The position numbers and the translations under genes are program-made. From Asterias amurensis (lineage: Eukaryota; Echinodermata; Asteroidea; Forcipulatida; Asteriidae): a stretch of DNA of 64,000 nucleotides. Shown here one piece after another: positions 1 to 64,000 of the stretch; position 1 is the first letter of the stretch, and each line of letters starts with the position of its first letter. The notes below the pieces were generated by a model that had not been told where the DNA came from, did not search any database, and saw nothing but the letters and a program-made list of their open reading frames with translations. The stretch is taken from NCBI RefSeq assembly GCF_032118995.1, contig NC_092669.1, forward strand, positions 9,361,501-9,425,500, read 5' to 3'.

Positions 1-20
1 TACCGCAAACCTTTCTATAC
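1..20. repeat. Right end of a MITE (family F) cut by the window edge
   Basis: The first bases, TACCGCAAACCTTTCT, are the reverse complement of the terminus of the inverted-repeat element at 62131-62350 (AAAGGTTTGCGGTAACACC). Only the terminus is inside the window. Confidence 0.5.
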
Positions 21-283
21 TGAATAATAGTATAATAGTGTTTCCAAACATGGCCAAATATAATGGCTGTGTGCAGGCATTTGGCCGATAATTGATATTC
101 ACAAGTGCTTTTTTAAAGATGTACCGCATGTATCTTAGGAAATCGAGTACAGTTTAACAATATATTAAGCACTTACATGTACACGCTCCTTTTTGCTCAC
201 CTGTTCCATCAAGCTTACTAACTATTCACTTGCCATGTCTATGCCTCAGTGCCTTGGAGAAAAATTGATTTTGGTGCTTCTTA

Positions 284-325
284 AATTGATTGATTGATTG
301 ATTGATTGACTGATTGATTGATTTA
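284..325. repeat. (TTGA)n microsatellite
   Basis: About ten imperfect TTGA/ATTG units in a row, interrupted by a single TGAC variant. No gene is visible around it. Confidence 0.85.
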
Positions 326-380
326 TGATTTATTGAAGCTGCCAAGATGGACACCATGCTTTAGTTTACATGTAACTATG

Positions 381-536
381 GCCCTTTTCAAAACCATGGT
401 TTCGGCTCCAGATTAGTTCAGACTAGATTGGCCCCGCGACTGTTTTGACATTTTGAGCATGCTTTGTGTATCTGTGCTAAGGGCTTCAGACGGCCTGAAG
501 CCGAATCCAAAGCCGAAGCCGTGGTATTGAAAAGGG
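381..536. mobile_element. Small MITE with probable 6-bp target duplication
   Basis: The ends are imperfect inverted repeats (GCCCTTTTCAAAACCATGG on the left; the right end read in reverse is CCCTTTTCAATACCACGG) and the interior repeats CGGCTT/AAGCCG motifs. The direct repeat ACTATG flanks it at 375-380 and 537-542. Non-autonomous DNA transposon; superfamily not determined. Confidence 0.6.
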
Positions 537-888
537 ACTATGCCTAGGTGTATAGTTGTATGCTTCAAATCAGTGCGCCATGATGGTTGCTGGTGTTGCT
601 TGGACTCGAGATTTCACCCAAAACCCAAAATGCCCATCGGGATACGCATAAGGGCAAATTTTGGCAGCAGAGGGTTACATCTTCACAATCAGTGGTTTTA
701 AAGTAGCAATGGTTTTCATTTTCATTTTGCAAAGGGCACTTCCATTTGAAATTTGTTAAGTCTATGGGAAACTTTTAGAGTAGAGGGGCACCAAGGCATA
801 GGCCAGGGGCATAATTCCAGACCTGGTATCTACACGGGCCAGTTAAGACATTCTGATTAATACAAGCAAGAAACTGAACATTTTAAGT

Positions 889-959
889 TTAAAGGAACAT
901 TACAGAATTGGTTTTGCTATCAATTTTTATTTCTTACCAATTCTGTAACGTTCCTTTAA
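889..959. mobile_element. 71-bp mini foldback MITE bounded by TTAA
   Basis: Near-perfect palindrome: TTAAAGGAACATTACAGAAT on the left and its complement at the right end, with a loop of about 25 bp. TTAA stands at both boundaries, as for a piggyBac-type target site. Confidence 0.65.
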
Positions 960-1261
960 GTTTATTTGATGCCATTCAAGTGTTGTCCTTCACATCAACT
1001 ACCCTCCAGGGAATAATTTAAATAATCCATGGATTTATGGACTCAATTCCAATCTTAATAAAGAAACTGAGGATACACAATTCGTTCTTGTAGTTGTTTA
1101 TTTATTCTTTAAATCATTGTAAACAATCCAAGTCAATGGAGTACACTTTTACATGGAAAACCCCCACGATATTTTACATAACTTTTTTAGGGGAAAAAAC
1201 TTGTTAATTAAATAACTGTACAAGTATTAAACATGTTTTGGTTTAAACAATAAAAAAGTTA

Positions 1262-1335
1262 CTGGAGCGGGACTTGAACCAACGACCTCCAGATGAGAGT
1301 AGCTGGGCTCTACCAACAGAGCTATCTGGCCCTAT
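1262..1335 (-). repeat. tRNA-like SINE head or tRNA pseudogene
   Basis: On the minus strand an A-box-like segment (TAGCTCTGTTGGTAGAGC) is followed by a B-box (GGTTCAAGTCC) at tRNA spacing, and a CCAG/CTGG stem would enclose a CTC anticodon. The two acceptor strands do not pair, so this is a tRNA-derived repeat or pseudogene and not a working tRNA-Glu gene. Confidence 0.55.
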
Positions 1336-1955
1336 GTTACATGTAGTATGTTGGCGATCCCCATATATTAGTCAACAGGCTGCTTTCGATTTCGGGACAG
1401 AAGCACACAGGACGGAAACTCACGCTGAGTGCTCCGATCATGTCCTGTATGTTGTGGACCGCACAGTGACACAGAATTGACTCAAGTCCTAGTCTCGTGT
1501 GGGTCCTAAACATCGGACAACTTTTGCACTGTTGGCATCCCCTCTTCATTTTTGTTTCTGGTAGTTCCTTTGTTTTCTGCTTAACTCTTTCAGTGTAAGG
1601 TCATGAACATGTATGATCTATTTTTATGTATTCCCAAAGCACCATTACCGTCGCGTACAAGCTTTTTTATGCACAAAAAATAGAATCAGTTACACTTGTT
1701 AGGCCCAATACATTATTACAGGAGGTCATTATCACTCGAGAAATACTATTGACTTCGGGATGAACACAAAACTGCAATATTTAGTGAGAAAGACCCATTT
1801 GTTTATAGAATTTCAAACCCCCAAAAAGCTCAGGGGCATTTTAGGTTCAAAACGCAAGAAAAAAGGTGGGCACTGAAATAGTAAATGGCAGTTGGTAATA
1901 ATTGATTGTAAACAAACTTATTTTATTTTTCCAAAACGTGTTTCCACTACAGCAG

Positions 1956-2189
1956 TGGGTGTGTTTCAAATAGCATCCCAGCGTTGACCCCGCGGTACTC
2001 ATCTGTGTGAGCCCCTGACGAGAGCTAATCGAACGATCACACTTGCCGTCTCATGGTGACGTCATGTACTACGGGCCAGCCCTAAGTGACCCGTTCTACA
2101 ATCAGGGCACTGGGGGCTGACCCGGGCAAGCCCCTGGAATGTCGTCAAAGCTATTCAAACGCGGGGAAGCTAATCGAACACACCCATTG
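1956..2189. mobile_element. MITE, family D (GTGGGTGTGTTC ends)
   Basis: Ends GTGGGTGTGTTTC and GAACACACCCATTG are inverted. The GC-rich interior, with GACCCCGCGG, GTGAGCCCCTGAC and GTCAGCCCC-like blocks, matches the element at 34253-34536 and, at the ends, the one at 60713-60871. Confidence 0.65.
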
Positions 2190-2392
2190 TTTAGCCTACA
2201 TGTAGTAGTGTACATGTAGATCAATGTGTAAATAGTCAGTACGTGAATAAACATGGTGTATAACCCAAACTCCTGCTTTAAAACAAAACATATACTGTAT
2301 ACATGGCAATGTTGGCCTGGTACAATAAGTTTTTTCTTTTACAATCTTAATAAATTAGAATAAATTTGAAACAAATAATGTTTCTGCTTCTA

Positions 2393-2455
2393 GTGAGAAG
2401 ACTGGTCTTTGACAATTACCCAAAGGTGTCCAGTGTCTTTGACACTTTCATGGTC
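2393..2455. repeat. Right-end fragment of a family B MITE
   Basis: Contains AGTGAGAAGACTGGTCTTTG followed by AATTACCCAAAGGTGTCCAGTG, the right terminus of the family best preserved at 52573-52957. The rest of the element is missing. Confidence 0.7.
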
Positions 2456-2677
2456 ATGTAAAGCCTGCAACATGTACAGTGAGACATTAGGATAAACTGT
2501 GTACAATGGTGTACACGTATATACTTTAAATACAGGTGTAAAAATATTGAAATTCCTACAATAATCAACATGAGAAAACTAATCTACAACTTAATCATTA
2601 TGTGGGTGTCTACCATTGAAATCAAGGACTTCAACCACTTCTCAATCTGCAATTTGTTTGGGAACAGACTTAAATGT

Positions 2678-2826
2678 TATAGATTGGTTGCAATACGCGT
2701 CATTGACCACAATCTTTGATGTATTTTACACGTTAAAGGTGTACGCGCTGCGCGCGACTCTTGTGCACTTTTTACATGTTAATTATATCAAAGATGGCGG
2801 TCAATGATGCGTATTGCAACCCATTG
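2678..2826. repeat. Palindromic MITE-like element
   Basis: The arms TTGGTTGCAATACGCGTCAT and ATGATGCGTATTGCAACCCA are complementary, followed inward by TGACC..AATCTTTGAT and ATCAAAGATGGCGGTCA. No target duplication could be fixed. Confidence 0.6.
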
Positions 2827-3017
2827 GCTACGACATGATAAGTATATTAATAACCACTGGGTATTAAATGTAATTAATTAAAATACCAACAGACTGGAAG
2901 TAACTGCATTGAGACAAACCAGGTCAAGTTATCCACATACATGTAAATTTTCACATCTCTTGAAGTTTCATGGTGTTCTACATTGTACAACAAAGTGCTT
3001 TTAAAGGGTCTACATGT

Positions 3018-3465
3018 ATGTACTTTTCCTTTAACACAAAACACAATGTCCACAGATTTACATTAAACTTACACAGTTTGAAGATTATGATAGTAGAAAG
3101 CTTCCCTTGAAATTTTACTTACTGAGGTGCTGAAGTTTTTTAGAAATGAGTAAAACAAATAATTTTCGTCTCAGTTTTAGCATGTAAAAAATAATTAATA
3201 CGTTTTTACATGCTTAACCAGTTATGCTATGGTTTTGGTATAATATCATTACTGGTTAATGGGATTTTACATGCTAAAATAATTTTTGTCTTCCTGAGAC
3301 GTAAATTATCTCGTGAGTTGTTTTACTCATTTCTCAAAAACTGCACAACCTCAATTAGTAATATTTGAAGGGAAGCTGTCCACTATCATTATCTTCAAAC
3401 CCTGTAAGTTTAATGTCAACCTGTGGACATTCTAAAAAACTACCAGAATCCTTTAAGACAAGATT
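3018..3465. repeat. Long palindromic MITE
   Basis: The left arm (CACAATGTCCACAGATTTAC, then TTTGAAGATTATGATAGT) is repeated inverted on the right (ACTATCATTATCTTCAAA, then CCTGTGGACATT). A second inner inverted pair (TTTTAGCATGTAAAA / TTTTACATGCTAAAA) surrounds the centre. The left arm recurs at about 29415. Confidence 0.65.
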
Positions 3466-4366
3466 GTGTATGGAAGTCGCCCCCCCCCCCCAAAGCCAGG
3501 CCTTATTGCGCCGCTGTAACACTAACATTTTTGTTATGTATTTTTGCTTGCATTACCCATCTTGGCATAGCGTAAAAAACTACATGTGCGTTTGTGTGGT
3601 CGCCCAAAAGTTTCTAATCAGTAATAATACGGAAAATTCCCACAAGTATCAGTAATCGAGTCAAGATGCAAAGAGCTTCAGAACGAATTAGAGGCACAAA
3701 AACTGACAAAACAAGGAAACATAGCACAGTTTTCTTTCTGCAGAGTTGGAGATTTAGTTGGGAACACTCAAAGTAGCCAACATTCCAAGATTGCTATAGA
3801 CACTTTCTACAAACGTGATCTTTTTCGAGTAATGAATCAAAAGCCTATTCATCGATATTCTTTGTCAATGTTCAAGCCGTCAAGGCGGCCACTACCCATG
3901 GTTTGAACCAAAAATACTTACGAAGTCAGATATTGTGTCAGTGTTACTATTATGTCGTCCGATAGAGTAAAACCATTTTTCATGTGTATAAGCAAAGCGA
4001 AGGAGCATGAAAAGCGGTTAAGCTGTGGTTACTGGGTGTTGTTGCTTACATTGGTTAGTAATCAATTGCATTGTCCAGACCTTTTGTACTTTGTTGTGGA
4101 ATGTTGGTTTGGAATGTGGTGTGAGAAAGTGAGTGCAGAGAAAAATATTTAAATATATGACAAAAACCTCTTGACGGAGAAAGACGTGTTGTTAGTCTGT
4201 ATGTCTGTGTGTGTGTGTGAGAGAGGAGCAAAGTTGTTGGTAACAACTAACAAAGCAAAGGCATGATACAGCAGGTTTTTTTTGCTCTTCGCATTTGTTT
4301 GAAGAGTCAGCCACAAACCAGAATTGTGCCAGCCCGACAAAATCCAGTATCGAAAGAAGAAACCAG

Positions 4367-4480
4367 TTGCCCTGGCTCAGCCATTTGCACTGACCCAGGC
4401 AGTTGCCCTGGGTCAGCCAGTTGCACAGGCCAAGCCAGCTGCCCCGGCACAGCCAGTTGCCCTGGCCCAGCCAGCTGATT
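4367..4480 (+). repeat. 18-bp minisatellite coding PVALAQ-like hexapeptides
   Basis: Six or seven degenerate units of about 18 bp (CCAGTTGCCCTGGCTCAG type) lie directly upstream of piggyBac transposase remnant 1. In one frame they read as Pro-Val-Ala-Leu-Ala-Gln-like hexapeptides, so they could be a low-complexity linker in the N-terminal part of the old transposase. The frame ends in a stop just after the array. Confidence 0.5.
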
Positions 4481-4559
4481 AGTGACACCACATGGCAGTG
4501 TGTGGAGCAATCAAGTGCCCCCTAGGAGGAAGAGCCCACTCTGCAAATATAATCAACAA

Positions 4560-5115
4560 GAGGTAGGGCCCCAGAAATGTGGACAGGGATTCTTGGCAGA
4601 ATTTGGAACTGTTCCTGCCAGTGGCAATGCTGCAACTTATCCTGGACCACACCAATGCATTTTCTATAACCAAGCAAGGACGACCGTGGCAGAACATCGC
4701 CATGATGGAGCTTTGCTCAACCATCGGGCTACTGTTCTTTCTCGGCCTTACGAAGTCAGGCCACGAAAGGGTCCAATCATTCTGGACGCCTGGCCCCTTT
4801 GCACGCCCTCTTTGCCAGTCCACGATGTTCGGCACACGATTCAGGGATATATTGTTAATGTTGCGTTTTGATGACATGGCAAGTCGTGTGCAACGAAAGT
4901 TTATCGACAAGTTTGCCCCGATCCGAGAAGTGTTTGAGTCGTTTGCCGCTTCCTGTCGCCGATATTTTAGCCCCAGCAAGTCTCCACCGTACATGAGCAG
5001 CTCGTTGCTTTTCGTGGGAGATGCTCTTAGTCCAGCAGTACATGCAAGCAAAACCGGCGAAGTACGGGCTCAAATTTGGGCCTATGTGGACAGTGACGCC
5101 TATTTGAGACTTTAA
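4560..5115 (+). pseudogene. piggyBac transposase N-terminal remnant (copy 1)
   Basis: An open frame of about 178 codons, entered near 4579, matches the N-terminal half of the piggyBac transposase domain (DDE_Tnp_1_7): a HTNAF motif, a tryptophan and GLLFFLGLTKSG helix, MFGTRFRDILLMLRFDD, then DKFAPIREVFESF. This part normally precedes the first catalytic Asp. The frame stops at 5113 before any catalytic aspartate, so no working nuclease remains. A plain DNA transposon relic; piggyBac pieces also lie at 9223-11079 and 19745-19965. Confidence 0.8.
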
Positions 5116-5116
5116 G

Positions 5117-5232
5117 ATAGACGGAATTGGAATCTTTCAACAAATCTTACAGAAAGATAACTTCAATCTACAGAATATCATAGACCAGCATGGGAATCCG
5201 TCAAGGACCAGAGTATATGCATTCACAACACA
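5117..5232 (+). other. Short unrecognised open segment after piggyBac copy 1
   Basis: A frame with a coherent composition (KIDGIGIFQQILQKDNFNLQ, then NPSRTRVYAFTTQL) starts right after the transposase stop. It may be a decayed further part of the same element or another inserted element. I do not recognise the family. Confidence 0.25.
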
Positions 5233-5650
5233 GCTGGTGAGTTCTACACGCTTTATCTTAGAATCTTTCAAACTTACTGATGTACAAATTTTGGTGTGCT
5301 TAATTTTTCAACCCTATGTGACAAGTACATGTAATCAACCCCTGGTATTGTCAATACTTTTATAATTTACTCAGCTCGCACTTTTATTTGAGTTTCTCAA
5401 AAAAAAAAGTTTGAGTGGAATTTATCGAGGAGAAAAAAATATATTGTTGAATATCTAATAATAATATTGATAATAAAGTAAAAATAATAACGTCGGCGGC
5501 TTTTAGTTTGTTTGATTTCTTTGTCAGTCCACTATAAGCTTGCTACCTGTATGGTATAAAAGTCTAACAAGACAGCACAACCAATCAGTTGTATCAACTA
5601 CCTCCAGCTATCAAGTGTTTCCCATTTCAAGATTCAAGATTCAAGACATC

Positions 5651-5960
5651 ATGGAGTATCCCTGCGTGTTCTGCACCAAGTCTGTGCGAAGAAACCAGAA
5701 GGCACTTTAATGCAACTGCTGCAACAGATGGCAGCATCTGGCCTGAGAGACTGGGTTTTCTGCCGAGGACTACGAACGTTTCCTGGATGAATCTTCGGAG
5801 CTCGGATCGTGGCATTGTGAACTGTGTTCAATTTCTATTACTGATTTCCCAATTCCAGTTGGTACACAGTCTGGGTCCAACGGTAGAATGACAACATTAG
5901 ACAAGTATGTACAACAAATGAACCAACTGCTCCAGGCAATGACAGCACAGTTTGCTAAAT
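5651..5960 (+). pseudogene. PHD/CCCH-like zinc-finger remnant
   Basis: Reading from ATG 5651, MEYPCVFCTKSVRRNQKAL is followed by CNCCNRWQH. The CxxC...NQKA...CxxCxxWxH layout is the PHD-like finger found in many transposon-encoded proteins. Further downstream CELCS and a short acidic/Gln segment ending in TAQFAK appear in a shifted frame. The coding sequence is broken by stops and at least one frameshift. Role unknown; it is most likely from a transposon. Confidence 0.5.
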
Positions 5961-6375
5961 AGAAGCGAGGGTCATTTTAAATGGGACTGCCCGAAGGAGG
6001 GAAACAAAAAACCATCAGAAGCTCAAAATGTGAACCAGGAAAGAGCTGGATCCAAGAACCAAGGGTTAGGACAAAACTCCTAAGAGCCCGGTCCAAGGAC
6101 TGGGGGTCAGCTCTGAAGGAAGGGTCCATACAGAAGACGACAACCGAGGACCTCCTGGAGTAAGAGTCAGAATACACAGAGTCTTCCTGGGGTCTTTTTG
6201 ATACATGTATATCTTGATGTATTGACTTGCTTTTTAAGGTATCTCTTTTATCTATGTGTATCTACGTGTACGCTCGTTTGCCTTTTATAATTGTTCAGTG
6301 ATTTGTATTATCTTTTGTGCTTTTTTATATGCCCTCTCTTGCCTTAATGTATTTTGTGGATTTACATTAGTCAAC

Positions 6376-6565
6376 GTCAACATTACATCCCACCAAATCA
6401 GGGATGTCCACCTGTTCAGTGGATCAAGGAAACATGGACCCAGGATCAAGGATTGGGTGAGGGACATCCGTTATCTGCTACAAGTGAAAGGCCCGCAGCC
6501 GGAACACGCTAAGTTTACAGAAGTTGTCCGTCACACCAAGGGTGACGCCAAGATGTTGTTTTGAG
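6376..6565 (+). mobile_element. LTR-retroelement gag-like fossil fragment
   Basis: A short segment resembles the gag N-terminal region of Gypsy-type LTR elements (a FSG..-type start, then a WVRDIRYLLQ-like helix and a VVRHTKGDAK-like motif). It is a small, broken, old fragment; no LTRs or other parts are visible nearby. Confidence 0.5.
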
Positions 6566-6572
6566 TCTCGAG

Positions 6573-6830
6573 AGTCGAGGGCTAATAACAATAATAATAA
6601 TAATACAAATTTATACCGCGCTTAATACTATGTTTCTAAGCGCATGGTGCTGGTGTCCTGGTGAAGACTAGTAAACCAGGGCAACAGCATCAAAATACAA
6701 AGAACAATATACATGAATAATAAAAAAATAAAAAAAAAAAAAAAAAAAAAAGTAAACCAGGGCAACAGCACCAAAATACAAAGAATAATTACATGAATAA
6801 AAAATAAATAAAAAAAGTATGGCGAAGGAG
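6573..6830 (-). repeat. LINE 3'-end with (ATT)n tail and a duplicated A-rich segment
   Basis: On the minus strand the sequence ends GCGCGGTATAAATTTGTATT followed by ATT repeats, the same 3' signature as the plus-strand LINE ending at 59435 (GTGCGCGTTATAAATCC plus ATT repeats). Next to it the segment AGTAAACCAGGGCAACAGCA with its A-rich follower occurs twice (6669 and 6751), separated by a poly-A run. Confidence 0.55.
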
Positions 6831-7452
6831 GCCTTCAGCGAGCTACTAGAAGAATTTGGAGATGGATGTCAGTGACGACCCCTATATCAGTCTTCTTCGC
6901 TAGGAGGCAGAGCTAAGAAGTAAACTCAGAGCGAAAGATGAGATAATAAAGCAACTCAGATGGCGGCCAGCTACAAATTGGAACTGTGCTGAACTTGAGC
7001 AAGTTTTTATATTATGTATAATATTGTCCCCACTTTACAGTATTAGTGTCAACTACAAGATATCAGGTCAGTTTGTTTACCACGAAGAGCTTGACAGTGA
7101 CATCACCCTAGAAGATGATGATATGTGGGAGCCAGTTATATCTTGTTGAAAAAGGGTGAGGAATTATTTTTGTTCTTGTAAATTATAATGCTAATGAGAG
7201 GAGCCGTTTGGATAAAATGTTCACATATCAGTGTATGTTTTTTAAAAGTGTACTTTAAATTGTGTTCTTGTTAAAGGTTATGAAAATTAACTACTTTGAT
7301 TGGTGTTATTAAATAGCTAGATATTAATAAACAACAAATCCGATTTTTAAATATTTTTTTACGCCCTCCCTTGTATTTTTTATTAAATTAAATTGAACTA
7401 ATATGTAGCGCTTCTGGAACGCCCACTAAAAATAGACCGTAGCTCATGAATA

Positions 7453-7478
7453 AGTGACGTCATCGCCGTGACGTCACT
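7453..7478. promoter_or_regulatory. Double CRE palindrome upstream of the P2X7-like gene
   Basis: AGTGACGTCA and TGACGTCACT face each other across six bases, giving two perfect TGACGTCA CREB/ATF sites in a perfect inverted repeat. The first ATG of the gene at 7600 is 122 bp downstream, so this is well placed as a core-promoter element. The function is inferred; the sites themselves are seen. Confidence 0.6.
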
Positions 7479-7599
7479 TGGGGAACGAAGAGCAACCACC
7501 GGTCCACACTCGACCTTCGCGTTGTGCACCCACGCTGACTCGACTCTACTCTACACAGCAATTGCGCAATCAACGACGTACAGAAAAATTATCAACAAA

Positions 7600-8728
7600 A
7601 TGGATTCCGACAGCGAAGTTTCCAGCGATTTATTTTCTGAATCATCGGGATCATCATCGGGCGATGATATCACTGAAGAGGAAGTAGGAGAAGTCTGGGG
7701 AGTCGGTGCTATGCAGCCGTACATGTACGAGCCAGAACGTGGCTCCGATAGCGACAGTGATAATGATGTTCCCCCGGCAGTGTGGGACGACGACGACGAC
7801 ATCGAAAACAGACTGGGAAACTTCCAATGGTGTGTATATTGTATTTTGTTTTAGCGCTAAATTTAAACTTTTGCTACGAATTATACTGATTTTATAAGAT
7901 AAGAAGGATTGAAAACACATATACCAGAACAAAACCTGGCAGCTGTTACACAATCATATCGCAACTGGTTAAGGGCATAGCAACCCACTTGGATTGGACT
8001 GACAACAACACGGTACGGTGGCATCTCGTTCATGTCGCCTTCATAATTTATACAAAGCTAATATTTACTCGTGGGGATTTTCATGGAAATTGGCAAACTT
8101 TAGGAAGACAGTTCGTTTCTATATTTATAATATATTTTCTTTTCCTGGGGGTGGGACGTGTCTCTTTATAAAGTTTATATTTTGGAAAGCTGACCAAGAC
8201 CTATTTTTGTGTTGTATTATAAACTTCTCCCCTGGTTTCCTTCTTCACTTCATACATTATAATGTTATTTCTTTCCAAACCGTCAATATTTTGGCATACC
8301 AGACCTTTTGGTCAATTCAAATGACGAAACAGTACATTTTGACTGTTGTTCATAAGACAAAATCTCTAATAATCCTTTTCGGTAGCATTTATTTTTGCAC
8401 AGACCAAAAAGCACTTGATGGAATAGACCAAGATAAACCTATTAAATAATAATTTATTTCAATCAATATCAACAGGTGCCTGTGTGGATGCTGTGTGGCA
8501 ATGCCAACAGTCAAGGAGAGCATTTGCTGCAAGGAGGTCGAAAGGGTTGTTGCCAAGATGGATGAATTTGTCTTGGATATCGATTGTATAACCGAGCACC
8601 CAGGTTTTTCGGCAGTATGCCTTAATTTATGGGTTTTGGAAACCGCATTATGGGAATACAATCGGGCCTATACTCCACCGGAGTTGAGCTATTTTGGTGT
8701 CGCTGTTTATTCTTTTAGGTTTCGATAA
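7600..8728 (+). CDS. P2X7 intracellular-domain-like (ballast domain) protein, two exons, truncated
   Basis: Exon 1 (7600-7829) starts at an ATG with context CAACAAAATGG and codes a Ser/Asp/Glu-rich head, then MQPYMYEPERGSDSDSDND and ENRLGNFQ. Exon 2 (8476-8728) joins in phase to give W-C-L-C-G-C-C-VAMPTVKESICC, matching the zinc-binding WCxCGxC...CC core of the P2RX7 C-terminal ballast domain, followed by CITEHPGF and VLETALWEY. Stand-alone proteins of this kind are abundant in cnidarians and echinoderms, with unknown role and often near transposons. The expected continuation (a (C)AYRxxxxW-type helix and the final Cys cluster) is absent: the exon stops at FRFR. Either a downstream exon is lost or this copy is a truncated pseudogene. 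Confidence 0.65.
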
Positions 8729-8900
8729 ATGACAATGTGTGACTTTCTTGATTCTAATTATTGTGCTGTATTTTATCTTATTTATTATGTATAATGCTGT
8801 ATTTATTTAACTCTAACGTCTCTGAAATTATAAAAAAGATACATCTTCCCTGTTCAAATTGTGCTAATTCAGTCTTCCATTTTTTTTTTTTTACTTGTAG

Positions 8901-9219
8901 AAAAAGCTGTGAAGGACTTGATGTTGTATCTCAAGGCGAGGAAGTCCATGGTCAAGGCCACTCGGATGAGGAAGAAACTTCAGAGAGTGAGGACACACAC
9001 GACGTAAAATTCTCACATTCAGGACTCCACCGTCTTACCATGGATCCAGCAGGATCGGAGACCACAGCCCTCTACATGTATGTCATCACAGAAACAAGGT
9101 TGCGCGATTTGGTACTGGAGGCACGATCATTATGTTCAAGATGCAGTCGGCCATTAGAAGTTGGTGTTGTTGCCTCAGGGTCATCTGCTCACATAACTTG
9201 GGCGAGTAATTTCTCGTAA
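8901..9219 (+). pseudogene. Open segment between the P2X7-like gene and piggyBac copy 2
   Basis: A splice-acceptor-like TTTTACTTGTAG precedes 8901. One frame reads KSCEGLDVVSQGEEVHGQGH, an acidic stretch, then LCSRCSRPLEVGVVASGSSA, a CxxC plus GSS layout known from uncharacterised transposon-borne proteins. Another frame gives a basic helix (EKAVKDLMLYLKARKSMVKA). It ends at TAA 9217-9219. Which frame was used is not certain; it is probably part of a mobile element. Confidence 0.35.
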
Positions 9220-9222
9220 TGA

Positions 9223-11079
9223 GTACTTGAAAGACTACACAAAGAAGCGACTGAAAGACTCCCAAGCAATGAGGCTGATCAAAGTGAACTGGTTCAGATA
9301 AAAGCTGAACTGCAAAACCTAAGGACTGTGAATGAACTCCTTAAACAGAAAATGAAGGACGCCGGTAAAAAATACAACTGGAAGGAAACTACTGTGCAAG
9401 AGCTGTACTGCTTCATTGCAGTTATCATTTTCATGGGCTTGGTGACGGTTCCCACATTCATGACATTGCAAGAATACTGGTCGGAAGAGGGATTTTTTGG
9501 GCAGCCTTTTGCCAAACGCATCATGTCCCGGTACAGGTTTATGCCAATACTTTGGAACCTCCGTCTAAGTGATCCCGATGAAGATGAAGCCAACCAGCGA
9601 CTAAAGACCATCAATGACCCCAACTGTGACCGGCTTTTCAAAACTAAACCACTCTACAATGAAATTTGTCTAGCATGCAAAGCTTTTTATGCCCCTAACA
9701 TCAACATTTTCATTGATGAGCCTATAGTAGCTTCCAAAGCCCGCATCGGCATCAAACAGTATATAAAGGACAAACCCACAAAATGGGGATACAAACTCTT
9801 TGTCATTTGTGATTCCAAAACTGGTTACACCTGTGACTTTATTATACATGCTGGCAAGAGTGAGCGTGTCACAGATAATGGGCTCACGTATCATGATGTC
9901 ATGCAGCTGATGGACCCCTACTTGGGGAAGGGTTACAAGTTATTTGTAGATAACTTCTACACTAGCCCTACAATGTTTCCCAATCTGTTCGCCCAGAACA
10001 CCCTAGCATGTAGGACAGTGCGGGAAAACTGCAGGGGCTTCCCAAAGACCAAGGAGAATGGTATCCCGAGAAATGCAACACGTGGTACCATTCAATGGAT
10101 AAGGGACAGGGAGGTACTCTTTGTGAAGTGGAAGGACACGAGGGAGGTTACCATGCTGTCCATGATTCACTCTGTATGTGGCAATGACACTGTCCAAAGA
10201 AAGGCCAAAAATCAAGCCACTGGGTCATTTCAGAAAGAGTCAATGTTCCAATACATTGAAGCTCCAGGTGTAAAAGATTATAACCAACCGATGGGCGGTG
10301 TCGATTTATCGGACCAACTTGTCCAACTGTTTTCTAAATTTGGTAAATCACTTTTAAGTTCTAACAACTATAGACATTAAATTGCTCGCACCCAACAGAA
10401 ACAATAATCTTAGAAATACTAACAAACTTTGCCCAATCAGGTGTAGAACTAACCGGTACAAAAACAGCCCAGTTCCTTCCCTAACCACCCTTCTCAACAG
10501 TTGAATTTTTAACTTCTTGTTTTTTTGTGGAGCTGGAATCCAATTTGTAGTTTGTTGTCAATAATTATTGTACATTAATCTTTTAAACAATTTTGCTGTA
10601 AACACTTCCCATTTTAATGTTTTTATAATGTTTTTTCTTGTTGTGTATCTTTTAAACTCATTCAGCCCTCGGGCTGCGATGTTTGACTTTTTAATAATCC
10701 AATAATAAAATATAAAAATAAAATAAAAATTATAACGTGTTGCACAAAACCAGAAACTCTGTTTTTCCACTTCATAGACATTGCTATTATCAACTCATAC
10801 ATAATGCATAGCGAAATGAACAGCGCCTTGGGATTGCCTCTGTTGACTCAGAAGAACTTTCGAAAACAGCTCATCTACGACCTTGTTGGTGACGATCTCA
10901 ACACGCGACCCGATGAACCCCTTCCCACTGTTCATTTCCCTGAAGAAATTCAGCTCACTGTTACCACTACCACCACAAAGTGCAGAAAACCATGTGGAAA
11001 TGTTCATCCTGTGATGTTGCATTGTGCATCATTCCGACAAGAAACTGTTTCAATACATAGCATGAACTGTAGCGGATAA
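9223..11079 (+). pseudogene. piggyBac (PGBD4-like) transposase, copy 2, split by a LINE fragment
   Basis: The main frame is open from 9223 to 10380. It has a helical lead-in, then the transposase core YNWKETTVQELYCFIAV, then the three catalytic-type aspartates in FIDEPIV, LFVDNFYTS and GGVDLSDQL. Just after the third Asp the frame runs into a LINE 3' fragment (10332-10730). The lost C-terminal part resumes at about 10731: NVLHKTR in one frame, then FFHFIDIAIINSYIMHSEMN and a tail with CRKPCGN up to a stop at 11077. The DDD core looks intact, but the insertion and a frame change split the protein, so it is not expected to work. It codes the cut-and-paste nuclease of a TTAA-targeting DNA transposon. 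The upstream end shows no clear start: the frame is bounded by TGA at 9220. Confidence 0.85.
10332..10730 (+). mobile_element. LINE ORF2 3'-end fragment inside piggyBac copy 2
   Basis: SKFGKSLLSSNNYRH, then, past one stop, NNNLRNTNKLCPIRCRTNRY and NSPVPSLTTLLNS follow the C-terminal pattern of non-LTR retrotransposon reverse transcriptases (NYNTRN...RTxxxxNS-type). The segment ends in an A/T-rich run of AATAAAA-like units, as a LINE tail would. It separates piggyBac DQLVQLF from NVLHKTR. No clear target duplication is seen. Confidence 0.65.
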
Positions 11080-11483
11080 CTCTGATAAGGCTACCATTCC
11101 GACTTGTTCACTAATATTTTAGTTACAGTTTTCACTTTTACCTTTCAACCGATTGACCACTACACTCTGTGAATATGCAATTAAAATGTTTAGTATTCAG
11201 TGCAACCCACTTCTCTTCCCCAGTGATATTACAATTCGACCAAATATCACTGCGATTCACTGAACAGGCTGTCTGTGACTCTCATTGTTTTTTATATTTC
11301 CCAATATAAATATTCCTTATTGTTATAATAATAAGGAATTATAATTATTGCTCCTGCACTTGTTACATAATTGCAGTTTACGTGGTCATTGGATTGGTTT
11401 ATATGTTTCTTCCTGCGATTTAAGTTCCACAAAGTACTATAATATTTACCCTTCCTGTGATTTGAGTTCCACAAAGTATCTCA

Positions 11484-12170
11484 ATAAGAGTTCCTAAAGC
11501 CTTGGGTAAAGAACGAGCTTGTGTGACCAAAGAAAAGATATACGGATGGCTTAACAAAATGGAAGGTGGCGATGTTGACGGCGGCAACCTTAACATCTGC
11601 AACAATCCTAAGAGGGTATTCAATGCTGACGAAAGCGGGTTTCCACTTGCGGGAAAGACGGAAAAGGTGTTGGCCCCACGTTGAGCTAAAGACATATATC
11701 AGCAGACGTAATCCGATAAAACCCAGATAACCGTCATGGCATGTGCCAACGCAGCAGGCTTTTATCTACCACCAATGATGATTTTTCCAGGGGTTAGGTT
11801 TAACTACAACTCAGTGGCAGGAGCACCTGAGGGCACCTTCTTTGGAAGAAGTTCAAATGGTTGGATAGATTCAAAAGTGTGTTATGAATGGGTCGCAAAT
11901 CAGTTCCTTCCAACAATAAAGTCAAGATTAATTCATCTCCCTGTTATTCTCTTTGTCGATGGACATAGCACTCACGTCAGCCTGCAGACGGCTATGTTTT
12001 GCAGAGATTGACATCATCCTCTAGAGGGCGCTATTCAAAAAAAGACAAGAAAAAGAGCCTGTTGACCCAGCCAGCTCTTCTTCCAGTTCAGAATCTGATA
12101 TAGGAATCGATGATGAATCAGATAAATCGGATGCACAGAAGACATGGACATCATTCAGGGGGACTTTGTT
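11484..12170 (+). pseudogene. Jerky/Tigger-type (DDE_1, pogo-like) transposase remnant
   Basis: RVPKALGKERACVTKEKIYGW-like text enters the domain. FNADESGFPLAGKT carries the first catalytic Asp, TQITVMACANAAGFYLPPMM and GVRFNYNSVAG follow, then WVANQFLPTI and ILFVDGHSTHVS with the second Asp. The copy has a stop after LAPR, a shift before the second block and a stop at 12011 before the third acidic residue. A Ser/Asp-rich tail and GDFVVVKV-like text continue to about 12170. It encodes the nuclease of a Tc1/mariner-clade DNA transposon. Too damaged to work. Confidence 0.85.
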
Positions 12171-12261
12171 GTGGTGAAGGTTATAAAATTAGGCCAGTTC
12201 TTTTTCAGCAATAGTTTGTTATTTTTATTTATTATGATTTTTATTTATGGAATTTACTTGC

Positions 12262-12483
12262 AGCTCTACACTACAATGAAAATGCAGAACGAAGACAATG
12301 CAAGACGAAGAAGATACAGCAGTTGCAGGTTTGGTGTCAAGGTTTGCAAAAGTAACCCAACCTGTTGGCAGACTGCAGCCAACACTAGGCCAAGAGGAAG
12401 GAAGGAAGTCAAGCAACATGTCCCCTAAAAACATACTAAGAGAAAAACAGCTTTTTGATGCTACTGTATATAATGTGCTTTAA
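12262..12483 (+). pseudogene. HYNENA-module C-terminal exon remnant
   Basis: After a TTACTTGCAG acceptor, LHYNENAERRQCKTKK matches the start of a module also seen at 16854 (LHFNENADREQA). A second frame from 12298 reads AKVTQPVGRLQPTLGQEE and NMSPKNILREKQLFDATVY to a stop at 12481. This module is found at the C-terminus of uncharacterised, probably transposon-borne proteins in many metazoans. The two frames imply a frameshift near 12310. Confidence 0.45.
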
Positions 12484-12819
12484 AGTTCTTAAAATGTTTT
12501 AACAGCCATTATTTTGCAGTTAAATTATGGTCGAGTATAAAATAACTGCAATAAACGTTATTATACCAACAGTCAATGTTACCAGTACTTGAACATCTGA
12601 TTTTCCATTTTTGTCAACTGATTTTATAGTAGCTTCTGTTGTTTACAATATATAGTGGATCTATTTATCCCAAAGAGGACAGAATGGCTAAACTTACCCT
12701 GTTGTTAGGGTAAATTGAGCCATTTGACTTCTTTTTTACGTCGGCCCATACAGACACTACAGATTGACGCATGTACAATGTACATGTACATGTACACGTA
12801 GGTTATGAGTTGGTCTATA

Positions 12820-13225
12820 AGACAGTTATTGTTCATGCATATTTACTACAGTATATCTACTATCATGTTAAGTTTACCAAAAATTTGCTCAACTATATCT
12901 GTCTTCATATCATATTCATCCTCCTTAACTACATTTCAGCCTTTCCACCGTACCGTTTTCCAGTTTGGAAAAGCTGACTGGGACGGTTTTCGATCTTTCA
13001 TTGCTGATGTACCATGGTCAACAGTTCTACAACTTGGTTCTGATTTGGCAGCAGTTGAGTTTTCCGAATGGATTAACCTCGGTATGGAGATTGACATCCC
13101 GTCACGTACCTACCAGATCAAGGCTAAAGGTTCATGACCCCTGAACTGTCTATAAGACAGATATATTAACTAGTATATTTACTATCATGTTAAGTTTACC
13201 CAAAATTTGCTCAACTTACCCCGCT
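12820..13225 (+). mobile_element. LINE fragment (endonuclease-RT linker) between ~80-bp direct repeats
   Basis: FGKADWDGFRSFIADVPWST and EFSEWINLGMEIDIPSRTYQ (about 12955-13125) match the region between endonuclease and reverse transcriptase of many non-LTR elements. Flanking it, CTATAAGACAG...TACTATCATGTTAAGTTTACC and AAATTTGCTCAAC occur at both 12821-12893 and 13149-13218, so the coding piece sits between direct repeats. This could be a partial tandem duplication of the older repeat or an insertion footprint. Confidence 0.65.
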
Positions 13226-13357
13226 CTCCCCACTACCTACATTATGAAGCACTTGATATATAACCATTTACTGATGGTGAATGTATCAGTAACTTGCAGG
13301 TTTTCTTATTGGTATTTGACAGTGGGTAATCTGCAGGGACAACAGCAGCATTCTGAA

Positions 13358-13700
13358 AGTTATATGGAAACATAGGACAACTACGGAGTCACCTTCAAAT
13401 GGATACACCATTGCTTGCGATGACTGCCACAGCCAGCAGTACTGTCAGGAAAGCTGTAGCAGACAGTCCGTCACTAAGAAGTGCTGTCCTTAATTACACC
13501 AGCCCAATACTCCACAAGATGAAACATACCGTCCTAAAAACCAAAAGTATACAATCTAAAGATGTGTTAGGTTGGTTGTGTGTGAAAATCTCTGAAAAGG
13601 GTGTTAACACCGGGAGGGTGATAGTCTACTGCCAAAGTAGAAAAACATGCAGTGAGCTCTTCTCCATGTTTAAGTGCCATGTTCCTGCAGATAATCATGC
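13358..13700 (+). pseudogene. RecQ-like helicase fragment
   Basis: One frame reads through GNIGQLRSHLQ, DTPLLAMTATAS (helicase motif III, the TAT/SAT box), then LGWLCVKISEKG and GRVIVYCQSRKTCSELFSMF (start of RecA domain 2, motif IV). This is the middle of a RecQ-family DNA helicase. Motifs I, II (DExH), V and VI are absent. RecQ-like fragments of this type are common in the uncharacterised transposon-associated genes of cnidarians and echinoderms. The frame is open to 13758 but loses similarity after about 13700. Confidence 0.75.
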
Positions 13701-13939
13701 ATATTTTAACATGTATCACACAATCAAAGAAAATTGGTGCTACCAAAACACCAACTAAACCAAACAATGTTATTTCATCGCTACCATCTGACAGCAGTGG
13801 TCGGCATATTACGGAAGATGATAGATCTGCAAGTATTGAAGAGCAATAGAGGAAACTCATGAAGAAAATCAAAGCTGAGAAGAAGAACCTTCCTGCTCCA
13901 AGTTCTTGACTATTTCTGCAGAAGCTTCTGGAGAACTCT

Positions 13940-14160
13940 GTCTTATTGTAGGTAAAAATATTGAGCATTTGTTGGTTGTCGACCACAAGAAAAATCTTGA
14001 TAAGGGGAGGAGTAACCGCTATCATCTCTCAGAAAGAAGGACCTTTGAAGACAGTTTACAGATTAAACAATGAAGACGAAGATGAACTTAACAAAATACA
14101 ATCTCCGGTCAGATTTAAAGAAGAACGATCTATAACCATTCATGGGGAAATAAAGTAATA
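13940..14160 (+). repeat. VGKNI-HLLVVDHKK module, copy 1
   Basis: VGKNIEHLLVVDHKK, then in shifted frames GGVTAIISQ, LKTVYRLNNEDEDELNK and ITIHGEIK, closely resembles the second copy at 14938-15140. It looks like a small C-terminal protein module of an uncharacterised transposon gene, broken by frameshifts. Confidence 0.5.
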
Positions 14161-14397
14161 AACACAAACAAATTTGTGTACTTATGTGCAAAGGTTTAAC
14201 TGCAAGTTGTCCAGGCCGGTTGCGTCTGGCAACTTGCATACAGAAAATTTATTTTTGTACCACTTTGTGCTATACCTTTGCACAGAACAAAACTCTGACA
14301 ACATGTGCCTCTTTGGAGACTCGGACAAAGGTTAATCATAGGTGTTGTGCATGCCAAATTTATGACTTCATAATTTTGGATTATCCTTTCAGAATAC

Positions 14398-14674
14398 CAC
14401 AACATCAAAGGCTCCAAAAGCCATGAAGCAGAGAACGAAGACTGCACAAAAGAAGATTGCTGAAAGGGCCGCTCAGGAAATGATGGTGGATGAGTTGTTA
14501 AGGGAACAGTTTCCTATAGAAGAAGTTCCAGGTCCTTCAACATCAACGGCAGTAAGCAGAACTGAAATGTCATTGTCGGCAGTTTATGGGTACCATATAA
14601 ACACATTATTAGATTTAGATGGCAAAGACAAGTTGCGCGACACATGGGAACCTCACACAGGAAGAAAGAAATAA
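14398..14674 (+). pseudogene. Unrecognised exon (KAPKAMKQRTKTAQKK...)
   Basis: After a TTATCCTTTCAG acceptor the frame NTTTSKAPKAMKQRTKTAQK is open to TAA 14672. It has a Lys-rich helical part, then EQFPIEEVPGPSTSTAV, an acidic/Pro-Ser linker. Composition is protein-like, but I do not recognise the family; it sits between the two VGKNI modules and is probably from the same element type. Confidence 0.4.
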
Positions 14675-14699
14675 TGCTCTCCAGGAAACTCCAGACGAA

Positions 14700-15150
14700 C
14701 AGATTGTTATCAACCTAGAGCTTAGAAGTACATATGTATGCTCAGAGCAAAAGATGAGATAATAAAGCAATTCAGACGGCGGCTAGCTACAATTTGTAAC
14801 TGCGCGTAACTTGAGCAACTGCTCTCGGCTCCATTAACCAGGCAGTTGATGGAGGTTTTATCTTCTTGTGCTGGGGCTACAGTCAATACCCCAGTGGCAG
14901 CCACTGCTCTAGCACCTGCAGGAGAACCCTGTCTTACTTGTAGGTTTGTAGGTAAAAACATCAAGCATTTGTTTGTTGTCAACCACAAGAAAATGTTGAT
15001 AAGAGGACGAGTAACCGATATCAGCTCAGACCCTTTGAAGACGGTTTGCAGATTAAACAATGAAGATGAAGATGATCTTAAAAACAATCTTTGGTCAGAT
15101 TTAAAATAGAACGATATAATCATTCATGGGGAAATAAAGTAATAAATACA
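14700..15150 (+). repeat. LRAKDEIIKQ linker and VGKNI module, copy 2
   Basis: The segment CAGAGCAAAAGATGAGATAA at 14744 is shared with 6930 (GAGCGAAAGATGAGATAATA), where it reads LRAKDEIIKQLR. Then 14846-15109 gives an Ala/Pro-rich stretch, CLTCRFVGKNIKHLFVVNHK and RGRVTDISSDPLKTVCRLNN. The second copy is better preserved than that at 13940. Confidence 0.5.
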
Positions 15151-15249
15151 AATTACAAAATTTGTGTACTAACATGTACGTGCAAAGGTTTAACTGCAAG
15201 AGGTTCATGTTGATTGTTGATTTACACCCATGATGGGTCTTTTCAGAGA

Positions 15250-15353
15250 GATTCCGAAGAGTACAAGACGTTTTTGGCCATGGTTGTAAAATCCTCTGCA
15301 AAGCAGCATCTCAACCCTAATCCCCAGTCCCAGCCACCACCAGAGGAAACTTA
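15250..15353 (+). other. Short open segment, SEEYKTFLAMVVKSSAKQHL
   Basis: Preceded by an acceptor-like TTTTCAGAG, the frame runs SEEYKTFLAMVVKSSAKQHL, NPNPQSQPPPEET, stop at 15351-15353. Protein-like but too short to identify; it may be the last exon of the same transposon-borne gene. Confidence 0.3.
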
Positions 15354-15511
15354 AGACAGGTGACGATAAGGTGCAAGTGCTGCATACTTCTACTAAAGAG
15401 CTTAGATGGTATGCTTCTAGAGCCCCATAACATGGGTATACTATTACAATGTTGTATGAGGAGCCTACTTGGTTTGAAATGGTGCATCATACTCATAGAA
15501 TAAAAAACAAA

Positions 15512-16009
15512 TTAAAGAGCCAATAAAGGATGATCTCAATATTTCAACTATTACCTTTTTATGGCCAAATAGACATGGTAGATACCGGTTAATAACAATT
15601 TTACTCTCAAAGTTTGCATAGTAACGAATAACTCGAGTAAAAAATGCACCCGGCTGCGCAGCTTTTTCAACCGAGAGTCAAAAACGGCTTATCTATTAAA
15701 ATGACCTCTTGACGCCAGTGACGATATTCTCCTAATTGGGTGTGAACGCAGTTCTCCAGCTTTGGCAAACTGAGTGCGCTATTTTCCACACCAAATAGCC
15801 GCCACTGACGTCATTATTCCTTTGTCACGCAGGTTTGTTTGACCCCGCGTTTTTCAGAAATTTTGCTAGAAGCGTTCTGTAGAAAAAACATTTTTACCAT
15901 GTTTTAACGCGAGGTAAGAGACTCCTTATATTTTTATTATGTTTTCTATGGACTCTAGCTATTAGAAAACTGTAATATCTATATATTTGAGATCCTTTAT
16001 TGGCTGTTT
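15512..16009. mobile_element. ~500-bp MITE with AGCCAATAAAGGAT ends
   Basis: AAAGAGCCAATAAAGGATGA on the left pairs with ATCCTTTATTGGCTGTTTT on the right; TCAATATTTCAACTATTAC pairs with GTAATATCTATATATTTGA. Interior has GACGTCA-type sites and GC-rich blocks but no open frame. Confidence 0.6.
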
Positions 16010-16123
16010 TCTACACCTATGGCAGAGAAAATTATGAAGAGAAAATTATGAACCATACAGGCAGCCTTTATAATGCGGCAATTGATCTGCTATCTGAAGG
16101 AAAGAGGTATTTCAACGTTCAAG

Positions 16124-16293
16124 GAAGATCAAGGAAACCAGACTCCAACTTGCTAAAATGGCCGTGAGTTCTGGCATTCCTCTGATCACGACTGTCGCGC
16201 AAGACAAGATGAGAGTGGACGAGGAAAAGACGAAGATACTTGAATTAGAGGATGGTTTGATAAAACTCCCAGATCTTAAAAATATATAGACAT
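16124..16293 (+). other. Short open segment, helical, unrecognised
   Basis: The frame IKETRLQLAKMAVSSGIPLI, then EEKTKILELEDGLIKLPDLK, ends at TAG in 16287-16290. It looks like an amphipathic helix pair and may be another decayed transposon exon. Confidence 0.25.
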
Positions 16294-16369
16294 TTTTCAC
16301 TCTGCAGCCATTTTGGACCAATCGGGAAAATATAGCACAATTCTCACTACACAGGTACTAGACTACAAG

Positions 16370-16740
16370 TAAAGGTACCTGACTCAATGCTCTACCATCC
16401 TCCACTACTCCAAAGGTAAAACAAGATGCTGTCACCTTCAGGTCTTTGTCTTTATCAAACTTGAATCCCCGATTCTGATGGTCAACCCATTTTGGATAGT
16501 ACATGGACCAGGAAGGATGTCAAAATGTTATCACCATCTATGCAGACATCCTTGGTTAAGGGCTTCAATTTGTAGGATTTGAATGGCTTCCATTTGGTCA
16601 TCAACCAATATGCACCAAAGATGCTCTCGTATTCGTATGAAGGCGTGTTATGCAGGTGAGCAAATCGATTGATATGAAATTCTTTCATGTGGTCTGTGTA
16701 CCCATTGCATGCACAGCTCAGATCTGAAGTGAGTGGTTTG
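16370..16740 (-). pseudogene. Decayed minus-strand coding region, unrecognised
   Basis: On the minus strand one frame reads HMKEFHINRFAHLHNTPSYE, then FGAYWLMTKWKPFKSYKLKP. It continues after a single shift as SWSMYYPKWVDHQNRGFKFD, KDLKVTASCFTFGVVEDGRA and a stop near 16372. The two frames abut, the composition is convincingly proteinaceous and the break looks recent. I do not know the family. It lies antisense to its neighbours. Confidence 0.4.
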
Positions 16741-16853
16741 TATAAAGTGGTGGCCTGGTGGAAGCACTCCCCCAGTGCAGTATCTGTTATATTGTTTCAA
16801 TGAACACCCATTAATTCAGAATGCATGTACATGTATATCATGTTTTTTCAGAC

Positions 16854-17580
16854 TCTATTTGGCCGCACTGCATTTCAATGAAAATGCCGACAGGGAGCAG
16901 GCCTTGGACAGAGAGGGAAATCCTGCTTTCAGCATCTGTTTTCCCAGAGCAAAGCAAACCACAGGCGGTTACACTGTCAGAAAGGTGTTGATAAAGGCCT
17001 CTCACAGTAAGTACAAGCACAATACTGGAGCAAAGTAATTTTGTCAAATTAATTTTGGTACCAGAATAATTTGAAGTGTCAATTACTGTAGAAGTAACTT
17101 GATGTTCAAACATGTGGGCACATTTCTGGTTTGTCACATCCAAACTTTTGGACCATTTGTTTAAAGAATGATTATATTTTTAATTACTTGCATACTTAAT
17201 ACAGTAATTAATTTATTACTTTGATTTCCCTATACTATTGTTATTTTTGGGGGGTGGGGTGTTCAAATTTGAACATTGATCACAACCATCTAGTCTTCTA
17301 AAGTTACTGTCCATTTAAATTTATTGTCAATGACAATTGGAAGGGCATATTAAATTATGAAAGTTAATAAGTTGATGGGACAAATTCTCTTGAGAGACAG
17401 TTGAGCACAATAGATGTTTTGTCCGTGCAGTACTTGTACATGTATTTCAATTGCTTTCTAGATTTCAACAAGAAAATCCTTGACAAGGTGCTGAAGATGG
17501 GGCAGATACCAGGGCAAACTACCCAGAACTGATGGCGAACCCTGGCCCTCTTACTGCTAAGGTACCTCGGCCAGTTAAAG
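16854..17580 (+). pseudogene. HFNENADREQA-module gene remnant, two exons
   Basis: Exon A (about 16850-17035) reads LAALHFNENADREQALDREG, FSICFPRAKQTTGGYTVRKV. Exon B (from about 17461) reads FNKKILDKVLK, then in a second frame ADTRANYPELMANPGPLTAK and PRPVK. Similar modules end many uncharacterised zinc-finger/transposon proteins in metazoans. A shorter relative lies at 12262. Exon B carries a frameshift. Function unknown. Confidence 0.5.
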
Positions 17581-18241
17581 GTAATTATTGATAATGCCTG
17601 GTAAGTGATGAACTGTTTAAAAATGTAAAGTCTACTACATGTTGTTGTTTTCCAGTCTGATCGAGTCGCAAGGGAGTGTCCTCTGCGCCCAGATGACACA
17701 AAAGTGAAGTACCTGGCACAACATCTGACATGAAAACACAAGGTGCTGGACCAACACCAACAGATGCAAATTATTGGAAAATGCCGACAACGGTAAGTTG
17801 CTAGATCTGTACATGTAACTCAATGTACCACGTTCATGACACTGGTAACAATTTTTGTGTCCATTTTATTGAAGACCTATTGATGCGATACGTGATATGC
17901 GATAAGTGATGCGATACGAATGTATAGACATGGACCCTTTCTTACATCTCTAACAATATCTCTGAAAATCTGATTCACATTTTTTTCTGAATGTTTCTTT
18001 TGTTTGTTTCTGTGTCATTGTATTGTTTTGTCCTTTCTATTTTGTCTTCCTTGTTCAATACTGTTTTGTTAAATATATTTGTCTTGTGTGTTTAAGGCAT
18101 TTATAAGCTTCAGCTTCTTGTGTAATACCTCCACTTCCTGGAGTTTTCTTGTAACAATTGTTTTGTTTCTCTAAAGTGATTATTCATGTGGAAATAAATG
18201 TTAATGAATTGAATTTAATCGAAATGTTGTATGGCTTAATT

Positions 18242-18385
18242 TCCAGGTTCACGATTCATTCATCAACACACTGGTGGAGAACATCAAAGAGCGGTTCCCG
18301 CAAACAGAGATTTTGGACGCTATGACTGTGTTTGATGTTCACAAACTGCCCACAAGCAGTCAAGATGCAGAAGTGACATAGCACA
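18242..18385 (+). pseudogene. hAT-type transposase (ZNF862-like) fragment
   Basis: After a TTAATTTCCAG acceptor the frame VHDSFINTLVENIKERFPQT, EILDAMTVFDVHKLPTSS is typical of the stretch upstream of the hAT dimerisation region (..NIxxRFP...L..FxxFDPxxLP). It ends at TAG 18379-18381. Either a small hAT relic or a piece of a domesticated hAT gene. Confidence 0.5.
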
Positions 18386-18528
18386 TCATGGGAAGACCAT
18401 AATTAAGTATTTGAAGGTGGTTAAATTTTTTTGTGTTCATATTGCATCATAAGAATTGACTAGTGTATGAAAATATCTGCAATTTTGTTTTCTTCTTAGT
18501 ATGTCACATTTTTAGTTTTGTTATTATT

Positions 18529-18917
18529 TAAAGGAACACGTTGCCTTGGATCGGACGAGTTGGTCAAAACAAAAGCGTTTGTAACCGTTTTTTATAAAAT
18601 GCATATGGTTGGAAAGATGTTTTGAAAGTAGAATACAATGATCCACACAAGTTTGCCTCGAAATTGCTTGGTGTTCCTTCTACTGTGCGAACTAACATGG
18701 TCGGCCATTTATGGGAGTCAAAATTTTGACCCCCATAAATGGCCGACGTGTTAGTCGACGAAGTAAAAGGAAAACCACGCAATTTCGAGGCATGTTTGTG
18801 TGGATCATTGTATTATACTTTTACAACATCTTTCTACCCATATGCATTTTATAAAAAACGGTTACAAACGCTTTTCAAAGACCAACTCGACCGATCCAAG
18901 GCAACGTGTTCCTTTAA
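18529..18917. mobile_element. MITE, family A, copy 1 (TTAA-bounded)
   Basis: TTAA-AGGAACACGTTGCCTTGG on the left is mirrored by CCAAGGCAACGTGTTCCT-TTAA on the right. The whole 389-bp element folds on itself, with a central GGCCATTTATGGGAGTC / GACCCCCATAAATGGCC pair. Non-autonomous, with no coding. Confidence 0.85.
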
Positions 18918-19118
18918 GACGCTCTTTGTTAAACGCTATACATATTCATGGAGGCCTACAGGAATATCTTGTAATGTCTGCTACCTGTAAAGCAGGCAGG
19001 TAGCCGACAATTATTACTCCAAAACACAAGGCACCAACGTGCACGCTAACAAAAGAATGCGACTTCAATCAAGATGGTGTATCGTGACTCCTCTTGAGAC
19101 CACCATTACTAGAGTACA

Positions 19119-19700
19119 ATGTACAGGTGTAGTGTTCACACTCTTCTGTTCCCTGATTGGGTTGGAGGTGATCAACCTAATCCAAGAGATCTGTTGGGTG
19201 ATCTAGTGAGAGACCCAGCAAGATTATATCAACTGACTGGAGAAACGCCTGAGTCTTTGCTGGCTATTTCCATAGATTTGGAACCCTTAATCACAAACCA
19301 AGGAAGAGGCAGAAGACACACACACCAACCCATCAACAGAGTTCTGATGGCTCTGACATGGCTTCGCCAATACCCAACATAAGATGTCCTTTCTGCCCTT
19401 TTTATCATGGACAGAGCAGCTGTGACGCAAGATATTTATTCGTTCATAATTTTACTTTGGTACTATTTCAAATCATTTAATTCCTGGCCAAGCAGTGAAG
19501 AATGGTTTGCAATGAGAGGGCAATTGTTACATTTCCCCGCGCAGTGCGGCAATCGATGGCACCCTACATGAAATTTTGCGACCACTGGCAGGAAAATCAA
19601 AAAGATTTTTACAGTGGGTATTCTTGATATCATTGCATGACCACACATGTATTAGGTTTTTACAGTTCATTATTTGTATTAACCAAATCATGTCAAGTTT
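19119..19700 (+). pseudogene. Harbinger/PIF-type (DDE_4) transposase remnant
   Basis: LYQLTGETPESLLAISIDLE, then INRVLMALTWLRQYPT and, after a stop, FIMDRAAVTQDIYSF, SSEEWFAMRGQLLHFPAQCG follow the order of HARBI1/DDE_4 nucleases (ALxWLRxYP, then W..MRG...FP). In a shifted frame AAIDGTLHEILRPLAGKSKR supplies the IDGT motif with the first catalytic Asp. At least two breaks; not functional. Confidence 0.7.
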
Positions 19701-19744
19701 AAAATACATGGCTAAGTTTTAATACCGGTTTGACTTCAACCAGG

Positions 19745-19965
19745 GGGCAGGGGGAGACCAGCCTCCAGTCATTCTCAGTGTCGTCCCAGATGTAGTTGCT
19801 GGACTGTCTGCTGACTTACAAAGCAAGAGACACAAAGCGTACTTTGACAACCAGTTTTGCACAATACCCCTGATGCTCCATCCAAAAGAACATGGAGTCA
19901 AGATACACCACTATTCAATAAATTACAGGCCAGCCAAGTATGAATATTCAAGTGAGTCCTAATGC
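19745..19965 (+). pseudogene. Probable piggyBac transposase fragment (copy 3)
   Basis: PDVVAGLSADLQSKRHKAYF runs into DNQFCTIPLMLHPKEHG. The FDNxFxxxPL motif, preceded by a VVxxLxxxL helix, is the region of the second catalytic Asp of piggyBac nucleases. Ends in a stop at about 19962. Confidence 0.45.
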
Positions 19966-20152
19966 AGACCCTATTACCTGTCTCAGTTACTGATAAACTC
20001 ATTGACATCTTGGTAAGGGAAACTAATTTGTATGCCTCTCAATACATTTGTGACAAGCAAATTACAGTAAAATGCCAGTACCTTGCCTCACTTTAGAGCT
20101 TTTACTTTTGATTGTCTCTTTTTCTGTGTTTCTTGGTTTTTTTCATAATTGT

Positions 20153-20548
20153 TTAAAGGAACACGTTGCCTTAGATCGGTCGAGTTGGTCTTTGAAAAGC
20201 GTTCTGTAACCGTTTGTTATAAAATCGGTATGGTTAGAAAGATGTTGTAAAAGTAGAATACAATGATCTACACAAATATGCCTCGAAATTGCGTGGTTTT
20301 CGTTTTACCTCATCGACATACACGGTCGGCCATTTATGAAATGGGAGTCAAAAATTTGACTCCCGTAAATAGCCGACCGTGTTAGTTCGCGACGTAAAAT
20401 GAAAACCGTGCAATTTTGAGTGATACTTGTGTGGATCATTATATTCTACTTTTAAAACATCTTTCTAACCATATGCATTTCATAACAAACGGTTTCAAAC
20501 GCTTTTCATAGACCAAATCGTCCGATCCAAGGCAACGTGTTCCTTTAA
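20153..20548. mobile_element. MITE, family A, copy 2 (TTAA-bounded)
   Basis: Same termini as copy 1 (TTAA-AGGAACACGTTGCC and its complement with TTAA). The central palindrome is AGTCAAAAATTTGACT. 396 bp. Confidence 0.85.
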
Positions 20549-20773
20549 CATTGCAATGGCATTTTTATTGCTACTTCATAGATTTTGGTAATAATCCTCT
20601 CCCTGTATTGTTCTAATGTGTAATGTGATTGTTAATGGTTTACTCCTTTGGTACATATATTGTCATGCGTCTTTGAACAGCGCTGCCTAAAATTATAAAT
20701 TAAGTTATTATTTTTATCATCACCGGCATTCTCTCTTGCATAATAAGCTTGTAGCTTTCCAAGCTGAAGGGAT

Positions 20774-21308
20774 GATCCATCCAATAACAGCTACTGAATT
20801 CATTGATCCATCCAATAACGGCTACTGAATTCATTGATCCATCCAATAACGGCTACTGAATTCATTGATCCATCCAATAACAGCTACTGAATTCATTGAT
20901 CCATCCAATAACGGCTACTGAATTCATTGATCCATCCAATAACGGCTACTGAATTCATTGATCCATCCAATAACGGCTACTGAATTCATTGATCCATCCA
21001 ATAACGGCTACTGAATTCATTGATCCATCCAATAACAGCTACTGAATTCATTGATCCATCCAATAACGGCTACTGAATTCATTGATCCATCCAATAACGG
21101 CTACTGAATTCATTGATCCATCCAATAACGGCTACTGAATTCATTGATCCATCCAATAACAGCTACTGAATTCATTGATCCATCCAATAACAGCTACTGA
21201 ATTCATTGATCCATCCAATAACGGCTACTGAATTCATTGATCCATCCAATAACGGCTACTGAATTCATTGATCCATTCAATAACAGCTACTGAATTCATT
21301 GATCCATC
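20774..21308. repeat. 31-bp minisatellite, 17 units
   Basis: Exactly 17 units of 31 bp run from 20774 to 21300 (GATCCATCCAATAAC[A/G]GCTA then CTGAATTCATT), followed by an eight-base partial unit. Units are near identical; the main variation is one A/G site. Each unit holds an EcoRI-type GAATTC. Not a CRISPR: there are no unique spacers. Confidence 0.95.
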
Positions 21309-21979
21309 AAACTGCGCCTCTGATCCTGACTCTGTTAGAGTAGGATTTCAGGCCATAACTGACCACTTTATGCCACTACATTGTAAGAAGTAATGCAATG
21401 TTGCACAGATTGACACAAAGTGGATGAAGATTTCTTACAAATACCCAAACTTCCTGCAATCTGCACTAGCTTAAAATGAAAGGAAAATTTCCCATTCTAC
21501 CAACTCACAGCTTTATCTTTCAACACCCAATTTTGGATCTCTGGTGATATCTGTCCCAACCCTGTGCCTTTAAATAATTGCAATAATGCAATCATCTCAA
21601 AAACAACGGCGAATGAACTGTAGTCCTATGTAAGGCAATGACCAACTTCAGGAATTAGGTAAAACATTACCTACTTTCTCTCTTCCCCAACCACTATGTA
21701 ACATGCTTCATAACTTGATGTTTCCTTTACATGTATGTTGGCCAGATGTGAACAGTGACCTGTTTTGTCTCAAGATCTAGTCTTACATGTAGCTTAATAA
21801 AAAAATACATTCTTACTGTTATTTACTTTTTAAACTAAAGTGGCTGAAAGCAATTTTTTTAAAAGGTAATCCTGTGCTCAGGAATCGCTGAAAAGCTGTA
21901 TCAGCTCATCATTGAAAAAAAAAAAACCCAAAAAACACAATTTCAGTTTGATAGCATTGTTTACCAAGAACCTAAGTGA

Positions 21980-22207
21980 CCTAAAATCCATCCCAGGCAT
22001 TTGCCCAAGTTTCAGTCTCACTCAACTTGGTCAAAGGGGAAGCTTTTAGTCTACAATCCCAGCCAAATCTCGTTGGGTCCCCCTGCCCACTTTCAATGTT
22101 AGTTCTGATTGCACGGTGTTCTGCGTTCCAGTCAACATGAGCTGGAGGACGGGGGACGAACTGATTATTGTCAGTGGGAAGTGAAAAGGGAACGGTTTTA
22201 TGTAGCC
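21980..22207 (-). CDS. Candidate terminal exon of an unrecognised gene
   Basis: On the minus strand an acceptor-like CCCATTCCTAAG precedes an open frame LHKTVPFSLPTDNNQFVPRP, HVDWNAEHRAIRTNI, GWDCRLKASPLTKLS, ending ETWANAWDGF and a stop at about 21981. The composition is like a real protein C-terminus, rich in Trp, Asp and Arg. I do not recognise it, and no upstream exon was identified between here and GATD1, which lies on the same strand. Confidence 0.4.
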
Positions 22208-22811
22208 TTAGGAATGGGTGGCCCAAGCATTTTGGCCAGGATTGTAGGTTAACACAGATTACCAGTTTTATTCATATTGGTCTATCGTTATTATTTCATT
22301 TTGATGTTCATGGACTGAAAGGCAGATATTTTGGTAATTGTGTTGGCAAAATACTCTGATGGATTAGGCTATTTATAGACTCCTTGCACAAGCAGTATAC
22401 AATATTTTTCTCATATGTACAATATGTAACAATATAAAAGTTTTATTAGATTAACTCTCAAACTCTCCCTTCCTAGCATGGAATGAACAAGCTTTTCCTT
22501 GTTTTTTTGCAAGTGACTATCTTTCTGGTCATGAAACCAATGGACTCTCCAACTTGCCTTGCACTGTAACCCATAGGCCTCAAGATAGCTGTGAAGAGAG
22601 GATTTTTAAGGAGTATACCTGACCTTTGACCTTTGTAGAAGGAGAGTGTTCTCTGATTGGTTGGATGAGTTGAACATGTGATGAGTTGTCATATCATTGA
22701 AGTCTACTTAACTCCTGCCTTACCCTGCCTGTGGAACAAAGAGAAACAAACAAGCATCAGTCCACTGTATTCATGGTATGGTTATGAATGTGGGGTGTCA
22801 TGGCCGAGTTG

Positions 22812-23199
22812 TTGAAGGAACACGTTGCCTTGGGTTGGTCGAGTTGGAAAAGCATTTGTAACCGTTTGTTATGAAATGCGTACGATTAGAAAAACATTTT
22901 ACAAGTAGAATATAATGATCCACACAAGTATCATTTGAGATTGCATGGTTTTTCTTTAACCTCTTCGACAACCACGGTTGGCCATTTATAGGAGATAAAT
23001 TGTTGACTCCCATAAATGGCCGAACGTGTTAGTTCGCAAACTAAAAAGAAAACCACGCAAATTTGAGGCAAATGTGTGTGGATCATTGTATTCTACTTTT
23101 AAAACATCTTTCTAACTACAATGTATATGCATTTTATAACAAACGGTAAACACTTTTCAAAGACCAACTCGCCCGATCCAAGGCAATGCGTTCCTTTAA
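22812..23199. mobile_element. MITE, family A, copy 3
   Basis: Left end TTGA-AGGAACACGTTGCCTTG (one change from TTAA), right end CAATGCGTTCCT-TTAA. More diverged than copies 1 and 2. Confidence 0.8.
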
Positions 23200-23394
23200 G
23201 AGCATCAAATATAATTATCGTAATTATCAATTAAAAACTCAGGCCCCAACCTCAAGGTTTTGGAAAACTAAAAACACTTCTGCCATTGACAGCGCGTCAG
23301 AATGACAATGCATTGATGACATGTCTGGGCTTTTGCTTTGTTAAACCTCAACGCTGCAGCAAAGAGGCTATACAAATTGGAGTTCAAATTTTCA

Positions 23395-23980
23395 CAGGTT
23401 TGTTAATGTAAAGATACACCCACCAAAGGTGTCCAGTGTCTTTAACAAGAGCAAGGCCTGACTTTATTAACCATTCATAAATTCCTTCAGACAGTTTCCC
23501 TATTCCTATTGGCGGAGAGGGTGTCACGTGGGTGTGTATAAACCTTTGTTTATGACCAGAAAAAGTGTTGAAACATGGGCGTGACATCCGAGCTTGCACC
23601 TGTGTATATAAGACAGTTTCTTCATTCCTTTTGGTCGAGAGCAACGGCCGGGACAGTTGTGCCACATCACGCGATACGCGCACAGCATTCCCTTATAAGG
23701 AGTTGTTTACCCGAGGGCGGCAGAGGGCTTTACCATTTCATAGCTGGAGGGGTGTTGTGTTGAAAGAAATCATTGAACAATTATAATATTTGCATTTATT
23801 TTACTTTTTGACCAAAAGTGTTGATTTTTTTTACTGAAAAGGTATTTATGAATGGGAATCAAAGTGTGTTGATTACGTCTTGTTTCGGTAAAATAATCAA
23901 GAACCAGGCCTCGTTGGGATTAAACCACTTAGTTGAAAACCTCTTCACCACACATTGATTCCCTTATTCTTGTTGCATTT
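23395..23980. repeat. Mosaic of MITE pieces (families B and G)
   Basis: GGTGTCCAGTGTCTTTAAC (about 23420) is a family B end. 23868-23975 (GTTGATTACGTCTTG to CACACATTGATTCCCTTATT) is the inverse of the element at 47967-48120. The middle part (TTCCTTCAGACAGTTTCC, GGTGTCACGTGGGTG) is shared with the repeat at 62930-63190. No gene is seen. Confidence 0.5.
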
Positions 23981-24023
23981 TGGTTACACTGAACCCGATG
24001 GATTACAAAATGAATAAAGATCC

Positions 24024-27000
24024 TTACTTGGCATTACACAAGAGGATTAAATTCTGCACTGCTGTTAATGTTGACATCTCATTCTGGCCTGTTATCAAAT
24101 GACGATCCACTACAACATGCACTGCATCCACTACACTAGCTGTATAATACAAAGGTAAAACAAAAATATTCAATACCTCACTTGTGGAAGAGTCGTTGCT
24201 GAGCGGTTAAGAGCACCAAATTCAAACTCTGGTGTTTCTGATCAGAGTGGGTTCAAATCTAAAGCCATGACACCTGTGTCCTAGAGCAAGACACTTAACC
24301 ATTGCTTCATCCTTCGTCCCATTTGTTGTGAACCCAGTGCACTTATGGAAAAGAGAAGGGGCTCGCCCGGGTGTTCCTGTAGCTGCTATATCACATGGTT
24401 CGGGGGCAAGCAAGGCATAGCAACAAGGTGTGTGATATAAACTTATATGGCATTTTTTCCTATACGCAAAATGCCCATAGCATATAGTGCAAAATGCTTA
24501 ACATTCAACAATGCAAAAATATACAGCTTTTTAAAGTCAGGGGGAAATTATTCTATTTTGAAATGAGTCGCAAGGCAAGTCTCCCTCCAAAATAAAAACA
24601 TACCTACACCAGTGTAGTTTTCAAAACGCTCTGCCATCAATCTTGAAAATGTCATTTTACCTCTCTGCAATTTGGACAAATTATTTCAGGGCCTACATTT
24701 ATGTCTTACAAAATACTTCAAGTTGGAATTCAACAACCCCCAGGTCACAATTGGAGGAAATTTTTTACATCGTATCCATTTTTTTTGGCCCCTTAAATAA
24801 TGTCTCTAACATAATATTTGGGAGGCCTGCAATAGAGGCTGATGCTGTTTTTTCCCCTATTTAGTGGGGTGCACTCAGTTGAGACTTACCGCTGTATGTA
24901 GCGCCATTGTCCTTGATATAGTCCTCCAATATTATTGGCAAATTAGAGAAGGTGGGTGATCGAGCAAGCTCATACACTGAAGGCTAAGAAGAAAAGAAAA
25001 CAAAATCTTAAAGAAACTGGACACCTTTGGTAATTGTCAAAGACCAGTCTTCTCACTTGGTGCATCTCAATGTGAAAATTTGAACTCTAAATTGGTCTTC
25101 AAAGTTGCAAGATAATCATGGAAGAAAAAACACTCTTGTCAATCGAAGCTGTGTGCATTCAGATGCTTGATTTTTAGACCCCAAAATGTAATTTTGACGT
25201 CTCAAAAAAAAAGAAGAAACATTTTATAGGTAAATTACTTCTATCCCAAAAACTACGTTACTTCAGAGGAAGCCGTTTCCCCAATGTTTTATACGATCAA
25301 CATCTCTCCATTGATCGCCAACTAGTAATTTTTTTTTCTCACAACTATTTTGAGCAATTACCAATAGTGTCCAGTGCCTTTAATACTAAACATGTAATGT
25401 CTCCAACTTACAGCAAGTGTACCCATGATTGTTATTGCTCACATTAAACACAAACTTTGTCTGAAAATATACATGTGGTTTTTACTGCAGTAACTCATCA
25501 CTATACAAGACTTCTCTGGAAATCACTTTAAATGTTGTTTACAAAATAACTGCAGGATAAATCCTACATGTATTACTACATTATACCTCATACATATTCA
25601 TGAACGAGAGTAGAGTTCTTACTGATTCATTCATCATTCCAGGTGATATTTTTGCCATTTACCAGGAGGCATGCGAGTATTCACGCACAAGGTAAATGCA
25701 CATGACAAGTAAGTTTTGTAGAATACCGCATTAGCCATTGTGCGATCAGTCAGCACAGGGGCTATTCAAATTGTCATGCGCTTTACGATCGTGGTAATTT
25801 TTTCTAAACATGCATTACTTTAGCAACATCCAACACATGAACAAACTTATCATGGTGCATTTTATTGCACAGTCCTCATTTTCCCTTGCTACAAACAACT
25901 GAATACGTATGAAATATAGTAAAACAAGTATAACATGGTTCATTCGGGTTAAGTTGATATGAGCTCCCCTCTGTATTGGAAGCTGGCAAACTAGTTCCCT
26001 CGGCTTCGCCTCGGGAATAGTTTGGCAACTTCAAATACATTGGGGAGCTAATACCGACTAGTCACCCTCAAACAAACCATGTTATATTTATGGTAGTCAC
26101 TTGACAAATGAATGTATCCGCAGACTCGCAAATGGCCTACATGGCCTATTGAACAAGCTACTTTATTTGGATATTCTGCAACTTTGTGTGTATAACACCT
26201 GCAGTAGAGCTTGCATTGCTATTTGTAGTATATCTTTGAGAAGGCAATGGGGCTTCAGGATGCTATCTCACAGCAGACTTATAAGGTACATTGTAAATCC
26301 ATTATTTCCAGGAAGTGTGTGCCAGCTCATAAATATGTAAGCAGATCAGAGCTGCTTAGCACAAAAATTTGCTTAGCATTAAATGTCTTTCTTGATAAAA
26401 GTACAATTACCAACCAAATTTACTATTGTTGCATATTGCTTTTTACATGTATTTAGCTGTTGTTTGCTTATCCTGAAATTCACGTGGAAATTTGGTTGGT
26501 AATTCTGTTTTTATCAAGGCAAAAAATGTCATACTAAGCAAATTTTTGTGCTTAGCAGCTCTATGAAATTGGGCCCTGGTAAGTCTGCCGCCAGCTAGCG
26601 TTCAAGAGTCTCCCATTGAACTTACCGCAGTCAAACTATAGCCACTATACGCCCACTTAGCTCCAGGAGTATTTACATCTTTGTCACAACATAAGGCAGC
26701 CACACCCATACCAATTGCACACACAGGCTCTGCAGGAACACAAATCAGACATGTGTCACCCAATCATGCAGATATCAATAGGGTTTGAATAGAAGACTTT
26801 TGGGAAGCTTGGTGGCAGCAGACTTACCAGGTAAAATCCATGGTTATTGGTAAAGTGCGCGTGCTAAGAACTACCTAAACAATGGAAATTTACCTGGTAC
26901 ATGTAAGTCTGCTGCCACCTAGCATTCAAAAGTCTCCCATGCAGATATTAATATGTATACAGAGGCAGGTGCCAATAAGGCTGGAATACCCCCCCCCCCC

Positions 27001-29920
27001 TCTGGACTGCTGGGCAATGGAGATTGATTGGCCTACTGTACCTCACAACTTAAAGGGAAGGTGTACAATCAATGATCACTCATTATTTTAGCCAACAACC
27101 ATTTTACCAGTACTGGTATTAAGTGACTCTCCTGAAAACGTCACTCTTCACGACTAAAGAAGCTGAAACTTCTACAGGTAAATAAAATTACACACAAACA
27201 TCTTCATTCACAGCGAGTTAGGCCAAAAAATGTTAGCTTAACAATTCCCTGCTTAGCAGAAATGAGCAGGACACCAGTCACAACTTGTACACTCACATGG
27301 TATTTTGGCTGGTCACTTTCATCAGGTAAGCATTAAGCTTGGGCGAAATCACGATATTATCGAATATCGCGATACTAACTTGGAAACGATTTCGATATCG
27401 GATCGATTTGGTTTTTATCGAAATATCGAGATATATCGCGATATATCGCGATATATCGCGATATCGATTAAATATCGCAATATCGGGATGGATGTATTTT
27501 CTAGCTGAGACATCATGCACCCCATAGATTTGGAGTAGAACCAGAAGAATAGGTCATTAGAACACCTCTCTTATGCTGTGACTGTCTCTTGTACAACTTT
27601 CACTGGGAGTTTGAAGACTGATTATGTCAAATTTAACTAATCGCGATTATATCGAATATCGCGATATATTGTCGGCGATATATCGTGAATAAAATAAATC
27701 GATATCGCCCAAGCTTAGTAAGCATAGTGTTGCGGTACTTACATGTAGCTACCTCAGTATGTAAACATCTCTATGAAATTAGGCCTTAACATGGTCCTAG
27801 CCTTCTGCCAATAGGGTTCTATACATACCCAAGACACATACAATCCACAGGACTCAAAACATCAGGGGGGATTCAAACCTAACACCTCTGCAGTGCTAGA
27901 GTAGATGTCTTACTACTAGATCTGCTACATTATAGTTGTTTGCTTTGCGGTTGTCTGAACTTACTTGTTTGTGATTTGAAATGCTGCAGTATCTGAGCCA
28001 GATCCTGATTATGAGCTAGATCATACAGAGCACCAGGACAGTCAATGAGTAGAAGAGCTGAGTAACGAGTTGCTGTAACAATAAAATAAACAATATCAAT
28101 CAGATCCTGATTATGATCTAGATCATACAGAGCACCAGGACAGTCAATGAGTAGTTAGCTGAGTAACGAGTTGCTGTAACAATAAAATAAACAAAATCAA
28201 TCAGATCCTGATTATAAGCTAGATCATAAAGAGCACCAGGACAGTCAATGAGTAGTTAGCTGAGTAACGAGTTGCTGTAACAATAAAATAAACAAAATCA
28301 ATCAGATCCTGATTATGAGATAGATCATACAGAGATCAAGGACAGTTAATGAGTAGTACAGCCGAGTAACGAGTTGCTATAACTAGACAATATCATTCAG
28401 GTTAAAGTCAGTCAAGAACCAGTTTTCATTAATTACACCTTTTGTTTTAAAGACAGAGAAGAGGACTTGTAAAGCCTCAGTGAATTCTGATACGATATAT
28501 CTTTGTCTAAGATGATGCGGGAGGAACCAGACAAAAAGAGACTACATGTAATACTCAGCTATCTTCAGTTTATGCGTTCAAAGGGAAAAAAATATTCTGA
28601 AGAGTTGCATGCCTGATATTTTGATATGATTAAAAAATTACAAATCGGCGTTATCGGTGTAAAAAAGTATTTGAGAACTTTTGATATATCGATGGACGTT
28701 AGTGATTAGTGCTCACATAATGTACACCCATGTACATGTAGGACAGTAAAAACATGTATATATTAGAAGCCTACACAAACTATTAATAGTATAAGGCATT
28801 TTGAGAAACAATACTTTGAGGTAGTGTGGATGCTAACAAAATCACATTTTTATGCCCCAAAATTTGAATCTAAGAAGTGTAGATTGTGTAATCCATATGG
28901 GAATTCTCTTCCTGCTCGGACATATTGGCTCAAGTTTTTCTGCGGAATCTTGAAAACATGACCACTTCTTTGCAATGAAATTTTCACATTCTAGTTTGAG
29001 TGTATTATACATGTTCTAGTACACTTATAGGATACAAACAAAAACCAAAGGGTATATTTTACCTTTATACATAAATTGAAAATTTATTCTTAGGTGAATT
29101 ATAACCGACTTATATTAAAACATGAAATTATATCCTAAACTAATTTCAGATTAGAAATAATCACCACCATTATTACATACAGTGTACACTATGTATTCAT
29201 AATTTGATGAACATGGTATTCTAAAGGCCTGCAGGTTTACACTGTTTTACTTACCATCAATTGTATCTAACTTGACTGGTGTTGAGAACGGCTTACTCTT
29301 AAATTCATTTAACCATCGTTTGCTGCTCTCATCTTGTTCAATGAAGTCAATTGGCTTTCTCTGCAAAATATGACAAACATTCAAACACAAATCTCTGGTT
29401 AAAGGGGTCTATGAATTTTGTTTTCCAACACAAAACACAATGTCCACAGATTTACATTAAACTTACACAGTTTGAAGATAATAATAGTAGAAATATTCCC
29501 CTAAAATTCCCTTAAATATTACTTACTGAGGTGCTGTAGTTTTAGAGAAATGCTTGAGTTCAGTGTTCTTAATCGCTAGGCCATGACTCGCCACAACAAA
29601 GTCTGCCATCTTTGAAATCAAATTTATGGAAAATTACTTCTTTCTCAAAAACTACTTTACTTCAGAGGGAGTGGTTTCTCACATTAATGTTTTATACTAT
29701 CAACAGCACTCCATTGCTTGTACCAAGAAAGTTTTTATGCTGACAACTTTTTTTAGTAATTACCAATTTATGTCCACTGCCTTTTAGGCAGTGCTGCTCA
29801 GAAGGCAGTGCTGCTCAGAGAAGATAACAATGCAATGACTTACATCTGGTGATGCCAACTGCACACTGAATGCTGAATGACATAATGTGAAAGCATGTAT
29901 GAAAGACTGTGCTGGAACTC
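24024..29920 (-). CDS. GATD1: GATD1 (PDDC1): glutamine amidotransferase-like class 1 domain protein, six exons; 5' exon not found
   Basis: Six minus-strand exons joined in phase: 29844-29920 ([20 protein letters not shown]), 29255-29360 ([20 protein letters not shown]), 27965-28072 ([20 protein letters not shown]), 26626-26729 ([17 protein letters not shown]), 24890-24983 ([20 protein letters not shown]) and 24024-24139 ([20 protein letters not shown] to stop). All have AG/GT borders. The product follows human GATD1 block by block (SAQSFLHCFT, CPGALTDL, KPICAVGHGVAALCC, VVLDRHLVTGQNAS). GATD1 belongs to the DJ-1/PfpI superfamily; the nucleophile-elbow Cys is replaced by Gly (AIGMG), as in the human protein, so classic amidotransferase chemistry is unlikely; its role is poorly known. 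The first coding exon (about 20 residues) was not found. Introns hold a hAT MITE, SINE and other MITEs, and three decayed copies of the 27965-28072 exon lie upstream of it. Confidence 0.92.
24189..24445 (+). mobile_element. tRNA-Leu-like SINE
   Basis: A-box TTGCTGAGCGGTTAAGAGC and B-box GTGGGTTCAAATCT lie at tRNA spacing. The body has CCTGTGTCCTAGAGCAAGAC followed by ACTTAACC, the conserved region seen in several metazoan tRNA-derived SINEs. Lies in the last intron of GATD1. Confidence 0.75.
25008..25383. mobile_element. MITE, family B, copy (TTAA-bounded)
   Basis: TTAA-AGAAACTGGACACCTTTGG at the left, CCAATAGTGTCCAGTGCCT-TTAA at the right. The interior carries AAGACCAGTCTTCTCACTTG and GTCTCAAAAAA as in other copies. 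Sits in a GATD1 intron. Confidence 0.8.
26341..26578. mobile_element. MITE, family C
   Basis: Ends GAGCTGCTTAGCACAAAAAT and TTTTTGTGCTTAGCAGCTCT followed by ATGAAATTGGGCCC; inner inverted repeat ACCAACCAAATTT / AAATTTGGTTGGTAAT. GATD1 intron. Confidence 0.8.
26579..26618. repeat. Family E MITE end fragment beside a GATD1 exon
   Basis: GGTAAGTCTGCCGCCAGCTA and GCGTTCAAGAGTCTCCCAT match the right end of the element at 26793-26938. It abuts family C and the donor side of the GATD1 exon at 26626. Confidence 0.55.
26793..26938. mobile_element. MITE, family E
   Basis: GACTTTTGGGAAGCTTGGTG / GCAGCAGACTTACCAGGTAA on the left is mirrored by TTTACCTGGTACATGTAAGT / CTGCTGCCACCTAGC on the right, with the flank GACTTTTG / CAAAAGTC included. 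The relative at 60576-60709 has the same structure. Confidence 0.75.
27334..27717. mobile_element. hAT-type MITE with perfect 13-bp TIR and 8-bp target duplication
   Basis: TAAGCTTGGGCGA starts the element and TCGCCCAAGCTTA ends it, a perfect inverted pair. GTAAGCAT flanks it at 27326-27333 and 27718-27725, the 8-bp duplication expected of the hAT superfamily. The 384-bp interior is dominated by ATCGCGATAT/ATATCGCG repeats. No coding. It lies in a GATD1 intron. Confidence 0.92.
28073..28385 (-). pseudogene. Three tandem decayed copies of the GATD1 CPGALYD exon
   Basis: Units of about 101 bp repeat the 5' part of the exon at 27965-28072 with its acceptor and some intron (motif GCACCAGGACAGTCAATGAG at about 28031, 28132 and 28233; a degraded version near 28333). 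Each keeps the acceptor-side GAGTAACGAGTTGCTGTAAC but lacks the donor-side end of the exon, and copies 2 and 3 differ from the exon by a one-base deletion at GTAGTTAGCTGAG. They cannot act as normal cassette exons but could compete as acceptors. Confidence 0.85.
29395..29790. repeat. Chimeric MITE (left end of the 3018-type, right end of family B)
   Basis: The left part repeats the 3018-3465 element (CACAATGTCCACAGATTTAC, AGTTTGAAGATAATAATAGT). The right part is family B (GGAAAATTACTTCTTTCTCA, AATTACCAATTTATGTCCAC, TGCCTTTTAGG). Neither half has its own partner end, so this is a fusion or nested remnant. GATD1 intron. Confidence 0.6.
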
Positions 29921-30257
29921 CTGCAACATACAAACAACAAACATTAATATACCTCTGTACAAGTTGTGAAGTTTGATTGGTCGAGAACAAACTATGTGAC
30001 GCGCAACAAAAACACATGTTACATGGCTCGACGGGCCGGGTAACCTGAAAAGTGATGTACACCGGTGTACATCACCTTGATCGTTCCAAGCATTGGTCGA
30101 TTTCCAGCGCTGTGTACGAAATCACCGCTGGTTCGAGGGAATTGTTTCTTGTTTGTCTGCTTATTAAACAATGAATAGTCCGTCGTAAAAACGTTTGAAA
30201 AAATAAGACAACAGAACTTCATGAAGAGGAATAACAATTTTACAAAGGTATAACAAA

Positions 30258-30400
30258 ACAATTGTTGCACGCTGTGACTGGGGTCCAATGGGTCTTGTAC
30301 ACCCTCGGGGGAAAATGGCACCCTCGGCTTCGACTCGAGTCCCATTTCCCCCCTCAGGTGTACCAAACCCCATGGACCCCGTCACAGCATGCAACAATTG
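30258..30400. repeat. Perfect-arm palindrome
   Basis: CAATTGTTGCACGCTGTGAC and GTCACAGCATGCAACAATTG are complementary, followed inward by GGGGTCCAATGGG / CCCATGGACCCC and TGTACACCCTCGGGGG / CCCCCCTCAGGTGTACC. MITE-like foldback. Confidence 0.65.
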
Positions 30401-30492
30401 TATGTTATAACAAATTGTTATAACAAATTGAGAAGTTTTAGTGGTCGAGAACCAACACCGACAAAGACAGGTGTTACACGGCTCAGGGGTCA

Positions 30493-30667
30493 GGGGTGGA
30501 TTTCACAAAGGTAGTCCTAACTTAGGACTAGTCCTAAGCAATGCTAAGAGATAGGACCAGTCCTAAGTTAGGACGAGTTACTGGTCCTAACTTAGGACCA
30601 GTCCTATCTCTATTAGCATTGCCTAGGAGCAGTCCTAAGTTAGGACTACCTTTGTGAAATCCACCCC
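30493..30667. mobile_element. Foldback MITE with internal CCTAACTTAGG repeats
   Basis: GGGGTGGATTTCACAAAGGT and ACCTTTGTGAAATCCACCCC form perfect ends. Inside, TCCTAACTTAGGACTAGTCC-type words repeat in both orientations. The elements near 47760-47910 contain the same TCCTAACT/AGTTAGGA vocabulary. Confidence 0.75.
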
Positions 30668-31837
30668 AGGTAACATGAGAAGTGATGTACATCAATGTAA
30701 CATCACCTTGATCATTACACCTTGATCGTTATAAGCGTTGGTTGATTTTTTAGCGCTGTGTGATTTCTCATTTGAATATTCGTCTGTTTTAAGAATGTAT
30801 ACTCCGTCCTAATGTTTAAAGATGACAACATAACTTTGAGAAGAGGAATAATAATGTTACCACTGCATAAAAAAATGGTTGCAAGCTGTGACTGGGGGTC
30901 ATCCTTTTTTATGCCCATCCGAAAATAAACTGTGTAGAATAGTTGTTGAGAAAATAGAATTAGCTGTTGCAAACAACTTACCAACCAAATGGCCCAAGGG
31001 TATAAATGCAAAAAATAGTTAATGGCCTGACCATTGACCCTAGCAGAGTCTTTCTGACAACACAACAACCATGAACACGAGCAGAGTATACTGGTGGAAA
31101 CGTCGCGACCAAAACGGCTATTTTCAGAGCCACCACTCCTTCAAAAGAGTTTTTTACCCATGGTTGTACCCGCGAGTTTACTATTAATATTTATATTTAT
31201 AGTTGCTCTTTTGGTAAACGCTGTTTATGGCAAAATCAGTAACAATGGGAGTTGATAAGAATTCCGAACTCTCTCGAGAAAATTTGGGTTGGGCGGCAGG
31301 AAATTTACCGTGGCGCCCGCACCGTGTTAAATGTTGTTTAGGGCTGAATTTGCATCCATGTCAGTCTTTTATGTTTTGGGCTTTGAACAATTTTAATAAG
31401 GTTTTGTTTAGTTTGGATAATGTTTTCAATGGATTTTTGCTTTGTAAACAAAGCGTAGAGTGCCGAAAGGCGCCAGTCCATGATCTGGGGACTAATTTCC
31501 CGATGTTTATGCAACAGTTCAGTGCGTGTAATAATAGCTCTCGTGCACACACCAAAGATCGTTTTGGTGCACACTCCTTTCAGTGTTATTTTGTTCCGTC
31601 CGGTGCTTTTTTTATAACGTCGCTTCTATCATGGAGGTAGAAATAGAATAATTTCTACCTCCATGCTTCTATTTTCTGGTAAATTTTACGATAATTATAT
31701 ATTCCAATAATATTTGTAGCCTAATGTTATTACTAATAACTTTATAACATGATCAAACTTTTTATGGGGCTATGGTGGGACTGAAAAATGAGGCCTACGC
31801 GCACGGTACGCAGAGTGAAAATCGAATTTTTTCAACT

Positions 31838-31950
31838 GGGTGCCGAGTTTGTATTTGTACATGTGCCGAGTTTGAGGGTGCCGAGTTTGCAAGGTGCCGA
31901 GGTTGTAGGTGCCGAAGTCGGAGGTGCCGAGTTCGCAAGGTGCCAAAGTG
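31838..31950. repeat. Minisatellite (GGTGCCGAGTTTG)n
   Basis: Seven degenerate units of roughly 15-18 bp sharing GTGCCGA(G/A)(T/G)T. Open frames across it are a result of the repetition. Confidence 0.75.
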
Positions 31951-32188
31951 ACCGGTACCCGTTTGGGACGCGCCCACTGGGACAATTATCAAGTTGGGGC
32001 GCGGAACAGGCCTACGTCCTGATATATTTTAAGTACAAACCTTCCTTTGCGCTGATTACAAGAAGACAACTAGCTTTAGCTGATGACGCCATTCCTCTTC
32101 TACTGAGCACACGTGTGTGTTGTCTTTAATACTACTTCTTTACCTATGAATATGATGTGTATCACCCTGGTGGCGAACAGCAAGTCAC

Positions 32189-32400
32189 CGTGGTCAAGTG
32201 GTTAGACTGCAGGACTTGCAATCACAAGGTTGTGGGTTGGAATCCCCCAGCTAACCGCTGATTTCACAATGACTAGAATAAATATTGTCGTCTAGTTACT
32301 GAACCACAATTCTTGATTTGTGTGATTCACAATCATAGACGTTAAACCAATGTTTGTGAGAGAGATTGGTTGTTGCCAGCTTGGTGTTTATATCCCCCAA
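32189..32400 (+). mobile_element. tRNA-derived SINE
   Basis: A-box CCGTGGTCAAGTGGTTAGAC and B-box GTGGGTTGGAATCCC at tRNA spacing, with a GCA anticodon position (ACTTGCAATC). The body includes CAATCATAGACGTTAAACCA and TTTGTGAGAGAGATTGGTTG. Confidence 0.75.
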
Positions 32401-32956
32401 AAGCATGCGTTTTTGAGCATCCTCGTCCTCCAAAGCTAGCTGTGTGTGTGTGTACTGCATGCTGTGTGCGATGTGTGTTCGCCGGCTCGCTTGCTGTTTC
32501 GGGGGCCCGGATGCATGTCATGAGTCGTGTGTAGGTCAAAGGTTCTTGCGCAGCGGCGTGTGCACACAGAAAGCCTCGTTGCGTCGTCTGCTGCATTAGG
32601 TTGTATAACTGTGTTGGTATCAGGAAATACATTATTTAAATTTCCATTGCTACAGGCCTTGGTTCATTGACGAAAAAAAGCTGTCTTATCTTATTCATTT
32701 ATTTATTTTCAGGCAAGCAGTACATACAAAGAAATCACACATAAAAAAATAACACTACAGAGACCAATTTATTACCTACTGCGGATAATTGCAAAAAGCG
32801 AAAAATGATCCGATCTTAAACCAGACAAAAAATAACATGACAAGATACGACGAGTCATAAACAATAAAAAAATTCCTGAGAAAATATAGTTTACAACAAA
32901 TCTATCACAAAAAATACATTACAACACAACAATTAGTTGTAATTTTCGTACATCAA

Positions 32957-33522
32957 CTTGTCCCCCGCAATCTTCTCCCCGGATGTACACGCTTGGAACA
33001 CGGTACTTGGTCCCCCGCATTCTTCTCCCCGGATGTACACGCTTGGAACACGGTACTTGGTCCCCCGCAATCTTCTCCCCGGATGTACACGCTTGGAACA
33101 CGGTACTTGGTCCCCCGCAATCTTCTCCCCGGATGTACACGCTTGGAACACGGTGCTTGGTCCCCCGCAATCTTCTCCCCGGATGTACACGCTTGGAACA
33201 CGGTACGTAACTTGGTCCCCCGCAATCTTCTCCCCGGATGTACACGCTTGGAACACGGTACTATGGTCCCCCGCAATCTTCTCCCCGGATGTACACGCTT
33301 GGAACACGGTACTTGGACCCCCGCAATCTTCTCCCCGGATGTACACGCTTGGAACACGGTACTTGGTCCCCCGCAATCTTCTCCCCGGATGTACACGCTT
33401 GGAACACGGTACTTGGTCCCCCGCAATCTTCTCCCCGGATGTACACGCTTGGAACACGGTACTTGGTCCCGGCGCAATCTTCTCCCCGGATGTACACGCT
33501 TGGAACACGGGGTTGGTCCCTG
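32957..33522. repeat. 50-bp minisatellite, about 11 units
   Basis: Units of 50 bp (CTTGGTCCCCCGCAATCTTC, TCCCCGGATGTACACGCTTG, GAACACGGTA) run head to tail; two carry small insertions at the GGTAC junction (33204 and 33260). Because 50 is not a multiple of three, every frame of both strands yields long repetitive open frames; these are artefacts. Confidence 0.95.
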
Positions 33523-34252
33523 GCCGCAATTTTTTAAAGATTCCTGTCTAGGAATTAACTTTTCTTAAACCTTGGACTCTTGAATTGTTTTTAAATACCG
33601 TGTGTTTCTTCCTCACACTTCGATAGAAGAACTGTATTTTAATTTTGCAATTTTCTGAAAAAGTAATTGAATTATTTGTGTTTTTCCAGTTTAATAAACC
33701 TTAAGATATAGTTCTTGATGACAACAGAAACCAATTTGTTGTAGAGTGGTTAATAATTAAGACAAAGTAAGTTGAGATAAGGTTTGGTATTTTTGTTTTG
33801 CCTTTCCATTATAGCGTATATACGCCCAAGAATTGCACTGTGTGTAAGACCGAACCCTGTGTCCCGCAAATGGACACTAATCTTGGGGGCAAGGCATATG
33901 ACACAATTGTTTGAGGGTGTTCCAAATGCCCCCCAAAAATTTGCCAAAAACTGCACCACAGAGCACCTAAAATGCAAACTTTGCTCGGGCCCTTAAGCGG
34001 GCCCGGACCCCACACGACGTAAGGCTTCTCACACGAATGCTCGATCGTTAACAGATGTGCACCTCCCCCAATTGAAAGAGTGGAAGGGATGTGTCCCCAA
34101 CCCAATTTTAAAGGGTGGTGGTGGACACAAATGTTCCCCAGCTTTCGTTAACTCCTGTGTCTTATGCCGTAGGTTTCACACTCGCGTCCTCACTCTTTAG
34201 CCCTGTTCGCAATGGACTTAATTTTGGTAAACTAACCGAATGTTCCCAATAT

Positions 34253-34536
34253 TGGGTGCGTTCGTTTAGCCATAGAGTAATTACTCTATGGTTTAGCTTC
34301 CCTGGGTCATCCCCGGTCTGCCCCGGTGCGTTCGAATAGCTTTTGACATCACTCCAGGGGCTCACCCAGGTCAGCCCCTAGTGCCCTGCTTGTGGAGTGG
34401 GTCACTTGGGGGCTGGCCCCGGGTAAACGACGTCACCACGAGAGCGGTGAGTGGTCGTTCGTTTAGCTCTTGTCAGGGGCTCACCCGAGTGAGCACCGCG
34501 GGACAGTCCCAGAGAAGCTAAACGAACGCACCCAAT
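34253..34536. mobile_element. MITE, family D (TGGGTGCGTTCGTTTAGC ends)
   Basis: TGGGTGCGTTCGTTTAGC at the left and GCTAAACGAACGCACCCA at the right are perfect inverted repeats. The interior (CCAGGGGCTCACCC, CTGGCCCCGGGTAAACGACG) matches the element at 1956. It ends about 215 bp before the NXPE start codon. Confidence 0.85.
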
Positions 34537-34750
34537 ATTGTCTCCAGTCTTTTGGTATGAACAACCAAGCATGTGACGTCATACGCAGAGCGGAGTCTTC
34601 TATACGGTCTTCAGAATGACCAGTTGTTTGTTACCACGAGAAGTACATGTACATCTTTTGTGAAAACGCAGTCAAATGCCATTCTTATTTTGTACAAGGA
34701 GATTTAAGTACTATAGATGAACCATTGAACACATCACGAACTGTAGCAGG

Positions 34751-37700
34751 ATGGCAGCAAAATATCCATCTCGACATACTGTTTTAGGAGTGTTGTTTGG
34801 TTTATGTTTCGCCTTAACGGTGATCACAATGGTAAGCCAGTTTCCGTGTATTCATCAGAGACCGTCTTTAGGTCACACATGTACACCCATTATAAATTTT
34901 AGTTCCAGCTAGCGTTGCTTTTACTTGCACTTGTTTTCTAAGCACAACTTTCAACCTTTTTCACGCCCACCTGGTCTTCACCTTGCCCCTGGTAGGACGT
35001 CAGTCAGTACACGGCACTGGCGTCGGGTAGAAGCTTCTTTACAATGCGAACACAAAGCTGACTAAAATTTTCTTTATTTTTTACCTGATTTGAGAAGTTG
35101 AAAATCCGTTCATATATTTTCAGCGTCCCTTATTACTACATTTTCAATGAGTTCACAGCTAACAAAAATATATCCATATAGGGTTTTTGAGGCATTGCTT
35201 ATATGGTGAGGTATCAATGTACATTGTATATTTGGTTTGCGGTAACACCATGTGTGTATCTACTCGCCAGGTAGAGTTTGTTCTTAGAGAACTATCTTGC
35301 TTAATTCTACTACCGCGAAGTAGATAATCGGGGGTTCGGGAGACTTCTCAGTTCTGAAAAGAACTGTCCTGCTTTTAACTATTACCAGGGCGGATGGCAT
35401 AGAAAATAGACTTGTACTACTACTTTAGCTTATAGAATCGTAATTAACTGTACTGCCGCGGAGTCAGTTCTGAATTGGTCTCAACGTTTCGACTAGTTGC
35501 GACCTCATGATATAATGTGCTGGCCCTCTATCTCCTGAGCTATAGCCCCATGCAGCGGTCCCCTCACTCAACTCTTCTCGGTCATGCAGGCTCTCCATCA
35601 ATATCCATACAAAGCAATCGAGATCCTCTCTTGCTATAGACCTTTATCACGATGTGGTCATCTTGATTTTACTCCATTCCAACTCATTGTAACCAAACTG
35701 AGGCTGGACGAAATAATAGTCTGGTGCCATGCGCAATGAATGTTAGCATTCATGACTGTTATTGGAAAAAGGGAAAATGGCCAAGATGGTGACAGCGTAA
35801 TAAATGTCTATGTAAAGTCTTTGTGTCATTTTGTATCAACCCTTTCGGCTCTTTTCATTTCACTAAATGTTGAAGAATACCGGTACATATATTATTTTTT
35901 AAACGCACATGGAGTGTGTGCAAAACAGAGCTGGTTTTGTGTGTTGTGGTGTTGATATGTTTGTTTTGTTTGAACAAATCCCAGCCCGGCTATTATGTGG
36001 TATTCTCACTTTTCTTGTGTCTTCTTTTTTTATCTTCCTCCTCTAAAAAATACTCCTTACAGTATGGTTTCGGCTGATACACTTGATCTTGAGTAATGGA
36101 AATATTTGCGAGTTTACAAATCGAACCCCAAATGGTTCACTCCGAATCCTCTGTGCTGTTGAGATATTTCATCACGCATAATCTGTTGTATGGTGAAGGA
36201 CACTTATAATCTGTTTCCTCGTACGTGTGCGCAAAAACCTTGCACGTGTGCGCAGAAACCTTGCACGTGTGAGCAGAAACCTCGCACGTGTGAGCAAAAA
36301 CCTCGCACGGTGAGCAAAACCTCGCACGTGTGAGTAAAACCTCGCACGTGTGAGCAAAACCTTGTACGTGTGTCTGAGTAAAACCTCGTACGTGTGAGCA
36401 AAAACCTTGTATCGTGTGAGCAAAAACCTTGTATCGTGTGAGCAAAAACCTCGTATCGTGTGAGGGAAACCTCGTACGTATGAGCAAAAAACCTTGTACG
36501 TTTGGGCAAAACCTCGTATCGTGTGAGCAGAACCTTGCACGTGTGAGTAAAACCTCGTACGTGTATAAGCAAACACCTCGTACGTGTGGGCAAAAACCTC
36601 GCACGTGTGAGCAGAAACCTCGTACGTGTGAGCAAAACCTCGCACGCGTGAGCAAAACCTTGCACGTGTGAGTAAAACCTCGTACGTGTATAAGCAAAAA
36701 CCTCGTACGTGTGGGCAAAAACCTCGTACGTGTGGGCGTAGGTCTAAGTATTTGCTAAACTTGTATAGGCCACAATAGGGCCACACGACGCCATTTTTTA
36801 AAAGTGATGCGTGCTGTGCTCTACAGGAGTGTTTGAAAGTGACTTGCCCTTAGAAGTTGTCTCCTGAACGAAATGTACATAATAGTGGTGAAAACTTTCA
36901 GCCTAAAGAGAAAATATACTGCACTTTTTATACATGTTTTTCCTACAAACTCTTCACTATTGGCCTAGCCACAACTTACTCCACATTCCTGTCCCTTTAC
37001 TAGTTGTTGAAAGACAGAGTTGAGTTTGTTAAAACTCCTGCCATCCGTGCTGTCCCGCTTCAGTTGAAACAATCACCTTCTAATGTAAGTGTGATTGAGA
37101 GAAAGAACACAACCGGCCCATCCTCCATGAGAATCACCAGCCACACCAAGACTAACGTCCAACTGATATCACCTAGAGGACACATTCAAGTCGGAGATAT
37201 CATCAAGTATCGGATTCAGACCAGAGATTCCGAAGGAAGGGACCGGGTTATAAGCGGGGATTTCTGGTTTGCCACTCTAAACTCAAAGAATCCGCTAGCT
37301 AGTACAGCTGGTTATGTTGCTGACTACAATAACGGTACATATGAAGTCACATTGCTGGCAGCATGGGCTGGTCAAGCTAAATTCAAACTCATTCTTGTGC
37401 ATGCCAGTGAGGCTGTTGACTGCTTCAGAAATGTGATCTGGCCTGCAAAGGAAAGAGTACAGTGGAATGGATACTTCAACCATAAAGGCAAGAAAGCAGA
37501 AAGGACAACTTGCTTTTTGAGGAGTAGCGGGCCATGGACTGGACTGTGTCAATATCCAGCACACCATGCACTTGGGAAGACAATTCTTGTTTGCCAGAAA
37601 CCGAAAGGTTTGTCCTGTGATGATTTCACATCTTACAATACCGACTGGGATAAATGCAACCAAAAGCTGGCCGAGTTGACAAAAGGCGTAGAGTATCTAT

Positions 37701-39912
37701 TCAAAGGGTATGTGATTGAACAGTTTATTATTTTGTTTAGCTTGTACGGAAAATGTACACATGGTAATCAAAACAAAACAATCAAGGTTATAACCCGAAA
37801 GAACTGGTAAGAATTATCTTGTCTTGGCACTCTGATTAAAAGCATTTTTATTTTAGTTCTGAATATACTACTTAAACAACCTGGGTTACTGGGGTTTTCA
37901 GCTCAATATTTAAGTGGAAACGCCGTCGTGTTATAATTTTCCTGAACCTGCTGTGCGTGCGAACACCACTCCTGTTTCCCTTCCTGCCTAGCCATTTCCT
38001 CCATGGGTACAATGGACCATTTCAAAGTGTCTTTGTGAAGGGAAACCTTAAACTAAATCAAGAACTTAAGACGACTATCTGATCTTATGATTTGCTAGTC
38101 TTCTTACTTTTTTTTTAAAGGCCTACTGTACGGGCGCTATGAGCAACGACTGTTTGATCATGTTGGATCATGCCTTATAAATTTAACGATTGTTTGATTT
38201 TACCCACAGCCCGAATTTTATGCAACCGGTGAGCATAGAGAAGAACAAGAAAATACAAATCGACGTTAAGCATACATGGTTTGTTGATCGTTTGCAATTA
38301 AGTCATAACGGCATGCGTATCAAGTATCATAGTATCAATGGTGAAGAAATGCTTGTACATGTGACATGGTGTGTGTTTCAAACTTGTCATAACTAAAGTA
38401 ACTCACCAATACCTGAAATAAAACTTAACTAACGGAAAACTTGGTTATACTTTTATGATCGACCGCCATGATATTTCACAAAGTAAAAGGGAAACCACAC
38501 AATCTTGAGACATTTGTGTGGATCATTACCGGGGGGTTCTACTCTTGTTTAATATTTACCACAATTTCACTGAGGGCGCTCTTGGCAATCCATATAACAG
38601 AGAGCAAGTTCGAGTGTGCACAATGGTTAACTAAAGGTTGGCCATTTTGACTCGAACCCAGGCTGGTCGACCATTGGTTGACTACTGTGGTCGACCATTT
38701 GGAACCAGCCTCGAGCCCATGGTTTCTTCACTGGTCCCAACAGCATGTTCCATTCTAACATGTGTTAAGCGCAGAGGGGAACCAGTGACACTTTAGCGAA
38801 AAGGTGGAAGGTTGACTAGACTCGTTCGGGTGAGTACGTCATTGCGCATGTGTATTGCTAGTCTGTGGTCGACCACTGGTGGACTAAATGTGCGCACTCG
38901 AACTTGCTCAGAGCTGTGCAATGAGAGAGTTGCGAGATGGAGGGACAAGTTTTCTTTGGTCACGTGGTTACTGGACGCCATGTTGTCTCCAGATGCAGCA
39001 CAACCCAATGGGCATATTAGTCTGGCACCCCGTGTTCGCCGATGCGTGTCTTGGGGAACTAAATTGCTTCAATCGTAAATTGAGCCCATGTCCATATCAC
39101 CTTTGACATCGCATGCATATCGCATATGCATCGCATATTATGTTTACACATATGGTCTTCGTGGTCATGGAGATTCGCAGTTAAATCCGAAGTACATGCT
39201 ACAAAATCAGTCCTGAAAATAAAACAAAAATTAACCATTGATAAATAATAGCACATTAGAAAATAAGAATGAACTATTGTGGGCATATCGACAAACATTT
39301 TCCTCCATTTACTAATTTGTTGTACTGCGGCATATACCAAAGGTTTTGTCTGATTCTCTCTTTGAAACAGCAACACCTGTCAAATTTCGTTCAGAAAGAA
39401 ACAAAAGTATACGTTGTCGAAAAACCTGTTTCTTTACATAAGACTGATTTTATTCTTTGTTTTTCAATTTTCTTCTATATAGCTGGATTACTCCCTCCTC
39501 TGAATGCCTTACCGCGATGTCTGCCCGACCAAGAAATACCAGCTGTTCAGGGTTATTGGTTGAAGGGCAAATGGCACTCAATGCTCTGCAGAATACCGGA
39601 CTTTCCAAATGACATGCTGCATAAATGTCTACGCGACAAGAAAGTCATTTTACATGGCGACTCAACCACAGGCCAATGGTATAATGATTTTAACAGTGTA
39701 TTAAAAGCAGATAACCCCAAGGCATTAGTTTCAAATGGACGAGGGCATTTGAAGCCCGTGCAAAAGATATACCGTTCCCTTAACCTTACCGTAGCTTACT
39801 ATTTCCATCCGGAACGAGTGGGGAGCGACATTTATGGTCGCAAAGACATGAAGTACGAGGTAGATGTCCTTGACAAACTTGTCAGAATTACCCCCCATTC
39901 TAATGTATGGTG
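34751..39912 (+). CDS. NXPE-family protein (neurexophilin + PC-esterase), 3'-incomplete
   Basis: Exon 1, 34751-34831, codes a signal anchor (MAAKYPSRHTVLGVLFGLCF, ALTVITM). Exon 2, 37004-37707, codes the neurexophilin-like part: SPSNVSVIERK, GDIIKYRIQTRDSEGRDRV, NGTYEVTLLAAWAGQAKFKL. Exon 3, 38210-38370, codes GPNFMQPVSIEKNKKIQIDV; its donor is weak. Exon 4, from 39483, opens the PC-esterase domain (QGYWLKGKWHSMLC) with the nucleophile motif GDSTTGQW and MKYEVDVLDKL. Phases agree for 1-2 and 2-3. NXPE proteins are secreted or type II membrane glycoproteins of mostly unknown substrate; PC-esterases are predicted acyl-esterases with a GDS Ser and a distal DxxH. After LVRITPHSNVW (about 39912) similarity ends in repeat sequence, and no distal D/H exon follows on this strand, so this copy looks truncated. 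A paralogous C-terminal exon lies inverted at 41571. Confidence 0.85.
35205..35500. repeat. Family F MITE, diverged copy
   Basis: TTTGCGGTAACACCATGTGT at 35239 repeats the left end of the element at 62131. GAAAAGAACTGTCC and CTCAACGTTTCGACTAG echo its interior. In NXPE intron 1. Confidence 0.5.
36223..36742. repeat. ~21-bp minisatellite with E-box/ACGTG cores
   Basis: About 24 degenerate units of CCTCGCACGTGTGAGCAAAA type. Roughly half carry CACGTG, others TACGTG or ATCGTG. It lies in intron 1 of the NXPE gene, 260 bp before exon 2. The long open frames on both strands are products of the repeat. Confidence 0.9.
38466..38560. repeat. Family A MITE fragment
   Basis: AAAGTAAAAGGGAAACCACA, then CATTTGTGTGGATCATTACC match the right half of family A; the termini are missing. 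NXPE intron 3. Confidence 0.6.
38600..38910. mobile_element. MITE with GAGCAAGTTCGAGTGTGCAC ends
   Basis: GAGCAAGTTCGAGTGTGCAC and TGTGCGCACTCGAACTTGCTC are inverted; inside, GGTCGACCATTGGTTGACTA and ATGGTCGACC-like blocks repeat in both orientations. NXPE intron 3. Confidence 0.65.
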
Positions 39913-40484
39913 TTTATTTTGCAGGAGCAGATATACTAATGAATTTGTATGTTTAAGTTTACAGGGGCAGATCCACTAATGAATATGCATTTTTCTCCCC
40001 AAAGGTTGTGAACTCTTGTTATTATGCTAATTTTGTAACTTGGTTTATAAATATTAGTGCAGAGGTCAGTGCCTTCACTTTCCTTTGTACTTGTCTGGTC
40101 ACACAGGTTGGTGTGAATAATTAGGTATTGTTGTGCATTGAAGGATTGAGCTACTTTGCATGAAGTCGTGGTATGCAAGATTTTAGGGAGTGGCAGTAGA
40201 CTCACATAGGTTCTTATGGAAGAAGGATCATGAAATTTTGAGTGAGAGAAAGATAGAGAGAATTTGGATAGGTATTTGGAAGTGCCTATATCTCAACAGT
40301 GTCGCGCTACAATTATAACCTTTGAGGTTATTGTTTTGCTGCAATATTAATGCTAAACCAGAAACAGATTATCAGGCTGTTATTTTAAGCAATTGATTGG
40401 CAGAGAACTAAGGCGGCAGAGATCGGCAGTTTAAGTTTGGAAGCAAGGAGAAAATCGTAAGTTGAAAATTTGCTTAATGACCAT

Positions 40485-40870
40485 GTAAAGACACACTGGA
40501 CACTATTGGTAATTGTCAAAGACTAGTCTTCTCACTTGGTGTATCTCAACTTATGCATACAACAAAAAATATGAAAATTTGAGCTCAATTGGTCGTCGAA
40601 GTTGCGAGATAATAATGAAAGAAAAAACACCCTTGTCACTCGAAGTTGTGTGCGTTTAGATGGTTAATTTTGAGACCTGAAATTCTAAATCTGAGGTCTC
40701 GAAATCAAATTCGCGGAAAATTACTTCTTTCTCGAAAATTATGCCACTTCAGATGGAGCCGTTTCTCACAATGTTTTATACCATCAACCTCTCCCCATTA
40801 CTCGACACCAAGTAAGGTTTTATGGGAATAATTATTTTGAGTAATTACCAATAGTGTCCACTGCCTTTAA
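40485..40870. mobile_element. MITE, family B, copy
   Basis: Left end ACACACTGGACACTATTGG, right end CCAATAGTGTCCACTGCCT-TTAA; central palindrome TGAGACCTGAAATTC..TGAGGTCTCGAAATC. Right TTAA present, left end altered (ATGTAAAG). Confidence 0.75.
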
Positions 40871-41190
40871 GGTTTTTATTGTTTTAGCTCATTCAACTGA
40901 ACCATCATTCATCTTTTCATAATGTCTACATTGTAAGCAGCAGAATTTGATTTAAATTTCAAGTCAGAACATCATTGCAATAAGGAGTTGTGACAATTTA
41001 TGTTTTTTATTGTTCAGCTCATTCAACTGGAACCAGTGATGCACTCTTTGAGTTCTTTGAGTTTTATCTTTTCATATGTAAGAAGCAGTTATTCGAATTA
41101 AGTTTCAAGTCAGAACATTATTGCAATAAGGAGTTATGACCATTTAAGGTTCTTATTGTTTCAGCTCGTTTAACTGGAACCAGTGATAGA
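40871..41190. repeat. Three diverged tandem units of ~145 bp
   Basis: TTATTGTTTTAGCTCATTCA / AACTGAACC recurs at about 40880, 41012 and 41153, each followed by TTTCAAGTCAGAACAT(C/T)ATTG and CAATAAGGAGTT(G/A)TGAC in the first two spacings. Confidence 0.75.
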
Positions 41191-41464
41191 GAGATTGATT
41201 TTTGTTTAAACACAAATTATTTCAAAACTTTAAAATTTAAGTTTGATTTGGTTCTTAAAAATCCAGATGTCATTTTTTTTATTCAAAAATCTTTTAACAT
41301 TTGTTTATTCCAAAAACTTCAACATTATTGAAAAACATAGCTAAAAATTACAAAAAATTACTGGCAAATATATATAACAATCTCACTTGGGCTTGTACAT
41401 ACCTAAAACAACTCAACTCAAAGACTGAAACTTAAATACAAACTTTAACAATTCCACTGAACGC

Positions 41465-41493
41465 GGACGGACGGACGGACAGACGGACAGACG
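41465..41493. repeat. (GGAC)n microsatellite
   Basis: Seven GGAC/AGAC units in a row in otherwise AT-rich DNA. Confidence 0.85.
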
Positions 41494-41570
41494 GAAACTT
41501 ATAATAAATAGGCTCGCACTGCTCAGCAGCTGACCAATAAACCACAACAATTATTATATTAATTAATTTG

Positions 41571-42050
41571 TCATTTTTGATTGCCCACTGTTGCTAAGTT
41601 ATCGCAAACGTACCCTAGAAACATTTTCAGTTCCTGTACTATAACTGCGTGAGGCATATGCACGACATTCTCTGCCGGGTGTGTCAGGTTCATGTCCCAC
41701 AAGGGTAGGTAGAAAGCACCTGTACCCTTAAAACCATCCCTTAATGTATTTCCTATAATTTCTTTTGCCAGAAAATCAGAGAACAACAAATTAGATGAGA
41801 TATGTGGAAAGTGCCGAGGGTGCGGTCCCTTAATCACAATTAAAATATTAGGGCAGCGCTTGCGTAAGCGAAGTACAGCATTCCTTATCAATGCAGTCCG
41901 TTCTATGAAACTATCGCTGGTCCACACTGTGAAGTGTGCCCGGGGGCTGAGCACAATGATATACGTCTGGCAGTCGAGGGTGGTCAGTTTTGTCACAGTT
42001 AACCCCGTGCAACCCGTGCAACCATGACGAACCATTACCTCATACTTGTC
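41571..42050 (-). pseudogene. NXPE-type PC-esterase C-terminal exon, inverted relative to the neighbouring NXPE gene
   Basis: The minus-strand frame reads GGDFDKYEVMVRHG, LDCQTYIIVLSPRAHFTVW, DSFIERTALIRNAVLRLRKR, IKGPHPRHF, GTGAFYLPLWDMNLTHP, ENVVHMPHAVIVQELKMFLG, stop at 41571-41573. This matches the last part of NXPE proteins (IVITLGQHF..., then WDMT...HPPDHVI). The candidate catalytic D and H lie in WDMN..HP...HMPH. Its first residues (KYEV) overlap those of the plus-strand exon (MKYEVDVLDKL) but differ afterwards, so it comes from a second NXPE copy and not from a clean inversion of the missing exon. No other minus-strand NXPE exons are seen to the right. Confidence 0.8.
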
Positions 42051-42149
42051 AAAGTCTCCACCCCTTTGGCCAGCAGTTGATCAAGTGATTGGTTTTTCTG
42101 TCAGTCATCGACGATCGGCAGCTCGCCATCGCAGCTTTGCTGTTTTAGT

Positions 42150-42405
42150 TTAAAATAAAAGTAGAATATAATTATCCAGGCTTACCTCCATCGAAATCGA
42201 GTGGTTTTCTCATCACGGTTTGAACTTCTGCACAACCCATAGAAATATTATTTGGACTCAAAAATGGCCGACGGTGTTAGTTCACGAAGTAAAAGGCAAA
42301 CCGCACAATTTTGAGGGACACTAACGTAAATCATTATTTAGTCTTAAATCATATGTTATGACCCAAATCGTCCAATCAAAGGCAGCGTGTCCCTGGGAAT
42401 GTGTA
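42150..42405. repeat. Family A MITE, degenerate copy
   Basis: AAAATAAAAGTAGAATATAA, GGCCGACGGTGTTAGTTCAC and AAGGCAGCGTGTCCCTGG align with the left half, centre and right end of family A. Flanks are eroded. Confidence 0.6.
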
Positions 42406-42805
42406 AACTTTTGGTGAAACCAATCTTGGAAATGATAGATAATACAAAATTGCTCGGCTATAGTTGTACAGCTACAAATAAGTATTTTTGTTGTATCATT
42501 CCACTTCGAAGTATAATGCGGTTATTAAAAAAGGTACCGGTTGTTATCCCCTAAACGTGGATGCTGACTAACACTACAGTCAGAAATGTTTCTCAGATTT
42601 TTTATAAAATCAAAATTGGGATTATTTTTCATGTGTAGACATCCCGCTCCAATTTTGCGATATCTCAAAAAACGCCTCCACTTTTTGAAATAAAATATTC
42701 ACAGGTTAGTTTTATTTTCTATATCTACATTTTTGTTTTTGTTTTATAGGATCAAAACAATCGATAGGTTAAAAACCAAAGGTGCCTCGTAAAATAGTTA
42801 TCTGC

Positions 42806-42900
42806 CCGGGCAATCTAGCAATCCGTCCAGGCAAATTAGTAATCCACCAGGCAAATTAGTAAATCCGCTCAGGCAAATTAGTAATCCGCCCAGGCGATAC
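42806..42900. repeat. ~21-bp minisatellite, four to five units
   Basis: GCAAATTAGTAATCCGCCCAG-type units with small length changes. No coding. Confidence 0.75.
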
Positions 42901-43089
42901 GACATACACTTCCGTAGACGGACGATCAGCGGGCAGCCCCTTTTTTATTTTGCTTAGTTGCTTCAGAACCAACACGAGGGGCGCTATTTGCGAGGGATTT
43001 CGTCAAGAAAGCAAATATGATAATGCATGTTTAAACAGACATTATGTAAGCAGCGAGGTGAAGAAGGAGCGAAAGTCTACAATATAATA

Positions 43090-43416
43090 TTAAGTGGCGG
43101 TCGCAAGACAATAAGTGGCGACCGCAAGATAATAAGTGGCGGCCACAAGATAATAAGTGGCGGCCGCAAGATAATAAGTGGCGTGGGCCACAAGATAATA
43201 AGTGGCGGCCGCAAGATAATAAGTGGCGGGGCCACAAGATAATAAGTGGCGCGGGCCACAAGATAATAAGTGGTGGCCGCAAGATAATAAGTGGCGTGGG
43301 CCACAAGATAATAAGTGGCGGCCGCAAGATAGTGGCGCAGGCCACAAGATAATAAGTGGCGGTCGCAAGATAATAAGTGGCGGCCGCAAGATAATAAGTG
43401 GCGGTCGCAAGATAAC
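43090..43416. repeat. 21-24-bp minisatellite (AGATAATAAGTGGCGGCCGC)n
   Basis: About 16 units with two alternating flavours, GGCGGCCGCA and GGCGTGGGCCACA. Open frames on both strands across it are repeat artefacts. Confidence 0.9.
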
Positions 43417-44399
43417 AAACGTCCAGAAACAATGTCAAGTGACACCAATGGGGCTTCATAGAATACTAGTGGTGTACTTCTTGCGTGAGCCACGCCATAG
43501 TAAAATATTTACATCAACAAAGTGTGCACATGTACTTACAATATTGCGCAACATCGTTAAGTAAAAATTGACAGTTGCGACGATTTGAAAGGCGTATACG
43601 CTGACCTTTTACAATTTTTTTAAATAATGTTTTTCGCTTATAGCGTCATATTTTGATGATTTTTTTAACAATCTTCTAACAATATTATTTTCCATGATTT
43701 CACTTCACTAAATTACGTAACGGTAAGCCGATAAGTCCCTAACACCCGGGTTGTGCTTAGGATTATTCGTCCAAAAGTAAAGCTTTATATTTTAAGCAGA
43801 AAAAGCAACCCGACTTGTATATGCTCCTCCAAGAGTCCTGCTCAAAACACTACACTTATTCGATCGTTCTTAAGGCAAACAGATATTCAGCATCACTGAA
43901 GGCAATCATTTGGAGTATCACAAAAACTTACCAAGTAAATACTTTTGGTTTTGGGTAGTAAATGTTCAAAAGCACCGGAGTAGTGCGTACGATTATTTAT
44001 CCACAAGTATAATTTTTCATTGTTAACAGCCAAACCATCCATACCAGTTCCGAAGTCATACAACAGAAATCTATATTCTTAATACCACATTGACGTTTTC
44101 GTATTGTCTAAAGGATGTTACTACATAAGTAACTGATACATGTTTTGTGTGGTGTACGTCACTGGCCAGATTCCGAGGGCAAAGTTACAACTTCGAAGCT
44201 AATTAGTTGATAACGTAACGTACATAATTCGTACGACTTCCGCACTGTAACGAGCCCCTATGGCTTTAAATAATGAAGTTGTTTGCAGAGTGAAAGATGA
44301 CGGAAAACTAAGACGACACTATACGTACATCTTGGCTTGATTTGCGAGGTGTGCAGCGGTAGACTACTATAGCAAGCGAAAACGAGTTTTTAATCTATA

Positions 44400-45614
44400 A
44401 TGGCAAACTTTTCGATGTTAGATTTTGCGGATATTTCCAGCAGCAGCTCACGACCAGCCATGGAAACATCTGAAATCGTCAGATATCCTTTTCGCCTGAT
44501 TTTATACATTGTTGTGTTTATATTCGGAACGCCTGGCAACTGTCTCATACTCCGTGTTTATTGGACCAAGTCCCACAAGACAAGCACCCATGTTCTGATT
44601 ATGGCATTGGCATGGGCTGATCTTATGGTGTGCTTGTATATGATTGTTAACATTGTCAAAGAAGCTCTGCTGTTTACACGCAGTGATCACAATGGCGTTG
44701 CTCCAATCATTTTTGACTTTTTGGAGCCGTTTGAAACCACAGCCATTGGTACCTCGATTATGGTTACCGGAGTGATTGCAGCGGATCGCTACGATTGCGT
44801 CTGCCGTCCACATCGGCGTTTCTTTACCCATAGACGGGGTAAGATAGCGACATGGGCATCGCTTCTGTTCTCGGTGTTCATCAATATCCCTCAGTTTATT
44901 GGGGGTTTCCCGGACTCTAACATTCCATCTTTAAGCACGATTGTATTTGCATTTCATGTGCTTTTGTTCGTTACCGTACTTGTGATGATTGCCGTTTGTT
45001 ACAGCTTAGTTTACAGAGCAATAAAGAAACACGTCAAAGTTGGAACGGTGTCGACCGCTCAAGATGAACATGGTTTAGAGCTCGAAAGTAATTTGTCGAC
45101 AAGGCTTACTTCGACAGTGTCCCAAACTGTCGAGTCAGTGTTTTCATCTAATCGGGCTGATCAACCCAGTTCAAGCAGTGCTAAACACGTCAGAATGAAG
45201 ATGAGTGGGGCACCAACTCTTCACGGTACATCCCCCTATGAAAAAACACGGACAACGTTGACACAGCGAGGTGATACGTCTACAGGGGGTCGACTCCCCG
45301 GTAGTGGCACTAATGCATGGCGGGCAAGAGAAAACCAACAGAGGGCCAACGCTGTACTCCTACAACGCAAGACAACAAAAATGCTCTTCATAACAAGTGT
45401 AGTTTTTCTGTTGACCTGGCTACCATATTGGATATCGATTGTTGTTAGTTTTGCTATTGGGGGTGGTCTGAATATCAACCCCGTTGTTGTGCGAATATGG
45501 GATGATCTCCTTTTATTACTTTACTCTAACAACCTTCTTAATCCAATCATTTACGGAATTGCAAATAAACGATTTAGGAAAGACTGCCGGGATATGCTAC
45601 GCAAGATCTGCTGA
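44400..45614 (+). CDS. Intronless rhodopsin-family (class A) GPCR
   Basis: 404 residues from ATG 44400 to TGA 45612-45614. TM1 has GN (46-47) in IFGTPGNCLIL; TM2 has LAWADL (D74); TM3 ends in DRY (129-131); TM4 has W152; TM6 has FLLTWLPYW (P342); TM7 ends NPIIY (381-385), then a short helix 8 and a terminal Cys. ICL3 is long (about 211-322) and Ser/Thr rich. Unusual: position 3.25 (25 residues before the Arg of DRY) is Phe105, ECL2 is short and has no Cys, so the class A TM3-ECL2 disulfide cannot form; TM5 lacks its usual Pro. It probably senses a peptide or small ligand at the plasma membrane, but the ligand and G-protein class cannot be read. Single-exon orphan receptors of this type are expanded in echinoderms. 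No upstream in-frame extension was needed. Confidence 0.92.
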   Translation: MANFSMLDFADISSSSSRPAMETSEIVRYPFRLILYIVVFIFGTPGNCLILRVYWTKSHKTSTHVLIMALAWADLMVCLYMIVNIVKEALLFTRSDHNGVAPIIFDFLEPFETTAIGTSIMVTGVIAADRYDCVCRPHRRFFTHRRGKIATWASLLFSVFINIPQFIGGFPDSNIPSLSTIVFAFHVLLFVTVLVMIAVCYSLVYRAIKKHVKVGTVSTAQDEHGLELESNLSTRLTSTVSQTVESVFSSNRADQPSSSSAKHVRMKMSGAPTLHGTSPYEKTRTTLTQRGDTSTGGRLPGSGTNAWRARENQQRANAVLLQRKTTKMLFITSVVFLLTWLPYWISIVVSFAIGGGLNINPVVVRIWDDLLLLLYSNNLLNPIIYGIANKRFRKDCRDMLRKIC

Positions 45615-45810
45615 GCAAATCCATGTTAATGACACCTTTCCTGAACTTATATGGATTATACCTTTTTAGTTATACACACATTTTTTTAAATAATGTGCAA
45701 GTTCATGTATGATATATTCTCACTCACCGTTAACGTTGTAAGGTACCGGGTAGTTGTCTGACTCTTCCAAATTGGATGGTATTAATTTGGTTTCTATGTG
45801 AAAACTTACT

Positions 45811-46113
45811 GAAAGGCACTGGACACTAAAGTCACAATGTTATTAATTTTAAGCATAACAACTTACTCGGTGACGAGCATTCGAGCTGTTGAGAAAACAA
45901 AACATTGTGAGAAACGGCTCCCTATAAAAGACTTCAGCGGAAGCCTTTTGTTATGCATCTGAAAGCATGCCAAGTAATGCAACACGGTTTGTTTTCTTCT
46001 TTTATTATTCTATGCAACTTTGACCAATTCAGCTCACAGGTTTGATGTTTTAAGTGTCAAGTGGGAATACTGGTCTTTGACAATATTATTCCCAAACGTG
46101 TCTAGTGCCATTG
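45811..46113. mobile_element. MITE, family B, diverged copy
   Basis: AAAGGCACTGGACACTAAAG on the left and AACGTGTCTAGTGCCATTG on the right, with AACAAAACATTGTGAGAAAC in between. Termini too eroded to see TTAA. Confidence 0.65.
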
Positions 46114-46555
46114 TTTGAACTATGCATCATTTGCAGCCGTGTAAATGTAATTCCAAGTTAATATACAAAATAGCTTATTGATTGATGTTATCATTTTCCC
46201 AAGTTTCTAGTGGAATCGCTACGCCAGGTTTGAAGAAAAATGTTGTTTTTGAGGCGATTGTTGGTCGACTTTCATTGACAAGTTGCTCTCGGTTTTTCCC
46301 ACTGTCCGTCCGACAAATGTAAACAGGTTGTTGAAACGATATTTCATATGTAACCCTATACCCAAATGCTCACATTTTCTAGCAAAATACAGCAACACCA
46401 ATGATGTATTTTTGTATATATATATGTCACACATTCAGTATGACTGCCAAACAGTACACCACGACACAGTATGTCATTAGCTCGCTACCACTTAACATTA
46501 TTTTGCCTTGTGATGGGTTAAATGTTTGAATAAGGGAATCAATTAGTGAAGAGGT

Positions 46556-46790
46556 TTTAAAGCCAGTGGACACTTTCGGTAAACAGTATTGTCCAAGGCC
46601 CACACTTCGTGTATCACAACTTATATATGAAATAACAAACCTGTGAAAATTTAGGCTCAATCGGTCATCGGAGTCCAGAAAATAACGGGAAAACCCACCC
46701 TTGTTTTCACACGTCTCGATGTCGAGAATTGATAAATTGTTTTAAATTTTCTCAAAAAGTAAAGCATTTCATGGAATAATATTTTAAGAG
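46556..46790. repeat. MITE, family B, left-part copy
   Basis: TTAA-AGCCAGTGGACACTTTCGG begins it; CAAACCTGTGAAAATTTAGG and AAACCCACCCTTG follow. The right terminus is not recognisable. Confidence 0.65.
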
Positions 46791-47149
46791 AAGTCTTTAA
46801 CCATTACCTTCTGTAAACCTTATAAGTTATTTGTAAACCTGTGAACGTTGTTATCTGTTCCGAATCACTGGATCTAACGTGGACGCAGGCCTTGGTGGGT
46901 TTAAACCTCCATAATTCTGCCGATTATTTTCCATGTCCAGTGTTTGCATTCCTACACATACATCCCTTTCTTTTGTTGATAAACAAACCGCCTTGGTTGG
47001 CATGGGATGGACGGCCGAAATTGGTAAAACACTCAATCGTATGAACATATGTATTAACCAAATTCACGACTTTGGCAAAATACCTCCCATAATTAGTTGT
47101 TTTGTTTTCAACAAAATCAACACAATGTTTGAATAGATTTAACATACTC

Positions 47150-47422
47150 TTAACGCAAGCACCTCCACGCTCTGAACTAAGGAACTGCATATACCATACT
47201 GCACGGTACATATAACAGTACCGTGGGGTTGAAGCTTGGTTTTTGAGGTTTTTGAACCTCGTACAAACGAAGCTGCATCGAGGTCGGCTTCGTTGTACGA
47301 GGTTGAAACCTCAGAAAACCCATGCTTTTACCTGATGTATCAAGTACCGTTATGTACCGTGCAGTATAGTATCTATTATATGCAGTTTTTGAATTCAGAG
47401 TGGGCCGGTGCTTGCGTTAAGA
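47150..47422. repeat. Large palindrome (foldback, ~270 bp)
   Basis: CTCTTAACGCAAGCACCTCC pairs with the right end GGTGCTTGCGTTAAGAG; inward, ACTGCACGGTACATATAACA pairs with TTATGTACCGTGCAGTA; the centre pairs TTTTTGAACCTCGTACAAACG with GTTGTACGAGGTTGAAACC. No gene; MITE-like. Confidence 0.7.
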
Positions 47423-47540
47423 GCCTTGGAAAGGCTACTCGTGATTTAATGTTCTGCGACAACGGACTTCGCATCCAATTATTTGTACGGTATTCACCCG
47501 AGGGCGGAGGCTAATAAGTTTCAACTGGCGGCAAGGCCAA

Positions 47541-47665
47541 CAATGACGACTATCCTCAATAACTCGTGGTCATCCACCGTCAGTCTCTCTTTTCTACTTT
47601 TACTATTTTCTCTCACAGAAGGAAATTGGTTTTGCGATTTTCGCGTTTACAGTAAAACAGTTAGG
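47541..47665 (+). CDS. Candidate signal-peptide exon, low support
   Basis: ATG 47541 opens MTTILNNSWSSTVSLSFLLL, LFSLTEGNWFCDF: a good signal-peptide profile with cleavage near TEG. A GTAATT donor-like site follows at 47665. A possible second exon starts at 48294 (after CCTCTCAAAACAG: LNARDYVGTRLNDSAADDI), where a MITE at 48345 interrupts it. No homology recognised; may be chance. Confidence 0.25.
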
Positions 47666-47764
47666 TAATTGAGTAATATTGACCAGATATTGGGTGGCAT
47701 CAGCCTAAGTGCAACCTTAGCTCTTTTACTTCTTGATTCACCTGCATGCCGTCTATGTCACCCA

Positions 47765-47915
47765 ACTCTTCCTGACTTAAGTTTAATCTTATATAGGATT
47801 AAGGACGAGTTAAATTCGCGTATCCATACAAGTATGATGCATTGAACCCATCCCAAGTTAGGATGGTCACTCGTCCTAACTCGAGATAAGATTAATCATA
47901 GCGTTTTGTGAAATC
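47765..47915. repeat. Degenerate palindromic repeat with CGTCCTAACT words
   Basis: TTTAATCTTATATAGGATTA and GAGATAAGATTAATCATAG, with inner AGGACGAGTTAAATTCGCG and TCACTCGTCCTAACTCG, are loosely inverted, ending TTTTGTGAAATCGGCTG. Related in vocabulary to 30493-30667. Confidence 0.5.
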
Positions 47916-47966
47916 GGCTGCAGAACTAATGACGTCATTATTACAGACATTCATACCCCTCAATGT

Positions 47967-48120
47967 GACTAGGGAATCAATGTGTGGTGAAGAGGTTTTT
48001 ATTAGTGGTTTAAACCCGCCGAAGCCTGGTTCTTGATAATTTTACCGAGACAAAGTCTCGGTAAATTATTAAGAATTCGGCGGGTTTAAACCACTAGTTT
48101 AAAACGGATTAACACACTTT
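47967..48120. mobile_element. Family G foldback repeat
   Basis: AGTGGTTTAAACCCGCCGAA and TTCGGCGGGTTTAAACCACT are a perfect inverted pair around CCGAGACAAAGTCTCGG. The flank GGGAATCAATGTGTGGTGAA is repeated in reverse at 23945-23965. Confidence 0.7.
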
Positions 48121-48344
48121 GTATATCAACCATAAATACCTTTACCATCATAATGTAAATTTGAGAACGAAATTTTGGTAGCTTTGCCCTTGCCTCTCGT
48201 CACTCGTACGCGATTTATGCGTTCTTTTCTACTCATGTAAATGGGTCAATTTAATAAATGAAACTAACATCTTGTTTCTGCCTCTCAAAACAGCTAAACG
48301 CGCGCGACTATGTTGGAACCAGACTGAATGATTCTGCCGCAGAC

Positions 48345-48482
48345 GACATTAAGGCCGTGTCCGAAACGGCGACTTCGGCTACAGCTACGGCTAGATCGCG
48401 CGCGTCTGCCTATTCTTTAACACTGGTAGACGCGCTGATTTAGACGTAGCTGTAGCCGAAGTCGTCGTTTCGGACACGGCCT
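48345..48482. mobile_element. 137-bp palindromic MITE
   Basis: AGGCCGTGTCCGAAACGGCG / ACTTCGGCTACAGCTACG on the left and CGTAGCTGTAGCCGAAGTCG / TCGTTTCGGACACGGCCT on the right are almost perfectly inverted. No clear target duplication. Confidence 0.8.
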
Positions 48483-49150
48483 CACTTCAGTGCATTCGCT
48501 CAACTTTTCGGGCTCTTTCACTATGAATAATTGTATTGTTTTGTTTAAAAACGAATTTTAATAAGAATTTGTTTTTCTCAAATATATATAACTTCACAAA
48601 AATTGTTCTTTTAATTTGTGTTCCTGGCATGGGCGTCCATTTGACTTGAAATAGGGGGGAGGGGGGGGGGGGGCTTCAGGATTCTTATCATTTGCGGCGT
48701 GGGGTCCGGAACCCGCTTAAGTGCCCCAGTATGTCCTAATGGTCACTGGTGCAGTCTAGGCCTTTGAAGGGACATCATTTGAACCTACTGATGATCTGTA
48801 CTAGGAATTAGTACAGTAGAAGTTAGTCCAAGTTAAACTAATTGTTTTTTTTACCAGTGATAGGTCTAGTGGGTTCATTTTATGGAAATGATACACACAC
48901 TTCAGATAATTAATTTGTATAGACTTTTGTTTTCTCGTACAAAGTTGATTTTAATCATTACGATGTAAGTCAGTTAAAGCCTCGTTCTAACAAGTTTTTG
49001 CAGTTATTTAAATTATTTGGAGCAATTTATCATAAATACTTTGTTGCTCATTTTAAACTGACTCATCTTTCTTAGAAGGCCTAGGGCCTACTTGTGTTTG
49101 TGTTGTGTTTGCATACAAATTTGTTGTCTTTATGATTGATAAGAACACTC

Positions 49151-49215
49151 AAAGGCACTGTACACTTTTGGTAGTCACTCAACATAACTGTTAGCATAAA
49201 AACTCACATGGCCTG
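49151..49215. repeat. Family B MITE left-end fragment
   Basis: AAAGGCACTGTACACTTTTG, then TTAGCATAAAAACTCACATGG. Confidence 0.5.
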
Positions 49216-49415
49216 ACATTACAGTAAGATGTCTAATGTTTGCAAACAGATTAAAGAACGATCAAAATAAGAATAAGGTGTTGTGTTTGAAGGTTTAATG
49301 TCAACTTAACTTCTTGCATCGAACTTAAATAAATGCTTTGTCAGATCGAAATCACTCGTTTTACCTTAAAGTACATACTGAATAAATACAATACTTTGAA
49401 ACATCAAATTTCTTA

Positions 49416-50413
49416 GGGTTGTTCTAAAACCCCCTCGACCCCCACGAACCACGACCCACGACCCCTCGACTTCCGCCCCGTGTTCGAAGAATGTCCCAAT
49501 TCCGAATTCATAAAATGTCGCTTTACGGTCCCCGATTCAGAATTCACAGTGTGTGATCCGCGACGCAACTTCCTTCCACGACTAGACTTGATTTCAAGTC
49601 TGAGACTGCGGTTATATTTATCTGCATCAGCCACACAGAATTGGGAGTATTTACTCTCCGCTTCCGCACGTCACGTGCACACCGATTGTGGACCCCAAAC
49701 ACGCCCGTGTAGCCATTTGGTCGGTCGGGTCTACAACCTTGAGGCTAGTAATACCATGGAGGAATAGTACACAGGGCCCAATTTCATAGAGCTGCTTAGG
49801 CACAAAATTTTGCTTAAGCAAAAAAATCCTCGCTTAGTAAAATCAGATTACCTGACAAGACTCCACTCAATTGTAAATGCTAAGTAAACCACAGCTAAAT
49901 ACCAGTGACAAGCAATGTACATGGCATGAAATTTTTTGCCAGTAACATGTGTAAAATAAGTGAGTTATTAATTTTCGTGCTTAAGCAATTTGTTATTGCT
50001 TAAGCAGCTCTATGAAATTGGCCCCAGGACGGGAGCGATCGGCCGGAAATGGGTCTGCCTGATCATCACGTAATGAGTTGGCCGTAATCGTATTCGGGCG
50101 GTACACGCAGGTTTCCAGTTGGGATAATAATCTCGGATCGGCCATAAGATACACGTGGAAATACCGCGGTTTTTTATTTGTACATCACAATTGCCACAGG
50201 CCCGATCTCGGCAGCCAATCACGCGAAGTTTGCTTCGTGCATACTACGTGTGTATATATAGTACGGTATGTCTCGTACGCTTTGTTGTTGTGATGTGCGA
50301 GGCATGGTAGTCGGTGTACAGAAAAAAAAGATCGCACAAAAGTCGATGGTCGAGGGGGTCGTGGGTCGTGGGTCGTGGGGGTCGAGGGGGTCGAGGGGGT
50401 TTTAGAACAACCC
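49416..50413. mobile_element. MULE-like element, long TIR, 9-bp target duplication
   Basis: Left end GGGTTGTTCTAAAACCCCCT then CGACCCCCACG; right end inverted, GGTCGAGGGGGTTTTAGAAC then AACCC. AATTTCTTA flanks both sides (49407-49415 and 50414-50422). A 9-bp duplication with a GGG start and extended ends suits the Mutator-like superfamily. The 998-bp body has no transposase; it contains a nested family C MITE (49771-50029) and an AT-rich TGTGTATATATAGTACGG box near 50250. Part of the interior (TAGACTTGATTTCA.GTCT) recurs at 56615. Confidence 0.85.
49771..50029. mobile_element. MITE, family C, nested in the MULE-like element
   Basis: GGGCCCAATTTCATAGAGCT on the left and AGCTCTATGAAATTGGCCCC on the right, each followed inward by GCTTAAGCA-like sequence. 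Confidence 0.85.
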
Positions 50414-51126
50414 AATTTCTTATAGCTTGGACTTTTTTAAGGCACGCAATCCCAGTAAAAATTGTAGGATTGCAACACTCAACTTCCTTCTGCAACGGAT
50501 ATTGGAAAGTCACGGCCCTGGGACACAGAGCGGACGCCCAGACACGCGGTAGTTAGCCATCAACGGTCTCTGCATTCGGAGGACAAGTTCCTGCTGCACA
50601 AGTCAAGTATTCGCAGGTCGTGTGAATTACATTTATAGGTAAGTAAAAATTAAATTGATAGTGTAGCTTTTGAAGATAAATAAATCAGGAACAAAAATTG
50701 GTAAAGAATCTACCTAAATGCTTCGAAGGGGATATGACATCCTACGCTTTTTGATTTTGTATGCGATGACAATGTTTGGTAGTTTGTTTATTTTGTGTAG
50801 GCCGTATTTCCATTTGCACAGTTTAAACAAAAATCAACAGCAGTAATTGTTTATGAAAAATGTAATAACGATGAGTACAAGTTGGAGCTATATTTAAAGA
50901 TTAACCCTCTCCTGTAGTGGAGTACCCATACACACAGAGCCTTTGTAAAGCGCCTATTCATCGAGATCAATGTGCTGAAAAGAACAAAACCATAGGAACC
51001 AAACTACAACAAATAACATCTGAAACTAATAAGTTTTGGAGATTTTATGAACAAATGGCAAAGAGTTATTTCTGAGGCGTTAATGGGAGGTTGTTCCATA
51101 TTCACGTAGCAATAAAGAACAAGTTC

Positions 51127-51702
51127 TAGGCCCAATTTCATAGAGCTGCTAAGCACACAAATTTGCTTAGCACGAAATTTCTTCCTTAAAAAAAAAACAG
51201 GATTACTAACCAAATTTCCATTTGTCGCTTATTGCTCGTTACTGGTATTCAGCTGTTGTTTGATTATCCTGAAAATCACGAGGAAATTCGGTTGGTAATG
51301 CTGTTTTGATAAATTAGTAAATAAATTTTGGGGGGCTAATCATGCTTACTCGCAGCTAGAGCTGAATTGCGAAGGGCGCGGCTACAACGTGTTCGAGAAG
51401 CAGGCATGCAAGGGCGCATTCAGCTGCCAGCCACATCAACCCATTATGACCACGGAGCACAGCCAAGATCGAAAGTGTTTGATTTTTTCCTGAGGGAGGA
51501 AAACCGGATAGTCTGGAAAACCCTCGTGGCACAGCAGAGAACCAACGCACAACTCAACTCACATAACAAATTATGGCCCCGACCGGGAATCGAACCGGGG
51601 TCACCTTGGTGAGAGGCGAGCGCTTTACGCACAAGCCAACCACGCCAAGGGAGAAATTTCATGCAAATTTTTGTCCTTAGCAGCTCTATGAAATTGGGTC
51701 CT
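51127..51702. mobile_element. MITE, family C, carrying a SINE
   Basis: GGCCCAATTTCATAGAGCTG on the left and CAGCTCTATGAAATTGGGTC on the right. Inner arms CCAAATTTCCATTTGTCG / GAAATTCGGTTGG are present. The right arm is split from the rest by the SINE at 51350-51655. Confidence 0.85.
51350..51655 (-). mobile_element. tRNA-derived SINE nested in a MITE
   Basis: On the minus strand GCGTGGTTGGCTTGTGCGTA (A-box), GGTTCGATTCCCGGTCGGGG (B-box) at full tRNA spacing with CTC-type anticodon loop, then a body with ATGTGAGTTGAGTTGTGCGT and GGTTTTCCTCCCTCAGGAAA. TCATGC occurs at both junctions and may be a short target duplication. Confidence 0.85.
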
Positions 51703-52572
51703 GGTTGTGAGCAGATGAGAGTGTTCTGATGGTTGGGTGTTCGGTTTATAGGCGTATGGTATCAGAAGCTTTAGCGTGGCGGTTGGTAGAGAGCAAGGCA
51801 AGATGATAAGTAGCCTGGTGCTCTAGTCCTAGGAGGCATTATACACAGTTTGAGAGTAACACTTTAAAAGTTACTCTCTCTTTGACCAGAAGTCAATGTA
51901 ACTGATGAAAGTATCCAGATTGCGATTGTTTCATAACTTATAGGCCTACTAATTGTATGTGAAAATACATACTGCCCACTAATACCATAGCAATAAGACT
52001 TCACTGTTAGGCTATAATATAAAGAAATCGAATTGATAATGACATGCTGGTTTAGAACATGAATTACCTTCTTAGATATATCAGGTTTAATTTATAAGTT
52101 AACCGGAAAGGAGTTACCAAATTAAGGTAGAAGTTTATGATAATTCGAAGAAACCAAATCACTCTACAAATAACAGCAAGACGGATAAGGTTATCTTGTC
52201 TTGTAGCAAGGAAATTATACGAAGATGAACTTGGATCTAATTATTTATATAATCAAAGCTATGAATGGCAATTTGGACGTTATCAAAATCTCCCAGCTTT
52301 AGAAGTTTATATTTGAAGCAAAGAGGAGTGGCATGTGCATTGTACTAGATAGAACACACATTACGATTTGCGTGTTGTTTAAAAGATATAGTAGTCTTCT
52401 TGAACAAGGAGAGGTACACTTTCTTCATATCTATTTAAATATGGATAAACTTAACTCTTAAAAACCAGCCAAACTGTATTACATTTTAAGGTATTCTTAG
52501 TCATGTCGATATTAATGTAATTGGATTTAGACACTTAATAGTTGGAAGTCCAGAAAGGTTTGGGAGACACCG

Positions 52573-52957
52573 TTTAAAGGCAGTAGACACTATTGGTAAT
52601 TACTCAAAATAATTATTAGCATAACACCTCACTTGGTAACGAGTAATGGGGAGAGGTTGATGGTATAAAACATTGTGAGAAACGGCACCCTCTATAGTGC
52701 CATAGTTTTCGAGAATGAAGTAATTTTCCATGAATTTGATTTCGAGACCTCAAGTTTAGAATTTGAGGTCTCGAAATCACGCATCTAAAAGCACACAACT
52801 TCGTGTGACAAGTGTTTTTTATTTCATTCATATCTCGCAACTTCGACGCCCAATTGAGCTCAAATTTTCACAGGTTTGTTGTTTTATGCATATGTTTAGA
52901 TACACCAAGTGAGAAGACTGGTCTTTGACAATTACCAATAGTGTTCACTGTCTTTAA
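52573..52957. mobile_element. MITE, family B, reference copy (TTAA-bounded)
   Basis: TTAA-AGGCAGTAGACACTATTGG to CCAATAGTGTTCACTGTCT-TTAA, 385 bp. The centre CGAGACCTCAAGTTTAGAAT / TTGAGGTCTCGAAATC is a palindrome. Best-preserved of the family. Confidence 0.88.
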
Positions 52958-53004
52958 ATGATCTCTCTCACGAGGTACTGCTGTTCTTAGAAGGGACCGG
53001 TTAT

Positions 53005-53374
53005 TAGAGGCACTTGACACTTTTGGTAGTTGCTCAAATTATTAAAAGCCTAAAAACGTACATGGTAATTAGCAACGTAGAGCTGTTGAAATCGTTAGAA
53101 ATGACTCCCTTTGGGAGTAAGTATTTGAGAAAGAGGTAATTTCTCACTGGTTTGAACCTAACAAAGACTTCAGGTCTGAAGCCCTTGTCAGGCATCTCTG
53201 AGGCACACACACTTGTGCAACAAGGGTGTGTTTTATTTCATTGTTTTTGTCGCAACTTCGACGACCAATTGAGCCTAAATGATCACAGATTTGTTATTTT
53301 ATGCATACGTTGAAATACACAGTGAGAATTCTGTTCTTTGCCAATGACCAAAGGTGTCCAGTGCCTGTATTAAT
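53005..53374. mobile_element. MITE, family B, subfamily copy
   Basis: AGGCACTTGACACTTTTGGT on the left and CCAAAGGTGTCCAGTGCCT on the right, with AGACTTCAGGTCTGAAG at the centre. It begins only about 50 bp after the previous copy ends. Confidence 0.8.
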
Positions 53375-53903
53375 ATAGGTTTTCTCGGTCAAATTCAGAA
53401 AATGAGCAGCCAATTTCTTTTTCATGCGTTCGAGTTAAAGCTGTTTTGCCTCTCCAGTTGTTACTGCGTTTCAAATTCAGAATTCTGCCATTCAATTTCG
53501 TTTGAGTAGATTTAAATTCCTTTAGCACTCTGTTCAATTTAGCGTATCGCCATTCTTTTTCGTGGCACACGCGCCTCAAGAAGCGTCTGCGAATTTGAAT
53601 GATGCTCTGATGAATTGTTAAATTAAATGATTATTTTGCTAAATCGAATGACGCAACATTACATTTGACTATAATTATAAAACGAAGTCGAATGACCTTT
53701 TTCAGTAGTATTCGATTTCGCGCGAAATAGAATAGCTTTGTGGTTAAATTGGCTGCTCATTCGCTGAAATTGACCTACACACAAATCGATATTTCGCCCA
53801 GTGCTCTATTGGTCTTCTTGTCTGCCATAGACGAGACACATTCCCTTTTGCCAAGTATAGGCTTTTATAATTAAACCATTTATATGCACAACCAGCACCA
53901 GCC

Positions 53904-54384
53904 TTAAAGTCACCTGGAAGTGGTATTTTGTCAAAATAAAGCTTTTGTCTCTAGTATATGTGTTTTGATGAGTGGAATGTGAATAAACAGTTAACTAAGG
54001 TTTTAAAAAATCAGTTCATATGTTATTTACAAATTTAAGAGTAGACCCCGACCCAAGAGGGCGCTGTTCGTGACGTCAATCGACTTTGCCTGTAATGCGT
54101 AGAGTAAACACAATTGCAAAGTACATGTACGGACCAAGTCGTGAGTTTGTACGTTTCAAAAAAAAAAATGTAATTTGCACGTGTGTTTACTATACGCATT
54201 GCAGGCAAAGTCTGCCTCGATTGACGTCACAAAAGGGGTAGGCGGAGTCAGCCCCCAAACAAATTTATATATTTTTTAAACATATAAATCGTGACAAACA
54301 ATTACTAAAAAAATTGTTTTATTGTTCGTAAGCATATACTCTTATGTTTGAAACAAAAACAATTCTATTTCCAGGTGACTTTAA
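53904..54384. mobile_element. MITE, family H, TTAA-bounded, with a paralogous empty site
   Basis: TTAA-AGTCACCTGGAA and TTCCAGGTGACT-TTAA end it. Inner arms TCAATCGACTTTGCCTGTAA / GCAGGCAAAGTCTGCCTCGA pair. The downstream duplicate of the flank (54796-54815) reads CAACAACC-TTAA-GGAACTTC without the element. Confidence 0.82.
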
Positions 54385-55105
54385 GGAACTTAGGCATCCC
54401 TAATTTACACACAATTTCTCATGTGGGGAATTTTCCAGGCGTGCAATTTTCAGGATATAAACGAAACTGTTTTATCTGTCACACTTTGAACTGTAAGTTC
54501 ATTGTGAAACAAAGTCTGGTACCTGCACAAATCCGAACCGGACGCCAAGGTACCTATAATTAGGTTGCCGAACATAGTGCGTATAACTATTTCAGCTGTC
54601 ACGACGTTTTGAAGTGTGGTCCCGAACTGTGAAAACTGGAGTGCTTAATTGATTAATTGTGTATATTTATTTAACAAATTAAATCACCGTGGCACTACTT
54701 TATTAACCACTCATGAATATATAGTGCACAGTCTATTTATGTAGGTTAAATGTCATGCTGTATTGACATAAACGAATCACTTTCCAAGATGGCAGCTAAT
54801 CCAGCAACAACCTTAAGGAACTTCAGCAACCCTAGTTTACACAATTTCTCACGTGGGGAATTTTCCAGGCGTGCAATTCTCAGGATAACGAAACTGTTTT
54901 ACTGTCACACTTTGAACTTTAAGTTTCTTGTGAGACAAAGCCCGGTAGTGCAAAAATCCGAACCGGACGCCAAGTCACCTATAATAATAATGTCGCACAT
55001 TGTGTGCGTATACTAACTATGTCAGCTGTCATGACGTTTTGTAGTGTGGTCCCGAACTGTGAAAACTGGAGTGTTCAATTGATTCTCTGTGTATCTTTAT
55101 TTTAC
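54375..55105. repeat. Direct duplication, two ~300-bp units 434 bp apart
   Basis: TTAAGGAACTT, CACGTGGGGAATTTTCCAGG, CAAATCCGAACCGGACGCCA and GTGTGGTCCCGAACTGTGAA occur in the same order at 54381-54672 and at 54809-55104. Neither unit has a convincing open frame. They could be an old repeat or a duplicated regulatory region upstream of the olfactomedin gene. Confidence 0.8.
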
Positions 55106-55399
55106 AACACTGGCATGTGTTTACCTCACCAAGTGTATATAGTAACGGAAATACTTTTAACACAGTTAAGTTATTGTCACATTCATAGATACCAATTTAA
55201 CACCCCAGATTTTCAGGGCGAAAGGGTGTGGTTTATATAAATAGCATTATGGAAAAGCTTCATTAAAGAATGAAAGCTAGCACAAAAAACCTTCCATCTG
55301 ACAACTCACATCTGTTATCCCCATGTAATTCCTTCATAACAGAGGGCTTTTTTGGATCATGCACAAACCCACGCCCCTGGCAGAATAACTTCTCATCTA

Positions 55400-55789
55400 T
55401 TAAAGGAACACTTTGCCTTGGATCGGTCGAGTTGGTCTTTGAAAAGCGTTTGTAACCGTTTGCTATAAGATGCACGTGGTTAGAAAGATGTTTAAAAGGT
55501 ATAATACAATCATCCACACACATTTGCCTCGAAATTGCGTGGTTTTCCTTTTACTTTGCGAACTAACACGGTCGGCCATTAATGGGAGTCAAAAATTTGA
55601 CTCCCATAAATGGCCGGCCGTGTTTGTCGACGAGGTAAAAAGAAAACCACGCAATTTGGAATGATACTTGTATGGATCATTATGTTCTACTTTTAAAATA
55701 TCTTTCTAACCATATGCATTCTATAACAAACTGTTACATATGCTTTTCAAATACCAACTCGACCGATCCAAGGCAACGTGTTCCTTTAA
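55400..55789. mobile_element. MITE, family A, copy 4, just upstream of the olfactomedin gene
   Basis: TTAA-AGGAACACTTTGCCTTGG to CCAAGGCAACGTGTTCCT-TTAA. It ends 97 bp before the start codon at 55887, in the presumed promoter or 5'UTR. Confidence 0.85.
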
Positions 55790-55886
55790 ATTTGTTGACC
55801 AAATAAATGAAAATGCATTTTCTCTTCCACACCAAGTGTCTTATTTTACTCTAGTAGTATTGGGGCAGCTGTTTTCTTAATCCAAG

Positions 55887-58800
55887 ATGGCGGTGATAAA
55901 CATGTTCTGGACTAAGAGTGTTCTGCTGATGGCTTTCCTGGCATGCCATCTTCACTTTGCGGACGCTCAGGTAATCATTTGTATGAATCCAATGGTATAG
56001 ACATAGACTGTTGTTTTGTTGGTTGGAAACTAAGACACTGCTCTAAAGACACAGCCCTGTTTAGTAAAACCATGGTAAAACAGTACTGCTCTAGAATTGC
56101 AAAAGTCGTGGGTTAAAATCCAACCCAAGTAATTAATATTTGCACTTTACATTTTCAACAGAACTATAAGTATATATGCAGTGTGGAATAATAACAAGGA
56201 GTAAACAATGAATGGGGAGACAGGGGCGGGGTCAAGGGAAGGGGCTGGTTTGACCACACGACCTGCTTATGATACATTACGCCTGAAAGACTACCACAAC
56301 GTCGAAACGTCAGGTAATAAAGCTATGATTGTGTTTGCATTTATACCACCACAGGTCCTTTTGGTTGGTAAGTTTGCAAAAGCTAATGTTGTTTATCTGA
56401 CAATGGATAACACTTCAATAAATCAGTTAATTCTTTCTATTTAGACGACATTGCCCACGGCTTCATCTGACGTGAATGACTTCCAACTGACCCAGGGTCA
56501 AGCCAAGGGCGGAACCTGCCAATGCTCGATCAAAACACCATTCCCCGTGGTTTGTACGGACTACCAAATAAATAACAACTCCGAGCAACTACGACAGATT
56601 CAACATGAGGTAAAGCTATAGACTTGATTTCAGGTCTTAGATCGCGGTTATTCTTCTGCATCCCAGCCACGAAAAAGGCCCCCACATTATTCGTTATCAC
56701 GCGTCCTAACTTGCGACACAAGAGGGCGCTGTTTGTAACGGCTATCAGACCGACTAAAAGCCACGATCAATTTAGAATATAATACTGGTCTTTGATTATA
56801 ATGGTATCGGGTGTAGCTGTATGTGAGATTGTAAATTTGGTTGGTTTGATTACGGGTTTCCGAGTGTACTCATTGTTAAAGGCAGTGGACACTATTGGTA
56901 ATTACTCAAAATAATTATTATCATAACAACTTTCTTGATTACGGGTAATGGGGAGAGGTTTATAGCATAAAACATTGTGTAAATTCCTTTCTTTCTAAAA
57001 TTGGTCGGAAGAATTCTAATCTGTGTACTTTTTGTAAAATGGTAGAAGAGACACTAGTCCACTTCTTTTGTAATTGTTAGGTGTCTCTGTATTTTTGGCG
57101 TCAGATAAAACACTGGTTGACTAATACACTGAACATTGACATTAATTGTGACAACACGACCAAGCTGTTTGGTGTCCTTAATAGAAAGTGGTCCGCTCTC
57201 AATTTAATTCTCATTCTTTGCCGTTTTCATATTTATCGGATGAAGATGAACGACAGAAAGCCCTCATTTGTTCTTATCAAAAAGGAAATAAATCATTATT
57301 TTGTAATGGAAAAATGATCTTTGTTAAGAATAACAACTTAGATAAGTTCACTACCAAATGGGAGCCTTTTGTATTGCTCTGTACCAACTAAATGCCTCGC
57401 ATAATCATCAAACTTCCTGTTTTTGCAATTTGCCATTTCTCTCTTAGTATCGTTCTATAAGTAGTTGGTTTTACCAGTAGTTTGTGTAGCTTTGTACATT
57501 GAAGAAACTTGAATAAATTTCCCCCTACAGGGAAAAAATAAATAAATAAACAAACAAATAAAACATTGTGAGAAACGCTCCCTCTGAAGTAATGTTGTTT
57601 TCGAGAAAGGAGTAATTTTCCACGAATTTTATTTCGAGACCTCAAGTTTAGAATTTGAGGTCTCGAAATCAACCATCTAAAAGCACACAACTTCGTGTGA
57701 CAAGGGTACTTTTTTCTTTCATAGTTATCTCGCAACTCCGACGACCAATCGAGCTCAAATTTTCACAGGTTTGTTATTTTATGCATATGTTGAGATACAC
57801 CAAGTGAGAAGACTGGTCTTTGACTATTATCAAAAATGTCCACTGCCTTTAAAGTGTAAGACAAAAATCAGTCTTTGTGCCCTCTCAGTGTACTCATATA
57901 GTGATAGTGTGTATGTAATAGAGCTTTCTCAGTTCACTTATAGACTTTTTAATTAGCTCTGCCCAGCTACAACTGGTCTTTAACAATTTCCAAACGTGTC
58001 CAGTACCTTTAAACAAAAAGTACCGAAGTTTGATCGGCTGCCAGCTTCTGCCAGACAGACAATCTTCCAAGAATGTGAAAAAATGGGACATTTAACCTTT
58101 AGTTTACCCTTTCAAAACCTGCCTCGTTGTGTTCAAAGTTCTGCATGGACAAGCCCCACAGTATCGTATGTAAACTTATCTCCACTAAGCACAGCAGCCG
58201 TGCCCTACGGTCTGCTGGATCTCACTTGCTGGTAGAGCCAAGGTCTTGAACAATTCGTTACGGTATGGTGGCCCTGAAGGGACATCGCATATCTCAAACG
58301 TGTGCGCATACGTATGCAATGTCGTGAAACAATTCGCAAATATGTGCGCACACGAATGCAATGTCGTGAAACAATTCGCGAATATGTGCGCACACGTATG
58401 CAATGTCGTGAAACAATTCGCAAATATGTGCGCACACGTATACAATGTCGTGAAACAATTCGCGAATATGTGCGCACACGTATGCAATGTCGTGAAACAA
58501 TTCGCGAATATGTGCGTCTGCGAATATTATTTGCGATGTCGTGAATTTTATTGCATACCATGTTGCATACCTTTGAATAAAATGTCTAATGATCTGGGGG
58601 GTTTCTTTCCAACAGTGAGATAAGCGGTAGTCATTGCAGCAGTAGTCTTTGTTGTGAGGCAAGCGAGGCGTGTGGTCGTCCTTGACCTGGTGCCAAGTTC
58701 CTGGATATACACATGCTTTACAGAGGGAGCCTGCTGTAGCGCCACAGTACTCCCTAGATCGGTAACAAATTATCCACAACTATGACATCATCCTAATGGT

Positions 58801-61800
58801 ATGCAACATGGTATGCAATAAAATTCACGACATTGCAAAACAAATCGCACTCGTGTGCGCACATATTCACGATTTGGTTCACGAAATTGCATACGTGTGC
58901 GCACATATTCACGACTTGGTCCACGAGATTGCATACGTGTGCGCACATATTCGCGATTTGTTTCACGAGATTGCATACGTGTGCGCACATATTTGCGATT
59001 TGTTTCACGACATTGCATACGTGTGCGCACATATTCGCGAATTGTTTCACGACATTGCATACGTGTGCGCACATATTCGCGAATTGTTTCACGATATTGT
59101 ATACGTGTGCGCATATGTTCGCGATTTGTTTCACGACATTGCATACGTGTGCGCACACGTTTGCGTTATGCGATGTCCCTTCGGGGCCACCATATTACGG
59201 AGACCGTGTTTTCGCCAAAGCTGCTTCTGAATAAGCTCCCTGTCTCACTTCGCATAACAAGTTCACTCAACAACTTCAAGTGGGAACTACAAATGACTTT
59301 CATTGGGTATAAATTAAATTATGTTTATTCTTGATTTTCTTTTGTATACTGATTTCATTTTGTGTAGTTGCTTTGATCGGGTTTCTGGAGAAGTGCGCGT
59401 TATAAATCCATATTATTATTATTAATAATAAAGATTGACTTTCAGAACAATCATTTCGGCGAATTTTTAAGAATTTAAGAAAAATCTACTGGAACAAAAT
59501 AAAAGTGAGAGATAGTCCAGGGATGACAGCCTTTTCAAGAGAATCGTTATTTGTTAAAAAGTCCCACACTAAGCTTTCGTAAAAGAAACCAACACTCCGT
59601 TTGTGGCAACTTTGTAATCAATGCTCTTTTTGTTTTTCTTAGATAAACAACTTGACACTTGATATTACTCAATTGTACGAGAAGGCAACCTTGCAATCAG
59701 AGCTCATCATTACCTTCCAGGACAACCTTGCCGAAGCTACTGAGAAATTCAACTTAATGGAGGGTGGGCAATTGCTGATCACCCGGGCTGAGATTGAGGG
59801 AGTACGCCAGAATGTTCGCGGCATGGCCTCTGCGCTGTACACATTACAACAGTGGCAAGGGATTCAGACAGATGACGAACAAGTGCAGAGAATTCGGGCC
59901 ATTATGACAGACGTAAATATCAAAGAGCAAAAAAGAAGTAGAAGATTGCACTTAAAAATAAAAAGGTTTAAACAAATTTTGTGAAGTTCAACACATTTCT
60001 AAAACCGGGTAGAACCAAGGTTCAGCAGGATACTGGATTTAAAACACAAGGTTCCGGTCCGGAATGGGACCATGGTTTCACTTTCGAACGGGTCATGCTG
60101 ACGGGTTGATAGGTCTCCCCCCCCCCGTACTAAATTCAGAGTCAACTGTCCCAGATCTAGGTTCAAGATGGAATTTTGGAGGTGCAACACTGGCCAGAAA
60201 ATCCACAAAATCCGAGATTTTGCTTCAAAATTACCCGATAAACGTGTCTGGTCCTCTTCGTACTCATCTCTAAGCTAATTCCGGAAAAATATTCAGATAC
60301 TCGGATATCAGTTTGTTATGATTTTATTATAGGTTGTATCGGCCATTATCAGCAACAGCTTTTTCATTTTTCGTTGAAACGAAATACAAATTAAGCATCA
60401 GTCTAAAAGCTCACTACCGGATCAGAATCAACCCGGATACTTGATCCTATGGGAATTGACCCATTACATCTTTAGAGTAATTACCAAAGGATATACCCTC
60501 CCTTTAAAATCAACAACTTTTGTTGTTGAAATTTTCCGATGAAAACTATAATAATATTTGTGTTGGTAATAGGGGTCTATAGAACGCTAGGTGGCAGCAG
60601 ACTTACTAGGTAAATATCCATTGTTTACGTAGTTCTGAGCACGCGCACATTACCGAGATCAATGGAATTTACCTGGTAAGTCTGCTGCCATGAAGCGTCC
60701 CAAAAGTCCCATATTGGGTGCGTTCGTTTGGCTTCCCTGGGTCGACCCCGGTGTGTGGCGTTTTCTTTTTCCAGGACGAACGTGTGCAGATGATTACCCA
60801 CGTTCGTCCTAGAAAAAAAAACCCACCACACACCGGGGTCGACCCAGGGAAGCGAAACGAACGCACCCATTGTTGCACTTTTCTATAGGTTTCATCCATC
60901 AGCACTGTTGTCGATGCTATGATGGAGTTTGAAAACAGCGACGACTTAGACGGCATGCAGCGTCGAATCACTGAGTTATCTGGTCAGCTAAGGACTTGCA
61001 ACGCGGGGCAGCAGACAGGTGGTGGTGCACAGTACTCCCCTCCTACCGTAGGAACAGCAACTGTGAGTCCAGGCACCAGACATGGCTCAGTCGGTGGTCA
61101 AGCACTGCCGGAAAGATGGCCAGAGATGGCAAAACAAAGTAAATAATTGACTACACATCATGTAATTTATATAAAACAAACAACTGATGACATTCGATGA
61201 GCGCTAACACTTCGGTGGAAGTTATCAAACGGAAAGCACTTTGCATCAAAGGCAGAACGGAAACAATCGTTCGGGCCTAATAACAACAACAACAACAACA
61301 ACAAAACAGACGAATGGTTTGTTTAAAAATACGCAGGTAAACTAAACTCAACGTTTCATGCTATGGCGCATTTTATGTGGATAGAAACTGACCAATATGT
61401 TTGATTGCCTGGGCCCAATTTCATAAAGCCTGTAAGCACACATATTTGCTTAGCATATAACTTCTTCCTTATATAAACAAGATTACCAACCAAATTTAAA
61501 TTCTTTTGCATATTGCTTGTTACTAGCATTCAGCTGTTGTTTGCTTATCCTGAAAATCACGTGGAAATTTGGTTGGTAATCCTATTTTTATGAGGCAGTG
61601 GACAATATTGGTAATTACTAAAAATAATTATTAGCATAAAACCTTTCTTGATAACGAGTAATGGGGAGAGGTTGATAATATAAAACATTGTGAGAAACGG
61701 CTCCCTCTGAAGTAATGTAATTTTCGAGAAAGAATTAATTTTATGCATATTATGTTGAGATATACTGTGAAGGTTAGCAAATGTTTGTGCTTACATACTT

Positions 61801-64000
61801 TATGAAATGGGGCACTGGTAAAGTTATTGAACTTAAATCAATTGTGACCCCTTGTAGTTTTGGCGAGTTTCGATATTATTAAACGTCTGGAGCGAAGACT
61901 AATGAGGCCGTAAAAAGTGTGTATCAATTTGTCTCCTCTCTAAAGATAGCTGTGGAAGACTAGTCTCCGTTTCAGAGCCTTACACTGTACGAGGAAGTCT
62001 GAATCAATATGGAGTGTGGATGAGGGACCCGGAGGTGAATCCTGACTATGTGTATTATCATAAGTAAGTATGGAAGTAACACACATAAATTGAGTAGGAT
62101 TTGAAACTTCATGGTGGAAATACGATATGGAAAGGTTTGCGGTAACACCATGTAATGAGTTATCTCTAATGATTTGGGGTGGTTCTGAAAAGAACCTTTG
62201 GTTTCCAGTCGACGTTTCGATCAGTATGCTCTGGAGATAGAAAATGATCAGAGCATACTGATCGCAACGTCGAGTTGAAACCACCGTTCTTTTCAGAACA
62301 ACCCCATAGAGATAGACATTACATAGTCTTACCGTAGGACTAAACCTTTCTATAACACATCATGTAACATTGACTAAGGGGATACCGGACTATTGGTATT
62401 AGAGGACGATCAGTTATTATAAAATGTATACCAGTACCAATCCTCTAGAGAACTCCTCTGGAATACAATCAAAGACAAGTGTCTTTTTGATTTCCAGAAC
62501 CCTGACTAAAAAAGTGGCAACCGAATCCAATGAACTTAATACAGTTTGGTTTGGTGTTTATTTGAAAACCCAGAAATATAGGTACCTTATCGTATTAAAC
62601 AACCTTGCTGACCTGTTTAGTATTGAATGAGACCGAAAACCGGTTTTTAATAAAGGAATAAAAAGGTAGCTCTTAAACGGCCGTTAAACCGGTAGGGTCG
62701 TTGCCGTGTGACAAAGGCCCGAGCCGAAGGCGAGGGCGTTTATCGCTCGGCCACGACCCTGCAAGGTTTTAAAAGGCAGTTTAAGAACGAGTCACTACTC
62801 TATTATTCCCATCCATAGATGCCTTTTTGGTTAAAAGGCGTAATCAACTAAGAAAACTCATGTAAAACTCATCTGTTTTCCGACGTCCTTGAGCTCTGTA
62901 CATGTGCTGCGTTTTTATGACTGAGACAGTTTTCGGATATGCTTCGTGCGCGTAGTAGTCTTGGTGCATGCAAGACGTTTCTCGTTTTCCTTTCACACAC
63001 AGCGCGCGGCCAAGACCAGCGCGTATAGTATCCGAAAACAACCGGTCATAAACAGAGCTCCAGCTGGTCATTATCAACCGTTTAAACACCCCCACGTGTT
63101 GGCTCCACCAATAGGAGTAGCGAAAATGTCTGAGGTATTTATGAATAAACTTTTAAAGTGTCGAGTTTTAACAAGGTTTGGTATGGTTGTTGATGTTTTC
63201 ACCGAGACAAAAATTGTCAAAAAATAAGATCTTCGTGTTTTTAAGCAGCTTTGATTACATCATTATAGGACTCAAATATTAATAATGTGGGAGTGTCAGA
63301 ACATTATCCGTGATACGGGACGAAGGCGCAACTAAACAAATAACAAACATCTAATTGTGCGGTACACATTAATGATTATTTTTACAGTGCAATAAAAATG
63401 TATCCGAATACTTCCCTGTTTCAACAGTTACACATCCTCGAGTCAAACTGTGAAGTTTGGAGGCAGTATGAGTGTTGGTGCTTTCCAGCGGTCTAAAACC
63501 CATTGGATTAAAGGAGAAACTCTCCAACACATCAAGGAGGCGATCGTCTACAACAGCTCCCTCTATGCATACTCTGAGGAACGAGTGGCATACACGACAA
63601 CGAGCTATGATTATCGTGGGCGCCTGAGGACAGAAACAAACTATCGTACTGACAAGAAACTGTCCAAGATCACAGGGGGCTCTTCACCGGATTCGAACAT
63701 GACTATCGACTCAGACGGCGTGGTGAGTACGCGGGACATTGCGTCAGATACACCCCTTGATCGGATCGCTTACTCCGGTCCAAGTGACGTTCCAAAGATG
63801 GACCTGAGCGTAGATGAATCTGGACTGTGGCTGATATACAGTAATGAACTGGAGATGCTCGTCGTTAGTAAAGTGGATGAAGAAACGCTGGAGTTTGAGC
63901 GTACAGTTGAGAGTTCTTACCCGAAGAATAGCGTTGGGAACTGCTTCATCATCTGCAGGAAGGTCTACTGTCTGAACGGGGCCATGAGGTACGACTCTAG
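55887..64000 (+). CDS. Secreted olfactomedin-domain protein (amassin/noelin-like), six exons, runs off the window
   Basis: Exons join in phase: 55887-55970 (signal peptide, VLLMAFLACHLHFADAQ), 56445-56609 (Cys-rich, GGTCQCSIKTPFPVVCTDY), 59643-59912 (coiled coil, LTLDITQLYEKATLQSELII, also EIEGVRQNVRGMASALYTLQ), 60889-61138 (coil end, then a Gly/Ser/Pro hinge), 61946-62063 (NSCGRLVSVSEPYTVRGSLN, YGVWMRDPE) and 63428 onward (QRSKTHWIKGETLQHIKEAI, AYSGPSDVPKMDLSVDESGL, LWLIYSNELEMLVVSKVDEE). CGxLxxVSxP...GxWMxDP and DExGLWxIY are OLF-domain hallmarks of a calcium-stabilised beta-propeller. Sea-urchin amassins, with coiled coil plus OLF and disulfide bonds, clot coelomocytes; this protein has the same order, but could be another olfactomedin. 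The last part of the domain lies past 64000. Introns hold a foldback element, LINE pieces and MITEs. Confidence 0.9.
56876..57852. mobile_element. MITE, family B, split by a LINE insertion
   Basis: TTAA-AGGCAGTGGACACTATTGG begins and AAATGTCCACTGCCT-TTAA ends it. The continuous MITE sequence is interrupted at ATAAAACATTGTG by the LINE at 56980-57557. Confidence 0.85.
56980..57557 (+). mobile_element. 5'-truncated LINE 3' end with a 13-bp target duplication
   Basis: The coding part reads NSNLCTFCKMVEETLVHFFC and then LYFWRQIKHWLTNTLNIDI, the zinc-knuckle/HxxxxC-type tail after the reverse transcriptase (EETLxHLFxxC..xxFW). It continues FHIYRMKMNDRKPSFVLIKK to a stop at 57389-57391, then a 3'UTR and an AAATAAATAAATAAAC tail. 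ATAAAACATTGTG flanks it at 56967-56979 and 57558-57570. One stop lies after HFFCNC. Young enough to keep a perfect duplication. Confidence 0.9.
58012..58257 (+). mobile_element. CR1/L2-like LINE 3' ORF2 fragment, left part
   Basis: FDRLPASARQTIFQE and, in another frame, VVFKVLHGQAPQYRM match the LHWLPxxxRIxFK...LxGxAPxYL end of CR1-clade reverse transcriptases. Interrupted by the foldback element at 58264; it resumes at 59201. Confidence 0.7.
58264..59194. mobile_element. Foldback transposon with 42-bp satellite arms and 6-bp target duplication
   Basis: TATGGTGGCCCTGAAGGGAC starts the element and GTCCCTTCGGGGCCACCATA ends it. TTACGG flanks both sides (58258-58263 and 59195-59200). The left arm (to about 58571) has five 42-bp units, the right arm (from 58798) seven to eight in reverse orientation. 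Each unit holds TTCGCGAA and TGTGCGCACA palindromes. The arms close with GAATTTTATTGCATACCATG and its complement around a 226-bp unique spacer. The layout resembles the TU foldback elements known from sea urchins. No transposase; all open frames across it come from the 42-bp (14-codon) periodicity. Confidence 0.92.
59201..59435 (+). mobile_element. CR1/L2-like LINE 3' end, right part with (ATT)n tail
   Basis: TVFSPKLLLNKLPVSLRITS, SLNNFKWELQ is the WNxLPxxLRxxxSxxxFKxxLK end of CR1-clade elements. The 3'UTR ends GTGCGCGTTATAAATCCATA and ATT repeats. It joins the left part at TTACGG. Confidence 0.75.
60576..60709. mobile_element. MITE, family E
   Basis: GCTAGGTGGCAGCAGACTTA / CTAGGTAAATATCCATTG and CAATGGAATTTACCTGGTAA / GTCTGCTGCCATGAAGC are inverted arms. 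Olfactomedin intron 3. Confidence 0.75.
60713..60871. mobile_element. MITE, family D, short copy next to an exon
   Basis: TTGGGTGCGTTCGTTTGGCT / TCCCTGGGTCGACCCCGG on the left is inverted on the right (CCGGGGTCGACCCAGGGAAG / CGAAACGAACGCACCCA). Its inner arms AGGACGAACGTG and CACGTTCGTCCT also pair. It ends 17 bp before the acceptor of olfactomedin exon 4 (60889). Confidence 0.85.
61279..61303. repeat. (AAC)n microsatellite
   Basis: Eight AAC units in a row. Olfactomedin intron 4. Confidence 0.85.
61409..61818. mobile_element. MITE, family C, with a nested family B fragment
   Basis: GGGCCCAATTTCATAAAGCC on the left, and GTGCTTACATACTTTATGAAA, TGGGGCAC on the right. A family B piece (about 61590-61769: GGCAGTGGACAATATTGG ... 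AACATTGTGAGAAACGGCTC) sits in its right half. Confidence 0.75.
62131..62350. mobile_element. MITE, family F (AAAGGTTTGCGGTAACACC)
   Basis: AAAGGTTTGCGGTAACACCA / TGTAATGAGTTATCTCTA and TAGAGATAGACATTACATAG / TCTTACCGTAGGACTAAACC are loosely inverted; the inner AGTCGACGTTTCGATCAGTA / TGATCGCAACGTCGAGTT pair is stronger. Olfactomedin intron 5. Confidence 0.75.
62880..63225. repeat. Degenerate inverted repeat shared with 23440-23700
   Basis: GACAGTTTTCGGATATGCTT and CGTATAGTATCCGAAAACAA are inverted around CGCGCGGCCAAGACC. ACCAATAGGAGTAGCGAAAA and TGTCTGAGGTATTTATGAAT match 23480-23510 in reverse (TTCATAAATTCCTTCAGACA, TTCCTATTGGCGG). Olfactomedin intron 5. Confidence 0.5.

Follow-up and report, generated by a model that had tools for sequence, protein, structure and literature searches.

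The window, i.e. the whole 64-kb stretch of DNA analysed here, contains a complete foldback element of 931 bp (58264-59194), in agreement with the initial annotation. Its tips are inverted repeats over 28 bp with a single difference, the long inverted arms extend over 253 nt at 93% identity, and TTACGG, a 6-bp target duplication, is present at both flanks (Table 1); the arms, as also proposed earlier, are runs of 42-bp units (TRF, 5.1 in the left arm and 8.0 in the right arm), whereas the spacer measures 220 bp between the closing repeats and not 226 bp. When the tip pattern was searched with up to 3 mismatches, two matches were found in the window vs. none in 100 shuffles, and the DNA fold z-score of the element was −39 (vs. 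20 shuffles); the structure is far beyond chance. An Rfam scan of 57900-59600 gave no match at the gathering threshold. The sequence flanking the element is a dispersed repeat, as seen in the joined-flank search, and an olfactomedin-like domain lies downstream (approximately 63729-63977, + strand). The published Asterias amurensis assembly is described as PacBio HiFi plus Hi-C (PMC10625585).

Table 1 Components of the foldback element (window coordinates) and open transposase frames found elsewhere in the genome.
Feature	Position	Strand	Remark
Target duplication, left copy	58258..58263	.	TTACGG
Left tip	58264..58291	+	28 bp, TATGG...
Left arm	58292..58529	+	five 42-bp units, with one junction unit; commonest family form is 6 bp longer
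Left closing inverted repeat	58530..58574	+	45 nt, 96% with 58795-58839
Central spacer	58575..58794	+	220 bp, common to the family
Right closing inverted repeat	58795..58839	-	
Right arm	58840..59166	-	eight 42-bp units including the junction unit; commonest family form has one fewer
Right tip	59167..59194	-	28 bp
Target duplication, right copy	59195..59200	.	TTACGG
Open HTH_21/rva_4 frames	C10:6691186; C10:6719749-6720648; C10:9701890		

A genome search that had been set beforehand recovered many copies with the same ends and differing unit counts. With a 24-base tip and at most 2 mismatches, there were 894 matches (435 forward and 459 reverse), compared to none for the reversed tip in the same search; the family tip reads TATGGTGGCCC.., with the ends TATGG..CCATA. 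The 6-bp duplication predicted for other sites was exact in 59 of 67 distinct paired copies and extended to 7 bp in none of the 67; among the remaining 8, it was off by one base in 4 and displaced by 2-3 bases in 2, and the other 2 were the adjacent, rearranged L081 pair. Across duplications, the target site shows a preference for S-WWWW-S, and the empty paralogous site was crossed in one piece by 36 of 42 rows of the joined-flank search. The spacer, taken to be unique in the initial annotation, is family-wide, with 273 candidate places, of which the 40 that were scored are 99-100% identical. Divergence from the consensus was 0.57% in 24 modal copies and, for the spacer, 0.94% in 14 copies sampled in contig order, and near-identical copies are found on many chromosomes. 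This is a young foldback family with hundreds of copies in the sea star genome, which combines long inverted arms, internal tandem repeats in variable number and dispersed copies with target duplications. Of 1547 places with the 42-bp unit, 100 were listed, and none of these formed part of a long satellite array; a 26-base tip pattern had no exact match in prokaryote genome contigs. Among the open-licence papers listed in literature searches, judged by titles and the openings of abstracts, none deals with a starfish foldback or an IS3EU foldback.

In the commonest form of the family, represented by 26 of 61 copies, the left arm is 317 bp and the right arm 358 bp. The left arm length is 23 modulo 42 in 56 of 61 copies, and that of the right arm 22 modulo 42 in 55 of 61; when the units are written as strings (DFAEAG and HIABKJC), their order is conserved, with duplications and losses of whole units among the 61 copies. 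Because the commonest form is already unequal, the asymmetry of the arms is inherited, and unequal arms alone do not show change after insertion, as the initial annotation had it; nevertheless, the arms do change, given that copies differ by whole 42-bp units. The earlier interpretation thus stands for a foldback with satellite-like arms and a 6-bp duplication, but not for a unique spacer or for asymmetry as a sign of post-insertion change. An older-looking class shares the tips and the 42-bp period, with units only 26/42 identical (16 of 42 positions differ). Of 53 arm variants, 15 agree in phase with another unit, compared to 10.8 expected with transitions weighted, a small excess that may reflect point conversion between units.

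Within the 931-bp element there are 12 occurrences of the motif CRATGTC, vs. 11 in the remainder of the 64-kb window. Counted from the end, the motif is located at positions 18 and 54, both in the window copy and in three long relatives that share the tips (L091, 3887 bp; L092, 4636 bp; L093, 2358 bp); its orientation in the tip is opposite to that in the units. In the window copy, the motif is exact in five left units and in only 3 of 8 right units. The two classes have in common the core ATGTCG, the 42-bp period and the placement of the first inner motif at position 54. No 6-letter word was common to the reversed class A tip and the class A unit. A short motif common to the tip and to many units suggests, at the level of sequence, that the arms may act as tandem binding sites.

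The family combines TA..TA termini with a usual duplication of 6 bp, the two features that make up the IS3EU signature (PMC10045372). Open IS3/IS481-like transposase frames are present in the genome: frames with HTH_21 and an rva_4 integrase core span 423-426 aa with no stops (Table 1), and one transposase frame carries stops in its longer match. The transposase protein scored higher with the IS481 model than with the IS3 model, both below the cut-off, and rva_4 is a mark of the integrase core, not of IS3EU alone. Among the unusual tips listed, none was near the C10 frames, the nearest being about 235 kb away. A tblastn search with a transposase piece gave nothing below E 1.5 in the sequences searched. 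The candidacy of the long relatives as autonomous elements was rejected, since Pfam scans of their ORFs and six frames showed no transposase above chance; mismatches between L091 and L092 had no clear codon-position bias by eye. A frame at C11:19566404, one top candidate of 78 for an IS3 transposase (NF033516), was set aside because it looks like a retrotransposon-type integrase, a reading made by inspection of the frame.

Sea-urchin TU elements are echinoderm foldbacks with arms of tandem repeats. Among other systems, Galileo of Drosophila (P superfamily) resembles the family in its long inverted arms, which in some subfamilies contain tandem repeats unequal between arms (PMC3573991), and differs in its 7-bp duplication, repeats of about 210 bp (F group) and P-type transposase, compared to 6 bp and 42 bp here. 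Tetris, a foldback of D. virilis, is likewise non-autonomous, with tandem-repeat arms and no autonomous partner found, and shares its tips with a miniature element; the same report mentions a sea urchin foldback (PMC4079207). However, Tetris has duplications of 8-10 bp, and its units of about 220 bp also form kb-size satellite-like arrays, of which no counterpart was seen for the 42-bp unit at the 100 listed places. Tm1 of Meloidogyne (Mutator/Foldback) has composite inverted repeats in which the end motifs are fixed and the tandem units vary, with a mean arm identity of 93% (PMC3169594), but 9-bp duplications, units of 13-15 bp and known transposase-bearing members. The IS3EU/GingerRoot superfamily shares the TA..TA ends and 6-bp duplications; no foldback member is named in the available portion of PMC10045372.

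The common tips of hundreds of copies, S-WWWW-S 6-bp duplications, empty sites, low divergence and gain or loss of whole arm units are established for the family. We consider it probable (roughly 0.7) that it is a non-autonomous cut-and-paste DNA transposon of the foldback type, that an IS3EU-type transposase mobilises it in trans and that its arms are binding sites, the latter two parts being inferred. An IS3EU-type DDE transposase would act in trans on the family, with a staggered cut of 6 bp that would produce the 6-bp duplication; the arms would be tandem transposase-binding sites, the spacing of which is kept, while the remainder of the unit would drift and be homogenised via unequal exchange or slippage. 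More tentatively, and with the balance against it, the family might represent an IS3EU-superfamily foldback lineage with arms as transposase-site arrays, in which tips, 42-bp period and core motif are fixed, both arms jointly replace the other unit sequence, so that each class would have its own unit, alike in both arms, and neighbouring copies recombine, inverting the DNA between them.

Assembly of tandem and inverted repeats is difficult, and this is all that speaks for a local satellite rearrangement or an assembly artefact; such a reading, to which we attach a negligible chance, is refuted by duplications that are family-wide and ruled out, as an artefact, by the hundreds of tips, the 59 of 67 exact duplications, the empty sites and the near-identical copies on many chromosomes. 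An affiliation with the Mutator/FB foldbacks (Tetris, Tm1) or with those of the P kind (Galileo), and mobilisation by a transposase of that kind, would fit the architecture, i.e. long arms, internal tandem repeats and unequal unit numbers (PMC4079207, PMC3573991, PMC3169594), but appears quite improbable given that these groups duplicate 8-10 bp and 7 bp, respectively, compared to 6 bp here and none of 67 at 7.

Polintons also have a target duplication of 6 bp, and their ends begin with AG. Derivation from such an integrase element, or from a superfamily yet undescribed, is rather unlikely, albeit less so than a Mutator/FB or P origin: elements other than IS3EU also duplicate 6 bp, and neither the scans of the long relatives nor the listing of unusual tips tied a transposase to the family tips, whereas the TA start of the ends argues against Polintons. 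A separate and more substantial possibility, short of an even chance, is that the arms are passive, their units persisting via slippage expansion of inverted tandem DNA with no role in transposase binding, which would be compatible with the transposition part of the preferred explanation. The variable number of whole units, the 16 of 42 positions at which the units of the two classes differ and the lack of the exact motif in 5 of 8 right-arm units of the window copy are consistent with passive arms; conversely, the features kept between the classes (period, inner motif position and core), as well as the location of transposase sites in the tandem repeats of Galileo (PMC3688188), argue against passive arms.

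To our knowledge, change in the repeat arms of foldbacks has mostly been inferred from few or old copies. For Tetris, three complete copies are reported (PMC4079207). Here, with hundreds of copies, measured averages of about 1% or less from the consensus and a HiFi assembly, gains and losses of units can be read like a genotype, so that the family provides a clear record of repeat arms growing, shrinking and diverging, and its sister class shows the longer-term turnover of units. If the IS3EU link is true, one more lineage of transposases would have given rise to the foldback form, and the open transposase frames in the genome would allow binding to the arms to be tested.

The foldback element in the window has inverted tips of 28 bp with one difference between them, arms that both consist of 42-bp tandem units, a closing inverted repeat of 45 nt (96%), a spacer of 220 bp, and TTACGG on either side. 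The TTACGG duplication, the satellite-unit arms and the closing inverted repeat reported in the initial annotation were all found at this site; its inverted termini are present but longer than the 20 bases it gave, and its spacer, described as unique and 226 bp long, is present but shorter and is found elsewhere in the genome (273 candidates with the spacer as query, the best 40 scored). A single strand of the element is predicted to fold into one long hairpin (z-score −39 vs. 20 shuffles), and the tip pattern matches the window only twice, at the two ends of the element, with no match in 100 shuffles.

Coordinates of the element, of related loci and of other repeats
Location	Feature	Details
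Window 58264-59194	Foldback element	
L081:300-2095	Two foldback elements, apparent small inversion between copies	13 bp apart
L050:1501-2885	Duplication of the element's right part and C-rich right flank	Right ends 2309 and 2885, each then CCCACCCCCC
C10:6691186-6692085 (L095), C10:6719749-6720648, C10:9701890-9702786	Near-identical open IS3/IS481-like eukaryotic transposase frames	
G000:C13:48914-51884	Long tandem array	Expanded from a 69-bp-spaced piece of class B interior
Window 55400-55789	Hairpin	194-nt arms, 82% complementary, 2 nt between
Window 30493-30667	Short MITE-like element	59-nt inverted ends (93%), 57-nt middle
Window 20773-21308	Tandem array	31-bp unit, 17.3 copies at 98%
Window 36217-36734	Tandem array	21-bp unit, 24.6 copies at 82%

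The foldback family is genuine, of low divergence and high copy number. The genome searched comprises 491,506,623 bases in 23 contigs; the published A. amurensis assembly is given, in the part of its description used here, as PacBio HiFi plus Hi-C, with 22 scaffolds and 491,537,102 bases (PMC10625585). Searching for the same ends, as the initial annotation had proposed, yielded hundreds of tips (24-base tip, at most 2 mismatches: 435 forward and 459 reverse; reversed control, 0) and copies that differ in unit count; a search with the left arm found 467 candidates, of which the best 40 were scored. The 90 loci examined from the tip, left-arm and spacer searches, with three long ones added later, are a non-random sample, in which the arm and spacer searches supply best matches and the tip set is the first 30 exact tips on contig C1. 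By hand count, these 30 tips represent 18 element loci, 16 of them with both tips (15 with an exact 6-bp duplication, one with a single change in it) and two with a single tip within the stretch examined.

Among the 67 paired copies, 61 align well with the spacer; the others are three copies of the window element's kind (class A) with internal deletions (L010, L021 and L031) and three long class B relatives (see below). The 24 modal-arm copies of 895 bp diverge from their consensus by 0.57% on average (0.49% outside CpG), a value that leans low because best matches were fetched, and carry 80 private and 13 shared variants. Spacer divergence was 0.94% in 14 copies taken in C1 contig order, 0.76% in 18 copies from the left-arm search and 0.33% in 29 from the spacer search.

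An exact 6-bp duplication, the check named in the initial annotation, flanks 59 of the 67 distinct paired elements and extends to 7 bp in none. Of the eight exceptions, four have a one-base mismatch (L026, L056, L092 and L093), two have the hexamer repeated with a shift of 2 (L003) or 3 bases (L025), and the last two are the L081 pair, which reads CGATTA, element, TTAAACCTAATCG, element, GTTTTA. Reversing the intervening 13 bases gives CGATTA-G-GTTTAA, which restores a duplication for each element, one of them with one change, so that inversion through recombination between two adjoining copies appears to be the simplest account. The duplicated hexamers follow the pattern S-W-W-W-W-S (C/G 74% at outer positions, A/T 73-82% at inner ones; flanks, A/T 58%). 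The flank of the window element is itself a dispersed repeat. When both flanks were joined with a single TTACGG (best 40 of 74 candidates scored, 42 rows), 36 rows crossed the junction unbroken at 73-86% identity, two were the window's own halves and four were two copies split near the junction; these empty sites, known from alignment rows, are paralogous repeats rather than alleles.

In the commonest form, shown by 26 of the 61 copies, the left arm measures 317 bp (units DFAEAG) and the right arm 358 bp (HIABKJC). Left-arm length equals 23 modulo 42 in 56 of 61 copies and right-arm length 22 modulo 42 in 55 of 61. Variants by whole units include HIABBKJC, HIAABKJC, HIBKJC, DFAEAEAG, DFAEFAEG and HIABIABKJC (near-match units written in upper case), and first and last units are retained in most typable copies. 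Compared with the modal form, the window copy is one unit longer in the right arm and 6 bp shorter in the left. Unequal unit counts had initially been taken to show that arms change after insertion. Unit number does vary; since the commonest form is already unequal, the asymmetry itself is inherited, with change in unit number, either during or after transposition, superimposed on it.

The tip is shared with an older-looking class B, which starts with TATGGTGGCCCTGAAGGGACATCGCACATCGCAAATA (99 places at up to 2 mismatches, a few perhaps mutated class A; 337 in total when 3 are allowed, which also admits class A left tips), and with a third class, ..GGGACATTGAACATATAT, known by position as short pairs that span 78-287 bp (two with both tips printed, the rest with one). 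Tandem units make up the class B arms too, spaced mostly at 42, 30 and 12 bp; class A and B units align at 26 of 42 positions, equalled by 1 of 5000 shuffles. Thus, tips are fixed between classes while units differ; within each class, units are alike across both arms, and we read the change between classes as concerted turnover. Two long class B elements, L091 and L092, have several kb of interior in common, and the main pieces of it are 81-90% alike. For L091, this interior gives at least 174 further matches (best 40 of 4895 candidates), the longer ones at 75-95%. Among the matches so listed, many are concentrated at C18 4.77-6.60 Mb, C4 5.39-5.96 Mb and C15 7.0-9.9 Mb.

CRATGTC is a candidate recognition motif, judging from its distribution: 12 occurrences in the 931-bp element vs. 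11 in the remaining 63 kb of the window. Within the element, it lies in both tips, five left units, three of eight right units and both closing repeats. Counted from the end, it recurs at position 18 (reverse) and position 54 (forward) in the window copy as well as in all three long class B relatives (L091-L093). The longest word common to class A and B units is ATGTCG. With the class B unit, the reversed tip has TGCGATGTC in common; with the class A unit, it has not one 6-letter word in common, which counts against the motif. Tandem repeats of the foldback-like element Galileo can contain transposase sites, according to the portion of PMC3688188 used here.

No transposase was detectable in the three long relatives by a six-frame Pfam scan. 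HTH_21, a domain of IS3-type transposases, had three genome hits above cut-off, all on C10, and the 300 aa examined at one of them combine it with an rva_4 integrase core (3.9e-32); this stretch matches the IS481 (1.2e-9) and IS3 (5.7e-6) models, both well under the model cut-offs. Genome-wide, rva_4 has 10 hits, four of them on C10 and stop-free in frames of 286-426 aa: three of 423-426 aa are 97-100% alike across the part compared, and the fourth (C10:9604712) has two stops within a longer match. Two of the three similar frames are identical over 300 aa, ~28 kb apart and in opposite orientation. The tips considered on C10 were the unusual ones and a single class B tip at 20.9 Mb; the unusual ones lie ~235 kb or farther from these frames. 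Among all exact C2 tips, none lies within 10 kb of the broken hit C2:13222074.

In the part of PMC10045372 used here, the IS3EU superfamily is described as having ends that are always TA..TA and duplications usually of 6 bp. Both traits are present in the foldback family which, on these grounds and given an enzyme of suitable kind in the genome, we infer to belong to IS3EU. Among the open-licence papers searched, by title and start of abstract, none describes a starfish foldback or an IS3EU foldback; this family is unusual in that its duplication is 6 bp long, its ends are TA and its arms consist of 42-bp units.
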